Part shown: positions 1 through 64,000 of the stretch, one piece after another | Layout of the letters: the number at the start of each line of letters is the position of its first letter | Numbering within the stretch: the stretch's first letter is position 1 | From: Ignavibacteria bacterium | GTDB taxonomy: Bacteria; Bacteroidota; Ignavibacteria; Ch128b | Direction: 5' to 3' | NCBI GenBank assembly: GCA_016873845.1 | Contig: VGVX01000004.1 | Location: forward strand, 1-64,000 | Length of the DNA: 64,000 nt | Position numbers and translations under genes: made by a program | Notes under the pieces: model-generated | Told to the model about the DNA's origin: nothing | Databases searched by the model: none | What the model saw: only the letters and a program-made list of their open reading frames with translations

Positions 1-183
1 ACTAAGTGAGATTTTTAAGGTGTCAGCAAGAGGTACGATTAACGTATCAGGCGCTTGAACGTTCTTTACAACAGGCGGAACATTTTGAGCTGGATCGAAG
101 ATTGAAGAGTATTCCTTCTCGCACGACTGAAGAAAGATGGAGCAGAAAACTACTGCAAATACTATGTTTTTTATATTATTCAC
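1..183 (-). CDS. Lipoprotein, N-terminal part (runs off the window)
   Basis: An open frame reads leftwards from a GTG at 183 to the window edge without a stop (61 codons visible). The N-terminus has a short charged start, a hydrophobic stretch and a lipobox-like FLQSC followed by EKE, so this is probably a lipid-anchored envelope protein. After the anchor comes a proline-rich linker. The GTG lies 4 bases after the stop of the M50 protease gene, with GGTAAG upstream, so it looks like the next gene of the same operon. The rest of the protein is outside the window and its function cannot be named. Confidence 0.6.
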   Translation of the reverse strand, partial: MNNIKNIVFAVVFCSIFLQSCEKEYSSIFDPAQNVPPVVKNVQAPDTLIVPLADTLKISLS

Positions 184-187
184 TTAC

Positions 188-1195
188 TTACCAAAATTTA
201 ATGTAAAAAGGAACTGGGGTAAAGGATATTATAAAGATAATGATAGCAAAGTAACCAATCAATTTTCTTTTTATATCGAGTCCAACTGGATCATAAATTT
301 CTGGATGATAAAGTTTTATCAAGAAGCGTAAAATCAATGCCCAAAATACCCATCCGCTCCAACCTATTGGAAAATTTAGATTAAAAAACTCCGAAACAAA
401 TCCTGAAATTCCAAGAATCATTAGTAATGCAAATGTTACATCGGCAACTTTGCGGTGAAGATTAGTACCGAACATAGAATAAAATATATGCCCGCCATCT
501 AGTTGTCCGACAGGGATCAAATTCATTGCTGTTACAAACAATCCAAACCAACCAACGCAGAGATATGGATAATGGTAAATTTCGCTCATCGGTGGAACAA
601 ATTCAGCAGATGGATTAGTTAACAACAATTGCATCGAAGAGTATAGCAGGTTAGTTCCAAACTCCAATGCCAATGCATTTGATTCCGTTGTTTGATTAAA
701 ATAATCGGGATGAATGGTCAAAATAAATTCAGCCGGAGGAAGATTTAAAAATCCATAAATCAACAATACAACACATGCAAAAAATCCCGCTATGGGACCT
801 GCGACTCCAATATCAAACATTGCTCGGCGTGTGTTGATCGGAGATTGTGTTTTTATTACGGCACCCAATGTCCCAAAATTCAAAAATATTTCAGTCATCG
901 GAAATGGAATGAAGAAAGGTAATGTTGCCTTCACTTTATGACTGCGAGCAGCAAAGTAATGACCAAATTCATGACTACCCAATACAAATAAAATTGCCAA
1001 GGAATAAGGCAAACCAATGTGGAAATTATCTAAATCCATTGCTGCGGCTGGCCCAAATATCCAAGAGACTCCCGCCACCGTAGTTGTAAAAAATGTTACA
1101 CCGAAAAGTAAAATGTTAATAAGAAAAGAAAATTTCCCTTGAAAGATTTTACTAAAAATACTTTTAGGTTTTTGGATTTCGTAGTGCTCAGACAT
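188..1195 (-). CDS. Site-2 protease family (M50) membrane metalloprotease
   Basis: Predicted integral-membrane zinc protease. It has the HEFGH zinc-binding motif about 75-80 residues in and the second M50 motif (NLIPVGQLDGGH, near residue 230), both next to hydrophobic segments. The family cleaves substrates inside the membrane; the closest general type is the YwhC/EGY-like S2P group. The ATG at 1195 is preferred over an upstream in-frame TTG (1219), because it follows the previous gene's TGA by one base, which suggests translational coupling. That gives about 335 residues, a normal length. Its place at the end of a glycan/envelope operon suggests an envelope role, but the substrate is unknown. 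Confidence 0.85.
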   Translation of the reverse strand: MSEHYEIQKPKSIFSKIFQGKFSFLINILLFGVTFFTTTVAGVSWIFGPAAAMDLDNFHIGLPYSLAILFVLGSHEFGHYFAARSHKVKATLPFFIPFPMTEIFLNFGTLGAVIKTQSPINTRRAMFDIGVAGPIAGFFACVVLLIYGFLNLPPAEFILTIHPDYFNQTTESNALALEFGTNLLYSSMQLLLTNPSAEFVPPMSEIYHYPYLCVGWFGLFVTAMNLIPVGQLDGGHIFYSMFGTNLHRKVADVTFALLMILGISGFVSEFFNLNFPIGWSGWVFWALILRFLIKLYHPEIYDPVGLDIKRKLIGYFAIIIFIISFTPVPFYIKFW

Positions 1196-1196
1196 A

Positions 1197-2099
1197 TCAG
1201 AAAAGGAGATAAGCTCCAATTGATGAACGATTTAGCTTGAATCGAGAAAATTCGCCGTGAAGATGCTTACCAGAATAATAATTGTAAATTATGCGCAACC
1301 CGGAAGAATTCCACTTACCAAAATGAATTCCAGCGGATATTGATTTATCACTTTTGTAATTATCATCATATGTTTTATGAAATTTAATATCCAGTCCGCC
1401 AAACAATTGCGCTCTTGGATTTTTTATAGTATATAACAAAAACTCGGCTCCGGTTCCAAAGCTCAGATTACTTTTTACTTCCGGAATTGCATGAAATAAA
1501 TAGTTAATAGTCAAATATAATTTTTGCTGTTTCCATTCAATGGCTGAGCTCAGTTCTGTAAATTCTCTGCTGTAAACAAATGGTTCCAAGCTATTGTTCC
1601 AAGTTTTATTTATAGAATTATAACTACCATCAACTAAATGCGCAGAGATGTGACTGATCCTGAGTCGGCTGGAAATTTTTATATTTTTAATGCTTGTCCT
1701 ATGTGAAAAGTAACCACCAAAAAAATAATCAATAGCATCAACTGGAAATTTAAAATTACTTTGACTTCTTAGCATCGACCAGGTGAAAAACTCCGCACCT
1801 AATCCGAATGTATTTTTTTTATCAGATTTAATGTGAATAAGATCTTTTGCTGCACCAATATCTAGTTGAAGTCCCTTGCCGCTTAAACTAAAAATTGAAC
1901 CGACTTTCGCCTCAAATGGATTAGAAAAATTCGGTGGATAAATTAATTCTCTTGGAAAGAATTTAACGTGAGAATCGTAGCAGCTAATTCTTGCTTTGGA
2001 ATGATCACAGCTATAGTGACGCACCAGATCATTATCTTCAGCTTTTGCAAATGAGAAATAAAGTAATATTAGAAGGAGTAGACTCAATAATTTTTTCAA
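1197..2099 (-). CDS. DUF1207-like putative outer-membrane beta-barrel protein
   Basis: A 300-residue protein with a clear signal peptide (KKLLSLLLLILLYFSFAKA, cleavage near residue 20). The mature part alternates polar and hydrophobic residues with many aromatic-ended strands, as in outer-membrane barrels. A segment near the start (FFPRELIYPPNFSNPFEAK) and a later RLRISHISAHLVDG stretch recall DUF1207 proteins; this is by memory of the family and not searched. The start is a TTG, 15 bases after the radical SAM stop. The function of DUF1207 is unknown. Operon position suggests it handles or depends on the surface product of the upstream glycosyltransferases. Confidence 0.65.
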   Translation of the reverse strand: MKKLLSLLLLILLYFSFAKAEDNDLVRHYSCDHSKARISCYDSHVKFFPRELIYPPNFSNPFEAKVGSIFSLSGKGLQLDIGAAKDLIHIKSDKKNTFGLGAEFFTWSMLRSQSNFKFPVDAIDYFFGGYFSHRTSIKNIKISSRLRISHISAHLVDGSYNSINKTWNNSLEPFVYSREFTELSSAIEWKQQKLYLTINYLFHAIPEVKSNLSFGTGAEFLLYTIKNPRAQLFGGLDIKFHKTYDDNYKSDKSISAGIHFGKWNSSGLRIIYNYYSGKHLHGEFSRFKLNRSSIGAYLLF

Positions 2100-2114
2100 T
2101 AATACATACCATTA

Positions 2115-3104
2115 TTAACCAAGAATCTTTTTGCCAAATTTAAGAATTTTTTGCTTAACTAATTTGTTGAATCCATAATAAAACTTAGACGGAATGCTTA
2201 AAACACCATACAGATTAGTTGGAAACGCAAAAGATGGTTCAAAGTAGCAATTGACAGTGCATCCCTGGCAAAAATCAAATCGTCCTTCTTTCTTCTGGAA
2301 CTCAATAACCTCTTTCGACGTTCTGATTTCTTTAATTGGTCGATCAATTAAAATTTTCTTAACGCCAAAATGGTAACATGGTAAGATGATCTCATTTTCA
2401 GGTGAGATTACGATAACTCTTGAAACTGCTTTGCACGAAGGATTGTTGATATCATTTCCTCCTCTTCTCCTCAATTCCAAGAATGATGAATTTATATAAA
2501 TATCAGGCTTATCCTTGGTGAATTCGTCTATGAGGTTTACTGCTTCCATCGATAGTCCATCATTTCCAAAGTAAGAAAATACAGGATTTACTATTAAAAC
2601 TAGTTCATGCTTTACTGCTAAATCATACATAGCTGGAAGCTTCTTGTATGTATTATTAGTTACAGTAAATAAAATGTCAGGATATTCACCGAGACTTTTT
2701 GCAATACGAATAGAATTCATAACCGAATCGAAGCAACTAACTTTCCGAATCTCATCATGCTCTTCTCTAATGGGTGAATCAAGTGAAAAGTGAAGCAGAT
2801 TGACTTTTCCAGCAAGTCTTTCAGCAAACTTTGGATAGAGAAGGCAATTTGTAGTTATGCTGGTTTGCATGCTATGCTTTTTTGCATGCTCAACATAACG
2901 ATGAATATTTTTGTGAAGCAGTGGCTCACCACCGGTAAAGTCAATAAATTTGACACCAAGTTGTTTTACTTCATTTAGATTACGGAATACATCCTCATCT
3001 TTTGCAAATCCGGTTTTATTTAAATCAGTAGACGAGCCGAAGTGACAGAATTCACAATCTGCATTGCAGCGATATGTCAAATAATAATTGCAAAGGAGAA
3101 GCAT
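2115..3104 (-). CDS. Radical SAM protein with C-terminal cysteine (SPASM-like) region
   Basis: Radical S-adenosylmethionine enzyme. The CNADCEFC motif near the N-terminus binds the [4Fe-4S] cluster, and a GGEPL motif follows for SAM binding. C-terminal cysteines (SCKAV, LPCYHF, FCQGCTVNC) suggest an auxiliary SPASM-type cluster. A basic, aromatic C-terminal tail could be amphipathic and membrane-associated. The ATG at 3104 overlaps the upstream stop as TAATG and is preferred over an in-frame TTG at 3125. The substrate is unknown. Within an operon of glycosyltransferases and a deacetylase, modification of a lipid- or glycan-linked intermediate is a plausible inference only. Confidence 0.85.
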   Translation of the reverse strand: MLLLCNYYLTYRCNADCEFCHFGSSTDLNKTGFAKDEDVFRNLNEVKQLGVKFIDFTGGEPLLHKNIHRYVEHAKKHSMQTSITTNCLLYPKFAERLAGKVNLLHFSLDSPIREEHDEIRKVSCFDSVMNSIRIAKSLGEYPDILFTVTNNTYKKLPAMYDLAVKHELVLIVNPVFSYFGNDGLSMEAVNLIDEFTKDKPDIYINSSFLELRRRGGNDINNPSCKAVSRVIVISPENEIILPCYHFGVKKILIDRPIKEIRTSKEVIEFQKKEGRFDFCQGCTVNCYFEPSFAFPTNLYGVLSIPSKFYYGFNKLVKQKILKFGKKILG

Positions 3105-4207
3105 TAGTACTTTCGTTCCTTCCAAACAATCTTTTTGTCAAATGCGACAAGCATAGGGAGAATCAGCACATAAACCGTAAAATAGATTTCAAATGAAATA
3201 AAATATTTCAACTGCCTCAAAACTCCAAATCGCTTCATTGGGATAGAAATAAAAATTAGATCACTGATAATTTTCAAGCTCATCATTGAAAGCGTTAATA
3301 CAGATCCGAAAAGTATTTGAAATATAAAAAGTAAATGAGCAAGAAATCCCCATGCCATAACAAAGTATCCGGCAAATTTACTGTCAAGCCCGCCGGTTCC
3401 CCATCGATGTTTCTGTCTGTACAGTGTTCGAAAGTCATCACAAGGTGCCGAAATGTTTAATGCATTGGGATTTGCAGGATAAACAATCTTATAGTTAGTT
3501 GATGAATGAATCTTATGGAGTAAGGCAAAATCTTCAGTAACACTGAATTTTATGCTCTGATAGCCGCCAACCATTTCATAAGCTTTTCTTCGATATGCCA
3601 TGTTGTTTCCAATGCAACTCAAAGGGACGCCAAGATTTATGGTGCCGGAAGCCACGGTCAACAGATAGATCCAATCAAGATTTTGCATTCCAGTAAATTG
3701 AGAATACGATTGTTGAAGAGTGAAGCCACATACAACTCCTACTTCATCAGCAAAATACTTAATCTGAGTTTTAATCCAATCTGATTTAACTTCACAATCA
3801 GCATCCGTGGTAAATACAATTTCGCCATGCGAAATATTCAAAGCATTAACGACTGCATTTGTTTTACCTGGTTTTGAAATTATATTTTCATTCGGAATAA
3901 CTTTCTTGATAAAATTGAATCGATTTACAAATTCGTCTATAATACTTCCTGTTCCATCAGTCGAAAAGTCATCGACCATCAAAATCTCTAATTTAGTTTT
4001 TGGATAATCAATTTTTGAAAGCGATTCTAGACAGGCGCGAATATTTTTTTCTTCATTACGCGCAGCGACAACAATCGATACTGTGGGTTCATATTGTTCA
4101 TTACGCGGCAGATTCTGTCTAAATCCGAATAAAAATACAATTTGCTGCAAAATGTAAAAAGCAACAATTACTAAAAGTATGATCTCAAAAGTTGAAAGTT
4201 CGGGCAA
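3104..4207 (-). CDS. Glycosyltransferase family 2, membrane-bound
   Basis: GT2 (GT-A fold) glycosyltransferase that transfers a sugar from a nucleotide-sugar. It has an N-terminal membrane helix, the PTVSIVVAARNEE start of the catalytic domain, a VDDFSTDGT motif, the TTDADC metal-binding motif, and a QKHRWGTGG (QxxRW-like) motif as in processive GT2 enzymes. Two or three hydrophobic segments follow. The start is a TTG with AAAGG seven bases upstream; it lies inside the end of the preceding deacetylase gene (23-bp overlap). It is paralogous to the GT2 genes at 4815-5936 and 46889-47986. Donor and acceptor are unknown. Confidence 0.88.
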   Translation of the reverse strand: MPELSTFEIILLVIVAFYILQQIVFLFGFRQNLPRNEQYEPTVSIVVAARNEEKNIRACLESLSKIDYPKTKLEILMVDDFSTDGTGSIIDEFVNRFNFIKKVIPNENIISKPGKTNAVVNALNISHGEIVFTTDADCEVKSDWIKTQIKYFADEVGVVCGFTLQQSYSQFTGMQNLDWIYLLTVASGTINLGVPLSCIGNNMAYRRKAYEMVGGYQSIKFSVTEDFALLHKIHSSTNYKIVYPANPNALNISAPCDDFRTLYRQKHRWGTGGLDSKFAGYFVMAWGFLAHLLFIFQILFGSVLTLSMMSLKIISDLIFISIPMKRFGVLRQLKYFISFEIYFTVYVLILPMLVAFDKKIVWKERKY

Positions 4208-4814
4208 AACTAAAACCTTTGTCGTTTAAGATAGAAATTGAATCTTGCAAAGCAGGTCCGATGATTTCAGAAGTATATTCATTATCATGAAACAAAATTA
4301 TTGAATTTCGCTGTTTAATTTCCATAACATTATTTCTGATTCTTGCTTGTTCACCGTACCAGTCCTCTGTTAATTTTGTCCACATCATCGTTTTAAGTCC
4401 AATATCAGCAGATATTTTTTTCATTTTCCCTTTCAGTCTTCCAAAGGGTGGACGAAATAATTTGAGATTATTCGGAAAATTTTCGATCACATTCTGACAC
4501 TCAAAAATTTGCTCACGAATATTTTCAATCCCAGTAAGAAATAAATTTTTGAAATGAGAATGCGAATGATTAGCGATGTAACTGCCTTGATCAACAATTG
4601 ATTTAACTAAATCTAAATTTTGCACTGCATTTTCACCGATCAGAAAAAAAATTGCTTTAAGATTGTTTTTCGTGAGCACGTCAAGGACTTTTTTTGTTGC
4701 CCTTGGATGTGGTCCATCATCGAATGTTAATACTAATTCGTCAATAGTGTTTTCCCAAATAATATCTCGAAATATGGTTTTCACCAAAACCGGCGGAGAA
4801 GTTAAGCTAATCAT
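4185..4814 (-). CDS. Polysaccharide deacetylase (NodB/CE4 family)
   Basis: CE4 metal-dependent deacetylase that removes acetyl groups from N-acetylated sugars. Motifs in order: TFDDGPHP (catalytic Asp and metal Asp), HSHSH (metal His), FRPPFGR, and a C-terminal ILFHD motif. The length (209 aa) fits a bare catalytic domain. No signal peptide is evident, so it may act on the cytoplasmic side or on a membrane-linked intermediate. The ATG directly follows the upstream TAA, so the gene is tightly coupled between two GT2 genes and probably acts on their product. Confidence 0.88.
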   Translation of the reverse strand: MISLTSPPVLVKTIFRDIIWENTIDELVLTFDDGPHPRATKKVLDVLTKNNLKAIFFLIGENAVQNLDLVKSIVDQGSYIANHSHSHFKNLFLTGIENIREQIFECQNVIENFPNNLKLFRPPFGRLKGKMKKISADIGLKTMMWTKLTEDWYGEQARIRNNVMEIKQRNSIILFHDNEYTSEIIGPALQDSISILNDKGFSFARTFNF

Positions 4815-5936
4815 TTACCTAGCAAATGTCCTTCCCTTCCAAACAAACTTTTTTAAATAGCCGAGTGCAGGAATGATTATAATAAATGGTATGTGCAAAA
4901 GCTCAGCAATGGGAATATAAGATAGATATTTCTGGAGTGTTAAATATCTAAATGAAACAGATAGAAAGATAAAATCCAAAATCATTTTAGTGAAAAATAC
5001 AGCTAAGAATATTTTTAATACTGATATTGAAAATAAACTGCAAATAAACAAAACACCTAAAGAAAAGTAGAAAAGATAAATCAAAGACAAAGGCAGCAGC
5101 ATCAATTTATTTCTATAATATCTAACCTTGGAAACCCATCTCATTCTTTGATTTAGAAAGTCAGATAAACTTACACACGCATCCGTATAGGTCAGACTAT
5201 CCTCTAAATAACAAAACTTCACTATTTTTTTTGTTTGAAAATGTATTTTCTGCATTAAAAATTCTTCGTCACCAGAGACAAGAGCAGAGTTATCTTGAAA
5301 ACCATTTACATCATAAAATAGTTCACGGCGATAAGCGCAAGTCGCCCCGTTAGCAATAAGCGGATTTTTATTATTTATCATGGCGCTGCCTATGGCAACA
5401 AGACTTCCAAATTCTAAGGTCTGAAGTTTTTGGAAAATGTTTTTTTGATTTGCATAAATAACCGGTCCAGCTACAAATCCTGTGTCAGAATCGAATGAAG
5501 AAATTAAATTCTCGATCCAGTATTTATCATGCCAACAATCAGCATCCGTTGTAACAATGATTTCCCCGGTTGAGTTTTTAATACCATATTCTATTGCAGC
5601 TTTCTTTCCAGATACATGTGGAAGAACATTATTGAGTGATAAATATTTTACATTCTTATACTTATCGAATTTTTGGGCAATCAAGTCTGAGCTGTCGGTT
5701 GAATGATCATCAATTAAGATAATTTCAATTAAATTACTCTCATAGGATTGATTCAATATTGATAACAAACATCTCTCCAAATTCTTTTGTTCATTACGAA
5801 ATGGAATTATCAAACTTACCTTAAAACTATTTTTGTACTTACTTGTTTTTGTTCGTAACGCTCCAATAGTTAAGTACAAGATAAATATTGAATAAATAAA
5901 TGTAAGAGCTCCAGTAATAATTTGTAAGATTAGCAT
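4815..5936 (-). CDS. Glycosyltransferase family 2, membrane-bound
   Basis: Second GT2 enzyme of the operon. Features are an N-terminal transmembrane helix, SLIIPFRNEQKN at the start of the nucleotide-binding fold, IDDHSTDSS, TTDADCWHDKYW (DxD), a GDEEF acid motif, QRMRW, and C-terminal hydrophobic helices. The start is taken as the ATG at 5936, four bases after the upstream TAA and overlapping AAGGTG as a ribosome-binding site; a TTG at 5987 would add 17 residues overlapping the upstream gene. It probably builds the same glycan or glycolipid as its neighbours. Sugar specificity cannot be told from sequence. Confidence 0.87.
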   Translation of the reverse strand: MLILQIITGALTFIYSIFILYLTIGALRTKTSKYKNSFKVSLIIPFRNEQKNLERCLLSILNQSYESNLIEIILIDDHSTDSSDLIAQKFDKYKNVKYLSLNNVLPHVSGKKAAIEYGIKNSTGEIIVTTDADCWHDKYWIENLISSFDSDTGFVAGPVIYANQKNIFQKLQTLEFGSLVAIGSAMINNKNPLIANGATCAYRRELFYDVNGFQDNSALVSGDEEFLMQKIHFQTKKIVKFCYLEDSLTYTDACVSLSDFLNQRMRWVSKVRYYRNKLMLLPLSLIYLFYFSLGVLFICSLFSISVLKIFLAVFFTKMILDFIFLSVSFRYLTLQKYLSYIPIAELLHIPFIIIIPALGYLKKFVWKGRTFAR

Positions 5937-5940
5937 CACC

Positions 5941-6924
5941 TTAAGAAGCAAAGTTGAACTTGCTTTTAATAATAAAGTAAAGCCCAATCAATGAAGGAAG
6001 AAGCAAATTCAAAAAGAATAACATTAGTGCCGCATTAAAAGCCGCAGCTTCGCTAACACCGTAAATCCCTAAAAAATAAACTGAAGCGCTTTCTCTTATT
6101 CCTATTTCACCAAAAGTAACTGAAGGAACCAAAGTTTTAGCAAAAAACATTAAAACGCTGCATAAAATAAAATAGAAGTATCCCCCATTCGATTCGAAAG
6201 TCATCACCAAGAATGCAAATTGTACTACAAGGATGATATAATTGAATAACGCCAGCGAAGTCAATTTTAGAAACGATGTACTTTCTAGCTTGTCGATCTG
6301 TTGAACAATTGTGTGTACAACCTTAAATTTCACCTTTATATTTTTGCGGCGTTCTTGGATATGAAGGTAAAATTTCTTCGAGAATAGCAGCAGGAAAATC
6401 AAATAAAAAAAGAAGCTGAACAAAACGAATAAACTAGAAACAATCAAATAGCTTACCTTGTAATAAAATGACAAGAAGAATATACTAGTTATTCCACCCC
6501 AAAATACAACATTCAATAGAAGTGAAAACTTATCTAATACTGTCATAGTAATTATTTCAGTTACGGTGAATTCTTTCAGAGGAATTTTTCTGCCAAGGTA
6601 TTCCCCCACTCGAATTGGAGTGATAATGCCTGCTGAATATCCGGTGAAAAGAGATTTAATGACATCCAGTTTCGAAACAGAAGTATTTTGAATTTTCAGA
6701 ATATATCGCCACCGAATATACTGAGAATAGATGTTCAAAATGGACAATAATACCCCAACTGAAAAAAATAAATAATTCAGACTATCAAATGCCTCAATCA
6801 ACTTAGTTACAGAAATTCGATTAACCAAATAAATTACTAACACAGCAGAAATTAATATTTTAAAGATAATTGCTGCGATTGATTTAGCTCGAGCAGATAC
6901 TCTTAAATTTATCGTTCTCAACAT
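5941..6924 (-). CDS. YbhN/LPG-synthase-TM family flippase-like membrane protein
   Basis: A 327-residue polytopic membrane protein (about eight hydrophobic segments) resembling the lysylphosphatidylglycerol synthase transmembrane region / UPF0104 family, with a conserved RVGEYLGRKIPL-like stretch after the second or third helix. Family members are often next to glycosyltransferases and are proposed to move lipid-linked substrates across the membrane or assist transfer. It is the first gene of the minus-strand operon and starts with ATG, opposite bshC across a 151-bp divergent region. The exact substrate is not known. Confidence 0.8.
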   Translation of the reverse strand: MLRTINLRVSARAKSIAAIIFKILISAVLVIYLVNRISVTKLIEAFDSLNYLFFSVGVLLSILNIYSQYIRWRYILKIQNTSVSKLDVIKSLFTGYSAGIITPIRVGEYLGRKIPLKEFTVTEIITMTVLDKFSLLLNVVFWGGITSIFFLSFYYKVSYLIVSSLFVLFSFFFYLIFLLLFSKKFYLHIQERRKNIKVKFKVVHTIVQQIDKLESTSFLKLTSLALFNYIILVVQFAFLVMTFESNGGYFYFILCSVLMFFAKTLVPSVTFGEIGIRESASVYFLGIYGVSEAAAFNAALMLFFLNLLLPSLIGLYFIIKSKFNFAS

Positions 6925-7075
6925 ATTGTAAATTAAATCACTTCTATTTCAATATAAAGAAAATTGATTTTATAATTCATCAAATTAATTCATATTTTTG
7001 TGTTGGCTAATTTGATCGGTACAATTACCGATGCCCGGAGGGAACTCCGGTCTTTTTAAATAAAATGAGGATATT
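6925..7075. promoter_or_regulatory. Divergent promoter region between the glycan operon and bshC
   Basis: This 151-bp AT-rich region must carry promoters for both the leftward operon and the rightward bshC. TAATTTG at about 7008-7014 is close to the -7 element of the Bacteroidota type, but the match is too weak to call with certainty. The bshC side contains two tandem hairpins, described separately, and GAGGA just before the bshC ATG. Confidence 0.4.
7015..7057 (+). promoter_or_regulatory. Two tandem hairpins with T-tract in the bshC leader
   Basis: First hairpin: ATCGGTA (7015-7021), loop CAAT, TACCGAT (7026-7032), a perfect 7-bp stem. Second hairpin: CCGGAG (7035-7040), loop GGAA, CTCCGG (7045-7050), followed at once by TCTTTTT (7051-7057). 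The second has the form of an intrinsic terminator and ends 18 bases before the bshC ATG. It may be an attenuator, or the end of a short leader RNA. No known riboswitch class was recognised. Confidence 0.5.
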
Positions 7076-8698
7076 ATGTTTATTAATTTTTCTGACATCC
7101 CCGAATCCCCAAACATTTTTTTAGATTATCTTTATGAATTCGAAAACGTGGCAAAGTTTTTCCCAACAAATTTTCGAAATGAGGAACATGTCAGCAAAGT
7201 CTTATCAAGTGTCAGAAAAAGTGAAAAAGAACGCGAAAGGTTAGTTGCGTTTCTACGCGAGCAGAATCCAACCGGCAAAGTTTCATCTTTAACATCGTCA
7301 AACATTGAAACATTAAAATTTCAGAATTCATTCGCAGTAATTACTGGACAGCAATTGGGATTTGCTACAGGCCCGCTTTATACAATTTATAAAACAATTA
7401 CATCAATAAAGCTTGCAAAATTTCTTTCAGAGAAATACTCAGATTATAATTTTGTTCCTGTGTTTTGGCTTGAAGGCGATGACCATGATTTTGATGAAGT
7501 ACGTTCATTCAAAGTTCTTGATAATGAAAACAGTATAACTACAATTTCATACGATGATGGATTGGACGCAGAAACAAACCGAGGCCCAATGGGTGAATAT
7601 ACTTTCGATATGACTGTAGAACATAATTTTGAGAAACTTAAAGTTTCACTGAGGGAAACAGAGTTTAAAAGTTCGTTGATTGAGATGCTTTCGAAGCATT
7701 ACCATGCAGGAGCAACTTTTAAATCTGCTTTCATTGGTCTGATGAGAGAATTTTTTGATGAGTATGGCTTAGTTATATTTGATCCGCAGAGCGGAATTGT
7801 CAAAGACAGTCTAAGAAACATCTTTAAGAAGGATGTCGAACAGTTTCGGTTCATAGCCGAAGAGTTAATACTTAGAAGTGCGAGTCTTGAAGAACTTTAT
7901 CACGCTCAAGTTAAAATTAAACCTATTAATTTATTCTACATTGAAGACAGCGGAAGATATGCAATTGATCCGACCGAAACAGATTTTCGCTTAAAAGGTA
8001 AAAGAAAAAAATTCGCTATTGAAGAATTATTCGAGCAAATCGATTTCTTTCCGGAAAAAATCAGTCCGAATGTGATCCTTCGCCCAATTTGTCAAGATTA
8101 TTTATTTCCAACAGCGTTTTACGTTGGTGGTCCATCTGAGATAAGTTACCATGCTCAGATCGTTCCATATTACGAAATACTGAATTTAACTCAGCCAGTT
8201 TTGTATCCTCGTGCAAGTGCGACAATTATCGAATCACGCGTTCAGCAAATTTTGGATAAACACGAACTTAAGCTTCAAGATTTTTTCCATGACAATGAAC
8301 AATTGGCATTAAAAATTGCAGATAGTTCTTCCGAGATAAAAGTTGCGGATATATTTAGCCGAGTGGAAAAAGAATTTCTTGCTGTGTTCGAAGGATTATC
8401 AGAGGATATAGGTTTGATCGATCAAACACTGATAGATGTTGTGTCGGGCGCAAAACTAAAAACAGATCAATATTTGAATGTTGTCAGGGAAAAAACTCTC
8501 GCTGCTCAGAAAAGAAAGAACGAAGTAATTTTCAGACAAATTTATAAAACATCAAATGTATTGTATCCGGATGAAAACTTGCAGGAGCGCGAATTGAATT
8601 TTATTTACTTTGCCAATAAGTATGGTTTAGATTTTATCAAATTCGTCTATGATAATTTAGCAATAGACAAATTTGAGCATCAGATCATTAATCTCTAA
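7076..8698 (+). CDS. bshC: Bacillithiol biosynthesis cysteine-adding enzyme BshC
   Basis: Putative cysteine ligase for the last step of bacillithiol synthesis, adding cysteine to glucosaminyl-malate. The 540-residue length is normal. Characteristic stretches include AVITGQQLGFATGPLYTIYK near residue 90, PVFWLEGDDHDFDE near residue 130, and YVGGPSEISYHAQIVPYYE near residue 355, with a coiled-coil-like helical C-terminal part. The ATG is preceded by GAGGA. It appears to be transcribed alone; the partner genes bshA and bshB are not in this window. The leader contains two hairpins. The stop codon lies at the left edge of a MITE-like element. Confidence 0.95.
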   Translation: MFINFSDIPESPNIFLDYLYEFENVAKFFPTNFRNEEHVSKVLSSVRKSEKERERLVAFLREQNPTGKVSSLTSSNIETLKFQNSFAVITGQQLGFATGPLYTIYKTITSIKLAKFLSEKYSDYNFVPVFWLEGDDHDFDEVRSFKVLDNENSITTISYDDGLDAETNRGPMGEYTFDMTVEHNFEKLKVSLRETEFKSSLIEMLSKHYHAGATFKSAFIGLMREFFDEYGLVIFDPQSGIVKDSLRNIFKKDVEQFRFIAEELILRSASLEELYHAQVKIKPINLFYIEDSGRYAIDPTETDFRLKGKRKKFAIEELFEQIDFFPEKISPNVILRPICQDYLFPTAFYVGGPSEISYHAQIVPYYEILNLTQPVLYPRASATIIESRVQQILDKHELKLQDFFHDNEQLALKIADSSSEIKVADIFSRVEKEFLAVFEGLSEDIGLIDQTLIDVVSGAKLKTDQYLNVVREKTLAAQKRKNEVIFRQIYKTSNVLYPDENLQERELNFIYFANKYGLDFIKFVYDNLAIDKFEHQIINL

Positions 8699-8828
8699 CT
8701 GAAGTGACGCAGAATGGCCTTATGGTCATGTTGAGTCCGCCTCGGCGGACGAAACATCTAAAAAACAATGATATTTGCATAATTAGATTCTTCACTTCGT
8801 TCAGAATGACTGTTTTGCGTAACTTCAG
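8698..8828. mobile_element. 131-bp MITE-like element with terminal inverted repeats
   Basis: The element is bounded by 17-bp inverted repeats, ACTGAAGTGACGCAGAA (8698-8714) and the complement of 8812-8828, matching at 15 of 17 positions. It is flanked by the 5-bp direct repeat CTCTA (8693-8697 and 8829-8833), consistent with a target-site duplication. Inside lies a hairpin GTCCGCC-TC-GGCGGAC (8735-8750) and a TTCACTTCGTTCAG stretch (8790-8803) that also occurs in the repeat at 21320. There is no coding capacity. It follows the bshC stop, so it also forms the end of that transcript. Transposition ability is unknown. Confidence 0.6.
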
Positions 8829-8854
8829 TCTCTAATATTTCAATGAGTGACTTA

Positions 8855-9958
8855 TTAAATTCTTCTTTCACTATCAGCATCAAAGAAGTAACATCTTTTT
8901 AAATCAAATCCTAACACAGTTTTCATACTTGCTTTCAAGTTCATACTAGAATCGATCTTAGCAATGATCTGCTCGCCTTCAATTTGAAAATATAGAAATT
9001 CTTCTTTTCCCATTGGTTCAACGACTTCAATGTTTGCCTGGATGAGAACGGTTGAAGGGTTTTCACCTATAGCATCTGTTATTTCAAAATCCTCCGGCCT
9101 GATTCCTAAAAATATTTTCTTGTCGATGTATTTATTAAGATTCTTGTCTTCCATTTTTTTTATTTCAAACACTAAGTCTGAATTAATTGATTTGAATTTT
9201 AATCCATTTTCAGAAATAATTTTTCCACTAATAAAATTCATTGATGGACTACCAATGAAGCCGGCAACAAACTTATTTGCAGGTTGATAATACAAATTTA
9301 ATGGTGTATCAATTTGATGAACAATTCCGTCCTTCATCACAACAATTCTATCGCCCATTGTCATTGCTTCGACTTGGTCGTGAGTAACATAAATCATTGT
9401 CGCTTCAAGTCTTTGATGCAGCTTTGAAATTTCTGTACGCATTTGTACGCGGAGCTTTGCGTCAAGATTGCTCAGAGGTTCATCGAACAAAAATACTTTT
9501 GGTTTCCTGACAATCGCTCTTCCCACTGCAACTCGCTGGCGCTGCCCGCCGCTAAGCTGTTTAGGTTTTCTTTTTAACAGATTTTCTATTCCAAGGATTT
9601 TGGATGCTTCTTCAACTCTATTCTTGATTTCATCTTTAGAAAATTTTCTGATCTTTAATCCAAAAGCCATGTTATCAAATACATTCATATGGGGATAGAG
9701 AGCATAATTCTGAAATACCATTGCAATATCACGGTCTTTTGGTGGCACATCATTCATCAATTTTTCATCAATGTATAATTCACCCTCGGTGATTTCTTCA
9801 AGTCCAGCTACCATCCTGAGTGTTGTTGATTTACCGCAGCCTGAGGGTCCGACTAACACAACAAATTCTTTATCCTTCACAGTCAGATTAACGTCTTGAG
9901 CAGCAACAACATTTCCCTCATAAACTTTTTTAACATTGATTAATTTGACTTCTGCCAA
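8855..9958 (-). CDS. ugpC: ABC transporter ATP-binding protein, MalK/UgpC family
   Basis: ATPase subunit of the carbohydrate-importer type (CUT1). It has Walker [10 protein letters not shown], the Q-loop, signature [14 protein letters not shown], Walker [13 protein letters not shown] and the H-loop VTHDQ, followed by a C-terminal TOBE/OB-fold regulatory region (residues about 235-367). The length (367 aa) is typical. The start is TTG with GGAG upstream, 15 bases after the trmH stop. No permease or binding-protein gene is adjacent, so it probably serves one or more transporters encoded elsewhere, as shared MsmK-type ATPases do. The sugar is unknown. Confidence 0.9.
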
Positions 9959-9973
9959 TGTTTGCTCCAGATA

Positions 9974-10558
9974 TTATTTTAACAACCAGTTTTTCAATTT
10001 GTTATCAAACACATCTTTGTCCAGCTGAATGGAATCGTATCTGCCTGATATGCGAAATTGTTTTTCTGCTTCAAATAGACATACGGCGGCAGCAACAGAT
10101 ACATTCAAACTTTGAATCATTCCATGCATTGGGATTCTGAAAGAAAAATCACAGAATCTTAAATATTCTTCAGTTATTCCCCTCTGCTCATTTCCAAAAA
10201 CAAGTGCAACATTTTCGGTAAAATCAATTTCATCGTGGGTTTTAGAATAAATATCCAAATGCGATGCAGCGATTAAAAAGTTTTTCGACTTAAGATAGCT
10301 ACTGCAATCTTCAAAAGATTTGTGCTTTACGATACTCATCCATTTGCTCGCACTCACCGAGCTTGCTTTAGAAATCTCTGGGAAGGATTCAAACGTATAT
10401 ACTAGATGAACTTCCATAACACCGACTGCATCGCACGTTCTAAGGATTGCACTCACATTATGCGGATCATGGATATTCTCAAGGACAACAGTTAAGGAGG
10501 GCTGTTTTTGTTTTAAAACAGTTTCAATTCTTTCTCTTCTCTCATCTGTTTTAATCAA
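9974..10558 (-). CDS. trmH: TrmH-family tRNA/rRNA 2'-O-methyltransferase
   Basis: SPOUT-fold RNA methyltransferase. The N-terminal LENIHDPHNVSAILRTCDAVGV, central FGNEQRGI and C-terminal IPMHGMIQSLNVSVAAAVCL motifs form the knotted SAM site and match the TrmH (tRNA Gm18) type better than RlmB. The 194-residue length also fits TrmH. The start is a TTG with no clearly better alternative. It sits between a HicB-like gene and an ABC ATPase in the folD-deoC operon, with no obvious functional link. Confidence 0.85.
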   Translation of the reverse strand: MIKTDERRERIETVLKQKQPSLTVVLENIHDPHNVSAILRTCDAVGVMEVHLVYTFESFPEISKASSVSASKWMSIVKHKSFEDCSSYLKSKNFLIAASHLDIYSKTHDEIDFTENVALVFGNEQRGITEEYLRFCDFSFRIPMHGMIQSLNVSVAAAVCLFEAEKQFRISGRYDSIQLDKDVFDNKLKNWLLK

Positions 10559-10565
10559 TGCTGTT

Positions 10566-10793
10566 CTATTTAGTATAAATGTTAATTGTATAAGAAACTA
10601 ACTCAGGAGAATTTAGAGTTATGTCCAGACGATATTTAAAATTCTTATCCAGCTTCAAGTAGTAAGCGATCAAATTGATAATTTTACTCAATGCAACTTC
10701 ATATTCGTCTGACCAAACTTCGCACTCTTTTATCGTAGGAACTGAGGCAGTATACCCATCAATTTCCTTTTTAATATCAATATGTAATGTCAT
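10566..10793 (-). CDS. Small HicB-like / UPF0150-type protein
   Basis: A 75-residue protein whose sequence (IDIKKEIDGYTASVPTIKECEV, then EVALSKIINLIAYYL) fits the beta-beta-beta-alpha partial RNase H fold of HicB-like and UPF0150 proteins. No C-terminal DNA-binding domain and no HicA toxin gene is present, so it is not a recognisable toxin-antitoxin pair. The ATG overlaps the deoC stop as TAATG. The role is unknown. Confidence 0.6.
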   Translation of the reverse strand: MTLHIDIKKEIDGYTASVPTIKECEVWSDEYEVALSKIINLIAYYLKLDKNFKYRLDITLNSPELVSYTINIYTK

Positions 10794-11662
10794 TAATAGC
10801 CGCCACTCTTCTCATCTTTGATGTTTGTTACAATTTTTACAGAAGCACTAGCACCAATACGATCAGCTCCACTGGCTATCATCATATCCGCATCTTCCCT
10901 CGAACGGATTCCACCGCTTGCTTTAACTCCCATAGCACCACCGACAACTTTTCTCATTAATGCAATATCTCCCACTGTCGCACCTCCCTTCGAAAATCCA
11001 GTTGATGTTTTTACAAAATCCGCTCCGGCTTCTTTGCAAATAATACAAGCTTTTACTTTTTCTTCATCTGAAAGAAGACAAGTTTCAAGAATTACTTTTG
11101 TAACGATCTTTTTTGGTTTCGCTTCAAGAACAACTTGCTGGACATCTTTGAATACATAATCTAACTCTTTCGATTTGAGCATTCCAATATTTAGAACCAT
11201 ATCAATTTCTTTCGCACCATCCTGAATAGCTTGCCGAGTCTCTGCTCGTTTGATTTCAGTTGAGGAGCTTCCCAATGGGAAACCGATCACAGTACAAACT
11301 TTAACATCAGTTCCTTGTAATTGCACCGCACAATACTTGACGAATGATGGATTTACGCATACTGACACAAAATGATATTGCCTTGCTTCATCACAGAGTT
11401 TTTTGACTTCTTCGATGGTCGCGTCCGGTTTAAGAAGTGTGTGATCGATCATTCGTGCAAGATCAAGCTCAAGAGGTTCAGGGATTCCAATTGTAGTTGT
11501 TATTCTCTCAGCACCATTATCGATAATATTTTGAACTGCATCTTTCTTGTGAAATACGCAATGTCCGCAAGGAGCACAAATCCCCTCATCGCAATAAGAT
11601 TTTTGAAGTGAATGTTCGATCAATACTTCTTGTATTATTCTATCAACAATTGTTTTACGCAT
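10793..11662 (-). CDS. deoC: Deoxyribose-phosphate aldolase with N-terminal extension
   Basis: Class I aldolase that splits 2-deoxyribose-5-phosphate into acetaldehyde and glyceraldehyde-3-phosphate. The catalytic core starts near residue 70 ([12 protein letters not shown]). A Lys in the VTKVILET strand is the expected Schiff-base residue, and the [13 protein letters not shown] and GVKASGGIR motifs complete the site. About 70 extra N-terminal residues contain an amphipathic helix ([19 protein letters not shown]) and a cysteine cluster ([12 protein letters not shown]). Such helices act as targeting peptides in bacterial microcompartments, and pduT/pduS homologues lie about 5 kb away. The ATG overlaps the folD stop by 8 bases. 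Confidence 0.93.
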
Positions 11663-12554
11663 TTTGATTTATGTTATAAAAATTTGTAGCTGCAATTAAA
11701 GTATTTTTTAATAGCATTGCAATAGTCATCGGCCCAACACCGCCTGGAACTGGTGTAATCGCTTTAACCTTAGTGCTGACTTCATCAAATTTAACATCAC
11801 CAACTAATCTATATTTATTTTTTAAAGTCGGCTCACTCACTCGATTGATTCCAACGTCAATTACTGTACAATTCTCATTTACCATTTCTGCAGTAACAAA
11901 GTGCGGTCTCCCAATCGCAGCAATTAGTATATCTGCTTGAATTGTATGCATTTTAATATTTTCGGTAGCAGAATGACAGACTGTAACAGTTGCGTTTGCT
12001 TTGCTCGATTTTTGCATTAGCAGTGAAGCGATCGGTTTCCCAACAATGTTACTTCTGCCCAAAATAACTGCATGTTTACCTGAAGTTGAAATTTCGTAAC
12101 GCCTTAGCAGCTCAAGAATTCCTGCCGGAGTGCAAGGAATAAAAGTCTCTTCGCCAGCAAGCAGCTTACCAAAATTGACTGGATGAAATCCATCAACATC
12201 TTTTGCTGGATCAATCGATAAATTTATTTTCTCTTGATCAACGTGATGTGGTAAGGGCTGTTGAACTAAGATCCCGTGGAATTTGTCATCACGATTTAAT
12301 TTTTCAATTAATTTAATTAATTCTATTTCTTTAAAATCTTTCGAAAATCTGAAAACTTCGGAGTGAAATCCTACAAATTCACAAGCTTTCCGTTTTGATT
12401 CTACATATATATGTGACGAAGGATCATCACCTATTAAAATCGCAGCGAGTCCCGGTCGAATATTTTGAGGAAGAAAATCTATCTCTACGGAAGTTTTAAT
12501 CTCTTCTTTTATTTGATCCGAAATTATTTTACCGTTAATTATTTGTGCTGCCAT
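11655..12554 (-). CDS. folD: Methylenetetrahydrofolate dehydrogenase/cyclohydrolase FolD
   Basis: Bifunctional enzyme that interconverts 5,10-methylene-, methenyl- and 10-formyl-tetrahydrofolate using NADP. Seen are [13 protein letters not shown] (the catalytic Lys region), [24 protein letters not shown], the Rossmann motif [14 protein letters not shown], and the C-terminal [15 protein letters not shown]. The start is set at the ATG at 12554 (AAGGA upstream), giving 299 residues, the normal length. A longer frame to 12629 would overlap the ymdB 3' end further. The gene overlaps ymdB by 20 bases and deoC by 8, so translation is probably coupled. Confidence 0.94.
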
Positions 12555-13359
12555 TATCCTTGCTTGTTCTATCAAATTCTGGGAAAAATAATCTCTCAAT
12601 TGAAAGAGACTTGCCGCTTTTTGCATCAATGGTCACTATTACTGCAGATATATGAACGTCGTCAGTGGCAGTTTGATATTTCTGTGGAGTTTGATATAAA
12701 AATCTATTTACCGCAGCATCCTTTTTCATTCCGATAACAGAATCGTAGGGTCCCGTCATTCCTACATCAGTTATATAAGCTGTACCGTTTGGAAATATTC
12801 TTTCATCAGCTGTCTGTACGTGCGTATGTGTTCCAATAATTGCACTGACTTTCCCATCTAGATGAACTGCCAATGCAACTTTTTCTGCAGTAGCTTCTGC
12901 ATGGAAATCGATTATGATTATGTTAGAATCACTTTTAACTTTTTCTATTACCCAATCAGCCGTCCGAAAAGGACAGTCAATTGGGGGTAAATATGCTCTA
13001 CCTTGCAGAGATATAACCGTTATGTTGTTTTTTCCGACAGAAGTAGAAACGTATCCTTGTCCGTATGTTCCCTTCGGATAATTTAGCGGTCTGAGAACAT
13101 TTTTCTCCGCTTTACTGTATTCTTGAAACTTATGTTTTTCCCAAATATGATTACCACCGGTGATCACATTTACACCAAGCTCAAAAATCGATTTACCATC
13201 TTTTTCAATTATTCCCCTGCCATCAGTTAGATTTTCACCATTTGCAATGATAAAATCGACTGAATTATTCTGAACAATACTTTTCAAAAATGTTTGAAGG
13301 ATTTGAATCCCCGGTTTGCCTACAATATCACCGATAAATAGAATTTTAACTTTATCCAA
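12535..13359 (-). CDS. YmdB-family metallophosphoesterase (TIGR00282)
   Basis: Calcineurin-like phosphoesterase. It has KILFIGDIVGKPG at the N-terminus, ANGENLTDGRG, GGNHIWEK, DFHAEATAEK and IGTHTHVQTADE, which together give the dinuclear metal site. Bacillus YmdB hydrolyses 2',3'-cyclic nucleotides and affects biofilm and sporulation decisions; the role here is inferred. The frame is open to 13452, but conserved sequence starts at a TTG at 13359, giving 274 residues, the family length. The upstream hydrophobic stretch is therefore probably not translated. First gene of the operon with folD and deoC. Confidence 0.85.
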   Translation of the reverse strand: MDKVKILFIGDIVGKPGIQILQTFLKSIVQNNSVDFIIANGENLTDGRGIIEKDGKSIFELGVNVITGGNHIWEKHKFQEYSKAEKNVLRPLNYPKGTYGQGYVSTSVGKNNITVISLQGRAYLPPIDCPFRTADWVIEKVKSDSNIIIIDFHAEATAEKVALAVHLDGKVSAIIGTHTHVQTADERIFPNGTAYITDVGMTGPYDSVIGMKKDAAVNRFLYQTPQKYQTATDDVHISAVIVTIDAKSGKSLSIERLFFPEFDRTSKDNGSTNN

Positions 13360-13577
13360 AATTTGCTTTCTTTTTAGAAATATAAAAAAAGTGTTGGTGA
13401 AATTGAAGAGCAGAACTATAATAAATGCGTGATTGAATTCTAATTGGAACACGGATTTTTATGTCCAAAGGACTCCTTCGGAGATAATTATGATTTTGAA
13501 TCACATCAGAGTGTCCCAGAAAACCGAATTCGATTTAATTACTTTGAAATGATTTCAGAGAGTTCGTAATTTGAGAT

Positions 13578-15227
13578 ATGCGAATTCCGATTGAGAAAGC
13601 AAGCTTCGTAGTGTGCGATGTCGAAACAACTGGACTCAGCCCGCAAAGAGAATCTATAATCGAAATTGCATTAGTGAAAATCGAAAATCTCAAAATCACA
13701 GATAAATTTTCTACTCTATTAAATCCTCAGCGATTCATTCCTAATTATATTACGGAGATGACCGGAATCCGAAATGAAGATGTAATTAATTCACCGACTT
13801 TTTCTAATGTATCATATAAAATTCAAGAGTTCATCGGAGATTCAATTTTTGTAGCTCACAATGCAAAATTCGATTACAATTTTCTTTTACATTCGTATCT
13901 GCGTGAGGAAGAAATGCCCATCCGCCTTGAGACACTCTGCACACAGAGGTTAGCAAAACGGATCTTTCATGGAATTGGAAAAACCTCACTCACTGCTTTA
14001 ACAAGATTTTTCGGATTTAGGAACACTGCCAAACACAGAGCACTCGGTGACGCTAAAGTTACTGCTCAAATTCTATTGAAACTGATTGAAGAAGGAAGAA
14101 ATAAATTAAAGTTCGACACACTCGATGAACTTTTAAAGCTGCAATTCCAACCAATCAACAAAGCCAAGTTCTTTTCTACAAGAAAATCTTTAGCAGATTC
14201 TGTTTCAAAACTTCCTTCTGGACCTGGCGTTTACTTTTTTCACGATAAAAAAGGAACTGTGATATATATCGGCAAAGCAAAAAATTTGAGGTCGAGAGTG
14301 ATCTCATATTTTCGTGATTCTAACAGCGACCGGAAAGTAAAAAAAATAGTTCGTGGAGCACATCATCTTGATTTTATCGAAACCGAAAGTGAACTCTCTG
14401 CTTTTTTGCTTGAATCTGAATTGATTAAAAAACACAAACCAATTCATAATACAGCACTGAAAATAATCAGAAATTATTCTTTCATCGGAGTAAGTGCCGA
14501 CAATGAATTTCCGAAACTTGAAGTTACCCGCAGACTCGTTAATAATGGGACTATGTATTTCGGTCCATTCAACCGGCGAGAAACAGCAGAGGAGGTATTG
14601 GATATCATTTCAAAATCGACAATGCTGCGAGAGTGTGAAGACAAAGAATTGAAGAAAAATCGTTCATGTTATTTGTTGGATATAAAGAGGTGCCTTGGTC
14701 CTTGTGTAGAGAAAGATATTTCAACGCTCTATGATGAGGAGTTAAGAACTGTGAAGGATTTTCTCACTGGAAATAACACAGTGATTCTCAATCGCCTGAC
14801 AGAAAAAATGAAGGAATTCGCTGGTAGAGAAAAATTCGAAGATGCTGCTAAAATCCGGGATACAATTCAGGCAATTTTGAAGAACATTGGTAAAATTAAA
14901 GTCCTTAAAGAGCCGATCAATGCCATCAATGCACTCATCTTCATTTACGGCGGTGAAAATGTTTCTGAGGTCATTTCACTTAAAAATGGAATCGTTCAAT
15001 CCATCAAAGGAGTGAGAGATTCCGAAAAGACGTTGTTTGAACTATGTGATGAGTATTTTATCCGCAGTACAGCGGATTTTGATTTGCCATTAAACATTGA
15101 GAAAATAAAGATCATCTCCAATTTCCTTGTGAGTAAAAAAGCGAGATACAACATAGTTTATACTACCGATATAAATTCTAAAGAAGAACTTTTTGAAATA
15201 GTGCAGAAGAAATTAATTGAGACATGA
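13578..15227 (+). CDS. DnaQ-like exonuclease fused to UvrC-type GIY-YIG endonuclease
   Basis: Two nuclease domains in one chain. Residues about 5-175 form a DEDDh 3'-5' exonuclease (VVCDVETTGLSPQ, IFVAHNAKFDYNF, HRALGDAKVT) like the epsilon subunit of DNA polymerase III. Residues about 210-380 form a GIY-YIG domain of UvrC/Cho type (GPGVYFFHDKKGTVIYIGKA, YFGPFNRRE, RCLGPC). A UVR-like helix pair follows (residues 405-440). Such fusions are known in actinobacteria and others, and are thought to work in DNA repair. The C-terminal RNase H-like half of UvrC is absent. The ATG at 13578 is preceded by weak purines. The stop is one base before the next ATG. Confidence 0.88.
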   Translation: MRIPIEKASFVVCDVETTGLSPQRESIIEIALVKIENLKITDKFSTLLNPQRFIPNYITEMTGIRNEDVINSPTFSNVSYKIQEFIGDSIFVAHNAKFDYNFLLHSYLREEEMPIRLETLCTQRLAKRIFHGIGKTSLTALTRFFGFRNTAKHRALGDAKVTAQILLKLIEEGRNKLKFDTLDELLKLQFQPINKAKFFSTRKSLADSVSKLPSGPGVYFFHDKKGTVIYIGKAKNLRSRVISYFRDSNSDRKVKKIVRGAHHLDFIETESELSAFLLESELIKKHKPIHNTALKIIRNYSFIGVSADNEFPKLEVTRRLVNNGTMYFGPFNRRETAEEVLDIISKSTMLRECEDKELKKNRSCYLLDIKRCLGPCVEKDISTLYDEELRTVKDFLTGNNTVILNRLTEKMKEFAGREKFEDAAKIRDTIQAILKNIGKIKVLKEPINAINALIFIYGGENVSEVISLKNGIVQSIKGVRDSEKTLFELCDEYFIRSTADFDLPLNIEKIKIISNFLVSKKARYNIVYTTDINSKEELFEIVQKKLIET

Positions 15228-15228
15228 C

Positions 15229-16758
15229 ATGATATTAAAATCATTTTCTCCAAACACAATAAAATTATTAGGACAGATCGGTTGCACTGATCCAACTGAA
15301 GTTGAAGCAATCGTTAAGACGGCAAAAGATGCCCAAGTACATTGGCAGGAAATTGGAATTAATAAAAGAATCAACGAATTGAAAATTATTCGCGATAACT
15401 TATTTTCCAAGTACGCAGAAATAGCTCAACTAATCTCAGACGAAAACGGAAAACCATTTGCTGAAGCAATTTCGTCTGAGATAATTCCCACACTTAGCGT
15501 TTTTGATTATTACCTTGCAAAATCCAAAAAGTATTTGAGACCACAAAAAGTACGCATCAAGCTGCCAGTAATGATCCACAAAAAAAGTTGGATTGAATTT
15601 GAGCCATGGGGAGTCGTTGGAATAATTAGTCCATGGAATTATCCATTACTTTTACCGATGGGACAGATCATTCCAGCATTGATTGCAGGCAACAGTGTTG
15701 TTTTCAAACCATCTGAGTTCACTCCACTAGTCGGAAGCTGGATTGAAAAATTATTCAATGGATCAAACTTACTGAAGAATGTTTTTAATGTTATTTATGG
15801 TGAAGCTCAGGTGGGTCAATCACTCGTGAATAGCAAAATCGATAAGTTATTTTTTACAGGAAGCACAAATGTTGGAAAGATCATCTCTAAAAATGCTGCT
15901 GATAAACTTTTGCCCATCTCGCTTGAACTTGGGGGGAAGGATCCAATCCTTGTGTTGAAAGACGCAGACCTTGATAGAACTGCCCAAGGAATTGCTTGGG
16001 GAGCGCTGACAAATTCTGGTCAAACTTGTGTTTCGGTTGAGAGAGTCTATGTTCATGAATCTCTACATTACGAATTAATACACAAATTGATAGAGCATGT
16101 TTCAAGATTGAAATTGTATAATGGCTCTGAATATTACGATTTAAGTGCATTAAAGACAGAGCAGCAGGCAAATAAAGTTAAAGAACATATTCAAGATGCA
16201 GTCCGAAAGGGAGCGAAAATTATTTTCGGCGGCAGACAGATTGATGAAAATAAATTCGAGCCGACAATTTTAACTGACGTTAATCATGATATGCTCGTGA
16301 TGAAAGAAGAGACTTTTGGACCAATAATAGCCATTAAAAAAGTCAGTGATGACAATGAGGCAATCAAATTTGCGAATGACTCTGATTATGGATTATCCGC
16401 ATCAGTTTGGACTAAGGATATTTCACATGGAAGAGAAGTTGCACGAAAAATAAAGAGTGGTTCTGTACTAATCAATGATTGCATATCATATTTTGGTACA
16501 AGCGAAGCAGTTGTCGGTGGAATAAAATTGAGCGGCACCGGCAGAGTTCATGGGAGAAGCGGATTGATGGAAATGGTTTATGAAAAGTATTACAACTCTG
16601 ACTCCTTCACGTGGCAAAAAAAGTTTTGGTGGTTTCCTTACGGAAATAAAGCAACTGAGAATATGAAATTTGCTTTAACTTTTCTGTACGGGAGAAATGT
16701 ATTTAAGAGATTGATGGCTGGGATTAAAATTCTACCTGCACTATTCAAAAGAAAATAG
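15229..16758 (+). CDS. NAD(P)-dependent aldehyde dehydrogenase
   Basis: Classical (non-acylating) aldehyde dehydrogenase that oxidises aldehydes to acids. Motifs: PWGVVGIISPWNYPL (nucleotide site), FTGSTNVGK, ELGGKDP (catalytic Glu), NSGQTC (catalytic Cys) and EETFGPI. The C-terminal tail (KFALTFLYGRNVFKRLMAG, then a basic end) is hydrophobic and may contact membrane, as in long-chain aldehyde enzymes. The ATG at 15229 lies one base after the upstream TGA, so the two genes are coupled; a TTG at 15217 is less likely. The substrate is not known. Acetaldehyde from DeoC is possible, but this is not the acylating PduP type usual in microcompartments. Confidence 0.9.
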   Translation: MILKSFSPNTIKLLGQIGCTDPTEVEAIVKTAKDAQVHWQEIGINKRINELKIIRDNLFSKYAEIAQLISDENGKPFAEAISSEIIPTLSVFDYYLAKSKKYLRPQKVRIKLPVMIHKKSWIEFEPWGVVGIISPWNYPLLLPMGQIIPALIAGNSVVFKPSEFTPLVGSWIEKLFNGSNLLKNVFNVIYGEAQVGQSLVNSKIDKLFFTGSTNVGKIISKNAADKLLPISLELGGKDPILVLKDADLDRTAQGIAWGALTNSGQTCVSVERVYVHESLHYELIHKLIEHVSRLKLYNGSEYYDLSALKTEQQANKVKEHIQDAVRKGAKIIFGGRQIDENKFEPTILTDVNHDMLVMKEETFGPIIAIKKVSDDNEAIKFANDSDYGLSASVWTKDISHGREVARKIKSGSVLINDCISYFGTSEAVVGGIKLSGTGRVHGRSGLMEMVYEKYYNSDSFTWQKKFWWFPYGNKATENMKFALTFLYGRNVFKRLMAGIKILPALFKRK

Positions 16759-16789
16759 AAAGGTTCCACTTCAAACAGAGCATAAAAGA

Positions 16790-16836
16790 CGATGTCATCT
16801 TTTCAAAATTCTATTGCATGTGGAAAGATGACATCG
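16790..16836. terminator. Bidirectional hairpin between convergent genes
   Basis: CGATGTCATCTTTTC (16790-16804) pairs with 16822-16836, a 15-bp stem with one wobble and a 17-base loop. Runs of T and A sit on the inner side of the stem. It lies between the converging aldehyde dehydrogenase and pduT genes, so it probably ends transcription from both sides, although no strong T-tract follows on either strand. Confidence 0.55.
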
Positions 16837-16849
16837 CCGAGCGATTCAA

Positions 16850-17401
16850 TCAGATCATCTCGTTCAACAGTTCATTTCTTGGCTGTGGAATAACGATCTT
16901 ATTAACGAGCAATCCCTTTTGTGAAACAACATGAGCACCAGCATCAACGGCACTTTGAACTGCAGCAACTTCACCTGTAAGAGTAACAAAAGCTTTTCCG
17001 CCAAGTGCCATTGCAAGCCGTACCTCGATTAATTTCACATTTGATGATTTAACTGCAGCATCGGCCGCTTCAATCAATGAGGCAACAGAAAATGCTTCAA
17101 CTATCCCAAGCGCTTCAAGGAGTTCTATTTTTGTTGTACCTGCAATTGCAGGGAACACCGATTCATGAACATTCGGTATTACGAAGGTATCAATTACTGA
17201 AAAATTTCCAGCCACGGCACCTGCATCCACACTTGATTGAACTGCTGCCACATCACCCCTAACCAATACCATATATTTGCCTGAACAGATTGTTCTTGCA
17301 AGCACTAAATCAACCTCAGCAGCTTTTAACATCGCATCTGTTACCTGAAATCCTGCCGCTATGCTGCTTAATTCAATTAAGCCTATTGAGTTTTTATCCA
17401 T
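16850..17401 (-). CDS. pduT: PduT-like tandem-BMC-domain microcompartment shell protein
   Basis: A 183-residue protein with two BMC domains (about 5-88 and 97-180), the trimeric BMC-T type. Each domain ends in a similar GDVAAVQSSVDAG / GEVAAVQSAVDAG helix. The first domain has VDLVLARTICSGKY; its Cys39 matches the PduT cysteine (Cys38) that binds a [4Fe-4S] cluster at the trimer pore. In Pdu compartments PduT pairs with PduS to pass electrons across the shell. A pduS homologue lies upstream on the same strand, separated by a four-helix-bundle gene. No BMC-H or BMC-P shell gene is in the window. ATG start. Confidence 0.92.
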   Translation of the reverse strand: MDKNSIGLIELSSIAAGFQVTDAMLKAAEVDLVLARTICSGKYMVLVRGDVAAVQSSVDAGAVAGNFSVIDTFVIPNVHESVFPAIAGTTKIELLEALGIVEAFSVASLIEAADAAVKSSNVKLIEVRLAMALGGKAFVTLTGEVAAVQSAVDAGAHVVSQKGLLVNKIVIPQPRNELLNEMI

Positions 17402-17431
17402 TTCTGTCTATATGTTTAATAAACCATTATA

Positions 17432-17462
17432 AAATACTAAATACTAATCTCGAAATCCTAAA
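17432..17462 (+). repeat. Left inverted repeat flanking the four-helix-bundle gene
   Basis: AAATACTAAAT, eight further bases, then CGAAATCCTAAA. The same two blocks occur in inverted orientation at 17869-17900, so the intervening four-helix-bundle gene is bracketed by an imperfect inverted repeat. This resembles the A/T-rich repeat tracts often seen beside such genes. Confidence 0.5.
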
Positions 17463-17491
17463 CAATTCAAAATTATTAAATGTTTTTAAAA

Positions 17492-17848
17492 CTATTTCGA
17501 TTTTTCTAGAATCGCTCCAAATATTTTCATTAGTTCGGTAGCTTCTTGAATTAACGATTGTCTTTCAGCCTCGCTACTGTCCAAACACCTAGTAAGTTTA
17601 AGCCAATATCTACTCTCTTTTGCTTCCTTTCGACAGATTTTAATTCTCATTAAAAAATCTTTTTTACCTAATGATTCGTTTGCTTCTATGTAATTTGCAC
17701 CTACAGAGCCCCCGGCTCTGGTCAGTTGCTTACATATTTCAATATTCTGCAAATTCTTCGGGACTGAATCGATGAAGGCAATAATCTTCTTAGCAAATTC
17801 TAAAGTTCGATCCTCTAGATCATATTTTTTGTCCTTTGGAATTTCCAA
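17492..17848 (-). CDS. Four-helix-bundle protein (23S rRNA IVS / S23 family)
   Basis: A 118-residue, all-helical protein. LEFAKKIIAFIDSVPKN, then QLTRAGGSVGANYIEANE, then KDFLMRIKICRKEAKESRYWLKL are the hallmark segments of the 23S rRNA intervening-sequence (IVS) protein family, whose fold is also shared by Avd proteins of diversity-generating retroelements. The molecular role of most members is unknown. The TTG at 17848 is the only reasonable start. The gene sits between the pduS and pduT homologues and is bracketed by inverted repeats (17432-17462 and 17869-17900), suggesting it arrived as a cassette. Confidence 0.85.
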   Translation of the reverse strand: MEIPKDKKYDLEDRTLEFAKKIIAFIDSVPKNLQNIEICKQLTRAGGSVGANYIEANESLGKKDFLMRIKICRKEAKESRYWLKLTRCLDSSEAERQSLIQEATELMKIFGAILEKSK

Positions 17849-17868
17849 CTGCTAAAACTGTAACATTT

Positions 17869-17900
17869 TGTTTAGTTTTAGGATTTCGAATTTAGTATTT
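17869..17900 (-). repeat. Right inverted repeat flanking the four-helix-bundle gene
   Basis: Read on the minus strand it gives AAATACTAAAT, then CGAAATCCTAAA, the same blocks as at 17432-17462 in opposite orientation. It overlaps the last codons and stop of the pduS homologue (GAG AAA TAC TAA), so the insertion may have set the present end of that protein. Confidence 0.5.
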
Positions 17901-19205
17901 CTCGATGTTGATATATTTTTCGTTGACTTGAGCAACTCTTCCACTTATGGATGAGTGAATATTGGCTCCCAAATTATTTTCTCCTACTTCAGCAATCAAT
18001 TGTCCAATATTAACTACTTCCCCTTCTTTAACTGTAGGTTCGGCTTTTTTACCGATGTGCTGCTGCAATTTAATTTTAACTGTGCTGGGAGAGAAATCAA
18101 TTTCTTCAAATGGAGTTTCAACTTCATAATCATCCACTTTCAATCTTTTCCGCAGCTGCTTCTGAGGAACTCTTCTATGTTCTTTCATTGGGTGAACTGT
18201 TACGTCTTTCTCTTGAATGAATTTCATTCCAGTAGATCTCATTGATTTTTTCGATTCATCACAAGCTTCCTTCGGAAAAAGATCTTCAGGACAAGCGTAA
18301 AGCGTACATAATCCGCAAGCACAACAAAGTTCTGCCCACTGATTCCAATTCTCAGCACCAGACAGTGTAAATCCTAAGCTTCGCATTACTTTGTGCGGCT
18401 GCACTTCATATCCAAGCAGATACCGCGGACAAAATTCTGTACAATAACTGCACTGATCGCATGCCGACTTTCCAATACGATTCATACTCTGTATAGAAGC
18501 AGATTTTCTCGTAACTAAAAAATGTTCTTTTGGCAGGAGTATTAATCCAGCAGTCGTTTTAGTGACAACATCATCAAGATCAAATGATAGATTGCCCATC
18601 ATTATTCCACTGACAAAAATTCCAAATTCCTTTTCAATTGAACCGCCGGCAATTTCAATTAAATCTCGAAATGATGTTCCAATAGGCACCCAAAATGTTT
18701 TTGGATTACGTACAACACCGGAAACAGAAACAATTTTTTTCGTTACCGGAATATCTTGACTGGCCAAGAAAACATTATAAAGTGTTTCGACATTGTTTAC
18801 TACGCATCCAATCTGAAGTGGAATCCCGGCTGGTGGAATTAGTTTTCCGGTCGCTGTGTAAACTACTTCATACTCATCTCCTGAGGGATAAAAATCTCCG
18901 AGGAAAGAAAATTCTATATTACTTTTTTTAATAAATGGCTGGATTTCCTCAATGGCGGCTACATGTTTTTCCTTAATTCCGAATGTACCTTTTTTTGCAC
19001 CAGTCGAATCCATCATCAATTTCATTCCTTCAATAATTTCTGAAGGAAAAGCCTTCATCAATTCAAAATCTTTATGGATTAAAGGTTCGCATTCGGCTCC
19101 ATTCGCAATGACATACTCAACTTTTGATTCAGCTTTAACATAAGTTGGGAACCCGGCACCCCCTGCACCAACCACACCATATTTTTTTAATTTTTCAGAG
19201 AGCAT
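17892..19205 (-). CDS. pduS: PduS-like flavin/iron-sulfur electron carrier (RnfC family)
   Basis: A 437-residue homologue of PduS/RnfC. It has an N-terminal GVVGAGGAGFPT glycine-rich motif with ANGAECEPL (flavin/NADH region), an SLBB-like domain near residues 165-215, two [4Fe-4S] motifs (CDQCSYCTEFCP and CCACGLCTLYACP, residues about 245-305), and a C-terminal lipoyl-like barrel. PduS reduces cobalamin and exchanges electrons with PduT at the microcompartment shell. Here it probably recycles NADH or passes electrons outward with the PduT homologue. The ATG lies two bases after the upstream phosphatase stop. Confidence 0.9.
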   Translation of the reverse strand: MLSEKLKKYGVVGAGGAGFPTYVKAESKVEYVIANGAECEPLIHKDFELMKAFPSEIIEGMKLMMDSTGAKKGTFGIKEKHVAAIEEIQPFIKKSNIEFSFLGDFYPSGDEYEVVYTATGKLIPPAGIPLQIGCVVNNVETLYNVFLASQDIPVTKKIVSVSGVVRNPKTFWVPIGTSFRDLIEIAGGSIEKEFGIFVSGIMMGNLSFDLDDVVTKTTAGLILLPKEHFLVTRKSASIQSMNRIGKSACDQCSYCTEFCPRYLLGYEVQPHKVMRSLGFTLSGAENWNQWAELCCACGLCTLYACPEDLFPKEACDESKKSMRSTGMKFIQEKDVTVHPMKEHRRVPQKQLRKRLKVDDYEVETPFEEIDFSPSTVKIKLQQHIGKKAEPTVKEGEVVNIGQLIAEVGENNLGANIHSSISGRVAQVNEKYINIEKY

Positions 19206-19207
19206 GT

Positions 19208-20440
19208 TTAATTCATTCTTTTAACCGTGACAATTGTTTTATCATCAGAATATTGTCCGCGTGCACTGAATTTTTGAACATCTTCGATTAACGATTGTGT
19301 AATTTCCTTTGAGCTTAAGTGTCGAAGTTTTTGAACAAGTCGGATAAATTTTTCTTCTCCATAGAAATTTCCTGCTTCATTCATCGCTTCGGTGATCCCA
19401 TCAGTATAAATTACAAGCACATCTCCAATTTCAAAATTAATCATCGAAGTTCCAAATTTTGAATTGTAAGCCGGGCCGATCAGAGGACCAGTTGCATCTA
19501 GCGAAACAATTTTTTTTGAATTTGCTTTTAGAAAGATCGGACTGTTATGACCGGCATTGCAATAAATACATGCTCCATTTTTATCATCTGAAAGCTCGAT
19601 GTAAAAAAGTGAGACAAATCGATCATCAGGAAATATTTTGTAGACGAGATTATTTATTTTCTTCATTAGTGGAGAAGTTTTTGTTAGATAACTTACTCCC
19701 ATTCTCAAAGCCGCTGATACATAGAATGCTTCTGCGGCTGCAGCAAATCCTTTGCTCGCAACATCTCCAACCGCAACAGCAAACTTATCATCATCCACCC
19801 CGATATTTAGGTAATCATAGAAATCGCCACCGACAATTCTATCCGGAACCGAAATGCCGAACATCTCATAGCCAGCAAATTTAAATTCGTGTTCGGGAAG
19901 AATTCGTTTCTGCAGTTCGCGAGCCTGGTCGATATCATCGGTCAAAATTTTAGTACGTGTTTCAATTCTCTTACTTCTCAGAGTAGACGTTAAAGCAGTC
20001 CCAATAATATTAAGTGTATAAAATAAAGACTGATTAATTTCAGGGGCAGAGAATGCCATTAAATATTGATAAAGCGGGTAATCTTTTCCGCGAAGTTTTT
20101 CACCTATTCCGGTTGCAGAATATTTAAATATACCTTTCTGTCGTAGGTAGAGATTCGTTTCAGTGGTTAAAATTGTTCTTTCTTTGGCTATCAGCTCAAA
20201 GATTGGATAATCCGTAACATTAATTGTGAAATTCGGTTTTATCTTCTCGACTTCCCCTTCTTGAGCAATCAATTTATATTTTGACCTTGAAGGAGTAAGT
20301 TTCCATATTCTTCCACCGGTTACTGCGAACGATTCACTTGCAACAACTTCCTTTAGAACATTAATCAGAAGTTCCTCTTCAGACTTAAATGGCTGATTCG
20401 TGATCTTTTCTATTGTTCTATATAATTTTCTTTGATCCAA
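19208..20440 (-). CDS. SpoIIE-type PP2C serine phosphatase
   Basis: A 410-residue protein. The N-terminal 160 residues are an uncharacterised, possibly GAF-like sensor. The C-terminal part is a SpoIIE/RsbU-type PP2C phosphatase: ERIVGGDFYDYL-like PDRIVGGDFYDYL, AVGDVASKGFAAA, YCNAGHNSP and LVIYTDGITEAMN, with the metal-binding aspartates in place. Such enzymes usually dephosphorylate an anti-anti-sigma (STAS) protein in partner-switching control; no partner is visible here. TTG start. It is the first gene before pduS with a two-base gap, so it may be co-transcribed with the microcompartment genes. Confidence 0.9.
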   Translation of the reverse strand: MDQRKLYRTIEKITNQPFKSEEELLINVLKEVVASESFAVTGGRIWKLTPSRSKYKLIAQEGEVEKIKPNFTINVTDYPIFELIAKERTILTTETNLYLRQKGIFKYSATGIGEKLRGKDYPLYQYLMAFSAPEINQSLFYTLNIIGTALTSTLRSKRIETRTKILTDDIDQARELQKRILPEHEFKFAGYEMFGISVPDRIVGGDFYDYLNIGVDDDKFAVAVGDVASKGFAAAAEAFYVSAALRMGVSYLTKTSPLMKKINNLVYKIFPDDRFVSLFYIELSDDKNGACIYCNAGHNSPIFLKANSKKIVSLDATGPLIGPAYNSKFGTSMINFEIGDVLVIYTDGITEAMNEAGNFYGEEKFIRLVQKLRHLSSKEITQSLIEDVQKFSARGQYSDDKTIVTVKRMN

Positions 20441-20451
20441 AATACTTTATA

Positions 20452-20485
20452 GATAATTGAGAATGGAGAATTGATAATTGAGAAT
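20452..20485. repeat. Short direct repeat GATAATTGAGAAT
   Basis: The 13-bp unit occurs at 20452-20464 and 20473-20485 (period 21) just upstream of the phosphatase gene. It may be a remnant of an A/T-rich tandem repeat tract. Confidence 0.45.
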
Positions 20486-20530
20486 TAACATAAGACTCAT
20501 CAAATTATAATTTTTGTTAAACTTACGATC

Positions 20531-20635
20531 ACATTCATCCAACAGGGTGGATTCAGTACAAGCTTTATAAACATTACAAACTTTATGAACACATTCACTT
20601 CGTTAAGTACAAGCTTTACAAACTTTCCCACTTCC
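20531..20635 (-). repeat. Dispersed repeat family, copy A
   Basis: ACATTCATCC, a degenerate hairpin spacer, GGATTCAGTACAAGCTTTAT, then nine-base units of the TTTATGAAC/TTTACAAAC type, and a CATTCACTTCGTT block. It closely matches copies at 21265-21360 and, in coding sequence, at 31970-32055. It ends at the 3' edge of the YgiT-like gene. Confidence 0.65.
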
Positions 20636-20878
20636 TTAATTATTCATTGCAATGACTTCGAGTTGTCGTTTTTTTGTCTGGGCTTCAGAAGAAATCGTTT
20701 CCAATTTTGCTGCTGTTTTGTCGTCAATCCATTCTTCTCCACATTGAATACAAACTTCGGCATTTACATTTCTAATAATTATGATTCCTTCACCATAATC
20801 AGCACTGAATGTTGTTGTTGAGGATTTTTTCTTTCCTCCGCACATTGGACATAAAGATCGAGTTGTTTTTGAGTTCAT
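20636..20878 (-). CDS. YgiT-type zinc-finger antitoxin-like protein
   Basis: An 80-residue protein with CPMC near the N-terminus and CIQCGEEW near residue 43, the paired cysteines of the YgiT/MqsA N-terminal zinc finger. A short helical C-terminal tail replaces the usual HTH domain. Such proteins are commonly encoded next to DUF4258 proteins in toxin-antitoxin-like pairs, as here. ATG start, two bases after the upstream stop. The pair lies between two copies of a dispersed repeat. Activity is not proven. Confidence 0.8.
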   Translation of the reverse strand: MNSKTTRSLCPMCGGKKKSSTTTFSADYGEGIIIIRNVNAEVCIQCGEEWIDDKTAAKLETISSEAQTKKRQLEVIAMNN

Positions 20879-20880
20879 TT

Positions 20881-21183
20881 TTATTTCCTTGTTTTGAAAT
20901 CTTCATCAAAAAATTCAAGTGTTGGCTCATATGCTGTAATAATATAGACAATTTTATTGAATTCATCATACGATATTACTACGTGGAGAGGTCTATCCTT
21001 CACAATCTTGAATAAAAACATACTCGGATAAGGTTGGTCCTCTGGATAATCTTCAATTATTTCACCAGCTATGATAACCTTCAAAATCTCTTTTCTTTTA
21101 ATTCCACGTTCGATCAAACGCGACAAAACATGCTTACGCCAAATTACTTTCTCGTTCGATACTGCAGCCCTGATTTGGATCAA
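20881..21183 (-). CDS. DUF4258 protein, putative toxin
   Basis: A 100-residue DUF4258 protein: KHVLSRLIERGIKRKEI, IIEDYPEDQPYPSMF and RPLHVVISYDEFNKIVYIITAYEP are the family pattern, a RelE/BrnT-like small fold. Members paired with YgiT-type zinc fingers are considered toxin-antitoxin modules, and the order here (toxin first, then antitoxin) fits that. TTG start with no strong ribosome-binding site. The adjacent repeats at both sides suggest insertion as a unit. Confidence 0.8.
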   Translation of the reverse strand: MIQIRAAVSNEKVIWRKHVLSRLIERGIKRKEILKVIIAGEIIEDYPEDQPYPSMFLFKIVKDRPLHVVISYDEFNKIVYIITAYEPTLEFFDEDFKTRK

Positions 21184-21264
21184 AATGTTTTTAATAGTCT
21201 AACCTATTTATAAATTATAGAATATATATTTCAATTTGTTCAAATCCAGTATTTACCTTTACAA

Positions 21265-21360
21265 ACCCATTCATCCGCCAAGCCGGATTCAGTAAAAGCT
21301 CTATAAACATTACAAACACATTCACTTCGTTCAGTGCAAGCTTTATGAACTTTTAACTTT
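21265..21360 (-). repeat. Dispersed repeat family, copy B
   Basis: CCATTCATCCGCCAAGCCGG, ATTCAGTAAAAGC, then TATAAACATTACAAAC, CATTCACTTCGTTCAGTGCAAGC and TTTATGAAC. Same order of blocks as copy A. Together they bracket the YgiT/DUF4258 pair. Confidence 0.65.
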
Positions 21361-21382
21361 AAGAACTTTCATACTAATCAAG

Positions 21383-22666
21383 CTACCTATCACAATAATA
21401 ATCGATCATTCTTTGGATCGCATCTTTGCACACCACACAGAAGTTATCGACAGTTTTAGATTTCATTGAGCAATCAAGCATAGGACGATAAACTCCCTTT
21501 GGCACATAACCACCCCCTTCAAAAACCCCAACTATTTTATTGTTTAATTCTTCACTCGGAGTTGGAATTGGAGTTTCAGATTTAACCAGCGGTTTCCACT
21601 TTTTCTCAAAGTTTGTCAATGTCGTTAAATTTGGCTCCCAAGGTTCAATTCCAGCTTTGTAAAATTCTTCATACGCAACTTCAGATGTATAGTACTCATC
21701 ACCCAAACCAGCAAAGCCATGACCAAATTCATGAACAATTAAATATTCTTCCCACTCGTTGTCATTTACAGCAACCGAATAATGATTATAAATTGCACCT
21801 CCGCCATATTTGTCAGAATTCACTAAAACATAAATTAAGTCATATGGAGCATTTGCCGCTAAGTCGCGGAGAGTTTTATTGTCCTCCACCATGCAGTAAC
21901 GTTCTACATCGAATGTATAAAAACTGGAGTTCGCGGCGGTACTCCTATAGATTCCATCACGAGGAATATCTGTACCACTTTCTTTCGATGGCGCTTCCAC
22001 ATACCAAATATTAAAATTATTCCTGTTTTCTTTATACGGCGTTGAACCAAAAAGCAAAGTCCCGAATCTTTCAGCATCTTTTCTGAATTTGGGCATTTCA
22101 GTTTCAGTGTAACCATCAGGAACGATCACGATATCAACCTTCTCATTTGAATTACCGCCGTCGTAAACTTTGGCTGCTTTGAAAACATTTCTTCGGTCTT
22201 TTTTAATAAAGGGTGAACTTGGATCGACATGAAAAGTAAATACCAGATCGAAATTATTAAGTTCATTTCTTTTATACAGATTTACATTCACTTTATTTTT
22301 CGGAAATGGGAAAGTGAGAGTTTCGCTAAAAGCACGCCGCACTTGCTTCGCTTCTGCAGTAGTCAGCCATTCGGAAAATAAAGTTGAATATCCTTTTGAG
22401 TAAATTATCTTGTTTGAAACTGCATCGATAACTTCGAATCTATAATTGCCATAATAGAATTTATCAATCAAATTTATTTTATTACCTCCCCAAAACGGCT
22501 CCTCACGTATTTCATCTAATGCGATAATTTGTTCTTTGACGTCACCAATATTAAAATAATCTATTCGAAGAGATTTCTCGATGAAATATTTATCAAATGT
22601 AGTTTGTGCAATCAGACCGCTTACAAGAAAGCCAATCAGAAAAAACGTTAAACCAATCTTTTTCAT
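21383..22666 (-). CDS. Secreted M64 (IgA-peptidase-like) metallopeptidase
   Basis: A 427-residue exported zinc peptidase of the M64 family. It has a signal peptide (KKIGLTFFLIGFLVSGLIAQ), an N-terminal beta-rich domain (about 25-165), and the catalytic domain from VDIVIVPDGYTETEM to the C-terminus with HEFGHGFAGLGDEYY as the zinc site. The C-terminal CSMKS and CVVCKDAIQRMIDYYC cysteines are typical of the family. The archetype cleaves IgA, but most environmental members have unknown substrates. ATG start. It follows the nfeD/mscS genes on the same strand. Confidence 0.9.
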   Translation of the reverse strand: MKKIGLTFFLIGFLVSGLIAQTTFDKYFIEKSLRIDYFNIGDVKEQIIALDEIREEPFWGGNKINLIDKFYYGNYRFEVIDAVSNKIIYSKGYSTLFSEWLTTAEAKQVRRAFSETLTFPFPKNKVNVNLYKRNELNNFDLVFTFHVDPSSPFIKKDRRNVFKAAKVYDGGNSNEKVDIVIVPDGYTETEMPKFRKDAERFGTLLFGSTPYKENRNNFNIWYVEAPSKESGTDIPRDGIYRSTAANSSFYTFDVERYCMVEDNKTLRDLAANAPYDLIYVLVNSDKYGGGAIYNHYSVAVNDNEWEEYLIVHEFGHGFAGLGDEYYTSEVAYEEFYKAGIEPWEPNLTTLTNFEKKWKPLVKSETPIPTPSEELNNKIVGVFEGGGYVPKGVYRPMLDCSMKSKTVDNFCVVCKDAIQRMIDYYCDR

Positions 22667-22675
22667 TTTTTATTC

Positions 22676-23146
22676 CTAATTTTTCTTTACAATTATTTTA
22701 GCGCCCGCGACCGAGCTTACAATGATCGAATCCCCTTTTTGCAGAAATTCCCCCTCAGCTATGACATCATATTTCTTACCATCGACAACAGCAGAACCCG
22801 CCGGTCGAAGATTTGTCTGCGCAGTTCCGACTTTTCCAACAAGTGAATGATCAGATTTTGATGAAGTGAAGCCTTCTTCCTTCTTTTGCTGAGAATTTAA
22901 GATGAACCTATTCCATGCACCAATTTTAAATAAGACAAATGTAAATACTACGGAGAATGCTATGGTTCCAATTAAAATTAGTAATCCTGTATCCGCATTG
23001 AATTGAATGAACGAATAAATAATTGCGACTATTATTGATATCACGCCAAAAATACCGACAACAATCCCTGGCAGCACAAAAACTTCAAGCAAGAGTAATA
23101 TGTAGCCAAGAACTATCAATCCGATTATAATAAGCCAGTCCATCAT
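22676..23146 (-). CDS. Short NfeD-family membrane protein
   Basis: A 156-residue protein with three or four N-terminal membrane helices and a C-terminal OB-fold (LVGKVGTAQTNLRPAGSAVVDGKKYDVIAEG, here given only in part as key residues) typical of NfeD. It lacks the ClpP-like protease part of long NfeD (NfeD1b type). NfeD proteins normally pair with flotillins in membrane microdomains; the flotillin FloA is encoded 19 kb away at 41722. The ATG overlaps the mscS stop (ATGA). Confidence 0.85.
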   Translation of the reverse strand: MMDWLIIIGLIVLGYILLLLEVFVLPGIVVGIFGVISIIVAIIYSFIQFNADTGLLILIGTIAFSVVFTFVLFKIGAWNRFILNSQQKKEEGFTSSKSDHSLVGKVGTAQTNLRPAGSAVVDGKKYDVIAEGEFLQKGDSIIVSSVAGAKIIVKKN

Positions 23147-24267
23147 TTCTCCTTTTTGTGAATCACCATTTGCGGAAATGGAATCTCAATTCTATTCTTT
23201 TTGAATTTTATATTTATTAATTGTCTCAGTTCACTTTGAATTGTATAGACATCTCGATAATCAGTTGTGCGTGCAACTAATCTGATATCGATGCTGCTCG
23301 CCGAAAAATTTGTTACAAATACTTGAGGTTCGAACTCTTTCGAAACTAATTTATGTTCACCTGCAACACCGAGCAAAATACCTTTTGCTTTATCGATATC
23401 AGTAGAGTACGCAACACCTACATCGACAACAATCCTCGAGATCGTATTCGGATAAGTTAAATTTTGGATTCTGGTTTTTACTAATTCCGCATTTGGGATA
23501 ATTATTAAATTGTGATCAAAATCCAATAACTTTGTGCTTCTCATTCCGATTTCCACGACATCACCAATTTCACCGGATGGAAGTCTAATTCGATCACCAA
23601 TCCTGAAAGGTCTATCAACAAGAATGACAAAACCAGCTATCATATTCGAAAGAGTTTCTTGTGCAGCAAGAGCAACTGCGAGCGAACCGACTCCGAGAGA
23701 TAAAACTATTCCGCTGACATCAACTTCGAACTTATAAAGAATGATCAGCAGTCCAATAGTGAACAAAACCACCAAGATTAATTTTTTAACGAAAGGAATT
23801 AAATCGTATGCAGACCGTTCACCATGCTGCACGTCCCTTTTCTCGAGATAAAAATCTAAGATTACACTGAAGAGATTGTACAATGCATAAATCACAAATA
23901 AGACAGTGACTATAAAAAGCACATCATTGAAAAATGACGTTGTGCCAACTATGAAGTCATAGAGTGTTTGACCGACATACTCTTTAATTCGGGAATCTTT
24001 GAATAAAGAATTGATAAAGTACCGAATTGCAAGATATAGAGCGAGTACCACAAATATTCTATTTGAGAATTTTTCGATGACGTGGATAATTTTATCGTCT
24101 AATGTTGTCTTCGTTTTCCCGGCAAATGGTTTAATTAAAATTCGGATTATTAGATTTAGAATTCTGCCAGCAATGACCGTGATTAATACTATCCCAACAG
24201 ATACTACAACATGCATTAAAAGTACATTCGGAATTAATTTTTCCAACCAGCTATAAAAACTTTCCAT
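23143..24267 (-). CDS. MscS-family mechanosensitive ion channel
   Basis: A 374-residue small-conductance mechanosensitive channel. Four or so N-terminal membrane helices precede the pore helix and the conserved beta domain (LGVGSLAVALAAQETLSNM, then GDRIRLPSGEIGDVVEIG and IPNAELVKTRIQN). Such channels release solutes on hypo-osmotic shock. ATG start, two bases after the pyrE stop. Downstream nfeD is coupled by a 4-base overlap. Confidence 0.92.
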   Translation of the reverse strand: MESFYSWLEKLIPNVLLMHVVVSVGIVLITVIAGRILNLIIRILIKPFAGKTKTTLDDKIIHVIEKFSNRIFVVLALYLAIRYFINSLFKDSRIKEYVGQTLYDFIVGTTSFFNDVLFIVTVLFVIYALYNLFSVILDFYLEKRDVQHGERSAYDLIPFVKKLILVVLFTIGLLIILYKFEVDVSGIVLSLGVGSLAVALAAQETLSNMIAGFVILVDRPFRIGDRIRLPSGEIGDVVEIGMRSTKLLDFDHNLIIIPNAELVKTRIQNLTYPNTISRIVVDVGVAYSTDIDKAKGILLGVAGEHKLVSKEFEPQVFVTNFSASSIDIRLVARTTDYRDVYTIQSELRQLINIKFKKNRIEIPFPQMVIHKKEK

Positions 24268-24269
24268 TG

Positions 24270-24845
24270 TTAACCTATCTTTCTGCTTCCGGGTTTTTCA
24301 ATCGCAATTTTCGACTCACAAAGCGGACACGAATTTGCATCATAAGTTTTGGCAGATATTTTAATTGTACTGAAAAAGTTATAGTCCAATTGGAGAGAAT
24401 CGCTGCTTCGGTCGACAATTGATCCAAGTCCCACTACTTTGCCGCCAAATTTTTCTACGACCGCTGCGACCTCCTTGGATGATTTTGCTGTTGTAACAAC
24501 ATCTTCGCATATCAAAACTTTTTCTCCATGAAGAATTTCAAATCCACGCCGAAGTGTCATTAAGTTCTCAACTCTCTCAGTGAAGATCGATTTTTTATCC
24601 ATTAATCTTGCAACTTCCTGTCCGACAAGAATTCCACCTAAAGCAGGAGAAATCACAACGTCTATCTCAACTTTCGAAAAATGTTTTGCAATCTCATCGC
24701 AAAAGAAAGTAGAATATTTTGGATATTGCAGCACCTTGGCACATTGAAAATATACATCGCTATGCAGACCGGAACTTAATAAAAAGTGTCCTTCCAAGAG
24801 TGCGCCAGTTTCGCGGAATATTTGAAGCTTTTCTTGATTTGTCAT
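24270..24845 (-). CDS. pyrE: Orotate phosphoribosyltransferase
   Basis: Pyrimidine synthesis enzyme that joins orotate and PRPP to give OMP. It has HFLLSSGLHSDVYFQC, the PRPP-binding motif VLICEDVVTTAKSS, and a C-terminal CPLCESKIAIEKPGSRK end typical of the bacterial type that carries a short cysteine pair. 191 residues is normal. The ATG overlaps the upstream stop (TAATG). Confidence 0.93.
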   Translation of the reverse strand: MTNQEKLQIFRETGALLEGHFLLSSGLHSDVYFQCAKVLQYPKYSTFFCDEIAKHFSKVEIDVVISPALGGILVGQEVARLMDKKSIFTERVENLMTLRRGFEILHGEKVLICEDVVTTAKSSKEVAAVVEKFGGKVVGLGSIVDRSSDSLQLDYNFFSTIKISAKTYDANSCPLCESKIAIEKPGSRKIG

Positions 24846-25126
24846 TAAAAACGCTTATTAAGTTCCTCCGCAAAATCAAAATCATTTTGAGTTAATCCTC
24901 CGACACTATGGGTCGCGAGTGAAATGCGCACATTCCTATAGCTAAACAATAAAATGTCCGGATGATGATCTTTTTCTTCAGCGAGTTCTGCAACTTTGTT
25001 AATGAATTCAATCCCTTCCATAAAATTTGCAAAAACAAAATTTCGCTCGATTCTATTTTCTATTAAACTCCATTTGGGGAGCTTTGTTAGCATTAAATCG
25101 ATTTCATTTGCGCTAAGTTTATTCAT
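24845..25126 (-). CDS. 4a-hydroxytetrahydrobiopterin dehydratase (PCD/DCoH family)
   Basis: A 93-residue pterin-4a-carbinolamine dehydratase. The motif EEKDHHPDILLFSYRNVRI contains the active-site histidines, with a later THSVGGLTQNDFDFA. It recycles oxidised pterin cofactors, for example after aromatic amino-acid hydroxylases. ATG start; it overlaps pyrE by one base. No hydroxylase gene is nearby. Confidence 0.92.
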   Translation of the reverse strand: MNKLSANEIDLMLTKLPKWSLIENRIERNFVFANFMEGIEFINKVAELAEEKDHHPDILLFSYRNVRISLATHSVGGLTQNDFDFAEELNKRF

Positions 25127-25278
25127 AGACGTTGAATATTTTTATTAAATATAGAAAAATGAGCCGTTAGTTTAAAGAAGCCAGATGGATTCCTCAGGTT
25201 GATGTACTTTAATTACATCTGCTTAAAATAAATTATTAGAGGTATAAAAACGAGACATGTCATTAAAATGACTACGTT

Positions 25279-25310
25279 ATTGCTGTCACCGACCGGTCGG
25301 TGACAGCAAT
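25279..25310. repeat. 32-bp perfect palindrome containing GTCACCGACCGGTCGGTGAC
   Basis: Arms 25279-25294 and 25295-25310 are exact reverse complements with no loop. The central 20 bases (25285-25304) recur exactly at 57538-57557 inside a different palindrome. The spot is intergenic, upstream of the pterin dehydratase gene and downstream in map order of the HAD gene. Confidence 0.8.
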
Positions 25311-25315
25311 TGATT

Positions 25316-25381
25316 CCCCTTCTCTTACCAAGAGAATGGGAAACAGGGCGTGAGTTTTGAATATCATTTAAAAAATGATAT
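25316..25381. repeat. Two further hairpins in the intergenic region
   Basis: TTCTCTT-acc-AAGAGAA (25320-25336) extends outwards with CCC/GGG pairs after one mismatch, and ATATCATTT-aaa-AAATGATAT (25361-25381) is perfect. Together with the palindrome at 25279 they fill most of the 316-bp gap between the HAD gene and the pterin dehydratase gene. One of them may end the rightmost transcript or be a degenerate intergenic repeat. Confidence 0.5.
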
Positions 25382-25412
25382 AACATTTAAAATTCGTAAC
25401 ATTTTTTTCTTT

Positions 25413-26096
25413 TTATTGTTTGGGGCAAGAACGACTTAAATTTTTGCCTTCGACGATGTGGCTGAGAATATCTTCAAGCTTTTCATAAACTGGGACTCCG
25501 CAAGTTCTAAGGCGCTCCTTGCTTTGATGTCCGCCGAAAACCAAAATACAATCGGTCCCGATCGAAGAAGCAACTTCGTGATCATGCTTTGTATCTCCAA
25601 CTAAAATTATCTGCTTAGTATCGATTCCCAAACCTTCTATTAGAAGCTTTCCATTATCGAGTTTGCTTTTTGCATAATGATCGTTCAGCCCAACGACTTT
25701 TAGAAAGAAATTACGCAGACCGAAATGATCAACCAAAGTCTCAAGCGTATCTTGCTTGTAAGCTGAAAGAATCGACTGAGAGATTCCAGAATCACGGATT
25801 TGATTTAATATGCTGATGGCCGAAGGATATAATCCGCATTCATACTTTCGTTTTTCATATTCAATGATGAATTCTGTTCCAACAATTTCGAAGGATTCTT
25901 TTTCAAAATCGAAGCCAAGTGTTTGATAATAATCTCTAACCGGAAAGTCAAACAACCGTTGATAGGTCTCAGCATCAAAATCCATCATATTTCGCTTTTT
26001 AAGCATTCCACTCATAATCTCAACACAAAGCCATGAATCATCAAGTAAAGTGCCGTTCCAATCCCAAATTACATGTTTATATTTATAATTTTTCAT
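25413..26096 (-). CDS. HAD-superfamily hydrolase, phosphoglycolate-phosphatase-like
   Basis: A roughly 227-residue HAD phosphatase. Motif I is WDWNGTLLDD (nucleophile Asp), motif II is SILSAY near the middle, and motif IV is LVGDTKHDHEVA, with a helical cap after motif I. The closest general type is Gph-like, but the exact substrate is unknown. The ATG at 26096 is preferred to a TTG three codons upstream. It starts after the response-regulator gene, with an 86-95 bp gap. Confidence 0.85.
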   Translation of the reverse strand: MKNYKYKHVIWDWNGTLLDDSWLCVEIMSGMLKKRNMMDFDAETYQRLFDFPVRDYYQTLGFDFEKESFEIVGTEFIIEYEKRKYECGLYPSAISILNQIRDSGISQSILSAYKQDTLETLVDHFGLRNFFLKVVGLNDHYAKSKLDNGKLLIEGLGIDTKQIILVGDTKHDHEVASSIGTDCILVFGGHQSKERLRTCGVPVYEKLEDILSHIVEGKNLSRSCPKQ

Positions 26097-26191
26097 AACA
26101 CTCAACGGTCAATATAACACTTAAAATACAATTAAATTAAATGTTACTCAGAAAGATGTCAGGAGATATTGATTTTTCGCGGGCTTAAAAA

Positions 26192-26578
26192 TTATTTAAT
26201 CAGCTTGTTTATCTTATCAACAAGGTCGAGCTTGTTAAATGGTTTGGCTACATAATCATCTGCCCCTTCATTCATAAAAAGTTCTTTCTCGCCATGAAGG
26301 GCATAAGCAGTCAGAACTAATACCGGGAGATGTTTGAATTTTTCATTCGCTTTAATCTCGGTTAGAAATTTCAGTCCATCAAGTTTTTCTTTTAAGGCAA
26401 TATCCAAGAGTATCAGATCAACTTTCTCTGAGTTAAGTTTCACAAAAGCCTGCTCAGGTGATTCAGCTTGAATTAATTCAAAATACTTGTTCAGTAAAAT
26501 TTCTACGAGTGAATATGCCTCGAGATGATCTTCTACATACAAAATTCTTGGTTTCGATGCTGAATTAGTTTCACTCAT
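26192..26578 (-). CDS. Single-domain response regulator (CheY-like)
   Basis: A 128-residue receiver domain. ILYVEDH holds the acidic pocket, LLLDIAL the phosphorylated Asp, VLTAYA the Thr switch and VAKPF the Lys. There is no output domain. It lies four bases downstream of the histidine kinase gene, which is probably its phosphodonor. Confidence 0.92.
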   Translation of the reverse strand: MSETNSASKPRILYVEDHLEAYSLVEILLNKYFELIQAESPEQAFVKLNSEKVDLILLDIALKEKLDGLKFLTEIKANEKFKHLPVLVLTAYALHGEKELFMNEGADDYVAKPFNKLDLVDKINKLIK

Positions 26579-26582
26579 AACA

Positions 26583-27791
26583 TTAATTTTTTTTATCTGA
26601 TATAGGAATTTTGAATTTCATCGTTGTGCCAATGCCTTTTTTACTTTGAACTTCAATTTTTCCTTTCATTAATTCCAAATATCTCTTGGTTAATGCGAGA
26701 CCGAGACCAGAACCTTCAAAAGATCTTGAAGTCCCGACCTCTTCTTGACTGAATGATTCGAATAAATGTTTTTGGTATTCTTCGGACATACCTATTCCAT
26801 GATCTTTTATGGAACAAACAGCATAATCACCTTCAACATATGTTTTAATTTGAATTTGTCCAGCTTTGCTGAATTTGATCGAATTATTAATCAAATTCAT
26901 CAAAACTCCGTTCAAGCAGTAATCATCTGCCAGAATTAATGGTTCTTGTTTCATCAAATCGTGAACGATCGGAATATTTTTCGCCGCGGCCATAACTTCC
27001 AGTTGTTTAGATACTGAAATGACAATTGAATTATGCGCGATCGGAGTTAAGGTGATTTCAAAATTACCCGATTCGAGGCGAGAGATGTCTAAGATGTCCG
27101 TAATCGTATCTATTAACCTCATACCAGATCTTTCTATTGAATTAAAATAAGTTCCAGCTTGCTGATCGTTCGGATCGTGATACAGGTCCTTAATGACACC
27201 GGAGTATCCTATAATTATATTCAGAGGAGTTCGTATTTCATGCGACATTGCAGATATGAATCCACTTTTTAGTCTATAAGCTTCTTCTGCTTTTTCTTTC
27301 GCTTCTATAAGTTCAGATAACATTTTCTTTCTTTCTGTTATATCTTCTTTTAAAGAAACAAAATGAGTGATTTTACCAAATTCATCTTTGATTGGTGAAA
27401 TCATTGTATCTTCCCAATAACTTGTACCATCCTTCTTATTGTTAAGTATTTCTCCTTTAAAATCATCACCAGATAAAATTGTATCCCAAAGATCTTTGTA
27501 AAATTCCGGTGGATGATAACCTGACTTAAGAATTCTTGGAGTTTTTCCAAGAACTTCATCAGAAGTATATCCAGTTAACTCTGTGAATTTTGGATTAACA
27601 TATTCAATTTTTCCATCTGTATCAGTAATTATAATAACAGTAGGGCTTTGTTTAACAGCTGTTGATAGTTTGTTAGCTAATTCTTCGGTTTCAATTTGCT
27701 CTGTAATATCACGAATAAAACCATCATAATAAAGTGTCTTTCCAGATTCGTCTGTAATAGCTTTTGCAGAAAGTTGTACCCAGATTAGCAC
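26583..27791 (-). CDS. PAS-histidine kinase, C-terminal fragment of an interrupted gene
   Basis: A 402-residue continuation of the sensor gene at 27995-30163. It begins in the middle of a PAS domain (IWVQLSAKAITDE), then a second PAS/PAC (SPTVIIITDTDGKIEYVN to ERKKM), a HisKA helix with the phosphorylated His (SHEIRTPLN), and a HATPase_c domain (NLINNSIKFS, DHGIGM, GSGLGLAL). The reading frame differs from the N-terminal part. Conserved PAS residues can be followed across 27792-27994 with one frame change near 27870 and two in-frame stops near 27990. The original gene was therefore about 1190 codons. A sequencing error is possible; otherwise it is a decaying gene. The first codon used here is unlikely to be a real start. 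Confidence 0.8.
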   Translation of the reverse strand: MLIWVQLSAKAITDESGKTLYYDGFIRDITEQIETEELANKLSTAVKQSPTVIIITDTDGKIEYVNPKFTELTGYTSDEVLGKTPRILKSGYHPPEFYKDLWDTILSGDDFKGEILNNKKDGTSYWEDTMISPIKDEFGKITHFVSLKEDITERKKMLSELIEAKEKAEEAYRLKSGFISAMSHEIRTPLNIIIGYSGVIKDLYHDPNDQQAGTYFNSIERSGMRLIDTITDILDISRLESGNFEITLTPIAHNSIVISVSKQLEVMAAAKNIPIVHDLMKQEPLILADDYCLNGVLMNLINNSIKFSKAGQIQIKTYVEGDYAVCSIKDHGIGMSEEYQKHLFESFSQEEVGTSRSFEGSGLGLALTKRYLELMKGKIEVQSKKGIGTTMKFKIPISDKKN

Positions 27792-27994
27792 ACCATCCTT
27801 TTTCTTCCATCTAACTACATGATCAGTGATATAACCAATTGTCTCATATTTCTCATTAATACTGCTCTTTCGGATTTATTGAAATAAATATCCTCTGTCA
27901 ATGATTTTTGTAATAATTCTTCCTTTGAATTGTAACCAAGCATATTGACGAGAGTACTATTTACAGCTAAGAACTTACCACTTTTATTTCAATG

Positions 27995-30163
27995 CTAAAT
28001 ACTTACAGCAGCATTTTCAAAAATATCTCTGTATTTTTTTTCACTTATCTTTAAAGCTCTCTCTGATTTTATTCGCTCTGTGATATCTTCTATTAAAGCA
28101 TAGAGCGCGGGTTTACCTTCAAAAGTTGTGCTTGTTAAGGACATCAATGCATCATAGGGAGTACCATCTTTTCTTTTGAATAATACATGATGGTTTCTAA
28201 CATAGCCTTGCTTTTGGAATAGAGCGAGAACTTCAGCTCTTTGTTTGGGATCATAATAAAGTTCAGCTACGTGCTTGATTTTTGCTGCATCTTCTCTTTT
28301 ATAATTTGCTTGTGCAAGGATTGCATCGTTATAAGCAAGTAAATTTCCAGTCAAGTCAGCAATTCCGATTCCGATAGGTGATAGTTCAAATAACTTGCGG
28401 AATTGTTCTCCGCTTGCTTTTAATTCTTCTAGTAATTTTTTCCTTTTTTCTTCCATATCAATAAATTCGAGACCGAAAGAGATATCCAAAGCCATTTCGT
28501 CTAAAAGTTTTACTTCATTTATGTGGAAGAATTCAATTTCTTTCGAAAATAAATTAAACGTTCCGATGATTTCATTTTCCATTCTTATTAGAAATGAAGC
28601 GGCTGATTTACAGCCGAGAGTTACAGAATCTTTCTTGCATTTACCTAGCAGATTATCTTGCTCAATATTATTTACTACAAAATAATTATTAGATTCTATC
28701 ACCTTTTTACTCAGGCATCTGCATTGTTCAATTCCTGATATAGTTATTTTCTCTTCAATTATATTTACTTCTTTCAGCTGAGCACTCGCGACTACTTCAA
28801 TCTCATTATTTTCTTTATTTACTATGCCAATCCAGGCTAAGTGAAATTTCCCTTTCTCTACCGCAATTCTGCATATTTCTTCAAATAGTTTTTGTTTATC
28901 ACGAGTTCTAATAATAGTTTGGTTTGTATCAATTAAGACTGCATAGACACGATTAAGTCTTTTTACTTCATCTTCAGCACGCTTTCTACTTGTAATGTCT
29001 GTCAATGTACCTATATAAACAACTACTTGATTATTTTCATCTTTGACTGGAATAATATCACCTCGTGTCCAAACAATTTTTCCATCTTCGTGTACCCAAC
29101 GATATTCTAAATGGAATTCTGTGATATTTTGCACAGTATTCGTCAATTTTGACATTACTCTTTCTCTATCATCGGGATGAATTGCCGATATCCAGTTCAT
29201 GTTTATAGCATTTTCAGGAAGAACTCCAATAAGCTCTGCACACTTATCATTTATAAAGATCGCATTTCCTTTACTATCATCTAAGAATATTCCAACTGGT
29301 GATTTCTCTATAAGTAATCTGAATTTTTCTTCATTTTCCTTAATAGTTTGGAGAGCTTTTTTTATTTCAGTTATATCTCTAATGAATGTAATAAATTGTC
29401 TTTTACTTTCAAGAAATGTAGTTGTGACTTCAACATCGAAAATCTTGCCGTTTTTTGCTCTGTGCTTACTTTGAAAAACATCACTTCCTTTTGTAATTGT
29501 TTGTTGGATGTGACGGGCTGTTTCTTCAGGTGATTCCATTGCAACAAGCTCGGTTACAGATAATTTCAACAATTCATTTCTTTTATAACCACTCATTTTG
29601 CAGTAATTATTATTTACCTCAAGTAAGCGTCCGTTAATATCAGTCAGCCAGAATCCATCGGGAGTTGTGGTCAAGATCGTGTTATATTGTTCAAAATAAT
29701 TATGAATTAATCTTTCCTGAGCTTTTCGATTACTTATATCTCGGCCGACAACTGAAAGAAGTTTCTTCCCTTTTTCAGATTCATGGACAAAGGCAGACAA
29801 TTCTAACAAAATTTCTGATCCATCGATTGACTTAAGTGAAACTTCTTCTTTTAATTTCTTTTTCTTTAGTAGTTTTGGTATGATACTATTAAACACTCTA
29901 TTTATGTCGTTATCATGAATGAAATCTGAGATAGTCTTTTTTCTAAATTGAGCTAAAGAATTTATACCAAGTAATTTTCTACCAGATTTATTAAGATAGA
30001 TCACGTTACCATTTTCATCTGCAGTTCCAATAAATTCTGAGGAAGATTCTATTACATCGGTTAAGTAATTTTTAGTTAGGAGCGCCGGTTTTTTCGAATT
30101 GTCTGCTGAGGTTGAAGTGGACTTTTTTTGCTTTTGAATTTTTGGTGTATTTGTTTTTCGCAT
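27995..30163 (-). CDS. Multi-PAS/GAF sensor protein, N-terminal part of an interrupted histidine kinase
   Basis: A 722-residue soluble sensor. It has a basic start, PAS1 (about 30-150), PAS2 (155-275), PAS3 (280-400), a GAF domain (405-570), PAS4 (575-700) and the first 15 residues of PAS5 (KYRDIFENAAVSI), where a TAG ends it. The next PAS residues (GKFLAVNSTLVNMLGYNS) continue in the same frame after TAG-CAT-TGA. No transmembrane segment is seen, so it would sense a cytoplasmic signal. The kinase core is in the separate fragment at 26583-27791. ATG start, with a 389-bp upstream intergenic region. Confidence 0.8.
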   Translation of the reverse strand: MRKTNTPKIQKQKKSTSTSADNSKKPALLTKNYLTDVIESSSEFIGTADENGNVIYLNKSGRKLLGINSLAQFRKKTISDFIHDNDINRVFNSIIPKLLKKKKLKEEVSLKSIDGSEILLELSAFVHESEKGKKLLSVVGRDISNRKAQERLIHNYFEQYNTILTTTPDGFWLTDINGRLLEVNNNYCKMSGYKRNELLKLSVTELVAMESPEETARHIQQTITKGSDVFQSKHRAKNGKIFDVEVTTTFLESKRQFITFIRDITEIKKALQTIKENEEKFRLLIEKSPVGIFLDDSKGNAIFINDKCAELIGVLPENAINMNWISAIHPDDRERVMSKLTNTVQNITEFHLEYRWVHEDGKIVWTRGDIIPVKDENNQVVVYIGTLTDITSRKRAEDEVKRLNRVYAVLIDTNQTIIRTRDKQKLFEEICRIAVEKGKFHLAWIGIVNKENNEIEVVASAQLKEVNIIEEKITISGIEQCRCLSKKVIESNNYFVVNNIEQDNLLGKCKKDSVTLGCKSAASFLIRMENEIIGTFNLFSKEIEFFHINEVKLLDEMALDISFGLEFIDMEEKRKKLLEELKASGEQFRKLFELSPIGIGIADLTGNLLAYNDAILAQANYKREDAAKIKHVAELYYDPKQRAEVLALFQKQGYVRNHHVLFKRKDGTPYDALMSLTSTTFEGKPALYALIEDITERIKSERALKISEKKYRDIFENAAVSI

Positions 30164-30552
30164 AAACCACTTTTAATGATTGTAAGTTTACTTACCCCTC
30201 CTTACACCTCTTGAATAAAATGTGACTCAATGGTAATTTAATTTCAGCAGCCGAACACGAGGATTATATTTTTCCCTGTAACTGGTAATTATGTCTTCGT
30301 ATTTAAAACGGCTTGGATATTTATCTGCACGTATTAAAGTATAGAATTTTTATCACAAAATAAATCAAAAATTGAAAAAATCAATTTTTCCAAATTGAAA
30401 TTTCATCCTTTTCACTAAATTAAAGATGGATAGTTGGAAATTATTATTCTAGCAAAATAGTTCTGAGATTTAGTGATTACTTCATCCCTTAACTTTTACT
30501 CTTGTCTCAAGCTAAACCGGAAGGGAACTTTTAGATTTTACTTATCCTTGTT
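30164..30552. other. Intergenic region upstream of the sensor kinase
   Basis: 389 bp, AT-rich, no credible gene. It holds the kinase promoter and the 3' end of the GH9 transcript. One hairpin, AAAAATTGA-aaaaa-TCAATTTTT (30367-30389), has A and T runs at both ends and could act as a terminator on either strand. Confidence 0.5.
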
Positions 30553-33153
30553 TCAGTTTAAAGTGCTCATTGAGACGAAATTGTATGAATTATCCTTCAG
30601 ATTTCTAATTAAATCATCAAGTTTGTGATAGAATTTATCAATTCTTTTCGGATCACTTCCAACGTGGATTAAGAGAATCACGCCATTAAGTCTAGAGGGA
30701 TTTGTTGAGTCAAAGTTCAAAATCCTATTATAAATCTCCTCTGAGCTTAAATAATTTTTCATCTCAGGGAGAGTATAATCCGCATTCGAATATGTACCTC
30801 GAGTGAAGTTGACTAAAGTTATGCCAAGTTCATCACACCATTCAACAATCTTTTCATTGTACCACTCAAAAGGTGGAATGAAGAATTTAGCATCAGATGG
30901 ATTAATCCCAAACTTTTCCATCTCTTTATAGTTATTCTTGATATCCTCAAAAAATTCTTGCTTGGAAATTAGAAGCGAATCTCGATTGATCCAATCGCAG
31001 TAAAGGAGATGTTTATCGGAGTGGGCACCGAGATAATGTCCGTCTTTTTTAATTTCACCGATTAGCCCTTTGAAGTTTTCATTTCTGTAAAAATCACCTG
31101 TAAAAAAAAAGCTCGCTATGACATTATGTTTCTTCAAGGTTTCTAATATTGATTCACCTCCATCAGCAAATTCGTGCCCGGTGAAAACGAGATAGATCTC
31201 TTTTTCAGTTTTATCTCCCTGAATTATTCCGCCGTGACTCTTTTCAAATTTTTTCTGCTTAGTTTTTGAGCTTCCCAACTTTTCAAGTGCAGAAAAATAA
31301 TAGGTCAAACTTGCCGTTCCATCCATCGTCGGTTCGTTAGTTGAGTAGTCCCCCCAATCATCATGATAAACTACGAGATCAGATTGAAACTCCGAATATT
31401 CATCATCATTATACAATTTTATACCAATGAGATTATTAAATATTGACCCGTAAACAGGTCCATCGACTAAGCCGCCGTCAATCGGATAATTATAAACATG
31501 AGTGAACGCAGAATGAGGATCGATTGGATAATCACCGAATTTTGGAAATCCGACAATCATGCTCGTTCCCCACGGATTGCATCCGAATAACCAATCGCGC
31601 AGAGAAGCTTCCATTTCTAAATATCGAGTATCACCTGTGAGTTGATGATACAATCTTGCTTGTGTCATTGCAGCGGCGACTAAATTATTCGAGCACCAGA
31701 TGAATGGGATACCAAATTGGAATGGATTCGCTTTTCCTCTTTGAAAAATTTTTTCCAAACCATCCTTTATATAGGAAATAAATTCTTTCGAGATTTTTTT
31801 ATCTTTCGAAGATGCGAGATAGTAATGTCCAAGATTGATGAATGGATACCATTGATAATGTCTCGCGGTATCGGCTCCCATCCAAGGTGTAACTTTTTCC
31901 CCTCTCCCAAATTCAATAGCTTTATGAAAATATTCATCAACGACATTTTCCTTATCCCCACTTTCAACCTTATGAACACATTCGTCCGCATTGGCGGACT
32001 CAGTGCAAGCTTTATGAACCTTACAAACTTTATGAACTTTATTCACTTTATGGACTAATACACTCGCTAACTGGACGTCATCTACCCAATTATCCTCTTC
32101 GTAGAAATATGGTGCTCTGCACGGTGCCGTCTGGCATACTCCGGGGAACTCTTGTGCAAACTCATAAGCGTCAATGGATTTTTGAATAAGCACATCCGTA
32201 AGTTCAGGGTAATAATCGTTTAACAATTGTGAGGCTAAGGCAAAGGCTGAGGCATACTTAGCGGCAGTTGAAGCGACACCTGTTGTTCGGTTTTTATGTT
32301 TGAGCACACCTTGCGGTTGTCCATTTATAAAATAGACAGGCCGCTCGGCAAATCTTTGATTCTTTTGCCGGGGCTTACCATAATTGATCGTATCTTCCGT
32401 TGGGAGGCGAAATCCCATATGGTCGCGGTCGTCTGCGATTTGATTGAACATAAAATCTTTTTCGGGATTCATTCGAAGAAGCCAATCGACTCCCCACTTT
32501 GCTTCGTCAAGAATATCTGGAATTTCATTTGAACCTGCATCGCTATTCGCATCAAAATAATCACCGAAAGAATTTGGATTTTGTTGATATGCAAACAACA
32601 TTTGTAAAGTTGCATTGGCGGAAGTTGTAACGTACTGCAAATAATCAGAAGCATCGTGCCAGCCGCCCTTGACATCGATGTAAGTCGAATCGAGAGTCGG
32701 ATGATAAATAATGAAGCCATCGCGGGTGTGACACGAATCTTTCAAAAATGGATTGTAGCCACATCTCTGTTGACGCATATAATTTAAAAGAAAATCTGCC
32801 GCACCATTATAAATATCATCAGAAATTCTAAAGACAGGCGATTTGATATTCCCAGCTTTAATGTAATACGCACCGCTTTTTTTCAGTTCCGAGAAGTTAA
32901 GTCGATACGAAGATTTGAAAGCTCCCCACTCGCCAAATTTGTTAATGTTTTTAGATTGGAGTTCTACTTTATCGGTGAGTGCATTACAGACTTCAAATTG
33001 TGAAAGAGTGAAATCTTCTTTGCTCACTAGTACAGCAATTTTGATGGATTCTTCAAGGTAACCGAGCTGATTGATGCGAATCCATGATCGCTCAGCCGAA
33101 AATAAACTAATTGGCAAGCAATAGAGAAAAATTAAAGTTTTCAGTTTCTGCAT
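30553..33153 (-). CDS. Secreted GH9 glycoside hydrolase fused to a polysaccharide deacetylase domain
   Basis: An 866-residue exported enzyme. It has a signal peptide (cleavage near residue 20), an Ig-like CelD_N domain (SWIRINQLGY to about residue 110), and a GH9 catalytic (alpha/alpha)6 domain (GGWHDASDYLQY near residue 163; YSTNEPTMDG with the acid Glu near 606). A C-terminal CE4/NodB-like domain follows from residue 650 (VFTGHEFADGG, GAHSDKH, FIPPFEW, ILLIHV). GH9 enzymes cut beta-1,4-glucans. The deacetylase-like part has a Gly-His in place of the usual FDDG, so its activity is uncertain. Residues about 366-394 are an in-frame copy of a dispersed repeat. ATG start. Confidence 0.88.
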   Translation of the reverse strand: MQKLKTLIFLYCLPISLFSAERSWIRINQLGYLEESIKIAVLVSKEDFTLSQFEVCNALTDKVELQSKNINKFGEWGAFKSSYRLNFSELKKSGAYYIKAGNIKSPVFRISDDIYNGAADFLLNYMRQQRCGYNPFLKDSCHTRDGFIIYHPTLDSTYIDVKGGWHDASDYLQYVTTSANATLQMLFAYQQNPNSFGDYFDANSDAGSNEIPDILDEAKWGVDWLLRMNPEKDFMFNQIADDRDHMGFRLPTEDTINYGKPRQKNQRFAERPVYFINGQPQGVLKHKNRTTGVASTAAKYASAFALASQLLNDYYPELTDVLIQKSIDAYEFAQEFPGVCQTAPCRAPYFYEEDNWVDDVQLASVLVHKVNKVHKVCKVHKACTESANADECVHKVESGDKENVVDEYFHKAIEFGRGEKVTPWMGADTARHYQWYPFINLGHYYLASSKDKKISKEFISYIKDGLEKIFQRGKANPFQFGIPFIWCSNNLVAAAMTQARLYHQLTGDTRYLEMEASLRDWLFGCNPWGTSMIVGFPKFGDYPIDPHSAFTHVYNYPIDGGLVDGPVYGSIFNNLIGIKLYNDDEYSEFQSDLVVYHDDWGDYSTNEPTMDGTASLTYYFSALEKLGSSKTKQKKFEKSHGGIIQGDKTEKEIYLVFTGHEFADGGESILETLKKHNVIASFFFTGDFYRNENFKGLIGEIKKDGHYLGAHSDKHLLYCDWINRDSLLISKQEFFEDIKNNYKEMEKFGINPSDAKFFIPPFEWYNEKIVEWCDELGITLVNFTRGTYSNADYTLPEMKNYLSSEEIYNRILNFDSTNPSRLNGVILLIHVGSDPKRIDKFYHKLDDLIRNLKDNSYNFVSMSTLN
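31970..32055 (-). repeat. Dispersed repeat family, copy C, inside the GH9 coding sequence
   Basis: ACATTCGTCCGC-attg-GCGGACTCAGTGCAAGC followed by TTTATGAAC, CTTACAAAC, TTTATGAAC units. The hairpin GTCCGC/GCGGAC spans 31984-31999. The block order matches copies A and B (20531-20635 and 21265-21360). Read on the coding strand it yields a VHKVCKVHKACTESANADEC peptide that interrupts a GH9 helix-loop without breaking the frame. Confidence 0.75.
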
Positions 33154-33324
33154 TCTTCAATTATATATTTGAAACAAAAAAAATTAAACATCAAGCTAGT
33201 GCTCCTCCAACTAAATCTTTTAACAAATGAGGAGGCACAGTGTCGGCTGCAGCTGCACCACATGATCGGGTTGTGTTCAATCATTTAGTTGCAGACGCCC
33301 CAGATGATTCAGAGGGTAGTTATG
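33154..33324. other. Intergenic block with inverted repeat, higher GC than surroundings
   Basis: 171 bp without a credible gene. CAACTAAAT (33208-33216) and ATTTAGTTG (33283-33291) form a perfect 9-bp inverted repeat, and a GGCTGCAGCTGC stretch lies between them. The block looks less AT-rich than its neighbours by eye. The origin is unknown; it could be a repeat remnant. Confidence 0.35.
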
Positions 33325-33684
33325 TTAAACATCACTCTTCAGTGGTAAAAAGATAATTTGATTTTTCATCTCATCCGGAAGTAGAGATAGAGCAATTAAT
33401 TCTAAATCTTTAACGCATTTACCGATAGTAATTCTCATCGGGTGTGCATAGATCAAACCACCAAATTTATCACCTTTAGAAATCAAGTTAGCCGCAATCG
33501 AAAGTAAATCATCATCAAAAGAAACCATCACTCTATTTTTTTCTGTCGCTCTTTTTAATATTTCGAAATCGGAAAGCAGTGAAGTATCATCATCTTGTGA
33601 GGTTAATACATCTATTCCTTTTAAGAGTAAGCCATTTTTTATTGCACGGGGAATATGAACATCAAAATAGTAAGCTAATGCCAT
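33325..33684 (-). CDS. DUF5615 PIN-like protein, putative toxin
   Basis: A 119-residue protein. YYFDVHIPRAIKNGLLLKGIDVLT is the N-terminal DUF5615 pattern; VMVSFDDDLLSIA provides the acidic PIN-like residues. The family is a Mut7-C/PIN-like RNase fold usually encoded with DUF433 antitoxins, as here. The ATG directly follows the DUF433 stop (zero gap), so the pair is translationally coupled. Activity is not proven. Confidence 0.85.
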   Translation of the reverse strand: MALAYYFDVHIPRAIKNGLLLKGIDVLTSQDDDTSLLSDFEILKRATEKNRVMVSFDDDLLSIAANLISKGDKFGGLIYAHPMRITIGKCVKDLELIALSLLPDEMKNQIIFLPLKSDV

Positions 33685-33990
33685 TTAGCTTGTTTTTTCA
33701 AAACTAAATTTTTTATTGAGCTTTAAGTTAGAGTGCTTGTTATTCAATTTATCAATTTTTTCAATCCGGTTTTTAATCTCCGCATCCATCTTCTCTTGAT
33801 TATCCCAATAATAAGCAAGTGCTGTGTGAATTTGTCCAAGACTTAGATTGGGATGTTGAAAGTGTATTTCTTCGGGGCTCCAAGCGTAAGCCAAATATTC
33901 CACAATAATTTCTACTACTTTAATCTTTGTTCCAGCAATAAATGGAATACCTTGTTCATCAAATTGGATATGGTCACATGTTGCATTCAT
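33685..33990 (-). CDS. DUF433 protein, putative antitoxin
   Basis: A 101-residue protein. GIPFIAGTKIKVVEIIVEYLAYAWSPEEI is given in key part only; the IAGTKIKV and WSPEEI segments with a following NLSLGQIHTALAYY helix are the DUF433 winged-helix pattern. The lysine-rich C-terminal tail would contact its toxin. It is the first gene of the DUF433-DUF5615 pair, which sits between the GH9 gene and a GH9 remnant. Confidence 0.85.
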   Translation of the reverse strand: MNATCDHIQFDEQGIPFIAGTKIKVVEIIVEYLAYAWSPEEIHFQHPNLSLGQIHTALAYYWDNQEKMDAEIKNRIEKIDKLNNKHSNLKLNKKFSFEKTS

Positions 33991-34045
33991 TAAACTTTAA
34001 TTCATATTTAATTCTGTTGAAAAATAAATGTAATTAAGATAAATG

Positions 34046-34288
34046 TCAAAAAGTTAAGTTAAGAATTTTTGAAAGTCTCAAAATAATCGAGCGGTTTTCT
34101 TCAGGATTAAATCCTCCCCAATATAGATATGTTAACCGCCATAAATTTTCCTCACTTTTTGTGATAGCAATTTTAATGGATTGTTCAAAATAACCGAGCT
34201 GATTTATGCGAATCCAGGATTGTGAAAAACCGAAATTGATCAAAAAGATCAACAACCAAATCATGGATTGAAATTTAATTTTATTCAT
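34046..34288 (-). pseudogene. N-terminal remnant of a second GH9 gene
   Basis: An 80-codon open frame. The first 49 residues (signal peptide, then SWIRINQLGYFEQSIKIAI) closely match the start of the GH9 protein at 30553-33153 in both protein and DNA sequence. The remaining 31 residues do not match GH9 and lead to a stop. It is therefore best read as the broken start of a duplicated GH9 gene, separated from the intact copy by the DUF433/DUF5615 pair. Confidence 0.75.
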
Positions 34289-34361
34289 ATAGTTATAATA
34301 ATAAAATTAAATTTAAAACATGCATAGTAAAGTTAAGATTAACTAATCATCAACGGTCAAT

Positions 34362-34395
34362 AAAAACCCAACCGGCTGATGCTGGTCGGGTTTTT
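34362..34395 (-). terminator. Intrinsic terminator of the subtilisin gene
   Basis: AAAAACCC (34362-34369) pairs with GGGTTTTT (34388-34395), with further pairing of ACC-GGC and GC-GGT inside. On the minus strand this is a GC stem followed by a T-tract 20 bases after the peptidase stop codon. Confidence 0.8.
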
Positions 34396-34415
34396 CATTA
34401 CATAGAACAAAGCGT

Positions 34416-37400
34416 TTATTTCATCAAAATTAATTTTTTAATTGAGGTAAATTCTCCAGCAGCCAATGGATTCGCTCCGCTCACCACAAGCCGATAGAAA
34501 TAAATTCCGCTCGAAAGTCCGAACTGCTCTGAGTTGAATATTACATTATATACACCTGATTCTCTAACTTCATTAACCAGAGAGGCAACTTCCCTTCCGA
34601 GCACATCATACACAACTAAACTAACTTTACTCGTAATCGGGATTTGGAATTTGATATTCGTACTGGGGTTAAACGGATTCGGATAATTCTGATCAAGCGA
34701 ATACGAAGTCGGTGCAGCATTGGAATTTAATCTAACCGAATTAATTGCTGGATTTGTAACAATAATTTTCTGGTTTTCACTTAGAGTCTGTTTTAACAAA
34801 TTACCATTCACCACGTCTTCGATCTTAAATGAAGATTTTGAATTCAATACTTCAATTTCAATTGGATAGCTTGATGAAGAGAATTGAATTAAATTCGTTT
34901 CGTTTATATTTCCAGCAAATTTGTTATTGGTGAATCTCGCATCAAAGATCCCGATCGGCGGAGCCGGAGGTAATTCGTAAATCTCCGAAACAGATGAATT
35001 ACTTAAATAAAGATTTGTGTTGTTTCCAGATGCATCTGATATTCTCAGCATTGGCCAATCTGGATCAATAAATGCCGCTAAACCAGAACTACCATCTTTT
35101 GCAAGTGTAGTTGATAAATTCAATGTTCCGGAATTGTTCGATTTGATCCAATATCCTTTTCCTTTTTCGATTACGGAAGCAGTGTAATAACCGCTGTTAT
35201 ATCCATAAAAGACTGAAGCCAAAATTCCAGGAGGAGTTGTGGTGATTGTAGAAATTGTAATGCTATCGTTCAATGAACCGATCATGTTCCATCCATTATT
35301 AAGAGGGACACTTGTTGAGCTGACATTATTTCCAAATATAGTGTGATTTTGATTCGATGGAAATTTCAACCAGTAGCCGTACCCAAGTTCAAGTGTATCT
35401 TTGATGGTATATACATTTGAATAACCATAAGCATTTGAATTTGACGTTGGGAAAAGATCGCTCTTTGTTTTCAAAACAGCTTGGAGCGGAATCGAAATTA
35501 GATTCCATCCGGCTTGTGTCGAGAAACTCGATGCGGCAGAAGCTGACGAATCGATTACCATCAATCGAACCGGTACGATTGCTGTTGGCTTTGATGTATC
35601 GTTACTTGTAACTTTCATTTCCATTCTATAAATGCCTGCAAGAAGCTCAGCCGTGTTCATCTGAAGAACTAATGCTAATGAATTTCCCTGTGCTATAGAA
35701 CCGGAAAGTCTATTTAAGTTCAACCATTCAGGTTCTTTTTGGAATTTAATGGCAAGACTATCTTTGACATAATTATTATTATAAACGACCTGAAGTCCAT
35801 CTGTTCCTGTGCTGTTTTCAATTCCGATTGTAGCACTGTTCATCGTTCCCACCATGCTCAAATATCGATATGTAATTGATCCGCTTCTCTGAAGTTCAAT
35901 TTGAAAAGTAACTCTGCTTGTAGTATTGTTATATCTAGCCACATTGTTGTATTCTACAATAAATTTACCTCCAACTGCATCAGAATAGACATAAACATTT
36001 CCGCCTTGATTTGGTGCCAGATCATCCCAAAAACCATAAATTCCATTGTTCGGAAGAGCTGTTGCGGGAATTGCTCCATTCGTTGGATAGGTTGTTGTGT
36101 AATTCGTAAATCTTAAATAACCATTGCTGACAACTTCTACAGAATTGTAGTTATTTCCATAAAAGTTAAAATTAAATGGCAAAGTCTGAAGGGAGAATGC
36201 ATCATCATTCAATGTTATCGCTGTACCGATAGTCGAAATCGACGACCAAGTAAATCTCGGCCCACTGGCTTCGTCACTATCTTTCCATCTATAACCGTAA
36301 AGATCCGGACCACCGCTTCCTTCGATTGATATTCCGTTTCCGCTTGGATTATTCGATTTATCATTTGAAGCTCTCATGCTTTCATCCCATACGGGCAGAG
36401 CTTTAATTGAAAAGCTCTTTGTTGGGAAAGTATGATTCTGAAGTACGACTTCGAAATCGAGCGTGGATGGAGAAGAACTAGTGTTACTGACCATTACAGA
36501 ATCACTGAAAGCAACATCTTTCGGTTTAACGAATGAAAGTGAATCTCTATTTAAAGATAAATTCGGATTTGCGAGTGTCACTCCACTTGGACTATTTGAA
36601 ACTTCTGACCAGTTTCCCCAGACATCTCTCGAGCGAATAGCAAAATTATATGTTGTGCTAGAAGCTAATCCAGCAATATTAATGGATTGCGGCATACCAG
36701 TACTATCAGGTTTAGGCGAATTTAAAATTTTCGTTGCTGAATTAAAGGAATTCGTGTCTGTGATCATTCCGCTTGTTGTGTAGCGAATGTCGTATTGTGT
36801 AACACCGCCTGGTGATGTATCATGGGGAGCTGTCCAGGTCAACTTTAAACTGTTTGATCCAGGCGCTGTAACAGCAAGATTGGTTATTCTTGTTGGACCG
36901 ATAGAATCTCTACTTCCTAAATAAAGAAGGGCGGCATATACATCGATGATCCCCTTTCCGTAAGTATTATCTTCTCCCGGTTCTCCTAAATCAACTGCTG
37001 TATTATACAAAGCTAATTTCAATTGTCTGCCAGTTAAATGCGGTGCAGCTTGTTTCAATAAAGCTATTGCTCCAACAACATGAGGAGATGCCATTGATGT
37101 TCCAGATTTAGTACCGTAGGATCCGCCAAGTGTTGCTGAACGAACTGATGTACCTGGTGCAGAGACTTCGGGTTTGATCAAGAGCGAACCAGTTCCTCCG
37201 CAAGTCGAAGGACCGCGGCTTGATGAACTTGCAATCGGATAACCAATTGTATTTCCATTAACATTCGCTACGCAAAAAACATTCACATCATCGGTATTAA
37301 TATTTTTGGGCATAGTGATGGTGGAAGCATTAGGTCCGTTATTTCCTGCACTAAATACAATTGCTATTCCGGCAGCTTCAACCGCGTCAAATGTAGTTTT

Positions 37401-38324
37401 GTAAGTACCTGAACATTGATTTGTCGTGTTTGGATCGTACCACGAATTATTAATTGCAGTTGGCATATCGTCTATCGTCGATGGATTTCCATCTGGATTC
37501 ATTGCCCATTGAAAAGCTGCTAAATTTTTACTCGTAGCAGGAGAAGAACAAATAGTTTTTGCTGCGATCCACTGTGCATCGAATGCCATTCCGATTGTAT
37601 CGGAGCCAGCACGTCCGCACATTGTCCCCATTGTATGAGTGCCGTGGCTGTCGCAATCGTTAGGGGATGTTGTACTTGTTTCAGGATCGAACCATGCTTG
37701 ACTTGCTGGAACAAAATTCCCACGCCATCGTGAGGCGAAAGCAGGATGAGTTCCTTCTACACCTGTATCTATTCCCATTACGATACTTCCAGCTCCGGTG
37801 ATGCCGAGTTTCCACACTTTATCAGCTCCAACGACTTTTAATCCGGTCTCTGTCCCAGCAGCTTTTGGCGGTGAATCACCTTCGTTGACATAGGGATCCA
37901 GCCGAAGCATTGCATCAATATCCATGGACTCAATTTCTGAATTGCGCAATAATTCTTGGATAATAGGTTTTGTTGCTTCTACAACAATTAGGTTTGTAAC
38001 CCATAAAGATTCAAAAGCTTTAACTTCGTTAGTAAATACTTTTGAAGCTAAAAAATTTTTCAGATTGGTTTGAGTAATATTTGCCTTTTCCTGAAGACGA
38101 GTGATAACTTCATAAGCTCTTCTTTCAAGTGAAGCATTCTCTGCATAAAGTTGTTTGTCAAGAGCTTCAATGTCTACACGATCACGAAGCAAACAAAGTA
38201 CACGCACATATTCGATATTCGACATTTGCTCTAATTTTTCAGCAAGACGGGAAGAATATTCAACTTGAGCATTAACTGAAACCGAAATGACCGCAAATAA
38301 GAAAATGAGAAAAGATTTTTTCAT
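34416..38324 (-). CDS. Secreted subtilisin-like (S8) peptidase with type IX sorting domain
   Basis: A 1302-residue exported serine protease. It has a signal peptide (about 1-19), an I9-like propeptide region, and a catalytic domain with Asp (MGIDTGVEGTH, about 183), His (DSHGTHTMG, about 228) and Ser (GTSMASPHV, about 406). A fibronectin III domain (about 475-580), a beta-rich middle and a twice-occurring GWNLISIP / GWNMIGSL region follow. The C-terminal 95 residues are a type A type IX secretion sorting domain (DQNYPNPFNPST, VYDVLGREV, GIYFYRL). It is probably exported and anchored at the cell surface. It appears monocistronic and ends at an intrinsic terminator. Confidence 0.93.
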   Translation of the reverse strand: MKKSFLIFLFAVISVSVNAQVEYSSRLAEKLEQMSNIEYVRVLCLLRDRVDIEALDKQLYAENASLERRAYEVITRLQEKANITQTNLKNFLASKVFTNEVKAFESLWVTNLIVVEATKPIIQELLRNSEIESMDIDAMLRLDPYVNEGDSPPKAAGTETGLKVVGADKVWKLGITGAGSIVMGIDTGVEGTHPAFASRWRGNFVPASQAWFDPETSTTSPNDCDSHGTHTMGTMCGRAGSDTIGMAFDAQWIAAKTICSSPATSKNLAAFQWAMNPDGNPSTIDDMPTAINNSWYDPNTTNQCSGTYKTTFDAVEAAGIAIVFSAGNNGPNASTITMPKNINTDDVNVFCVANVNGNTIGYPIASSSSRGPSTCGGTGSLLIKPEVSAPGTSVRSATLGGSYGTKSGTSMASPHVVGAIALLKQAAPHLTGRQLKLALYNTAVDLGEPGEDNTYGKGIIDVYAALLYLGSRDSIGPTRITNLAVTAPGSNSLKLTWTAPHDTSPGGVTQYDIRYTTSGMITDTNSFNSATKILNSPKPDSTGMPQSINIAGLASSTTYNFAIRSRDVWGNWSEVSNSPSGVTLANPNLSLNRDSLSFVKPKDVAFSDSVMVSNTSSSPSTLDFEVVLQNHTFPTKSFSIKALPVWDESMRASNDKSNNPSGNGISIEGSGGPDLYGYRWKDSDEASGPRFTWSSISTIGTAITLNDDAFSLQTLPFNFNFYGNNYNSVEVVSNGYLRFTNYTTTYPTNGAIPATALPNNGIYGFWDDLAPNQGGNVYVYSDAVGGKFIVEYNNVARYNNTTSRVTFQIELQRSGSITYRYLSMVGTMNSATIGIENSTGTDGLQVVYNNNYVKDSLAIKFQKEPEWLNLNRLSGSIAQGNSLALVLQMNTAELLAGIYRMEMKVTSNDTSKPTAIVPVRLMVIDSSASAASSFSTQAGWNLISIPLQAVLKTKSDLFPTSNSNAYGYSNVYTIKDTLELGYGYWLKFPSNQNHTIFGNNVSSTSVPLNNGWNMIGSLNDSITISTITTTPPGILASVFYGYNSGYYTASVIEKGKGYWIKSNNSGTLNLSTTLAKDGSSGLAAFIDPDWPMLRISDASGNNTNLYLSNSSVSEIYELPPAPPIGIFDARFTNNKFAGNINETNLIQFSSSSYPIEIEVLNSKSSFKIEDVVNGNLLKQTLSENQKIIVTNPAINSVRLNSNAAPTSYSLDQNYPNPFNPSTNIKFQIPITSKVSLVVYDVLGREVASLVNEVRESGVYNVIFNSEQFGLSSGIYFYRLVVSGANPLAAGEFTSIKKLILMK

Positions 38325-38445
38325 TTTAGAAGCCTAATTATTTATTGAATTTGGATTTCAAAGTGCTGCAAATATAAGCCATAATTGATTTTGGGCAAAG
38401 AGTTTTTTTCTTGGAAATAACTAAAATCTTGGGGAGTTTTTGAAT

Positions 38446-38477
38446 TTGCAGGCCGAATTCATTCCTTCGACCTGCAA
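38446..38477 (-). terminator. Hairpin downstream of clpC
   Basis: TTGCAGGCCGAA (38446-38457) pairs with TTCGACCTGCAA (38466-38477), a 12-bp stem with one wobble and an 8-base loop. It lies 11 bases after the clpC stop. The following minus-strand bases are A/T-rich but give no strong T-tract, so it may also protect the mRNA end. Confidence 0.5.
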
Positions 38478-38488
38478 TTATAAAAATG

Positions 38489-40984
38489 TTAAGGTTTTAA
38501 CTTCTCTTCCACTTCTTCATCATGGGATGGTGATTCAGTGGAATCGCTTGGATTGAATCGAAGCAGATCTTCATCGTTAGTGTGATCCACCACGACAGGA
38601 TTACCCTCTTTGAATGTCCCTTTGAGCATTTCCTCTGCAATTGGATCTTCAAGATATTTTTGCAATGCTCTTTTCAATGGGCGTGCACCATAAACGGGAT
38701 CATATCCTTTTTCAACAAGAAAATTCTTTGCCTGATCAGTTAAACTGATTTTAACATTTTGCGCAGACATTCTCTTCCACAGATCGTCTAACTTCAGTCC
38801 AATGATTTCGAGAATATGTTCTTTTGTGAGATGATGGAATACAATGTAATCGTCAATTCGGTTTAAAAATTCCGGATTGAAGAGTCGTTTCATTGAATCT
38901 TCAATCGTATCTTTCATGTGTTTGTAATCATCTTCGATTTCTTTCTTGCCGAATCCCATCATACCAGCTTTTTTAATGTCTCGAGTACCAACGTTAGAAG
39001 TCATAATAATGATTGTATTTTTAAAATCAACTCTCCTCCCAAGTCCATCGGTTAAAATTCCATCGTCGAAAACTTGGAGAAGAATGTTGAACACATCGGG
39101 ATGTGCTTTTTCAATTTCATCTAACAACACAACAGAATAAGGTTTACGGCGAACTTTTTCTGTAAGTTGCCCGCCCTCTTCATATCCGACATAACCAGGA
39201 GGAGCTCCTACTAATCTTGATACGGAAAACTTTTCCATATATTCAGACATGTCGATTCTTACCAGAGCATCTTCAGAATCAAATAGATATCTCGCCAAAA
39301 CTTTTGCCAACTCAGTCTTTCCCACTCCGGTTGGTCCAAGGAAAATAAAACTTCCAATCGGGCGTTTCGGATCTTTTAAGCCTGCTCTTGCACGTCGAAT
39401 TGCTTTAGTGAGTTTAATGATTGCTTCATCTTGACCGATTATTTGCTTTTTGATCGTCTCTTCCATCTTGAGCAGTTTTTCAGATTCTGATTGCGCAACA
39501 CGAGTTACTGGTATTCCTGTCATCATAGCAACTATTGAAGCAATATCTTCTTCGCCAACTTCATGTACAACCGAGCTTGTTTCTTTTTCCCACTCTTTCT
39601 TTGCTTTCTCAAGTTCATTTTGGAATTTATGTTCCATATCACGGAGCCGAGCCGCTTCTTCATAGTTTTGACTTTTTACAACCTGAATTTTCTGCTGCTT
39701 GATCTTCACAATTTCTTCTTCAAGGTCAAGAATTTCTTGAGGAACATGTATGTTCGCGAGATGAACTCTGGCGCCGGCTTCATCTAAAACATCAATTGCT
39801 TTGTCGGGCAAATGTCTATCTGTAATGTATCTGTCACTCAGCACAACTGAAGATTTCACTGCATCATCTGTATATCGAACACTGTGATGCTCTTCATATC
39901 TGTATTTTATATTTTCAAGTATCTCGATTGTTTCGTCGACCGTTGTTGGATCAACAAGAATCTTTTGAAATCTTCTATCAAGAGCTCCATCTTTTTCGAT
40001 GTACTGTCGATATTCATCAAGCGTAGTCGCACCAATGCACTGCAGTTCACCTCTAGCAAGTGCCGGCTTAAACATATTCGATGCATCCAATGAACCAGAT
40101 GCACCTCCTGCACCGACTATCGTGTGTAGTTCATCAATGAAGAGTATTACCTCTTTTGCTTTTTCTAATTCATTCATTAATGCTTTCATTCGTTCTTCGA
40201 ACTGACCACGATATTTGGTGCCAGCAACAAGTGCAGCTAAATCCAACGTAACAACTCTTTTATCGTATAATACTCGCGGGACTTTCTTTTGAATTATTCT
40301 TAATGCCAATCCTTCTGCAATCGCAGTTTTTCCAACGCCTTGTTCACCGATCAAGACAGGATTATTTTTTTTCCGCCGGCTGAGAATTTGAACAACTCGT
40401 TCAATTTCTTTTTCTCTCCCGATAACTGGATCCAATTTATCTTCTGCTGCGAGTTTAGTTAAATCTCTTCCAAAATTATCCAAAACCGGAGTTTTAGTTT
40501 TATCAGGCTTTCGTTCGTATGGGACATGACTTGGTGTGGAAGATGATTTTCCACTCATTATATTATTTAATTCAGAACGGGCTGAATCGTATGATACATG
40601 AAATTGATGCAGAATCTGACATGCAATGTTCTCTTCATCTCGTAATAACGAAAGTAGTAAATGCTCAGTCCCAATGACTTCAGCTTTGTAAATCTTTGAT
40701 TCTATTTGTGTAATTCGGAGTACTTTCTCAGCTGATTTTGTAAGCGGTATATTTCCGATTGTTAAGGTTCCACCCGAAGTTCTTACTGTATCTTCGACTG
40801 CTCGCTTAAGTTTCAGAAGATCTACACCAAGGTTCTTAAGAATTCTTATCGCAATCCCTTCTCCTTCGCGAATCAATCCAAGCAGTAAATGTTCCGTGCC
40901 AATGTAGTCATGACCTAAACGTAAAGCTTCTTCGCGACTGAGTCTTATCACATCTTGTACTCTATTTGAAAAATTTCCGTCCAT
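38489..40984 (-). CDS. clpC: ATP-dependent Clp protease ATP-binding subunit ClpC
   Basis: An 831-residue Hsp100 unfoldase. It has an N-terminal double Clp_N repeat (about 1-145), AAA1 with Walker [10 protein letters not shown], a middle region with a UVR-type motif ([15 protein letters not shown], about 425-440) that marks ClpC rather than ClpB, and AAA2 with [12 protein letters not shown] and [10 protein letters not shown] near the end. It feeds unfolded substrates to ClpP, which is not in the window. ATG start. Divergent from the macro-domain gene; a 9-bp direct repeat lies in the shared upstream region. Confidence 0.95.
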
Positions 40985-41029
40985 TTCTTTCCTTTTGCTC
41001 TAAGTCAATATTATTATCGGTGAAAATAT

Positions 41030-41065
41030 AGCTAATTAGAGATGCTTATTCAAGGAAGCTAATTA
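41030..41065. promoter_or_regulatory. Direct repeat AGCTAATTA between clpC and the macro-domain gene
   Basis: AGCTAATTA occurs at 41030-41038 and 41057-41065, spacing 27 bp from start to start, in the divergent upstream region. It could be a regulator-binding site controlling clpC, but no known operator was recognised. Confidence 0.25.
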
Positions 41066-41131
41066 TAAATCTTTTTCGTACTTTTACACCAAGAGCCTGA
41101 ATACAATAAATTGTTTGAAAATCTGATAAAA

Positions 41132-41641
41132 ATGAAGATTTTTATTAAAAAAGGTGATATCACAATTTCAGAAACCGATGCAATTGTCAATGCAGCGAAT
41201 GACCATCTTTGGATGGGAGCTGGTGTTGCAGGTGCAATTAAACGTGTCGGTGGAAGCATTATTGAAGCTGAGGCAGTTTCAAAAGGTCCAATACCTATAG
41301 GGTCTGCAATAGAAACAAATTCCGGAATCCTCTTATCGAAATTTGTTATACATGCAGCAGTAATGGGTCAGGATTTAATCACCTCAGAATTATATATTCG
41401 AGATGCAACGTTAAACACGCTCAAGCTTTGTGATAAATTGCAGATCAGTTCAGTTTCATTTCCAGCTTTCGGGACTGGAGTCGGTGGATTTTCAAAAGAG
41501 AAGTGTGCGGAGACAATGTTGAATGCTGTATTAAACTACCAGCCGCAGAGTCTCGAGGAAATTCACTTTTATTTATTCGATGAGGAAACCAAAAATATTT
41601 TTCAAAGCACTTATGAAGGATTGATTTGTGAAGCAGATTGA
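41132..41641 (+). CDS. Macro-domain protein (ADP-ribose binding/hydrolase)
   Basis: A 169-residue macro domain. GDITISETDAIVNAAND is the ADP-ribose-binding start, GAGVAGAIKR the glycine loop, and FPAFGTGVGGFSKEK the phosphate-binding loop. Relatives remove ADP-ribose or O-acetyl-ADP-ribose groups. The ATG at 41132 is used; an in-frame TTG at 41111 would add seven residues. The substrate is unknown. It is followed after 80 bp by floA. Confidence 0.9.
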   Translation: MKIFIKKGDITISETDAIVNAANDHLWMGAGVAGAIKRVGGSIIEAEAVSKGPIPIGSAIETNSGILLSKFVIHAAVMGQDLITSELYIRDATLNTLKLCDKLQISSVSFPAFGTGVGGFSKEKCAETMLNAVLNYQPQSLEEIHFYLFDEETKNIFQSTYEGLICEAD

Positions 41642-41721
41642 TTTGACAAAGCGATTCAATTTTATTAAGAAGTAAATATTAACTATATTTTTCAAAAATC
41701 TAATTATTTAATGGAGAAAAA

Positions 41722-42708
41722 ATGGAAGCATTAACGGGATTAGCATTTCTTATAATTATCGGACTAATACTTTTTCTAATCATATTTACCTATTTCATCC
41801 CTGTAGGATTATGGATCACAGCATATTTTGCCGGAGTAAAGGTTAAAATATTTTCCGATTTGGTCGGAATGAGGCTGAGGAAAGTCCCACCTCAAATTAT
41901 CGTAAAAAGTTTAATCACTGCTACTAAAGCTGGAATCGTTGTCGAAACCGGTAAACTCGAAGCTCACTATCTTGCTGGCGGAAACGTTCAAAAAGTAATC
42001 AATGCTCTTATCTCAGCGGATAAAGCAAATATCGATTTAAGCTTTGAACGAGCAACAGCAATAGACCTCGCTGGCAGAGATGTATTAGAAGCAGTAAAAA
42101 TGAGCGTCAATCCAAAAGTTATTGAGACACCGCCTATCGCAGCTATTGCAAAAGATGGAATTCAAGTTCGGGCAATCGCACGAGTTACTGTTCGAGCCAA
42201 CATTGAACGATTGGTTGGCGGTGCAGGTGAAGCAACAATTATTGCAAGAGTTGGTGAAGGAATTGTCACTACAATTGGTTCATCCAATTCTCATAAAGAA
42301 GTACTTGAAAATCCCGATCGAATTTCTAAGACTGTTTTAGAAAAAGGATTGGATGCAGGAACCGCATTTGAAATTTTATCAATCGATATTGCGGATGTCG
42401 ATGTTGGTGAGAACATTGGTGCAAAATTGCAGACAGACCAAGCGGAAGCCGACTTGAAAATTGCCCGTGCAAAAGCCGAAGAGAGACGCGCAGCTGCAGT
42501 TGCAACCGAACAAGAAATGGTCGCAGAAGTACAAAAGATGAAAGCAAAAGTTATTGAAGCCGAAGCTGAAATTCCAAAAGCTATTGCTGAAGCATTTAGA
42601 GAAGGGAATCTCGGTATAATGGATTACTACAATATTCGCAACATTCAAGCTGATACAGATATGCGGCAATCTATTTCAAAAGGTCCCGGCAAAAAAGAAG
42701 AAAAATAA
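41722..42708 (+). CDS. floA: Flotillin-like protein FloA
   Basis: A 328-residue SPFH protein of the FloA (YqfA) type that scaffolds membrane microdomains. An N-terminal hydrophobic hairpin (about 1-30) inserts in the membrane. The SPFH domain follows ([20 protein letters not shown] region), then a long Ala/Glu-rich coiled coil ([19 protein letters not shown]) and a short tail. The ATG has GGAG upstream. FloA is usually next to NfeD; here the only NfeD gene seen lies 19 kb away on the other strand. Confidence 0.93.
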
Positions 42709-43272
42709 ATGGAAAACATTTTTGACATACTGTTAATTCTATTTATAGCTTATGCTTTACTTTCTCCATTCTTTAAAAAGAAAAAGCCGCAGCAGATTCC
42801 CAAAAGAACGGAACAGCAGCAAGAACATTACGAGGATGTTTCAATTCCGGATGAAGCTGAAACAACACAAGATGTTCTCGCTGAAATTGAAGATCTCCTA
42901 GGAATAAAACGCGAACGAGAAACTTTCCCCGATGAACGACAAACTGAAACAGAGGTCATAATTGATGGCAAATATTCTGATAAATCTGATGACCAGTTTA
43001 AGTTCAAATCTAAAGATACTCAATCAGAAAGTTTCAAGTTCAAAGCGGCGGCTGTCGAGCATATAGATAAGAAGAAAAAAATCGAGGCAGATTTTGCTCA
43101 ACCCATTCTCGATCTTTACAATTATGACAGCACTGTCAAATTGGCTGATGAAGAACAAGTAAAAGAAAAATTCGATATTTCATTCAAAGGATACACCGAC
43201 CTTCAGAAAGGAATGATCTTTAAAGAAATTTTAGACAAACCGCGTGCATACAAAAAATATTCACGATGGTAA
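42709..43272 (+). CDS. Hypothetical single-pass membrane protein
   Basis: A 187-residue protein, not recognised by name. One N-terminal membrane helix (about 4-22) is followed by a KKKK stop-transfer cluster and a long charged, low-complexity cytoplasmic region rich in Glu, Lys and Gln. A C-terminal LQKGMIFKEILDKPRAYKKY segment resembles a short conserved tail seen on similar membrane proteins of this phylum (by memory). It begins at the base after the floA stop, so it is very probably co-translated with FloA and could be a microdomain partner. Confidence 0.7.
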   Translation: MENIFDILLILFIAYALLSPFFKKKKPQQIPKRTEQQQEHYEDVSIPDEAETTQDVLAEIEDLLGIKRERETFPDERQTETEVIIDGKYSDKSDDQFKFKSKDTQSESFKFKAAAVEHIDKKKKIEADFAQPILDLYNYDSTVKLADEEQVKEKFDISFKGYTDLQKGMIFKEILDKPRAYKKYSRW

Positions 43273-45263
43273 AAAAATACAGTCTAAAAAGAGTGTCTAA
43301 TATCGGGCTCGATGAGAATCTTAAACCCATCGAGCCAAAATATAAACTTGATTATAAAAATCTCCTAAATCCTGCACAGTTAGAAGCAGTAATGACAACC
43401 GTAGGACCTGTACTTGTAATTGCTGGTGCAGGGACTGGGAAGACTCGCACGCTTGTATTTCGAGTTGCAAGATTAATAGAATCTGGAGTGAATCCTGGCT
43501 CAATTCTTCTTCTTACATTTACTCGCAAAGCCGCTCAGGAAATGCTGCGGCGGGCTGCAGAGCTAATCGATTCGAGAGCTGAAAAAGTTGCAGGCGGGAC
43601 ATTCCATTCATTCGCCAATTTAATTTTGAGAAAATTCGCGAATAAAATTGGGCTGAGTTCAACTTTCACAATTCTTGATCAATCTGACAGCGAAGATGTC
43701 ATCAATCTTCTTAGAGGCAATTTAGGTTTTGATAAAAACAAAAGAAGATTTCCGAAGAAACAAGCTCTTGCCGATATTTTCAGCCTGGCAGTTAATCGCC
43801 AAAGATCTGTTGAGGAAATCGTTCGTGAAGATTATCATCATTTCATCGATTCACTTGATGATATACTCTTATTAAATAAAGAATATCATGAGTTCAAAAA
43901 ACGAAATTCGATGCTTGATTACGACGATTTACTTCTAACGTTAAAAAAGCTTCTTATTGAGAATGAGGATTTCAGAAAATACATTCATCGGACTTATAAA
44001 TATATTATGGTGGATGAATTTCAAGATACCAACAAACTTCAAGCTGATATCGTGACTTTGCTTGGCGGATCGCGGAATATTATGGTTGTCGGAGATGACT
44101 CGCAGAGTATCTATTCTTTTAGAGGAGCGAACTTTAAGAACATAATCGATTTCCCAAATCAATTTAAAGATGCTAAGCTTATAACTATCGAAGAGAATTA
44201 TCGCAGCACGCAGGCAATTTTGAATTACACAAATGAAATCATTGCCCACGCTAAGGAAAAATTCCCAAAGGTTTTATTCACAAAAAATTCTTTTGGCGAG
44301 CTCCCCTATTTAGTTTCTGCAGATAGTGATAATCTTCAGTCGAAGTTCATAGTCGATAAGGTCCTCGAATTGCGAGAGGAAGGAATCGATTTAAAAGAAA
44401 TTGCCGTTCTATTTCGGTCGGGATATCTCTCGTTTGATTTGGAAATTGAGTTGAATAAAGTCGGAATTCCATTTAAAAAATTCGGCGGGATGAAATTTAT
44501 TGAAACCGCCCATGTGAAAGACTTAATCAGTCTATTGCGAATAATAAACAATCCAGTTGACAAAATAAGCTGGTTTAGAGTTCTTCAGCTCCTTGCCGGC
44601 ATCGGGCCCAAAAAAGCACGTGACATTATAGATGAGATTGAAAAAACTTCAAAAACAAAATTCGATCTCCAAAAATTTATCCGTAATAAAAATTATCCCG
44701 AAAATGTTCTTACGCTTTTCGAGACATTAACAAAATCATCAAAGCCGTCTCTTACCCCATCGGATCGATTAAGTTTAATAATTCCCTATTACGAACCATT
44801 GCTGAGAGAAAAGTACGACGACTTTCACAAACGACTGAAAGACCTTGAAATCTTTCAAATGATTAGTGAAAATTATAGATCGTTGAACTCATTTCTTGAT
44901 GACCTTGCACTCGAGCCTCCGAGTTCAAGCGTGTATGATATTGCTGCTTCTGGAAATGAAGAAGAATTCTTGACCTTAAGTACAATTCACTCTGCAAAAG
45001 GACTGGAGTGGCATTCCGTTTTTGTAATTTCTGTAGTCGAGGGTTTTTTCCCCAGTGCACGATCTGCAGAATCATTCGACGACATTGAAGAAGAACGGCG
45101 ATTGATGTATGTTGCATGCACGAGAGCAAAAAGAAATCTCTTTATCACATATCCGATGACTATGTTCGAAAGAGGTAATGGTTTAATCTATACAAAAATA
45201 TCTAGGTTCTTATCACCAATAAACAATCAACATTTTGATGAGTGGGTATTAAATGAAGAATAA
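43266..45263 (+). CDS. UvrD/PcrA-type superfamily I DNA helicase
   Basis: A 665-residue SF1A helicase. Motifs: LNPAQLEAV (Q), AGAGTGKT (Walker A), LLLTFTRKAA, VDEFQDTN (Walker B), VVGDDSQSIYSFRGA (III), ITIEENYRS (IV), LSTIHSAKGLEW (V) and EEERRLMYVACTRAK (VI). It unwinds DNA in repair and replication restart. It is a little shorter than UvrD/PcrA (about 720), with the C-terminal extension missing. The ATG overlaps the previous gene by 7 bases and its end overlaps the next gene by 11 bases. Confidence 0.9.
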   Translation: MVKKYSLKRVSNIGLDENLKPIEPKYKLDYKNLLNPAQLEAVMTTVGPVLVIAGAGTGKTRTLVFRVARLIESGVNPGSILLLTFTRKAAQEMLRRAAELIDSRAEKVAGGTFHSFANLILRKFANKIGLSSTFTILDQSDSEDVINLLRGNLGFDKNKRRFPKKQALADIFSLAVNRQRSVEEIVREDYHHFIDSLDDILLLNKEYHEFKKRNSMLDYDDLLLTLKKLLIENEDFRKYIHRTYKYIMVDEFQDTNKLQADIVTLLGGSRNIMVVGDDSQSIYSFRGANFKNIIDFPNQFKDAKLITIEENYRSTQAILNYTNEIIAHAKEKFPKVLFTKNSFGELPYLVSADSDNLQSKFIVDKVLELREEGIDLKEIAVLFRSGYLSFDLEIELNKVGIPFKKFGGMKFIETAHVKDLISLLRIINNPVDKISWFRVLQLLAGIGPKKARDIIDEIEKTSKTKFDLQKFIRNKNYPENVLTLFETLTKSSKPSLTPSDRLSLIIPYYEPLLREKYDDFHKRLKDLEIFQMISENYRSLNSFLDDLALEPPSSSVYDIAASGNEEEFLTLSTIHSAKGLEWHSVFVISVVEGFFPSARSAESFDDIEEERRLMYVACTRAKRNLFITYPMTMFERGNGLIYTKISRFLSPINNQHFDEWVLNEE

Positions 45264-46866
45264 TATAAAAGTTTTCGTGCCACTATTTTTAATAACAACA
45301 ATTACTGCGAGTATTTTTATGGGCTGCCCCGGTGCAAAACGAGACGAGCTTGAATTCCTCCGCAGCGAGGTAGATTCTCTTAGAACAGAAGTTTTGGAAT
45401 TTATACTTCAATCGAACAGATTGGAATTTGACAATTACGTTTACGGCAGTAAGCTAAATCTCAACAATCTCTATAAAAAATCCCCCCACTTATTCACGAT
45501 TGAAAATATTAATACTATCAATGAGCTTTTAAAACTTGAACAGCGGCCTGAACGTGTTGATAAACTTGAAAGACTCAAAGTTCACATTTATACTGAAATC
45601 GTTAAAAAATCAACCGCGGCTTTATCAGATAAAATTGAAAATCAAATGAGCAGCGGTTTGGTCTATACAGATCGAGGAGCAATTCCCTTTTACAATTTGA
45701 GAAGCCAGATAGCAAATGAGAAAATTCAATCAAAGAGAGAAAGACTTTATAAGTCAGCGAATTCGATTTACAAGGAGCTAAATATAAATTATCGAAAACT
45801 TTATCAAATCAGAAAGAGCATCATTTTAGATTCACTTGGATTTAAATCATTCAATCAATTTGGTGCAATGGTTCGAAGTGAAGATCTCAATAAATTTTCG
45901 AAGAGTGTTGAAGGTTTTATAAGCTCAACAAACGAGCTTTATTTTATTTTGCTCGATGACATTTTAAGAACAAATAAACTTAATCGTGATAATTTTTTCC
46001 GATACGATGTTTCAAGATTACTTCGCAACGATAAATTCGATAAAGCTTTCCCAAAAGATAGTCTTGTGAGTGTTTGGAAAAACTCTTTCTCTTCAATGGG
46101 TTTTGAAATTGATACGATGAGAAACATCATTCTCGATATGGAAAATCGACCAACGAAAAATCCTAGAGCAGCTTGTTTTACTATCGAGATCCCGACAGAT
46201 ATTCGAATGAGCATTAAGCCAATTGGCGGATTTGACGATTATGCGGCTCTCTTCCACGAAACAGGACACGCATTACATTATGCCCTCACCACAGAAAAGT
46301 TTATGGAGTTCCAATACCTTGGGAATTATACGAATTCTGAAACATACTCTTTTTTATTCGAACATTTGTTGGATGAACCTCATTGGTTAAAAAACTTTTT
46401 AGGGATGAAGGAGCCAGAATTTAAATCTTTTATAAAATTCAGAACTTTTCAACGATTGTACATGGCGAGAAGATATTGCGCAAAGTTTATTTACGAGTAT
46501 CAATTGATTGACTCTTTTGAAAATGCGCCAGATAAGTATTCGGAAATTTTAAGTACCGTGTTGGGCTATAAACAACATCCATCTGATAAAAATTACTACT
46601 TAGATGATGTTGATGATTTCTTCTACACAGTTGATTATCTTCGGGCATGGTTTATCGAAGCAATGTTTAAAACAAAAATACGCGAATTGTATGGTCATAA
46701 CTGGTTCGAGAATAAATCACTTGCAGATTATATGAAGGACTATTTCTCAGCCGGACAGAGATTCTACATCGATAAATTTATACAGAAGATCGGTTTCATA
46801 GATCTCGATCCAAAATTTCTTGCGAATGAATTAAATGAAATGCGTTCATTCGCTCGTGCTAAATAA
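45253..46866 (+). CDS. M3-family metallopeptidase, lipoprotein
   Basis: A 537-residue zinc peptidase of the M3 (oligopeptidase/thimet-like) family. The N-terminal hydrophobic segment ends in a lipobox (ASIFMGC, Cys about 25), so the protein is probably anchored in the periplasm. FHETGHALHYAL (near 335) is the zinc site, with the third ligand Glu in the following TYSFLFEHLLDEPHW. A coiled-coil-like stretch follows the anchor. It probably digests short peptides. It starts inside the helicase 3' end. Confidence 0.88.
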   Translation: MKNNIKVFVPLFLITTITASIFMGCPGAKRDELEFLRSEVDSLRTEVLEFILQSNRLEFDNYVYGSKLNLNNLYKKSPHLFTIENINTINELLKLEQRPERVDKLERLKVHIYTEIVKKSTAALSDKIENQMSSGLVYTDRGAIPFYNLRSQIANEKIQSKRERLYKSANSIYKELNINYRKLYQIRKSIILDSLGFKSFNQFGAMVRSEDLNKFSKSVEGFISSTNELYFILLDDILRTNKLNRDNFFRYDVSRLLRNDKFDKAFPKDSLVSVWKNSFSSMGFEIDTMRNIILDMENRPTKNPRAACFTIEIPTDIRMSIKPIGGFDDYAALFHETGHALHYALTTEKFMEFQYLGNYTNSETYSFLFEHLLDEPHWLKNFLGMKEPEFKSFIKFRTFQRLYMARRYCAKFIYEYQLIDSFENAPDKYSEILSTVLGYKQHPSDKNYYLDDVDDFFYTVDYLRAWFIEAMFKTKIRELYGHNWFENKSLADYMKDYFSAGQRFYIDKFIQKIGFIDLDPKFLANELNEMRSFARAK

Positions 46867-46888
46867 ACTTCAAGTTTAATTTCTGCTT

Positions 46889-47986
46889 ATGGAATTACTG
46901 CTGTCCGTGATAATTCTTTTTTTAGTCTTTTATTACTTTTTTTTAGTGCTTGTACTAATTGCTAAATTTAAGGGTACAAAGCAAAGTCAAATGCCATTCG
47001 AACAAAAATTTATCAGTGTAATTGTCTCTGCAAAAAATGAAGAAAAAAATATTAGCGGGCTGATCCGTTCTCTTGTGTCGCAAACTTATCCTTTGGAGAA
47101 GTATGAAATAATAATTGTTGATGACTATTCAACTGACTCGACACGCGAATTAATTTTAAAAGCATCAAATGAATTATTAAATCTTAGATATATAGATAAC
47201 CGAAACAATCCCTCGATGGACAAAGGGAAAAAATCTGCACTTACATACGGAATTTCTCAATCAAATGGCGAGATAATTCTCCTCACCGATGCAGATTGCA
47301 GACCAGGTAAAGATTGGATAACAAGTGTTACATCTCAATTTGATTCCGAAATATCCGCTGTTATTGGTTTTTCACCGTTCGCCGTTAAAAAAGGATTTTT
47401 TAATACATTTATCAGGTATGAAAATATTAAATCTTCTTTTCTAATGAGCGTTTTCTATTTTATTGGGCTCCCATACTTGAGCTTTGGCAGAAATTTCGCT
47501 TACAGGCGAAGCGTTTTCGAAATGATTCGCGGCTTCACGTCAATCAATCATTCTCTTAGCGGAGATGATGATTTGTTCCTCCAAAGATTGCGGAAAAGCG
47601 GCAAAAATATTCAATTAACTTCTGCGAAAGATTCAATTGTTTTTTCAGAACCAGCGGATTCGATTAAAAAATATTTCCGACAAAAGACGAGACATCTATC
47701 TGCTAGTAAATACTATCCAATGAAATTAAAATTTTTACTTGGTGCATACTACATAGGAAATTTATTTTTGACAATTACATTTTTGGTATCCATACTTTTT
47801 AGCCGAATTGATTTAGCTCTGCTCTCGCTTCCTAAATTTTTACTTGATGTTGTATCAATCTCTTATACTTCTAGGAAAATAAGTTCAAGCCTGTCTCCTC
47901 TTCAAATTATTTTCGGTGAATTGGCATATACTTTATTCTATCCAATAGTTGGAGTTTTATCTAGAAGAAAAAATATCCGATGGTGA
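46889..47986 (+). CDS. Glycosyltransferase family 2, membrane-bound
   Basis: Third GT2 of the window, similar in layout to those at 3104-4207 and 4815-5936. It has an N-terminal helix, SVIVSAKNEEKN, VDDYSTDST, LTDADCRPGKDW, GDDDLFLQRL and FRQKTRH (a QxxRW-like site with His instead of Trp), and C-terminal membrane helices. The changed QxxRH residue suggests a different acceptor or reduced processivity. The stop overlaps the next gene's ATG. Donor and acceptor are unknown. Confidence 0.86.
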   Translation: MELLLSVIILFLVFYYFFLVLVLIAKFKGTKQSQMPFEQKFISVIVSAKNEEKNISGLIRSLVSQTYPLEKYEIIIVDDYSTDSTRELILKASNELLNLRYIDNRNNPSMDKGKKSALTYGISQSNGEIILLTDADCRPGKDWITSVTSQFDSEISAVIGFSPFAVKKGFFNTFIRYENIKSSFLMSVFYFIGLPYLSFGRNFAYRRSVFEMIRGFTSINHSLSGDDDLFLQRLRKSGKNIQLTSAKDSIVFSEPADSIKKYFRQKTRHLSASKYYPMKLKFLLGAYYIGNLFLTITFLVSILFSRIDLALLSLPKFLLDVVSISYTSRKISSSLSPLQIIFGELAYTLFYPIVGVLSRRKNIRW

Positions 47987-48807
47987 GAATCAGTTACGAA
48001 TACACAGAAGATCCTTCACACCCCAATTACACAAAATGGACTCGTTCCAAGAACGCTGCCATAAAAAAAGGGGAATTTGTCAAATCCATTTTAGCTAAAT
48101 CAATAAACCTCGAAAACAAAAAAATACTTGATCTAGGGTCGGGTTCTGGTGGAACCCTGCAAAATTTTTTAGGAAGTGGTAATCAACTTTTTTCGGTTGA
48201 TCATAGTGACGATAAACTTAAAGCTCAGAAAATAATATCTCATGAATTTAATTTAATTTACAGTTTAGCTGAGAAGCTTCCCTTCAAACAAAAATATTTT
48301 GATGTTATAATTCTGCAAGATTCTCTTGAGCATTTTACAGATCCTTATAGTGTTTTGAATGAAATAAAAAACCTTCTAAATGAGGATGGAGTAATTTACA
48401 TAAGCACTCCGAATAAATTTTCGATAATTAATTTATTTGCCGATCCACACTGGGGTTTTCCTTTCGTAGCTTTGTTTCCAAGAATATTAATCCGAAAAAT
48501 TTTTATTCCATTATTCCGAAGACAGGAAATCGGAAGACCCGGTGTTGCCCAACTTTTAAGTTACAAACAACTAAGAAGTTTCTTCGATGAATTATCATTG
48601 AAATCAAACATTTACACAATAGAAGCGGTTCATACACTCATCTCTAAATCTGAACAGATTATTTGGTCAAAGTTCCACATTACTTTACTAAAAATATTAG
48701 CTTCACTGAAATTTGAACGACTATTAACACTGATGGCAAACAACAAGCCAGGAATACTAAATAGATATTTTACTCCGACTTTTTATTTTACGCTTAAGAA
48801 ACGCTGA
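47980..48807 (+). CDS. Class I SAM-dependent methyltransferase
   Basis: A 275-residue protein. ILDLGSGSGGTLQNF is motif I of the SAM-binding Rossmann fold; VIILQDSLEHFTDP is the motif IV region with the usual acidic-aromatic pair. The C-terminal 100 residues contain a hydrophobic, possibly membrane-near segment (FPFVALFPRI). Similar UbiE/Coq5-like enzymes next to GT2 genes modify lipids or glycans; the substrate here is unknown. It overlaps the GT2 gene by 7 bases and ends the operon that starts at floA. Confidence 0.85.
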   Translation: MVRISYEYTEDPSHPNYTKWTRSKNAAIKKGEFVKSILAKSINLENKKILDLGSGSGGTLQNFLGSGNQLFSVDHSDDKLKAQKIISHEFNLIYSLAEKLPFKQKYFDVIILQDSLEHFTDPYSVLNEIKNLLNEDGVIYISTPNKFSIINLFADPHWGFPFVALFPRILIRKIFIPLFRRQEIGRPGVAQLLSYKQLRSFFDELSLKSNIYTIEAVHTLISKSEQIIWSKFHITLLKILASLKFERLLTLMANNKPGILNRYFTPTFYFTLKKR

Positions 48808-48884
48808 ACGATCACTAATTTTTTGAAATATTTAATTTGCCTAAACTTTTCGGAATAAATATATTCGAATAAACTTTTTTGAGA

Positions 48885-49292
48885 ATGAAACCTATCGATT
48901 ATAATCATCTAGCTGAAAAAGCAATCGAGGCAAAAAAATTTGCACACGCACCATATTCAAACTTTCATGTAGGGGCTGCACTTTTAACTGAAAGTAACGA
49001 GATTTATACAGGCTGCAACGTTGAGAACAGCTCTTTCGGTTTAACCATTTGTGCAGAGCGTGTTGCTGTTTTTAAGGCTTATTCAGATGGAATTCGAAAA
49101 TTTAAAGCAATTGCCGTTGCATCGGATGATCAAAATTTTTGCCCGCCTTGCGGCGCATGTCGTCAAGTTCTGATGGATTTATGCGGTGACATTGATTTTG
49201 TGATGGTAGATGGAAAAATGAATTTAAAAGTGTTCAAACTTTCTGAATTGCTTCCATTCGCTTTTGGAGATGAAAATTTGAAGAGTAAATGA
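48885..49292 (+). CDS. cdd: Cytidine deaminase
   Basis: A 135-residue zinc enzyme that deaminates (deoxy)cytidine to (deoxy)uridine. [12 protein letters not shown], the zinc motif with catalytic Glu (CAERVA), and PCGACRQVL are present. It is the homotetrameric short form. The ATG at 48885 (GAG just upstream) is preferred to a TTG at 48879. First of the nucleoside salvage operon cdd-tdk-nupC-PNP. Confidence 0.94.
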
Positions 49293-49293
49293 T

Positions 49294-49869
49294 ATGAATG
49301 AATTTTTACAACAGCAACTTCCAAATAAAACCGGATGGATAGAAGTGATTGCCGGTTGTATGTTTAGCGGTAAAACTGAGGAACTTATTAGAAGATGCCG
49401 GCGGGCTATGATTGCCAAACAGAAAGTGATCGTATTTAAACCGAAGATCGATGATCGGTATTCTGAGAAAGAAATTGTTTCACATTCAGAGCAGTCGCTT
49501 CCATCAGAAGTCATCCAAGATGCAGATGAGATATTGAAGTTATCCAAGGATTCACATGTTATCGGAATAGATGAAGCTCAATTTTTCAAATCCAATCTTA
49601 TCGAAGTTGTAAACTCACTAGCGGATGAAGGTAAACGAGTGATAATCGCTGGATTAGACCAAGATTACCGCGGCGTCCCATTTGAACCTATGCCCCATCT
49701 GCTCGCAATTGCGGAATATATTACAAAAACTCTTGCCATCTGCGTTGTTTGCGGAAATCCAGCCGATCGTACGCAGCGTACAATAGTAAGTAAAGACCGA
49801 GTAGTTGTGGGCGCCTCAAATATTTATGAAGCCCGCTGCAGAAAATGTCACACTATTTATGGTGAATAA
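49294..49869 (+). CDS. tdk: Thymidine kinase
   Basis: A 191-residue type II thymidine kinase that phosphorylates thymidine and deoxyuridine. [10 protein letters not shown] is the P-loop, GIDEAQFF the catalytic Glu motif, and [13 protein letters not shown] with CRKCH the structural zinc site. The lasso domain residues are present near the C-terminus. It starts one base after the cdd stop region and is followed at once by nupC. Confidence 0.94.
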
Positions 49870-49872
49870 CTC

Positions 49873-51225
49873 ATGAACATTCTTGCTGTGTTAAATGGAT
49901 TGCTCGGAATCGGAGTAATCATCGGAATTGCATTTTTAATGTCTAATAATAAAAAGAGAGTCAACTGGCGGTTGGTCACCAGTGGTTTTCTAATTCAATT
50001 TATATTTGCAATTTTTCTAATGAAAGGTGATGCGATGGGGAGTTTCTTCTCACCTTTAGCATGGCCAAAACAATTTTTCGCTTGGGTGTCGAGCTTTTTC
50101 GTTCTCGTTTTGAATTTTACAACTGAAGGCGCAAAATTTGTTTTCGGGAAATTGGCACTTGGTCCTGGAAGCGTTGAAAGTCTTGGAGTGTTTTTCGCTT
50201 TTCAAGTCCTGCCCACAATAATATTTTTTGCGAGTTTAATGTCAGTTCTCTACTACCTCGGAGTAATGCAGCGAATTGTTCAAGGTATGGCTTGGATAAT
50301 GGCAAAAGTGATGGGGACTAGCGGAGCTGAATCGCTTTCAAATACTGCCAACGTTTTCGTTGGGCAAACAGAAGCCCCATTGATGATTAGACCATTTTTG
50401 AAAGATTTAACAAACTCTGAACTTCTAACGATTATGGTTGGTGGAATGGCAACTATAGCTGGCGGAGTAATGGCTGCATATATTCAAATGTTAGGTTCTT
50501 CTTATGCTGAAGCACATAACTTAACTATTCAAGCTGCACAATTGAAATTTGCAACACAATTACTGGGAGCAAGTATTATGGCTGCTCCGGCTTCTCTCGC
50601 AATTTCTAAAATCATTTTCCCGGAAATTGGAGAACCGGTAACTAAAGGTACTGTGAAAATAAAAGTAGAAAAAAATGCCTCAAATGTTATTGAAGCTGCC
50701 GCGGCAGGTGCTTCAGATGGAATGAAACTCGCATTGAATGTCGGTGCAATGTTAATAGCTTTCATTGCCTTGATAGCATTGGCGAATTATTTGCTTGAAT
50801 GGATAGGTAACTGGACTGGATTAAGTGCTTTAATAATGGAACATTACAGCCAACCGCTTAATTTGCAAATTATATTTGGTTTAGTATTGCAATTTCTCGC
50901 GTTTGCTATCGGTGTGCCTTGGCAGGATGCGATTAATTTCGGGAGTCTCGTCGGTACAAAAATCGTTTTAAATGAATTTGTTGCATATCTTGATATGTCT
51001 GCAATGATCCAGCAAGGAAAATTAGTTTCAGAAAAGGCAATTACCATGGCAACTTTTGCACTCTGTGGATTTGCAAACTTTTCTTCTATCGCGATCCAAA
51101 TAGGTGGAATTTCTCCGCTTGCTCCGGAAAGACGAAAAGACCTTGCATCCTTGGGATTAAGAGCTGTTGCTGGCGGAACACTTGCAACTTTATTGACCGC
51201 TACCATTGCTGGATTCCTACTATAA
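49873..51225 (+). CDS. nupC: Concentrative nucleoside transporter (NupC family)
   Basis: A 450-residue inner-membrane Na+- or H+-nucleoside symporter (CNT family). About ten hydrophobic helices are seen. The family motifs NTANVFVGQTEAPLMIRPF and TIMVGGMATIAGGVMAAY lie in the middle and GFANFSSIAIQIGG near the C-terminus; together they form the substrate and ion site. It imports nucleosides for the adjacent salvage enzymes. Confidence 0.93.
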   Translation: MNILAVLNGLLGIGVIIGIAFLMSNNKKRVNWRLVTSGFLIQFIFAIFLMKGDAMGSFFSPLAWPKQFFAWVSSFFVLVLNFTTEGAKFVFGKLALGPGSVESLGVFFAFQVLPTIIFFASLMSVLYYLGVMQRIVQGMAWIMAKVMGTSGAESLSNTANVFVGQTEAPLMIRPFLKDLTNSELLTIMVGGMATIAGGVMAAYIQMLGSSYAEAHNLTIQAAQLKFATQLLGASIMAAPASLAISKIIFPEIGEPVTKGTVKIKVEKNASNVIEAAAAGASDGMKLALNVGAMLIAFIALIALANYLLEWIGNWTGLSALIMEHYSQPLNLQIIFGLVLQFLAFAIGVPWQDAINFGSLVGTKIVLNEFVAYLDMSAMIQQGKLVSEKAITMATFALCGFANFSSIAIQIGGISPLAPERRKDLASLGLRAVAGGTLATLLTATIAGFLL

Positions 51226-52025
51226 TGGAATTTGACGCAAATAAAATTATTTCATTCGTAAAAGATAATTTCAATAACATCTCAATTGATATTTCTATAA
51301 TTCTTGGATCAGGATTAGGTGATTTTGCAGGACAACTCACAAAAGAAAAATCGATAAAAACTTCAGAAATTCCAAATTATCCTATTTCGACAGTCGTTGG
51401 TCATGCGGGTGAGATTATACTTTGTAAATATGAGCAAAAAAATATTCTTCTTTTTAAGGGCAGGATCCATCTTTACGAAGGATATAATATTTCGAAAATA
51501 ATTCTTCCCACTCAAATTGCAATAGGAATGAATTCAAATTATTTGATTATTACAAATGCAGCTGGAGGAATTGCTGATGGAATGCAGCCAGGCGATCTCA
51601 TGTTGATAACAGATATTTTTTTCCCACACTATAAATCTAAATTTACATCTTTAGGCGGTCATATTCGAAATTTGAACAAACTCCCAAAGGAATTGATGGA
51701 AATTGCTATTAAGGTGAGTCAGAGAGAAAATATTGAATTAAAAAATGGTACTTACGCATTTTCACTCGGACCAAGTTATGAGACGCCCGCTGAAATTCAA
51801 TTCTTGAAAAAAGCCGGCTGTGATGCTGTTGGAATGTCGACAGTGCCTGAAATTATTTTCAGTCAAAATTCAAATATGAAAACAATTGGAATTTCATGCA
51901 TTACTAATCTTGCAGCGGGAATATCCAAAACAAAACTCACTCATGACGAAGTTACTGAAACCGCTAATCAGGCAAAATCAAAGTTCTCAGTTTTATTAAA
52001 AGAAATTATTAAGGAACTCCCTTAA
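51225..52025 (+). CDS. Purine-nucleoside phosphorylase (trimeric type)
   Basis: A 266-residue PNP that splits inosine, guanosine and deoxy forms into base and (deoxy)ribose-1-phosphate. ILGSGLGDFAG is the phosphate loop, GRIHLYEGY the His site, TNAAGGI the base-binding loop, and PSYETPAEI with VGMSTVPE near the C-terminus are typical. It starts on the last base of the nupC stop and its 3' end overlaps the converging rsmE by 17 bases. The deoxyribose-1-phosphate it makes could reach DeoC after mutase action (no deoB in the window). Confidence 0.93.
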   Translation: MEFDANKIISFVKDNFNNISIDISIILGSGLGDFAGQLTKEKSIKTSEIPNYPISTVVGHAGEIILCKYEQKNILLFKGRIHLYEGYNISKIILPTQIAIGMNSNYLIITNAAGGIADGMQPGDLMLITDIFFPHYKSKFTSLGGHIRNLNKLPKELMEIAIKVSQRENIELKNGTYAFSLGPSYETPAEIQFLKKAGCDAVGMSTVPEIIFSQNSNMKTIGISCITNLAAGISKTKLTHDEVTETANQAKSKFSVLLKEIIKELP

Positions 52026-52734
52026 AAAGATTCTTGATTAACGACAGCAGGGTGATTGCGGCTGTTTCACTTCTTAGTCGATTATCAGAAAGTTTCACCG
52101 GAATAGAATCTAAACGTGACAAAGTCTCTTTTTCTCTCTCAGAGAAATCTCCTTCAGGACCAACAATTAGATAAACAGAATCTGCAGAGAAAATATTCTT
52201 AACTGAAATTAAGTGTTCTAAAGTCTCTCCCTCGAAATCACCGTGAAAAATAACTGAATTACCTCTTTTTAAATTATCTATTCCTTCATCAAAATTTATC
52301 ATAGAATGCAGAACAGGGAGAAACGGTTCGTGTGATTGTTTCATTGCCGAAATTAAAACCTTCGTCCACCTTTCATGTTTGTCTGAGACTTTCAACGATT
52401 TTTCAGAAATAAATGGAATGATTTGGTTAACTCCAAGCTCAGTAAGTTTCTCGAGCATGAATTCAAATCTACTTGGATTTTTTATTACTGGTATTAGAAA
52501 ATAGAACTGTGGTTTCTTCTTCTTGACTATTGTACGGCTAATAGTCGAGCATTCTACACTAAATTTTTTAATTGCAATTAATTCGCACTCGCAGGTCAGA
52601 CCTTCGCCATTAGTTATTTCAACTCTATCACCGATATTTTTTCTCATAACTCCCGTGATGTGATGTGCTTCCTCGCCCTCAATGAAGAACTTGTCTTGGG
52701 TAATTTCAAGATTTGGAAAATAAAATCTATCCAT
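52009..52734 (-). CDS. rsmE: 16S rRNA (uracil-1498-N3)-methyltransferase RsmE
   Basis: A 241-residue SPOUT methyltransferase. It has an N-terminal PUA-like domain (about 1-70; HHITGVMRKNIGD) and a C-terminal knot with LIVGPEGDFSEREKE and RLRSETAAITLLSLI. It methylates U1498 of 16S rRNA. The ATG at 52734 overlaps the upstream stop (TGATG). Convergent with, and slightly overlapping, the PNP gene. Confidence 0.92.
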   Translation of the reverse strand: MDRFYFPNLEITQDKFFIEGEEAHHITGVMRKNIGDRVEITNGEGLTCECELIAIKKFSVECSTISRTIVKKKKPQFYFLIPVIKNPSRFEFMLEKLTELGVNQIIPFISEKSLKVSDKHERWTKVLISAMKQSHEPFLPVLHSMINFDEGIDNLKRGNSVIFHGDFEGETLEHLISVKNIFSADSVYLIVGPEGDFSEREKETLSRLDSIPVKLSDNRLRSETAAITLLSLIKNLFKGVP

Positions 52735-54068
52735 CAAAATGCACTGCTTATGTCTAAAATAAATTGAGGTGAAAGTTTTTCATCTAAACCAAGATCAATT
52801 TTAAGTGATTTGTATGGAAGAATCACTATTGAAAAACCCGCACCAAATCCTTTAATCATTTTCTGCTGTTTCCAATCCTGGCTGTTGAACCAAATTAATC
52901 CAGCATCAAAGAAAAGATGAAAATCAAGCAGTATGTTATAAGTCAACAATTCTTTTGGAATGAGAGGAAAATCAAATGCAACAATCTCATTCCTGATAAA
53001 TGGAAAGCGAAATTCAAAACTCGACACAAGAGATGTGTGTCCCTCAAAATAATCGTAATAGAGTCCACGAATTCTCTCGTCAAAACCGATGAAACTGTTA
53101 GCATAATTTGGAATTACGGAACCAATGACTGTCCGTATCGCATTTCTCATGCCAAAAATAAATTTAGATAATTGTATGTATTTCCTAAAATCTAAAGCTG
53201 CAACATGATAATTTACTTCCGATTCACCCATACCTTGCTTTTGATATGCTATTCCAAGAAAGCTTCCACTGTTTGGATATACATTAAAATCCCTAGTGTC
53301 AAATCTATACTTTATTGCTGTATATATATTCCTATCGATACCTGCTGTTGAGACTGTCCTGCCAGGTTGATATTCCGGAACTTTTATATATTGAAAGCCC
53401 GCGGTTAAATTCACTTCATGAAATATCCCAAATTTTTTACCAAAATTAATTTCAGAGAAAAAGACATCTTCAGTATAATTTTGAGAATTAGTAATCGATC
53501 TTCGACTCTTATTTTTCCTTTTAATGAAGGATGTTTTCCCCTGCATGGTTAAATGCAACTCTTCATGTATCCATGGATGAGTGTAATCCATACTTACCCA
53601 AGGATCGTAACCAAGTACTCCGCCAAGAAACAGAGTTTCGTTCATTCCGGTAAGATTTCTTACAGTTAAGCCGAGTCCATACGAAAGTTTTTTCCAGTCG
53701 CGTTCTCTAATTTCAAAAATTGGAACTGGCCAAATGTACCATGCTTCCTCCACCAGCACAACTAATTGAAAACCTGTATCCACCGGCACTAAAAGTAAAT
53801 TTACTTGAGAAAATAATCCAAGACTTAGGATTCTACTTTCATCGTATCTTATGAGATCATCAGAAGCTATTGAACCGGTTTTAATCTGCATTTCACGGAG
53901 AATGACTTTTTCATTGGTAAGTTTATTTCCAATGATTTTGATATCAGCAATGTAATACAATCGTGAGATGCTCTCAGCGTTTGTGTCTCTCAGTGTATCA
54001 ACATCTTGACTGAAAATTTTCGTTGAAATAATGATTATAAAAAATATGTATTTTATTATTACCCTCAC
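52734..54068 (-). CDS. BamA/TamA-like outer-membrane protein (Omp85 family)
   Basis: A 444-residue exported protein. It has a signal peptide (about 1-20), one POTRA-like domain (IADIKIIGNKLTNEKVIL, about 35-110), and a C-terminal barrel with YRFDTRDFNVYPNSGS, a FLGIAYQKQGMGE strand and GFGAGFSI near the end. It is shorter than BamA (one POTRA only), as in small Omp85 (TamA- or patatin-linked) proteins. The start is GTG. Its cargo is unknown. The rsmE start overlaps its stop. Confidence 0.85.
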   Translation of the reverse strand: MRVIIKYIFFIIIISTKIFSQDVDTLRDTNAESISRLYYIADIKIIGNKLTNEKVILREMQIKTGSIASDDLIRYDESRILSLGLFSQVNLLLVPVDTGFQLVVLVEEAWYIWPVPIFEIRERDWKKLSYGLGLTVRNLTGMNETLFLGGVLGYDPWVSMDYTHPWIHEELHLTMQGKTSFIKRKNKSRRSITNSQNYTEDVFFSEINFGKKFGIFHEVNLTAGFQYIKVPEYQPGRTVSTAGIDRNIYTAIKYRFDTRDFNVYPNSGSFLGIAYQKQGMGESEVNYHVAALDFRKYIQLSKFIFGMRNAIRTVIGSVIPNYANSFIGFDERIRGLYYDYFEGHTSLVSSFEFRFPFIRNEIVAFDFPLIPKELLTYNILLDFHLFFDAGLIWFNSQDWKQQKMIKGFGAGFSIVILPYKSLKIDLGLDEKLSPQFILDISSAF

Positions 54069-54086
54069 TTAATCAATTATTTTTGA

Positions 54087-54479
54087 CTAAAAATTACAAT
54101 TCCTGTATTCAACGGCAATACAGTGATTCATCACAACCTGCATTCCTGCAGCGATAGCTTTACTGCGCGCGTGCTCATTTTCGACACCAAGCTGCATCCA
54201 GATCACTTTTGCTCCAACTTCGATTGCTTCATCAACAATTTCATCAACAAATTCCGAGCGGCGAAAAATATCAACAATGTCCACCTTAAAAGGTACTTCC
54301 TTTAATGATTTATAAACTTTGAAACCATTAAAATCCTTCTCAATAGGATTTACACCAACAACATTATATCCTTTATCTCTTAAAAAATTCGCAATTAATC
54401 CGGAATCCCTTCCTAGCTTGCTCGATATTCCGACAACCGCAATATTTTTTGCATGTTTTAATATTTCACAGTAATCCAT
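54087..54479 (-). CDS. CoA-binding domain protein (YccU-like)
   Basis: A 130-residue Rossmann-fold CoA-binding protein. KNIAVVGISSKLGRDSGLIANFL is given in key part; VVGISS and VIWMQLGVENEHA are the family motifs, as in succinyl-CoA synthetase-like single domains. NHCIAVEY near the end is conserved. The role is unknown. ATG start, 5 bases after the gcvP stop. Confidence 0.9.
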   Translation of the reverse strand: MDYCEILKHAKNIAVVGISSKLGRDSGLIANFLRDKGYNVVGVNPIEKDFNGFKVYKSLKEVPFKVDIVDIFRRSEFVDEIVDEAIEVGAKVIWMQLGVENEHARSKAIAAGMQVVMNHCIAVEYRNCNF

Positions 54480-54484
54480 AGTTA

Positions 54485-57388
54485 TTAATCCAATTTTTGA
54501 TCTATTTCATATGAACTTATTGGTTCACAGCTGCAAACGAGATTTCTATCTCCGTGGGCGCTGTTAATGCGTCCGACATAGGGCCAAAATTTATTTCGTT
54601 TTGTCCATTCAGCTGGAAAGGCAGCCTTTTCTCTTGAATATTTATGATTCCAAGTGTCCGAGACTACATCCAGCGAGGTATGCGGCGCATTTTTTAAAAC
54701 ATTATCAACTTTATCAGAATTCCCACGTTCAATTTCTTTGATTTCCTGACGAATCATTATCATTGCATTGCAGAAACGGTCGAGTTCATATTTGCTTTCA
54801 CTCTCTGTCGGTTCAACCATTAATGTACCTGGAACGGGAAATGAAACTGTTGGTGCATGAAATCCATAGTCCATTAGTCTCTTTGCAATATCTTCAACTT
54901 CGATATTTGCCGTTGATTTAAATTCACGCATATCGAAGATCAGCTCGTGTGCAACTCTACCTTTGCTTCCTGTATAAAGAACTCTGAAATGTTTTTCAAG
55001 TTTAGCTTTGATGTAATTCGCATTAAGGATTGCTGTCTCAGTTGCTTTTTTGAGTCCCTTACTTCCCATCATTTTGATATAAGCGTGAGAGATGATCAGA
55101 ACATTGGCGCTTCCCCAAGGTGCCGCCGAGATAGATGATATTCCCTTTTCGCCGCCTACCGAAATTATCGGATGTGAAGGGAGAAATTGTTTCAAATGTT
55201 CAGCAACTGCAATTGGTCCAACGCCTGGACCACCGCCGCCATGAGGAATCGCAAAAGTCTTATGAAGATTCAAATGACAAACATCCGCACCCATTAATTT
55301 TGGAGTAGTAAATCCTAGCTGAGCATTTAAATTTGCACCATCCATATAAACTTGCCCGCCGTTCTTATGAACGATTTTGCAAATATCAATTATGTTTTCT
55401 TCAAATACTCCGTGTGTTGATGGATATGTAACCATTAATGAAGAAAGGTTTTCTTTGTTCTGCTCTGCTTTAACTATCAAGTCATTTACATCAATATTTC
55501 CCTTTTCATCGCATTTCACTACAACCACTTTCATTCCTGCCATGACTGCACTGGCAGGATTAGTTCCATGAGCAGATGAAGGGATTAAAACAACGTTCCG
55601 TTTTGATTCACCCTTGCTGTGATGAAATGCACGAATTACCATTAATCCAGCAAATTCGCCTTGTGCTCCCGAATTTGGCTGCAACGAAACAGCAGCAAAA
55701 CCTGTAATCGCGGCGAGATCATATTCTAACTCTTTTATAATTTGTTGATAACCCTCAGTCTGATCCAGCGGAACGAATGGATGAATATTTGTGAATTCGG
55801 GAAAAGTTACGCCCAGCATCTCTGAGGCTGCATTTAATTTCATAGTGCATGAGCCAAGCGGGATCATGGACGTCGTTAGTGACAAATCTCGATTCTCAAG
55901 CGATTTAATATATCTTAGCAGTTCTGTTTCTGAAAGATTTGATTTGAAAACTTTCTGCGTTAAAAAATTGCTTTTTCGCCTGAGATTGGTTTTGACACTA
56001 CTTTCAACTTCCAGATCCAACTTCTCAAAACTAAGGGAAGTGCTCGTATCGATCCCTTTGGCCATTACTTCTAAAATTTCTTTTACATCTGCTACTGAAG
56101 TAGTTTCATCAAGAGAAATCCCGATCAGTCTATTTTCAAAATACCTGAAATTTATTTTCTTCTCAGCGGCAGTTTTTTTTATCCGTTCTATTTTATCGGT
56201 TTGATTTTCTAGATCAATTATAAGAGTATCAAAAAATTGAGCGTTCAATTGTCTAATATTCAATTGTTTTAAGCCAGAGTTGAGAAGATTAGTAAGCTTG
56301 TGTACTCGTTCAGCAATTTTTTGGATCCCCTCGGGTCCGTGATAAACAGCATACATCCCCGCCATAATGGCAAGAAGCACTTGAGCCGTACAGATGTTGC
56401 TCGTTGCTTTCTCACGTTTGATATGCTGCTCACGAGTTTGCAGCGCCATTCTAAGTGCGGGCCTGCCGTGAACATCTATTGATGCACCAATAATTCTTCC
56501 TGGAATGATCCTCTTGAATTCTTCCTTACATGCGAAATATGCTGCGTGCGGACCACCAAAACCCATTGGCACTCCGAAGCGTTGGGTTGAACCAACAACA
56601 ATATCCGCTCCAAATTCACCGGGGGGTTTAAGCAAAGCTAAACTTAAAATATCCGCAGCAACGATTTTATTTATCTTAATTGCATCTGCTTTAGAAAAGA
56701 AATCTGAATAATCATTAACCGAACCTTTTCCAGATGGATATTGAACCAATAATCCAAAAAAATCATCTGTCAGTTTTAGCTCATCGTATTTCCCAACAAC
56801 AATCTCAATTCCTTGTGGAACTGCACGGGTTTGTAAGACGGCTAAAGTTTGGGGGAAGACATCTTCATCGACAAAAAATTTATTAGTATTCTTTTTTGAA
56901 CTTCTTGAATACGCGAATGAAACATTCATCGCTTCAGCGGCAGCAGTTGCTTCATCAAGCAAAGAAGCGTTCGCTATCGGCATTGATGTCAATTCCATTA
57001 CCATTGTTTGATAATTTATCAAAGCTTCGAGACGTCCTTGAGAAATTTCTGCTTGATATGGTGTGTATTGCGTGTACCATCCGGGATTTTCGAGAACGTT
57101 TCGCTGAATTGCTGCTGGCAGGATCGTATTGTAATAACCCATCCCAATATAAGATTTAAAGACTTTATTTTTTTGAGCAGTTTGCCTCAGCTTATTCAAA
57201 TATTCAAACTCACTAAGTGACTGGTCGAGTGAAATTTCTTCTTTAAGTCTAATTTGAGGGGGAATAGTTTCCTCTATCAGGGTGTCAATCGATTCAGCAC
57301 CGACTTCATAAAGCATTTCTTTTATATCATTTTCATTCAATCCGATGTGACGATTTACAAATCTATCGGGATGGTTAAAGGAATTCAT
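54485..57388 (-). CDS. gcvP: Glycine dehydrogenase (aminomethyl-transferring), P-protein
   Basis: A 967-residue PLP enzyme of the glycine cleavage system; it decarboxylates glycine and passes the aminomethyl group to the lipoyl H-protein. This is the long single-chain form with two homologous halves. The PLP lysine is in [16 protein letters not shown] (about 708). [14 protein letters not shown] and [13 protein letters not shown] are typical. No gcvT or gcvH lies beside it. ATG start. The upstream gap contains long repeats, and no glycine-riboswitch-like sequence was recognised. Confidence 0.95.
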
Positions 57389-57496
57389 TTAGCAGTACCT
57401 TTCGCGATCAATGTAATTAGAAATAAGCAATTTGTAGTTACAAATATAAGAAAAATGTCGTTTAGCTGATGGATTGTGGCTTTTAGAATTGAAGAA

Positions 57497-57629
57497 AGAC
57501 TAAGACTGAGACTAAGGCTAAGAGAAGAATTGATGTCGTCACCGACCGGTCGGTGACGACAGATAGTCCATTCAGCCTCAACCTTAGCCTTTGCCTCAGT
57601 CTTGACCTCAATCTCAGCTTTTGCCTCTG
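57497..57629. repeat. Inverted hexamer tracts around a palindrome
   Basis: Left tract AGACTA AGACTG AGACTA AGGCTA (57497-57520). Right tract CCTCAA CCTTAG CCTTTG CCTCAG and so on, nine six-base units (57576-57629). The right tract is broadly the complement of the left, so the whole forms a long imperfect stem around the palindrome at 57534-57561. Confidence 0.6.
57534..57561. repeat. 28-bp perfect palindrome containing GTCACCGACCGGTCGGTGAC
   Basis: Arms 57534-57547 and 57548-57561 are exact reverse complements without a loop. Its central 20 bases are the same as at 25285-25304, while the flanking pairs differ (TCGTCACC here versus GCTGTCACC there). Confidence 0.8.
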
Positions 57630-57885
57630 CCCCACCAACTTGACAATACAAATGAATTTAATTAAAATCGCACAAAGTTAAGTGGAAAATGAAGTGAATA
57701 TCCGTAAAACCGGCAATGATTCTATGACAAAGCCAGTTCAAAATATAACTCGAATTAAATGTTCGCATATCACACCTCTACTGGGGAGATGTACACAATA
57801 TTGCGTTGTTGCAAATTTTAATTGTCATGCTCTCACACGCAATATAAAAGTAAAAGTTTTTAACATTATACTCTAAGGATAAAAG

Positions 57886-58289
57886 ATGATCACACCAGAA
57901 AAACTCAAAGATATTCAGAGGAAGGCATTAGCGGCAGTCGCTGATATGCCAGAGGGCGATTTGAAGACAAAGGCTTTTGAAGTCTTCCTTCAACATCTGC
58001 TCACCTCCGAAAGCTCTATAACTCTGGCAAAGTCAACAACTCCAGGGAAGATACTTGAGAAGGCTAAGAAATCTTCTAGGGCACCCGGCACTGTGAAAAG
58101 TAGAATTCTTCTATTGAAAGATGAAAAATTCTTCGAGGTTCCACGAACAATCAGAGAGGTTAAAGATGAACTACACGTTCACGGTGGATTCATCCAAACA
58201 CAGCTCTAAGCGGTGCCTTGCAAGGTCTCGTACGAGAAAGACATCTTCGCAGAATCAAGGACAAAATCTGGAAATATGTCAATCCATAA
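57886..58289 (+). pseudogene. Helix-rich protein with a C-terminal frameshift
   Basis: The ATG frame gives 107 residues (KLKDIQRKALAAVADMPEG, then TVKSRILLLKDEKFFEVPRT, IREVKDELHVHG) and stops at 58209. A better ending lies in another frame: WIHPNTALSGALQGLVRERHLRR, a basic stretch, then IWKYVNP and a stop at 58289 (given here in part only). The join near 58183 needs one base, so a single-base loss is likely. The C-terminal part looks like a winged-helix DNA-binding tail. Not assigned to a family. An AAGGA ribosome-binding site precedes the ATG. Confidence 0.6.
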
Positions 58290-58310
58290 CTCATAGAAGG
58301 AAATTCCAGA

Positions 58311-59081
58311 ATGGGTCCTCGTGAACTTACTGAGGTTGGCGATTTGGTCGATATTTTACCGACTATTTTAGATTCTATCACCACTGCACAACTTGACTAT
58401 TCGAATCCCAACACGAAAACCTTTCGTTCAAACATAGCTGAGTTACGTTCCAAAGCAAACGAACTTGTAGGTATATATCCGCGAGAATCGTTTCTATTAG
58501 CAAATAAAGCTATAAAACGTTTTGCAAATAAAGTTAACACTATTGTTCAAACTTTCCCAGGAGACGTTGTTATATAGAAGAATAATGTTGAGGAATTGAA
58601 AACTATCTGGCATCTTGAGGTACGGCCTTCAATCTATTCTCTTGAGCTTGCTCTTGCAGTTACTGGAGGCGTATACCTACCTGAGGAACCAGCATTATTC
58701 CGGGGCAAAGAAAGAATATTTCGTGACATTGCCATTGAGGTAAACATATGCTATAGAAATGGAGCCTCAAATGCTTGCAGTGTCTTACTACGTAGGCTCG
58801 TAGTGAGTCTTATAATCAAGGTCCATCAAAATAGGGGCACAGTTACTATTGCAACAAACCCAACAAATGGTAAGTTCTATAAATTAGATAAACTCATAGA
58901 TGATATTCGAGCCACTAATCTATTCACTCTATCTCAGAATGCACTTGATGCTCTTCCTGAATTAAAAAGACTTGGTGATTGGGGTGCACATAATAGAAAT
59001 ATTTTTGTTAATCGAACTGATCTAGATAATATTAAAACAAATGCAAGGTTATGTTTCGAAGAACTTTTGCGTTTAACATAA
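58311..59081 (+). pseudogene. DUF4145/HEPN-like protein interrupted by an in-frame amber stop
   Basis: One frame runs from the ATG at 58311 to 59081 with a single TAG at 58575-58577. Before it lie 88 residues of mostly helical sequence (DLVDILPTILDSITTAQL); after it comes a C-terminal domain (NACSVLLRRLVVSLI, then LGDWGAHNRNIF and FEELLRL) resembling DUF4145/HEPN proteins. The uninterrupted product would be about 256 residues. The upstream neighbour is also frameshifted, so the pair looks like a decayed accessory unit, possibly an old defence or toxin-like pair. Confidence 0.6.
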
Positions 59082-59243
59082 ATAAAATAAGAGCACGGCA
59101 ACTAACAAACAAAAACACGACGCTCAAGCAAAGTTTCCTGTGCGATTCTTCGCCTTTTAGTCTCGAATCGCCCAACGCGGTTGCTCTCAATAAATGGATT
59201 TATAATAGTCCGCAACAGTATGTCATTTTTGTGCAAGACGTTA
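59082..59243. other. Intergenic stem-loop after the degraded genes
   Basis: GCAAC (59098-59102) is inverted to GTTGC (59180-59184), and inside them GCGATTC (59142-59148) pairs with GAATCGC (59165-59171). The 87-bp nested structure begins 17 bases after the pseudogene stop. It has a TAACAAAC...CTCAAGC start and a GCCCAACGCG end, somewhat like an integron attC site, but the match is weak. Confidence 0.3.
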
Positions 59244-60008
59244 TTACACCAACCTCAACTTTTCGAGAGCTTTAAGTGCAGCTAATTGCTCGGCAGTTTT
59301 TTTCGTTGAACCTTTACCTTCACCAAAACTTACGTCTCCGATCATTACATGAATTGTGAATGTTTTTGAGTGGTGCGGACCTTCTTCTGAGACAACTTGA
59401 TAATTTGGGACAAGCATCTTCTGCGCTTGAGTGAATTCCAGTAAACGACTCTTGTAGTTTTTATCGTCCGAGATAATTAGTAGACCTTTATTTGGACGAA
59501 TGATGTATTTATGAATTAGCAGCTTTGCTTGTTCAAGTCCTTGGTCCAGATAAATTGCACCGACCAGTGCTTCGAGTGCATCGGAAATCATCGACTTAGC
59601 CCCGCCTCGAAATGCAATTCTTGCATTTTCACTCATGAAAAGAATTTCTTCGAGCTTAAGTTTTTCACCGGTATGAGCTAAAATTTCACGGTTCACAAAT
59701 CTCGATCGGATCTTAGTCATAAATCCTTCTTCTTCTTTTTTGAACCTGCTAAAGATGTACTCCCCGATTACAAGATTTAAAATTGAATCGCCTAAGAATT
59801 CTAATCTTTCATTAGAGCGGAAGCTGTGTTTGGAAATTTTGTGGTGTGCTGCTGAGCGGTGAGTGAGTGCTTCAAAAAAAATATCTGGATCTTTTATTTT
59901 TGATCCAATAATTTTTTCTAACCGCTTAATTCTAATTTCATCACTAACAGAAGATTCTGTCTTCTTTAGTGAGATACCATTCAAGAGGCGGGATATAAAT
60001 TTAGGCAC
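59244..60008 (-). CDS. rnc: Ribonuclease III
   Basis: A 254-residue double-strand-specific RNase. HRSAAHHK with RLEFLGDSILNLVIGE is the catalytic signature (Glu and Asp residues), and DALEALVGAIYLD the second metal site. A C-terminal dsRNA-binding domain follows (about 182-252; GEGKGSTKKTAEQLAA). It processes rRNA precursors and mRNAs. The start is GTG with AAGG upstream. It follows fabF by five bases, as in many bacteria. Confidence 0.94.
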   Translation of the reverse strand: MPKFISRLLNGISLKKTESSVSDEIRIKRLEKIIGSKIKDPDIFFEALTHRSAAHHKISKHSFRSNERLEFLGDSILNLVIGEYIFSRFKKEEEGFMTKIRSRFVNREILAHTGEKLKLEEILFMSENARIAFRGGAKSMISDALEALVGAIYLDQGLEQAKLLIHKYIIRPNKGLLIISDDKNYKSRLLEFTQAQKMLVPNYQVVSEEGPHHSKTFTIHVMIGDVSFGEGKGSTKKTAEQLAALKALEKLRLV

Positions 60009-60013
60009 AAACC

Positions 60014-61258
60014 TTAATTATATTTTTTAAATAACAATGTGGCGTTATGTCCGCCAAAGCCAAATGCATTGCTGAGTGCATAATTTACTTCTTTGTTCTG
60101 GGCTGCATTTGGAACATAATTCAAATCACATTCAGGATCAGGCTCTTCGTAATTAATCGTCGGCGGCACAAAGCTATTTTTGATTGCAAGTAAAGAGATA
60201 AGGGCTTCGGTTGCGCCAGCTGCACCGAGCAAATGTCCTGTCATCGATTTTGTAGACGAAACTGCAAGCTTATATGCATGCTCACCGAAAACAGTTTTGA
60301 TAGCTTGCGTTTCATTCCTGTCATTATATTCTGTTGAAGTCCCGTGCGCATTGATGTAATCTACCTGCTCAGGTTTTATCCCCGCTTCATCGAGACATGC
60401 CTGCATCGATCTGACAGCACCTTCACCTCCTGGTGCGGGTGCGGTAATGTGATGTGCATCACCCGTCAATCCGATTCCAACTAATTCACCATAAATTAAA
60501 GCGTTTCGTTTTAAAGCATGTTCAAGTTCTTCAAGTACCAATGTTGAAGAGCCTTCGCCCATAACGAAACCATCTCGGTGCTTGTCGAAAGGTCTGCTTG
60601 CTTTTTCTGGTGCATCGTTTCGAGTTGACAATGCTTTCATAGCATTAAATCCACCGATTCCCATTGGACAAACAGATGCTTCAGAACCGCCAGAGATAAT
60701 CACGTCGGCAGAGCCTCTTTGAATTAGCATATACCCATCAGCGATGGCGTGTGCAGATGTTGCACATGCAGAAGTAGTTGCGTAATTAGGTCCTTTAAAA
60801 CCAAATTTAATCGAGATGTGTCCAGCAGCAATATCAGCGATCATCATTGGAACAAAGAAGGGGCTTAACCGTTGTGCACCACCACCATTGAAAAGAATTT
60901 CTGATTGGTGATGCCATGTCCACATTCCGCCGATTCCAGAGCCAAAGATCACGCCAACACGATTTTTGTCTGTTGTGTCCAGTGGCAGCTTTGAATCTTC
61001 TATTGCTTCCATCGTTGAAACCATAGCTAACTGTGTAAAGAGATCAATTCTTTGAGCACTTTTTCGATCCATGAATTTCAAAGGATCAAATCCTTTCACT
61101 TCAGCAGCAAATCTAGTATCGAAACCTGAAGCATTAAACCTAGTAATTTGACCCACACCGTTTCTTCCGGATTTTAATCCTTCATACACTTCTTTAACAT
61201 TTAGACCGATAGGCAGAACTGAACCAAGACCGGTTACAACAACTCTTCTGTGATGCAT
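60014..61258 (-). CDS. fabF: 3-oxoacyl-[acyl-carrier-protein] synthase II FabF
   Basis: A 414-residue condensing enzyme that elongates fatty acids by joining malonyl-ACP to acyl-ACP. The catalytic Cys is in TTSACATSAH (about 164), with His in NAHGTSTEYND (about 304) and TGHLLGAAGA (about 341), and the FGGHN end is present. The ATG is 35 bases after the acpP stop. Typical fabF position between acpP and rnc. Confidence 0.95.
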   Translation of the reverse strand: MHHRRVVVTGLGSVLPIGLNVKEVYEGLKSGRNGVGQITRFNASGFDTRFAAEVKGFDPLKFMDRKSAQRIDLFTQLAMVSTMEAIEDSKLPLDTTDKNRVGVIFGSGIGGMWTWHHQSEILFNGGGAQRLSPFFVPMMIADIAAGHISIKFGFKGPNYATTSACATSAHAIADGYMLIQRGSADVIISGGSEASVCPMGIGGFNAMKALSTRNDAPEKASRPFDKHRDGFVMGEGSSTLVLEELEHALKRNALIYGELVGIGLTGDAHHITAPAPGGEGAVRSMQACLDEAGIKPEQVDYINAHGTSTEYNDRNETQAIKTVFGEHAYKLAVSSTKSMTGHLLGAAGATEALISLLAIKNSFVPPTINYEEPDPECDLNYVPNAAQNKEVNYALSNAFGFGGHNATLLFKKYN

Positions 61259-61293
61259 TGTATTTTCTTTGAATAATTAATAATTGCTAACTA

Positions 61294-61530
61294 TCAAGAA
61301 GCTAATTTTGCCTCGAGATATTTATATACGTCACCAACGGCTTGGATTTTTTCTGCATCTTCATCTGGAATTTGAATATTGAATGCTGTTTCAAAACCCA
61401 TGACGAGTTCAACTATATCAAGTGAATCAGCTCCAAGATCATTGATAAATGAAGCTTCAGGTGTAATTTGGGACTCTTCGACTCCCAATTTATCCATTAT
61501 GATTTCTTTTACTTTGGCTTGAACGTCCAT
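61294..61530 (-). CDS. acpP: Acyl carrier protein
   Basis: A 78-residue acidic ACP. The [10 protein letters not shown] motif holds Ser36 or so, the attachment point for 4'-phosphopantetheine. It carries the growing acyl chain for the fab enzymes around it. ATG start with GGAG upstream. Confidence 0.96.
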
Positions 61531-61568
61531 TTAATTCTCCATTTTTTTGTTGTTAAATATATGATTTA

Positions 61569-62312
61569 TTACATAATCATTCCACCATCTACGCAGATTA
61601 CTTGGCCTGTGATGTAATCTGAGTCAGGCGAAGAAAGAAAAGCGACTGTTCGTGCGACATCTGAGGGTTGTCCCATTTTCTTCAAAGGTACAAGATTCAT
61701 GATCGCATCCTTTTGTGCTTGATTTAATTTTGCTGTCATTTCAGTTTCGATGAATCCGGGGGCAATTGCATTGACTTGAATATTTCGCCCGGCAAATTCT
61801 TTAGCAAGAGTTTTTGTCAATCCAATTACTCCGGCTTTCGATGCAACATAATTAGCCTGTCCAGCATTTCCCATTATTCCAACAACCGAAGCGATATTTA
61901 CAATCTTGCCAGACCTCTGTGCCATCATCGGTTTAATGACTGCTTTACTGAAATTGAAAACACTCTTCAGGTTCACTTGGATAACATCATCCCAATCTTT
62001 TTCTGTCATACGTAAAATCAAATTATCTCGTGTAATGCCGGCATTGTTAACCATGATGTCCACTGTACCGAAATTTTCAACGGTAAAGTCGATAGTCTTT
62101 TGTGCATCATCAAACTTAGAAGCATCACCCTTGAAATATTTAGCTTCGCCATTTACTTCTTTGATACTATCCAGAACTTGCTGTGCACTTCCCTCATCGG
62201 CAATATCAGAGATTACGACTTTTGCTCCTTCTTTTGAAAGATGCAAAGCGATTGCCGCACCGATACCGCGTGCGCCGCCAGTGACAATAGCAACTTTATC
62301 TTTCAATTTCAT
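61569..62312 (-). CDS. fabG: 3-oxoacyl-[acyl-carrier-protein] reductase FabG
   Basis: A 247-residue short-chain dehydrogenase that reduces 3-ketoacyl-ACP with NADPH. TGGARGIGAAIA is the nucleotide motif, NNAGITRDNL, IASVVG (Ser) and YVASKAG (Tyr, Lys) form the active site, and the end (YITGQVICVDGGMIM) is typical. Its start overlaps the DUF3109 gene by 17 bases. Confidence 0.95.
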   Translation of the reverse strand: MKLKDKVAIVTGGARGIGAAIALHLSKEGAKVVISDIADEGSAQQVLDSIKEVNGEAKYFKGDASKFDDAQKTIDFTVENFGTVDIMVNNAGITRDNLILRMTEKDWDDVIQVNLKSVFNFSKAVIKPMMAQRSGKIVNIASVVGIMGNAGQANYVASKAGVIGLTKTLAKEFAGRNIQVNAIAPGFIETEMTAKLNQAQKDAIMNLVPLKKMGQPSDVARTVAFLSSPDSDYITGQVICVDGGMIM

Positions 62313-62901
62313 AATGCAATTCTTTCTTTTTCAAATTAGTAAAATATTCTTCCTTATATTCCAGCAAATCACGGTATCCCTCTTCACCAAGGAAATGATG
62401 GATCTCATCTTTCATCGCTTCGAAAATCGTGGAAGTCTGATTCTTTGATTTACTGCAGTAATGCATTCTTTCAAGATGTTCATCATCAATTGTCAACTTA
62501 CCTTCAAAAATAACGAGCGGGAATAAGATACAATATAATGGCTTATAATTCCATTTATCTTCACCGCGATCCACTGCGGCTTTTTGCAGTGAACAGAATC
62601 CAACTTTATCAAGAAAAACACATTTATTGTTATATGTTTCGGTACCGGCACAGTAACCAGAATCAAAGTCTTTGTCTTCTTCTATTGGCTCAAACCATTT
62701 CGATTCATCGAGAGGCTGCGTTTCGTCCATATACTTTTTTACTATTTCGCGCTTCTCGAGAATCATTTCCATCTTTTTAAGGTCTGTATAAACACCGTAC
62801 CAGCAGCACTCACCGCTGCAAATGCAAACATCGCATTTAGGTACGAATGGATGAGTGAAAATTATTGGATCGATGATTAAACCGTTAATTACTTTTTGCA
62901 T
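62296..62901 (-). CDS. DUF3109 family cysteine-rich protein
   Basis: A 201-residue protein of unknown function. Cysteines are arranged as CDVCICSGECCWYG near residue 25, then GYC, CVFLDKVGFCSLQKAA and YCILFPLV, as in DUF3109, which suggests metal or Fe-S binding similar to YkgJ-type zinc/iron clusters. It lies between fabD and fabG and overlaps both (17 bases each), so it is tied to the fatty-acid operon. The function is not known. Confidence 0.88.
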   Translation of the reverse strand: MQKVINGLIIDPIIFTHPFVPKCDVCICSGECCWYGVYTDLKKMEMILEKREIVKKYMDETQPLDESKWFEPIEEDKDFDSGYCAGTETYNNKCVFLDKVGFCSLQKAAVDRGEDKWNYKPLYCILFPLVIFEGKLTIDDEHLERMHYCSKSKNQTSTIFEAMKDEIHHFLGEEGYRDLLEYKEEYFTNLKKKELHYEIER

Positions 62902-63811
62902 TGCTTAAATATTTTTCAATTTCTTCTTTTGTTCCTAAGCTTAAAGTTTCAACTGCCGGATCTATTCTCTTTATAAGTCCGCTTAAAACTTTACCTGAAC
63001 CAATCTCTATGAATGTTTGGATTCCGTCTCGGATCATATTTACAATAATTTTTTCCCATTGAACCGGACTAATTATTTGCTGTACCAAAAGATTCTTTAT
63101 TTCATTTTCATTTTCAAATTTTTCAGCTGTAACATTTGAGTAAACTGGAAAGTTAAATTTATTCAGTTGTACGCTCTCAAGCGAATTAGATATATTTTCA
63201 TACGCAAAGTTCATGAGCGGTGAGTGAAAAGCACCACTAACGATTAATTGCTTAGCGAGTTTTGCACCATTAGCTTTTGCTAATTCTACTAACTTTCTAA
63301 CTCCCGCAATCGAACCGGAGACTACAACTTGATCCGGGGAATTAAAATTAGCTGGTTGGACAATCCCTTCAGTTTTAGCCGACTCACAAAGCTCATTGAG
63401 TTTATCATAGCTAAGTCCAACTATTGCAGCCATGGTTCCAGGATTTCTTACTCCAGATTCCTGCATTAATTCACCACGTTTTCTGACTACTTTTAGAGCA
63501 TCTGAAAAATTCATAACACCTGAAGCTGTGAGCGCTGAGTATTCACCAAGTGAGTGACCAGCAGCTGCTGAGATTTGGATATTTTTTATTAGCTGCAATA
63601 CCGCAAGACTATGAACGAACAAGGAAGGTTGAGTATTTTCTGTCTGTTTAAGTTTTTCTTCTGGACCATAGAAGCAAACTTCCGAAAGTTTGAACTTTAG
63701 GATTTCGTCAGCTTCGTCAAATACTTTCCTGCATTCTGAAAAAGATTCATATAAATCTTTTCCCATACCGACAAATTGCGCGCCTTGACCTGGAAAAACT
63801 AATGCAGTCAT
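62885..63811 (-). CDS. fabD: Malonyl-CoA:ACP transacylase FabD
   Basis: A 308-residue enzyme that loads malonate from CoA onto ACP. FPGQGAQFVGMG is at the N-terminus, GHSLGEYSA holds the nucleophile Ser (about 88), and GAFHSPLM holds the active His (about 200). The ATG at 63811 overlaps the fabH stop (TAATG) and is preferred to a start five codons upstream. Confidence 0.95.
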   Translation of the reverse strand: MTALVFPGQGAQFVGMGKDLYESFSECRKVFDEADEILKFKLSEVCFYGPEEKLKQTENTQPSLFVHSLAVLQLIKNIQISAAAGHSLGEYSALTASGVMNFSDALKVVRKRGELMQESGVRNPGTMAAIVGLSYDKLNELCESAKTEGIVQPANFNSPDQVVVSGSIAGVRKLVELAKANGAKLAKQLIVSGAFHSPLMNFAYENISNSLESVQLNKFNFPVYSNVTAEKFENENEIKNLLVQQIISPVQWEKIIVNMIRDGIQTFIEIGSGKVLSGLIKRIDPAVETLSLGTKEEIEKYLSNAKSN

Positions 63812-64000
63812 TAGTCGATACTCCACTTCAGATAAATTCCACCCCAGGTATACCCGGCACCAAAACTTGCTAAAATTAAATTGTCGCCTCTTTTCACTTT
63901 TCCCATATCGTAGTAATCCACTAAACAGAGTGGAATTGTTGCTGCAGTTGTATTTCCGTATTTATCAATATTAATCATAACTTTAGAATTATCTACACCC
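63811..64000 (-). CDS. fabH: 3-oxoacyl-ACP synthase III FabH, C-terminal end only
   Basis: The last 62 codons of a gene that continues past the right edge. Translation gives [17 protein letters not shown], which holds the Asn of the FabH Cys-His-Asn triad (in GNTTAA), then [17 protein letters not shown] and the stop. FabH starts fatty-acid chains by joining acetyl-CoA to malonyl-ACP. The stop overlaps the fabD ATG (TAATG). First visible gene of the fab operon. Confidence 0.93.

Follow-up and report, generated by a model that had tools for sequence, protein, structure and literature searches.

An isolated pduT/pduS gene pair in an Ignavibacteria genome is probably a satellite of a dispersed microcompartment with a deoxyribose-phosphate aldolase as predicted cargo

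A PduT-like shell protein and a PduS-like oxidoreductase are encoded close together in a stretch of 64,000 nucleotides (the window) from an Ignavibacteria genome, on a contig that contains no further shell gene according to profile searches. We conclude that this pair is probably the satellite of one bacterial microcompartment (BMC), the genes of which are dispersed over the genome, and that it would provide an optional electron outlet for a deoxyribose-phosphate metabolosome of the FRAG type. The evidence comes from the shell genes found elsewhere in the same genome, from the distribution of the pair and of shell genes among relatives, and from an aldolase and an aldehyde dehydrogenase that co-occur with the shell genes.

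Results

The PduT-like and PduS-like proteins and their genomic surroundings

The PduT-like BMC-T shell protein (16850..17401, minus strand) has 183 amino acids and contains tandem domains, because PF00936 matched two stretches of it with 161.4 bits (cut-off 24.5). Residue 39, which is encoded by the codon at 17285..17287 on the minus strand (counted from the start at 17401), is a cysteine within the sequence TICSGK, and it aligns with the cysteine of PDB 3pac (TICPGK) and with that of 3nwg. The family structures matched by the protein were 3nwg, 3pac, and 3n79. Cys39 was invariant in all 14 aligned relatives; the alignment comprised 14 of the 15 pair-bearing genomes and omitted G001, in which PduT is split over contigs. 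In addition, the pore motif was present at all 80 loci that represent the best 80 of 445 relatives. The pore motif of Fe-S BMC-T proteins has been defined as C-[PSA]-G-[KRS]-[YF] (PMC6325248), and the window protein satisfies it with CSGKY at position 39. The predicted role of Cys39 is to coordinate a [4Fe-4S] cluster at the axis of the trimer. With 129.9 bits the protein stayed below the cut-off of the NCBIfam equivalog TIGR02526 (250.3 bits), and therefore "PduT-like" is the safe name.

The PduS-like NADH:FMN/dicluster oxidoreductase (17892..19205, minus strand; 437 aa) has the domain order Complex1_51K, SLBB, Fer4_17, and RnfC_N. It contains a glycine-rich nucleotide motif (GAGGAG) at residue 13 and two four-cysteine motifs at residues 249 and 294. 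All four Pfam domains that are given for PduS in PMC6325248 (pfam01512, 10531, 13534, and 13375) were found. The identity to an annotated PduS of Salmonella was 36% at 96% coverage. By analogy, the window PduS is predicted to oxidize NADH and to bind PduT. The reading frames of both genes are intact, and the Fe-S cysteines are all retained.

In the window, pduT and pduS are separated by an ORF on the same strand (17492-17848, minus strand), which encodes an S23-type four-helix-bundle protein of 118 aa. This ORF is absent in most relatives, and the median distance between pduT and pduS is 22 nt among the best 80 of 445. Directly upstream of pduS lies a gene for a SpoIIE-type (PP2C) phosphatase (19208..20440, minus strand; PF07228). 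Within the same best 80 of 445, this phosphatase gene precedes pduS at 26 of the 33 Ignavibacteria-group loci, and it is not a conserved upstream neighbor at the 47 loci of Acidobacteria and Armatimonadetes. An aldehyde dehydrogenase gene at 15217-16758 of the window was discarded as a source of a compartment enzyme; its product is of the non-acylating type and reached no specific cut-off among the 25 families listed.

Shell genes on other contigs of the same genome

The genome (G000; 2.98 Mb, 162 contigs, 98% complete) has its nearest relatives among the Ignavibacteria, and the window comprises positions 1 to 64000 of its contig C4. On this contig, the PF00936 profile matched only the two domains of PduT, and the PF03319 profile did not match at all. 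Therefore, the sequence-only reading was correct: it had described a BMC-T protein with Cys39 and a PduS homolog, encoded on the same strand, and the absence of BMC-H and BMC-P genes from the 64 kb. It had also proposed to look in the whole genome for genes with these two profiles, for pduL, and for an acylating aldehyde dehydrogenase. Additional PF00936 matches occurred only on contig C12, which encodes a BMC-H of 93 aa and a BMC-H of 175 aa with a tail. PF03319 identified three BMC-P genes, a pair on C10, which is flanked by deoB and a sigma-70-type (rpoD-type) gene, and a single gene on C3, which adjoins dprA. Thus, the shell genes are spread over four contigs (C4, C12, C10, and C3), and none of these sites is a classical operon. 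The BMC-H score exceeded the cut-off for EutM (139.5 versus 133).

One acylating aldehyde dehydrogenase was present, encoded on C52 and passing TIGR02518, and PduL (PF06130) was not found in the genome. Phosphotransacylases with PF01515 occurred in all 61 genomes of the comparison described below; they have no discriminating power, and an encapsulated Pta was dropped as a candidate for this reason. The lack of PduL and the ubiquity of PF01515 leave the recycling of CoA inside the shell without an explanation.

It had also been considered that the present pair might be a silent duplicate, with another pduT and pduS in a complete BMC operon elsewhere. The genome contains one full-length PduT match and one PduS match, and since the pair is thus single-copy, this reading was rejected.

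Distribution of the pair and of shell genes among relatives

Sixty-one genomes of the class were compared, the genome of the window and 60 others, of which 24 contained BMC-P genes and 37 did not. A full-length PduT with PduS beside it was encoded in 15 of the 24 BMC-P-positive genomes (including G001 with its PduT split over two contigs). The pair was found in none of the 37 BMC-P-negative genomes, PduS matches of at least 46% identity being counted. The remaining 9 of the 24 BMC-positive genomes lack the pair, and therefore the shell can function without it.

Named genomes were also searched with the PduT alignment, and the best 80 of 445 relatives were kept. They comprised 33 from MAGs of the Ignavibacteria group, including Stygiobacter electus and Melioribacter roseus, and 47 from Acidobacteria and one Armatimonadetes MAG. 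PduS accompanied PduT at 79 of these 80 loci, the exception being L217. In the fetched flanks, which reached 10 kb in both directions at only 35 of the 80 loci, the BMC-P HMM detected nothing at any locus and the BMC-H HMM detected only one ORF per locus. The presence of BMC-P elsewhere in the genome was checked for 50 of the 80 loci (47 from Acidobacteria/Armatimonadetes and 3 from the Ignavibacteria group), and it was confirmed in 49 of these 50 pair-bearing genomes. The sole genome without a BMC-P match was G084, a MAG of 4.5 Mb, the completeness of which is not known. The locus of this genome (L199) has an odd gap of 2160 nt between pduT and pduS.

In the fetched flanks of the 80 loci, no other shell gene accompanies pduT, yet BMC-P is encoded elsewhere in 49 of 50 genomes, and therefore the pair is a recurrent satellite in at least two phyla. 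Judged from gene content, the isolated pair is an obligate satellite, which hardly ever occurs without a shell but is optional for the shell.

DeoC with an N-terminal extension as predicted cargo

A gene for deoxyribose-phosphate aldolase (DeoC; 10793..11662, minus strand) is located 5 kb from the pair. The protein scored 287.2 bits with TIGR00126 (cut-off 117.3) and carries an N-terminal extension of about 62 aa. The sequence-only reading of the same window had not raised this gene. An HMM of the extension gave at least 72 bits in all 24 BMC-positive genomes and at most 3 bits in all 23 BMC-negative genomes examined; as the HMM was built from those 24 sequences, it is the negatives and the raw N-termini that carry the contrast. 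A DeoC match was present in 30 BMC-negative genomes and absent in 7. Seven remote matches, which had 38-40% identity and started at residue 66 or later, were left out of the 30. In G003, deoC lies in two pieces on different contigs, which were used separately.

The AlphaFold model of the window DeoC (m7bc388791b9c) comprises a helix at residues 3-20, a stretch of low confidence that covers residues 19 to 61, and a confident aldolase core. The helix itself was modeled at a low confidence (pLDDT about 54), and the linker that follows it is rich in cysteines. The hydrophobic moment of the helix was unremarkable, as 2937 of 5000 shuffles were as high, and the test turned out to be non-discriminating: a C-terminal tail of the ACI type fails it too, and an ordinary core helix passes. 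The residues D154, K218, and K247, which we take to be the catalytic set of the family, were invariant in 25 aligned sequences (from 25 of the 30 loci fetched).

A DeoC with a short helix-like stretch at the N-terminus, mostly followed by a cysteine-rich linker, was also found in 41 of the 47 Acidobacteria and Armatimonadetes genomes with the pair. In four cases (G080, G065, G069, and G107), the helix-like stretch is kept, but it precedes a linker that is short or has an incomplete cysteine pattern. The deoC loci were examined in 45 of the 47 genomes (all except G091 and G104), and rpiB adjoined deoC at 39 of them. Next to deoC of the 24 BMC-positive Ignavibacteria, no rpiB was found in the fetched flanks. 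The Armatimonadetes genome G097 has the gene run RpiB-BMC-P-BMC-P-DeoC and, separately, a PduS-PduT pair, the PduT of which is 78% identical to that of the window. In the genomes of family f10, DeoC and the BMC-H pair are encoded about 8-12 kb apart.

On a DeoC tree that took 9 of the 45 Acidobacteria/Armatimonadetes loci, the presence of a BMC requires only two changes, with at most one independent pair on well-supported (starred) branches. Therefore, the perfect co-occurrence of the DeoC extension and the BMC is not statistically independent. One of the two changes is the shell-less family f8, the DeoC of which lacks the extension and branches inside the BMC-positive group, at modest support values of 82 and 91. 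A second case without shell and extension is G053 of family f3, the other members of which have both. Taken together, DeoC with the N-terminal extension is a likely cargo of the compartment.

Acetylating aldehyde dehydrogenase and deoB

The genome of the window contains five PF00171 genes, and only the one on C52 encodes an acetylating acetaldehyde dehydrogenase (TIGR02518, 646.9 versus a cut-off of 620.1). It has a conserved helical tail at the C-terminus and ends in GTGISEDEIDKIIKEFKK, and this pattern could be recognized in every intact C-terminus of the enzyme that was compared from BMC-positive relatives. The enzyme was encoded in 22 of the 24 BMC-positive genomes, and the two misses are genomes that are 79% and 68% complete. 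The only occurrence among the 37 BMC-negative genomes was a protein of 44% identity without the tail in G043. In five genomes (G023, G032, G041, G058, and G049), the distance between this gene and a BMC-P gene is about 14-17 kb. The tailed enzyme is a further likely cargo beside DeoC.

DeoB makes the substrate of DeoC. The deoB gene adjoins the BMC-P pair in 18 of the 21 genomes that show this pair, the exceptions being G040, G049, and G017. Of the BMC-P genes, the third one alone was found in G037, G046, and G054, which are thus outside the 21.

Discussion

Proposed role of the pair

In the proposed system, DeoB would produce deoxyribose-5-phosphate, and the encapsulated aldehyde dehydrogenase would convert acetaldehyde to acetyl-CoA with formation of NADH. 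PduS, on the inner face of the shell, would reoxidize the NADH via FMN and two [4Fe-4S] clusters, and the electrons would reach a cytosolic acceptor by way of the [4Fe-4S] cluster that is predicted for the pore of PduT. By this route, the pair would be an optional outlet that regenerates NAD+ within the shell. Electron export has already been published for Pdu and GRM compartments: PduS oxidizes NADH and binds PduT, and the passage of electrons out of the shell has been proposed (PMC2982820, PMC6325248). New are the occurrence of the pair as an isolated satellite, the way it depends on shells encoded elsewhere, and the link to DeoC for FRAG and ACI genomes. In the open PMC literature, which does not cover subscription journals, preprints, and supplements, none of the papers listed attributes DeoC to a FRAG or ACI compartment, and parts of these findings may already be listed in the supplementary data of PMC8217296.

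Several other explanations for the pair have to be weighed. The pair could be a shell satellite, but with a class II aldolase of the fuculose/rhamnulose-phosphate type as signature enzyme, as in PVM-like and ACI loci, and with DeoC as a cytosolic or secondary enzyme. Such an aldolase is indeed encoded 4 kb from the third BMC-P gene of the window's genome, a class II aldolase-BMC-H-BMC-P triplet occurs in most of the opened loci of pair-bearing Acidobacteria and in one relative (G017), and for Melioribacter roseus and Solibacter, class II aldolases have been listed in loci of the PVM-like kind (Axen 2014). However, the aldolase of the window's genome has 222 aa and lacks the C-terminal tail of the ACI-type enzymes of 256-259 aa, and among 20 regions examined around the third BMC-P gene in Ignavibacteria, only 7 contained such a gene, which travels with GFO-type and rarA housekeeping genes. 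Being tail-less and not conserved at this site, it was rejected as the signature enzyme. In addition, the Acidobacteria with the class II locus also have the helix-bearing DeoC (the 41 of 47 genomes, including Armatimonadetes) with rpiB beside it (39 of 45), and we regard this explanation as rather unlikely. A free, soluble redox complex of PduS and PduT that works without a shell, the second branch of the sequence-only reading, might be suspected from the 80 loci (best 80 of 445), the flanks of which contain no other shell gene, and from G084, which has the pair and no BMC-P match. The absence of the pair from all 37 shell-negative relatives and the presence of BMC-P in 49 of 50 pair-bearing genomes, the exception being a MAG of unknown completeness, practically rule it out. 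The other branch, a satellite of shell genes elsewhere, has held up, as shell genes are present on C12, C10, and C3 and the pair tracks shells.

It is also improbable that PduS acts as a cobalamin reductase for a B12 enzyme, as has been proposed for the Pdu compartment, because DeoC and acetylating aldehyde dehydrogenase, the predicted core enzymes, are independent of B12. PduS of Salmonella and Citrobacter has been described as a corrin reductase (PMC2982820), but loci that have no B12 enzymes, GRM and SPU among them, encode PduS as well (Axen 2014). Lastly, the S23-type ORF that parts pduT from pduS in the genus of the window could be viewed as a sign that the pair is the decaying remnant of a lost compartment. 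The intact frames, the complete set of Fe-S cysteines, the single copy of the pair, and the shell genes that remain argue strongly against decay, and we give this idea hardly any credence.

The electron outlet of a dispersed deoxyribose-phosphate metabolosome thus stays the preferred reading for the pair. A bolder generalization is conceivable, although we hold it with considerable doubt: both the FRAG BMCs of Ignavibacteria and the ACI BMCs of Acidobacteria could be deoxyribose-phosphate metabolosomes, in which a PduS/PduT wire to respiration replaces the recycling of NAD+ by an internal alcohol dehydrogenase, and the parts of which are kept separate by design, with their genes placed among housekeeping genes. 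In two phyla, the shell genes are tracked by a DeoC that carries a targeting-like extension, and in a third phylum it is encoded beside them, which offers a testable substrate for FRAG and ACI compartments. Moreover, the pair is optional among related shells (15 genomes with it versus 9 without), and it is therefore a natural case for asking whether electrons leave the compartment. According to the accessible text of a metaproteome study (PMC12583861), an expressed "EutM" of a Melioribacteraceae bacterium was taken to indicate ethanolamine use. Because the BMC-H of the window's genome exceeds the EutM cut-off, such a call could reflect the present compartment instead.

Comparison with known microcompartments

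The window proteins resemble PduS and PduT of the Pdu and GRM loci in the content and order of the PduS domains, the two four-cysteine motifs, the pore cysteine of PduT, and the pairing of adjacent genes. They differ in that the pair is encoded alone, at a distance from all other genes for shell proteins or enzymes, in the modest identity of PduS to the Salmonella protein (36%), in the PduT score below TIGR02526, and in the lack of a B12-dependent or glycyl-radical signature enzyme nearby. In contrast to PDU BMCs, the genome also lacks PduL (PF06130).

ACI BMCs are characterized by a class II aldolase and a BMC-P triplet and have been counted among the types without a signature enzyme in the accessible text of PMC8217296. 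The pair-bearing Acidobacteria have the defining class II aldolase-BMC-H-BMC-P triplet together with the same isolated PduS-PduT satellite. In contrast, the accessible text of that paper contains no mention of their satellite of RpiB and a DeoC with an N-terminal helix. For HO genomes, the same text notes a remote pfam01791 gene with what may be a targeting-like extension.

In gene arrangement, the system resembles the FRAG BMCs, which have been described for Ignavibacteriae. Their shell genes are found at as many as six sites, and no obvious signature enzyme is given for FRAG1-7 in the accessible text (Sutter 2021, PMC8217296). The dispersal of the shell genes over C4, C12, C10, and C3 without a defined locus, again in Ignavibacteriae, agrees with this description. 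FRAG BMCs have a BMC-P triplet (one of the gray clade, one of the orange clade, and one other), and the window's genome has three BMC-P genes, compared by number alone. Unlike the published FRAG description, DeoC with its targeting-like extension, the acetylating aldehyde dehydrogenase, and the linkage to deoB point to deoxyribose-phosphate here. SPU BMCs are defined by the enzyme pair DeoC (pfam01791) and RpiB (pfam02502) (PMC8217296, accessible text), and they share with the present system the DeoC-type aldolase and the aldehyde dehydrogenase; in G097, RpiB, two BMC-P, and DeoC are even encoded in one run. However, DeoC of the window's genome is encoded outside any shell locus, the Ignavibacteria have no main locus with BMC-H and BMC-P, and RpiB lies beside DeoC in 0 of 24 genomes. 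As two defining SPU features, the main locus and RpiB with DeoC, are missing, the compartment was not filed as SPU. On the basis of its genes, it fits a compartment that is FRAG in layout and SPU-like in predicted chemistry.

Conservation of the BMC-H shell proteins

The small BMC-H of the source genome (L008:9706-9987, a locus on contig C12) was 97–99% identical to its counterparts in the loci L130, L131, L133, and L134, across families f1 and f10. In the same locus comparison, the genes flanking it were mostly just 25–60% identical between the two families. Judged from these sequences, the conservation of the small BMC-H between f1 and f10 is unusually strong for a shell protein from families so far apart. 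The second BMC-H (L008:10003-10530) has a linker that varies, whereas its C-terminal segment (…LNVHELRxLARS…FPIKGRxISRANRxxLIDYF…) was conserved in all five aligned sequences. By eye, we take this segment to be SAP-like in appearance; Pfam gave no significant match.

Genes adjacent to pduS and pduT

In 26 of 33 Ignavibacteria loci, a SpoIIE/PP2C-type phosphatase gene lies directly ahead of pduS, as it does in the window (19208-20440). At the Acidobacteria loci this gene was not a conserved upstream neighbor of pduS. In the window, pduS and pduT are separated by an ORF of the 23S-rRNA-intervening-sequence type (S23, a four-helix bundle; 17492-17848). It recurs in shortened form in G001, a genome of the same genus, and was not seen in the remaining family members in the locus comparison.

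Cysteines in the N-terminal extension of DeoC

The N-terminal extension of DeoC (gene at 10793-11662) contains a Cys-rich stretch at residues 23–36 (12 residues of the window form not shown), which reads CPGCxQRCxQTC in many Acidobacteria. Such a stretch could bind a metal or an Fe-S cluster, but its cysteine count differs among families, from 2 to 4 or more.

Additional loci

On contig C3 of the source genome, an ORF in the region L010:12683-13006 resembled, by eye, the antisense of an rRNA operon. The third BMC-P gene of the genome, which is also on C3, thus probably has such an operon some 2 kb away. The relative G017 possesses an additional, compact locus (L329, G017:C45:466000-484000), with three BMC-P genes, an AldDH-like gene, a BMC-H gene, and a class II aldolase gene of the ACI (Acidobacteria BMC) type.

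Follow-up and report, generated by a model that had tools for sequence, protein, structure and literature searches.

An intergenic repeat of nine-base units and hairpin modules lies in frame within a GH9 glycoside hydrolase gene of an Ignavibacteria genome

We describe a composite dispersed repeat in an Ignavibacteria genome (2.98 Mb in 162 contigs) of which nearly all copies are intergenic, while one lies in frame within the gene of a GH9 glycoside hydrolase, where it adds 30 codons that the orthologues lack. The repeat consists of nine-base CTTTATGAA-type units arranged around a hairpin module of the form ACATTC-hairpin-TCAGTGCAAGC. The stretch of DNA analysed here, hereafter the window, comprises 64,000 nucleotides of contig C4 of this genome and holds the GH9 copy alongside two intergenic ones (Table 1). 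We consider it probable that the composite intergenic repeat of this genus, i.e., TTCRTAAAG units of nine bases interspersed with small hairpin modules, was copied into the GH9 gene through its units, at a loop between two helices.

Results

The product of the host gene is a genuine secreted-type GH9 glycoside hydrolase that combines CelD_N, GH9 and polysaccharide deacetylase domains, and its top Foldseek matches are the GH9 endoglucanases 3x17, 6dht and 5e2j. Asp167, Asp170 and Glu607, which we take to be the catalytic residues of GH9, are identical in all 89 aligned sequences. Nearby, the minus strand carries a piece of a second GH9 N-terminus (34049-34306; the start of CelD_N, 51% identical to the main gene over its residues 3-48), which is separated from the intact GH9 gene by a DUF433/DUF5615 pair at 33328-33996.

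Table 1. Coordinates of the host gene, the in-gene repeat with its parts, and the intergenic copies in the window
Feature	Position	Strand	Basis
Host gene, CelD_N + GH9 + C-terminal polysaccharide deacetylase, 866 aa	30553..33153	-	domains, Foldseek, 89-sequence alignment
In-frame composite repeat, 30 codons, residues 367-396, VHKVNKVHKVCKVHKACTESANADECVHKV	31966..32055	-	absent from 88 orthologue sequences; 80% to 20523-20600, E 8.7e-13
Terminal unit AACCTTATGAAC, separated from the unit array by the module	31966..31977	+	read from sequence
33-nt module ACATTC-GTCCGC.ATTG.GCGGAC-TCAGTGCAAGC, 6-bp hairpin at 31984-31999	31978..32010	+	sequence, folding, spacing measurement
Five nine-base units TTTATGAAC CTTACAAAC TTTATGAAC TTTATTCAC TTTATGGAC	32011..32055	+	read from sequence
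Intergenic copy with a 33-nt and a 24-nt module, downstream of MqsA-like zinc-finger gene	20523..20635	+	sequence, BLAST, spacing
Intergenic copy, two modules, between M64 peptidase gene and DUF4258 gene	21255..21369	+	sequence, BLAST, spacing

A sequence-only reading had noticed a dispersed repeat in frame within the GH9 gene at 31970-32055, encoding about 29 residues (366-394). The core of this observation is borne out, with the composite block present three times in the window and the frame remaining open across the insert in an ORF check, but the bounds shift slightly, to those given in Table 1. As the gene lies on the minus strand, the repeat is read there as GTTCATAAAG...GCTTGCACTGA-hairpin-GAATGTG. 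The codons run GTA TTA, followed by the insert, GTC CAT AAA GTG AAT AAA GTT CAT AAA GTT TGT AAG GTT CAT AAA GCT TGC ACT GAG TCC GCC AAT GCG GAC GAA TGT GTT CAT AAG GTT, and then GAA AGT GGG GAT AAG. The peptide added in this way (VHKVNK...DECVHKV) is lysine-rich and includes three cysteines.

None of 88 GH9 orthologue sequences from Ignavibacteria and Bacteroidota, which represent at least 80 distinct genes as some loci were fetched twice, carries the insert. Their consensus in this region reads LAAxQLYxxTGxxxYLxxA, and GH9 residues 371-397 and 402-406 fall into near-empty columns of the remaining alignment; in L128, one of the orthologues, the same region holds an insertion of unrelated sequence. 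The net excess over the orthologues is 32 residues, five of which (402-406, NVVDE) may reflect an independent native indel. Because the segment is missing from the orthologues while flanks, frame and catalytic residues are intact, it is an insertion into a conserved gene and not a conserved structural part. The orthologues of the related genomes G003 and G005 are likewise free of it, and another genome of the same genus (G001) has no GH9 gene. No exact empty site was seen among the orthologues, the closest of which shares ca. 65% identity, so the native residues at the junction are uncertain.

An assembly artefact or chimera in this metagenome-assembled genome could be suspected given its 162 contigs and the exact 20-mers that copies of the repeat have in common. 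We regard this as very improbable since the GH9 copy is unlike all others (72-81% identity), keeps the frame, and is followed on both sides by correctly continuing GH9 sequence.

In the window, the pattern TCAGTGCAAGCTTTATGAAC with up to three mismatches has three matches (20553, 21331 and 32000) compared to 0.01 expected from shuffles. This significance belongs to the composite block, whereas the unit TTTATGAAC alone is not significantly enriched (four seen vs. 1.5 expected). A BLAST search of the own genome with the 86-nt GH9 copy returned 20523-20600 (Table 1), 21331-21369 and ca. 20 further places, mostly through the nine-base units; no exact donor was found, and the best match is the 80% one. 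Other copies do exist in the genome, with sequence searches giving ca. 20 arrays and ca. seven hairpin modules that have CAGTGCAAGC-like ends; five of the module sites are on C4, and C2 and C29 have one each. An apparent in-gene array (L027, C44:23031) is located at the end of its contig, in a protein that has no Pfam match, and short matches in long genes (L019, L025, L028, L031-L033 and L146) were rejected as chance codon matches. At three own loci (L007, L011 and L017), common sequence beside the arrays (TCCGTTAGCTAACGGATTTGG...TTTTGCCCG...GATTGAATTAAGTTCA) constitutes a second dispersed repeat. The DUF4258 and MqsA-like zinc-finger genes bracketed by the two intergenic copies in the window (20639-21198, minus strand) are a probable toxin-antitoxin pair.

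Modules measure 24, 33 or ca. 60 nt and are flanked by varying numbers of units, i.e., the repeat has neither a single length nor a constant terminus, and its hairpin sequence varies between copies. Eight modules retain both of the marks GCTTGCACTGA and GAATGTGTT, and the distance between these is 18, 27 or 54 nt in every one, which is suggestive of nine-base quantisation but, with three length classes and shared descent, no proof of coding selection. Eight-base units and stops are frequent in intergenic arrays, and in five of 11 other copies tested every frame is closed; of the six frames of the GH9 copy, three are open, as reached by 13 of 300 shuffles. It also folds better than shuffles (z -2.3 and -3.4), while the copy at 21250-21375 and two G001 copies do not. 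We claim no common structure of a functional RNA given that the folding signal is restricted to the GH9 copy, and a search of 20300-32300 returned no Rfam family above the gathering cut-off.

An AlphaFold2 model of the GH9 protein (61-sequence alignment, mean pLDDT 89.4) predicts the insert to be a loop between two barrel helices that protrudes as a helical hairpin. The first barrel helix would be prolonged (356-385), followed by a turn (386-388) and a return (389-397), in a lower-confidence part of the model (pLDDT 60-76 vs. ca. 96 around it). The conserved EEDNWxDD and TPWMGAD motifs enclose the turn, which, judging by this sequence order, is probably found at the barrel end opposite the active-site loops. 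Recruitment of the segment for a function, e.g., as a cysteine-containing, lysine-rich helix pair that would bind a surface or substrate, is suggested by its open frame, predicted helicity and three cysteines, all the more as several intergenic copies are stopped in every frame. We nevertheless consider recruitment highly unlikely, because the segment occurs in one protein only and the model has low confidence there, and infer that the insert is tolerated rather than endowed with a new function in a protein that is presumably made.

The same-genus genome G001 has five module copies (C87, C501, C255, C504 and C443), one of which (L148) does not have a cleanly matching end. Comparing both genomes revealed sites occupied in one species and unoccupied in the other. 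Three orthologous intergenic regions with 70-82% identical flanks (own L014, L016 and L012 on C89, C36 and C32 vs. G001 L145, L147 and L148) have units in both species and modules in G001 only. Behind the M64 peptidase gene, modules lie on both sides of the DUF4258/MqsA-like pair in our genome, two of them after the zinc-finger gene. At this site G001 has the zinc-finger gene and an apparently shortened DUF4258 gene, with three bare units instead of the two modules, and in three further genomes of the family both the gene pair and the repeat are missing.

The fifth pair concerns the aconitase gene, in which G001 has AAAGTTCATAAAG-TCCGTCAGTTGACGGA-TAAAGTTCGTAAAG where our genome has a single native unit, AAAGTTCGTAAAGTT. 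This is an in-frame gain of 30 nt in which TCCGTCAGTTGACGGA, a 16-base near-palindrome, sits between two units, and the lysine-rich tail of the protein reads KVHKVRQLTDKVRKV instead of KVRKV. The unit-hairpin-unit arrangement has no match in 479 kb of control loci, and TCCGTYAGCTRACGGA palindromes of this type recur elsewhere in both genomes. By BLAST alone the similarity is weak (E 1.9), and since the tail is of low complexity, we count the G001 aconitase as a probable rather than certain second in-gene case. A lysine-rich, histone-H1-like C-terminal tail of ca. 60-110 residues (L258/L256 in G001, L259 in our genome) is present in the aconitases of this family as well as several related ones, and absent from other aconitases of the class.

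At all five paired sites, the version without hairpin has units. For the zinc-finger and aconitase pairs, the unoccupied site was fetched via the gene and not the repeat, so the route of finding does not explain the presence of units there. A discrete, non-autonomous mobile element moved by some enzyme that would recognise the hairpin, the units being what is left of the target site, could account for modules being present or absent at orthologous sites and for flanking units that look like target duplications. However, the absence of a fixed length and constant termini, the variable hairpin sequence, and the low copy number make such an element rather unlikely.

Searches of other genomes of the family returned no hairpin modules. 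Nine-base arrays are patchy; among 294 genomes of the class, at least 27 have them (three candidates were scored per genome), as do eight of 396 genomes drawn from the phylum, seven of them again in class Ignavibacteria. A similar composite is seen in G115 (L210), where a nine-base array follows a palindrome and TTCGCTTCGCTCAG. Arrays and hairpins co-occur in other families too, e.g., at L206 (G290 C207), where nine-base arrays lie near other palindromes (CCCACGAATAAATTCGTGGGC and ATCCCTTCGGGAT). A search of the 294 genomes in the insert's own reading frame found no further long in-gene copy. A VHK-frame protein match in a collagen-like gene of G051 was rejected because that gene is read in another frame, as was a locus of another family (L226) where just the generic GAACACATTCGCTTCGCTCAGTGC word matched, without units. 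Across the 294 genomes, the pattern CATTCN{5,25}CAGTGCAAGC yielded scattered single matches whose spacers are unrelated, at a level similar to that of the reversed-pattern control, except for three in our own genome.

Such patchiness would be expected of simple repeats, and an CTTTATGAA word indeed lies near the insert within the GH9 gene (31920-31928). The unit array could have grown locally, through slippage during replication of native sequence coding for VHK, its likeness to intergenic copies being convergence on a common simple repeat. We give this scenario little credence because slippage cannot yield the shared, non-repetitive 33-nt module ACATTC...TCAGTGCAAGC.

Discussion

Because the hairpin-free version of each paired site has units, we propose that pre-existing TTCRTAAAG-like units may act as landing or recombination sites. 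A segment of hairpin plus unit would recombine with such a unit, or be copied onto it by template switching, leaving a hairpin flanked by units. With nine-base units and modules that measure multiples of nine between their marks, the copy would keep the reading frame. Its tolerance by the protein may come from the several stop-free frames of a clean copy and from the position of the lysine-rich helix pair, which would be held away from conserved residues. Removal of VHK...DEC from GH9 would leave LASVLVHKVESGDKE, which aligns with LAAxQLYxxTGDK of the orthologues. A native VHKV word may have served as the seed, a conjecture insofar as no close empty GH9 site was found; unit-mediated entry would predict an GTTCATAAG-type word at the junction of an insert-free gene.

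The probable aconitase case in the sister species hints at a small and undescribed repeat family whose members can be absorbed by proteins. As a more tentative extension, these repeats might form a new class in Ignavibacteria whose hairpin modules would move by landing through homology on TTCRTAAAG units, be they intergenic or by chance inside genes, so that any unit-bearing gene would be a target and would keep its frame. The sequence-only reading had likewise suspected an undescribed, protein-tolerated family; the lack of an Rfam match and of literature agrees with this, though with one certain and one probable in-gene copy the family is not a rich one. Our literature search for the array sequence or nine-base intergenic repeats found nothing relevant, but subscription journals lay mostly outside its scope and an earlier description is possible.

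Several known systems invite comparison. Palindromes of the REP type or with GTAG and CGTC tags are also dispersed short hairpins, yet they are extragenic, 20-40 bp long, and have tagged ends (PMC3733652). The enterobacterial RU-1, RU-2 and RU-3 elements, which are ERIC-like, resemble our repeat as small intergenic repeats with open frames that sometimes lie within annotated genes (PMC2759123), but are defined MITE-like elements of 103-168 bp without nine-base arrays. As regards MITEs in general, direct units flank the hairpin in our repeat, and constant terminal inverted repeats were not seen. Palindromic amphipathic repeat coding elements (PARCELs) share dyad-symmetric DNA that encodes amphipathic segments and a patchy distribution (PMC2996958). 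They differ by their tandem 25-residue motif in proteins of unassigned function and their link to horizontal transfer, whereas the GH9 case is a single insert in a known enzyme. RU elements and PARCELs are thus more distant analogues.

By analogy of behaviour, the Rickettsia palindromic elements (RPEs) are the closest known system; the sequence-only reading had likewise seen a resemblance to them, in a different phylum and with a different sequence. RPEs and their Wolbachia counterparts (WPEs) are dispersed palindrome-bearing repeats found between genes and in frame in unrelated genes, at solvent-exposed places (PMC3767692, PMC10969869). The likeness holds for dispersal within one genome and for in-frame insertion into a pre-existing conserved gene, while membership fails. 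RPEs are numerous palindromes of 100-150 bp with constant ends (44 integrations in R. conorii in the first report) whose sites are conserved between species, but our repeat is a variable unit array with small hairpins that has entered one or two genes, without an insertion site common to orthologues of related species. Dispersed palindromic repeats that insert in frame are chiefly known from the intracellular Rickettsia and Wolbachia with their reduced genomes. The Ignavibacteria case belongs to an environmental lineage with occupied and unoccupied sites in two species of one genus, and these site pairs are a place to test how a non-coding repeat becomes a protein segment and whether a nine-base period is the basis of its tolerance.
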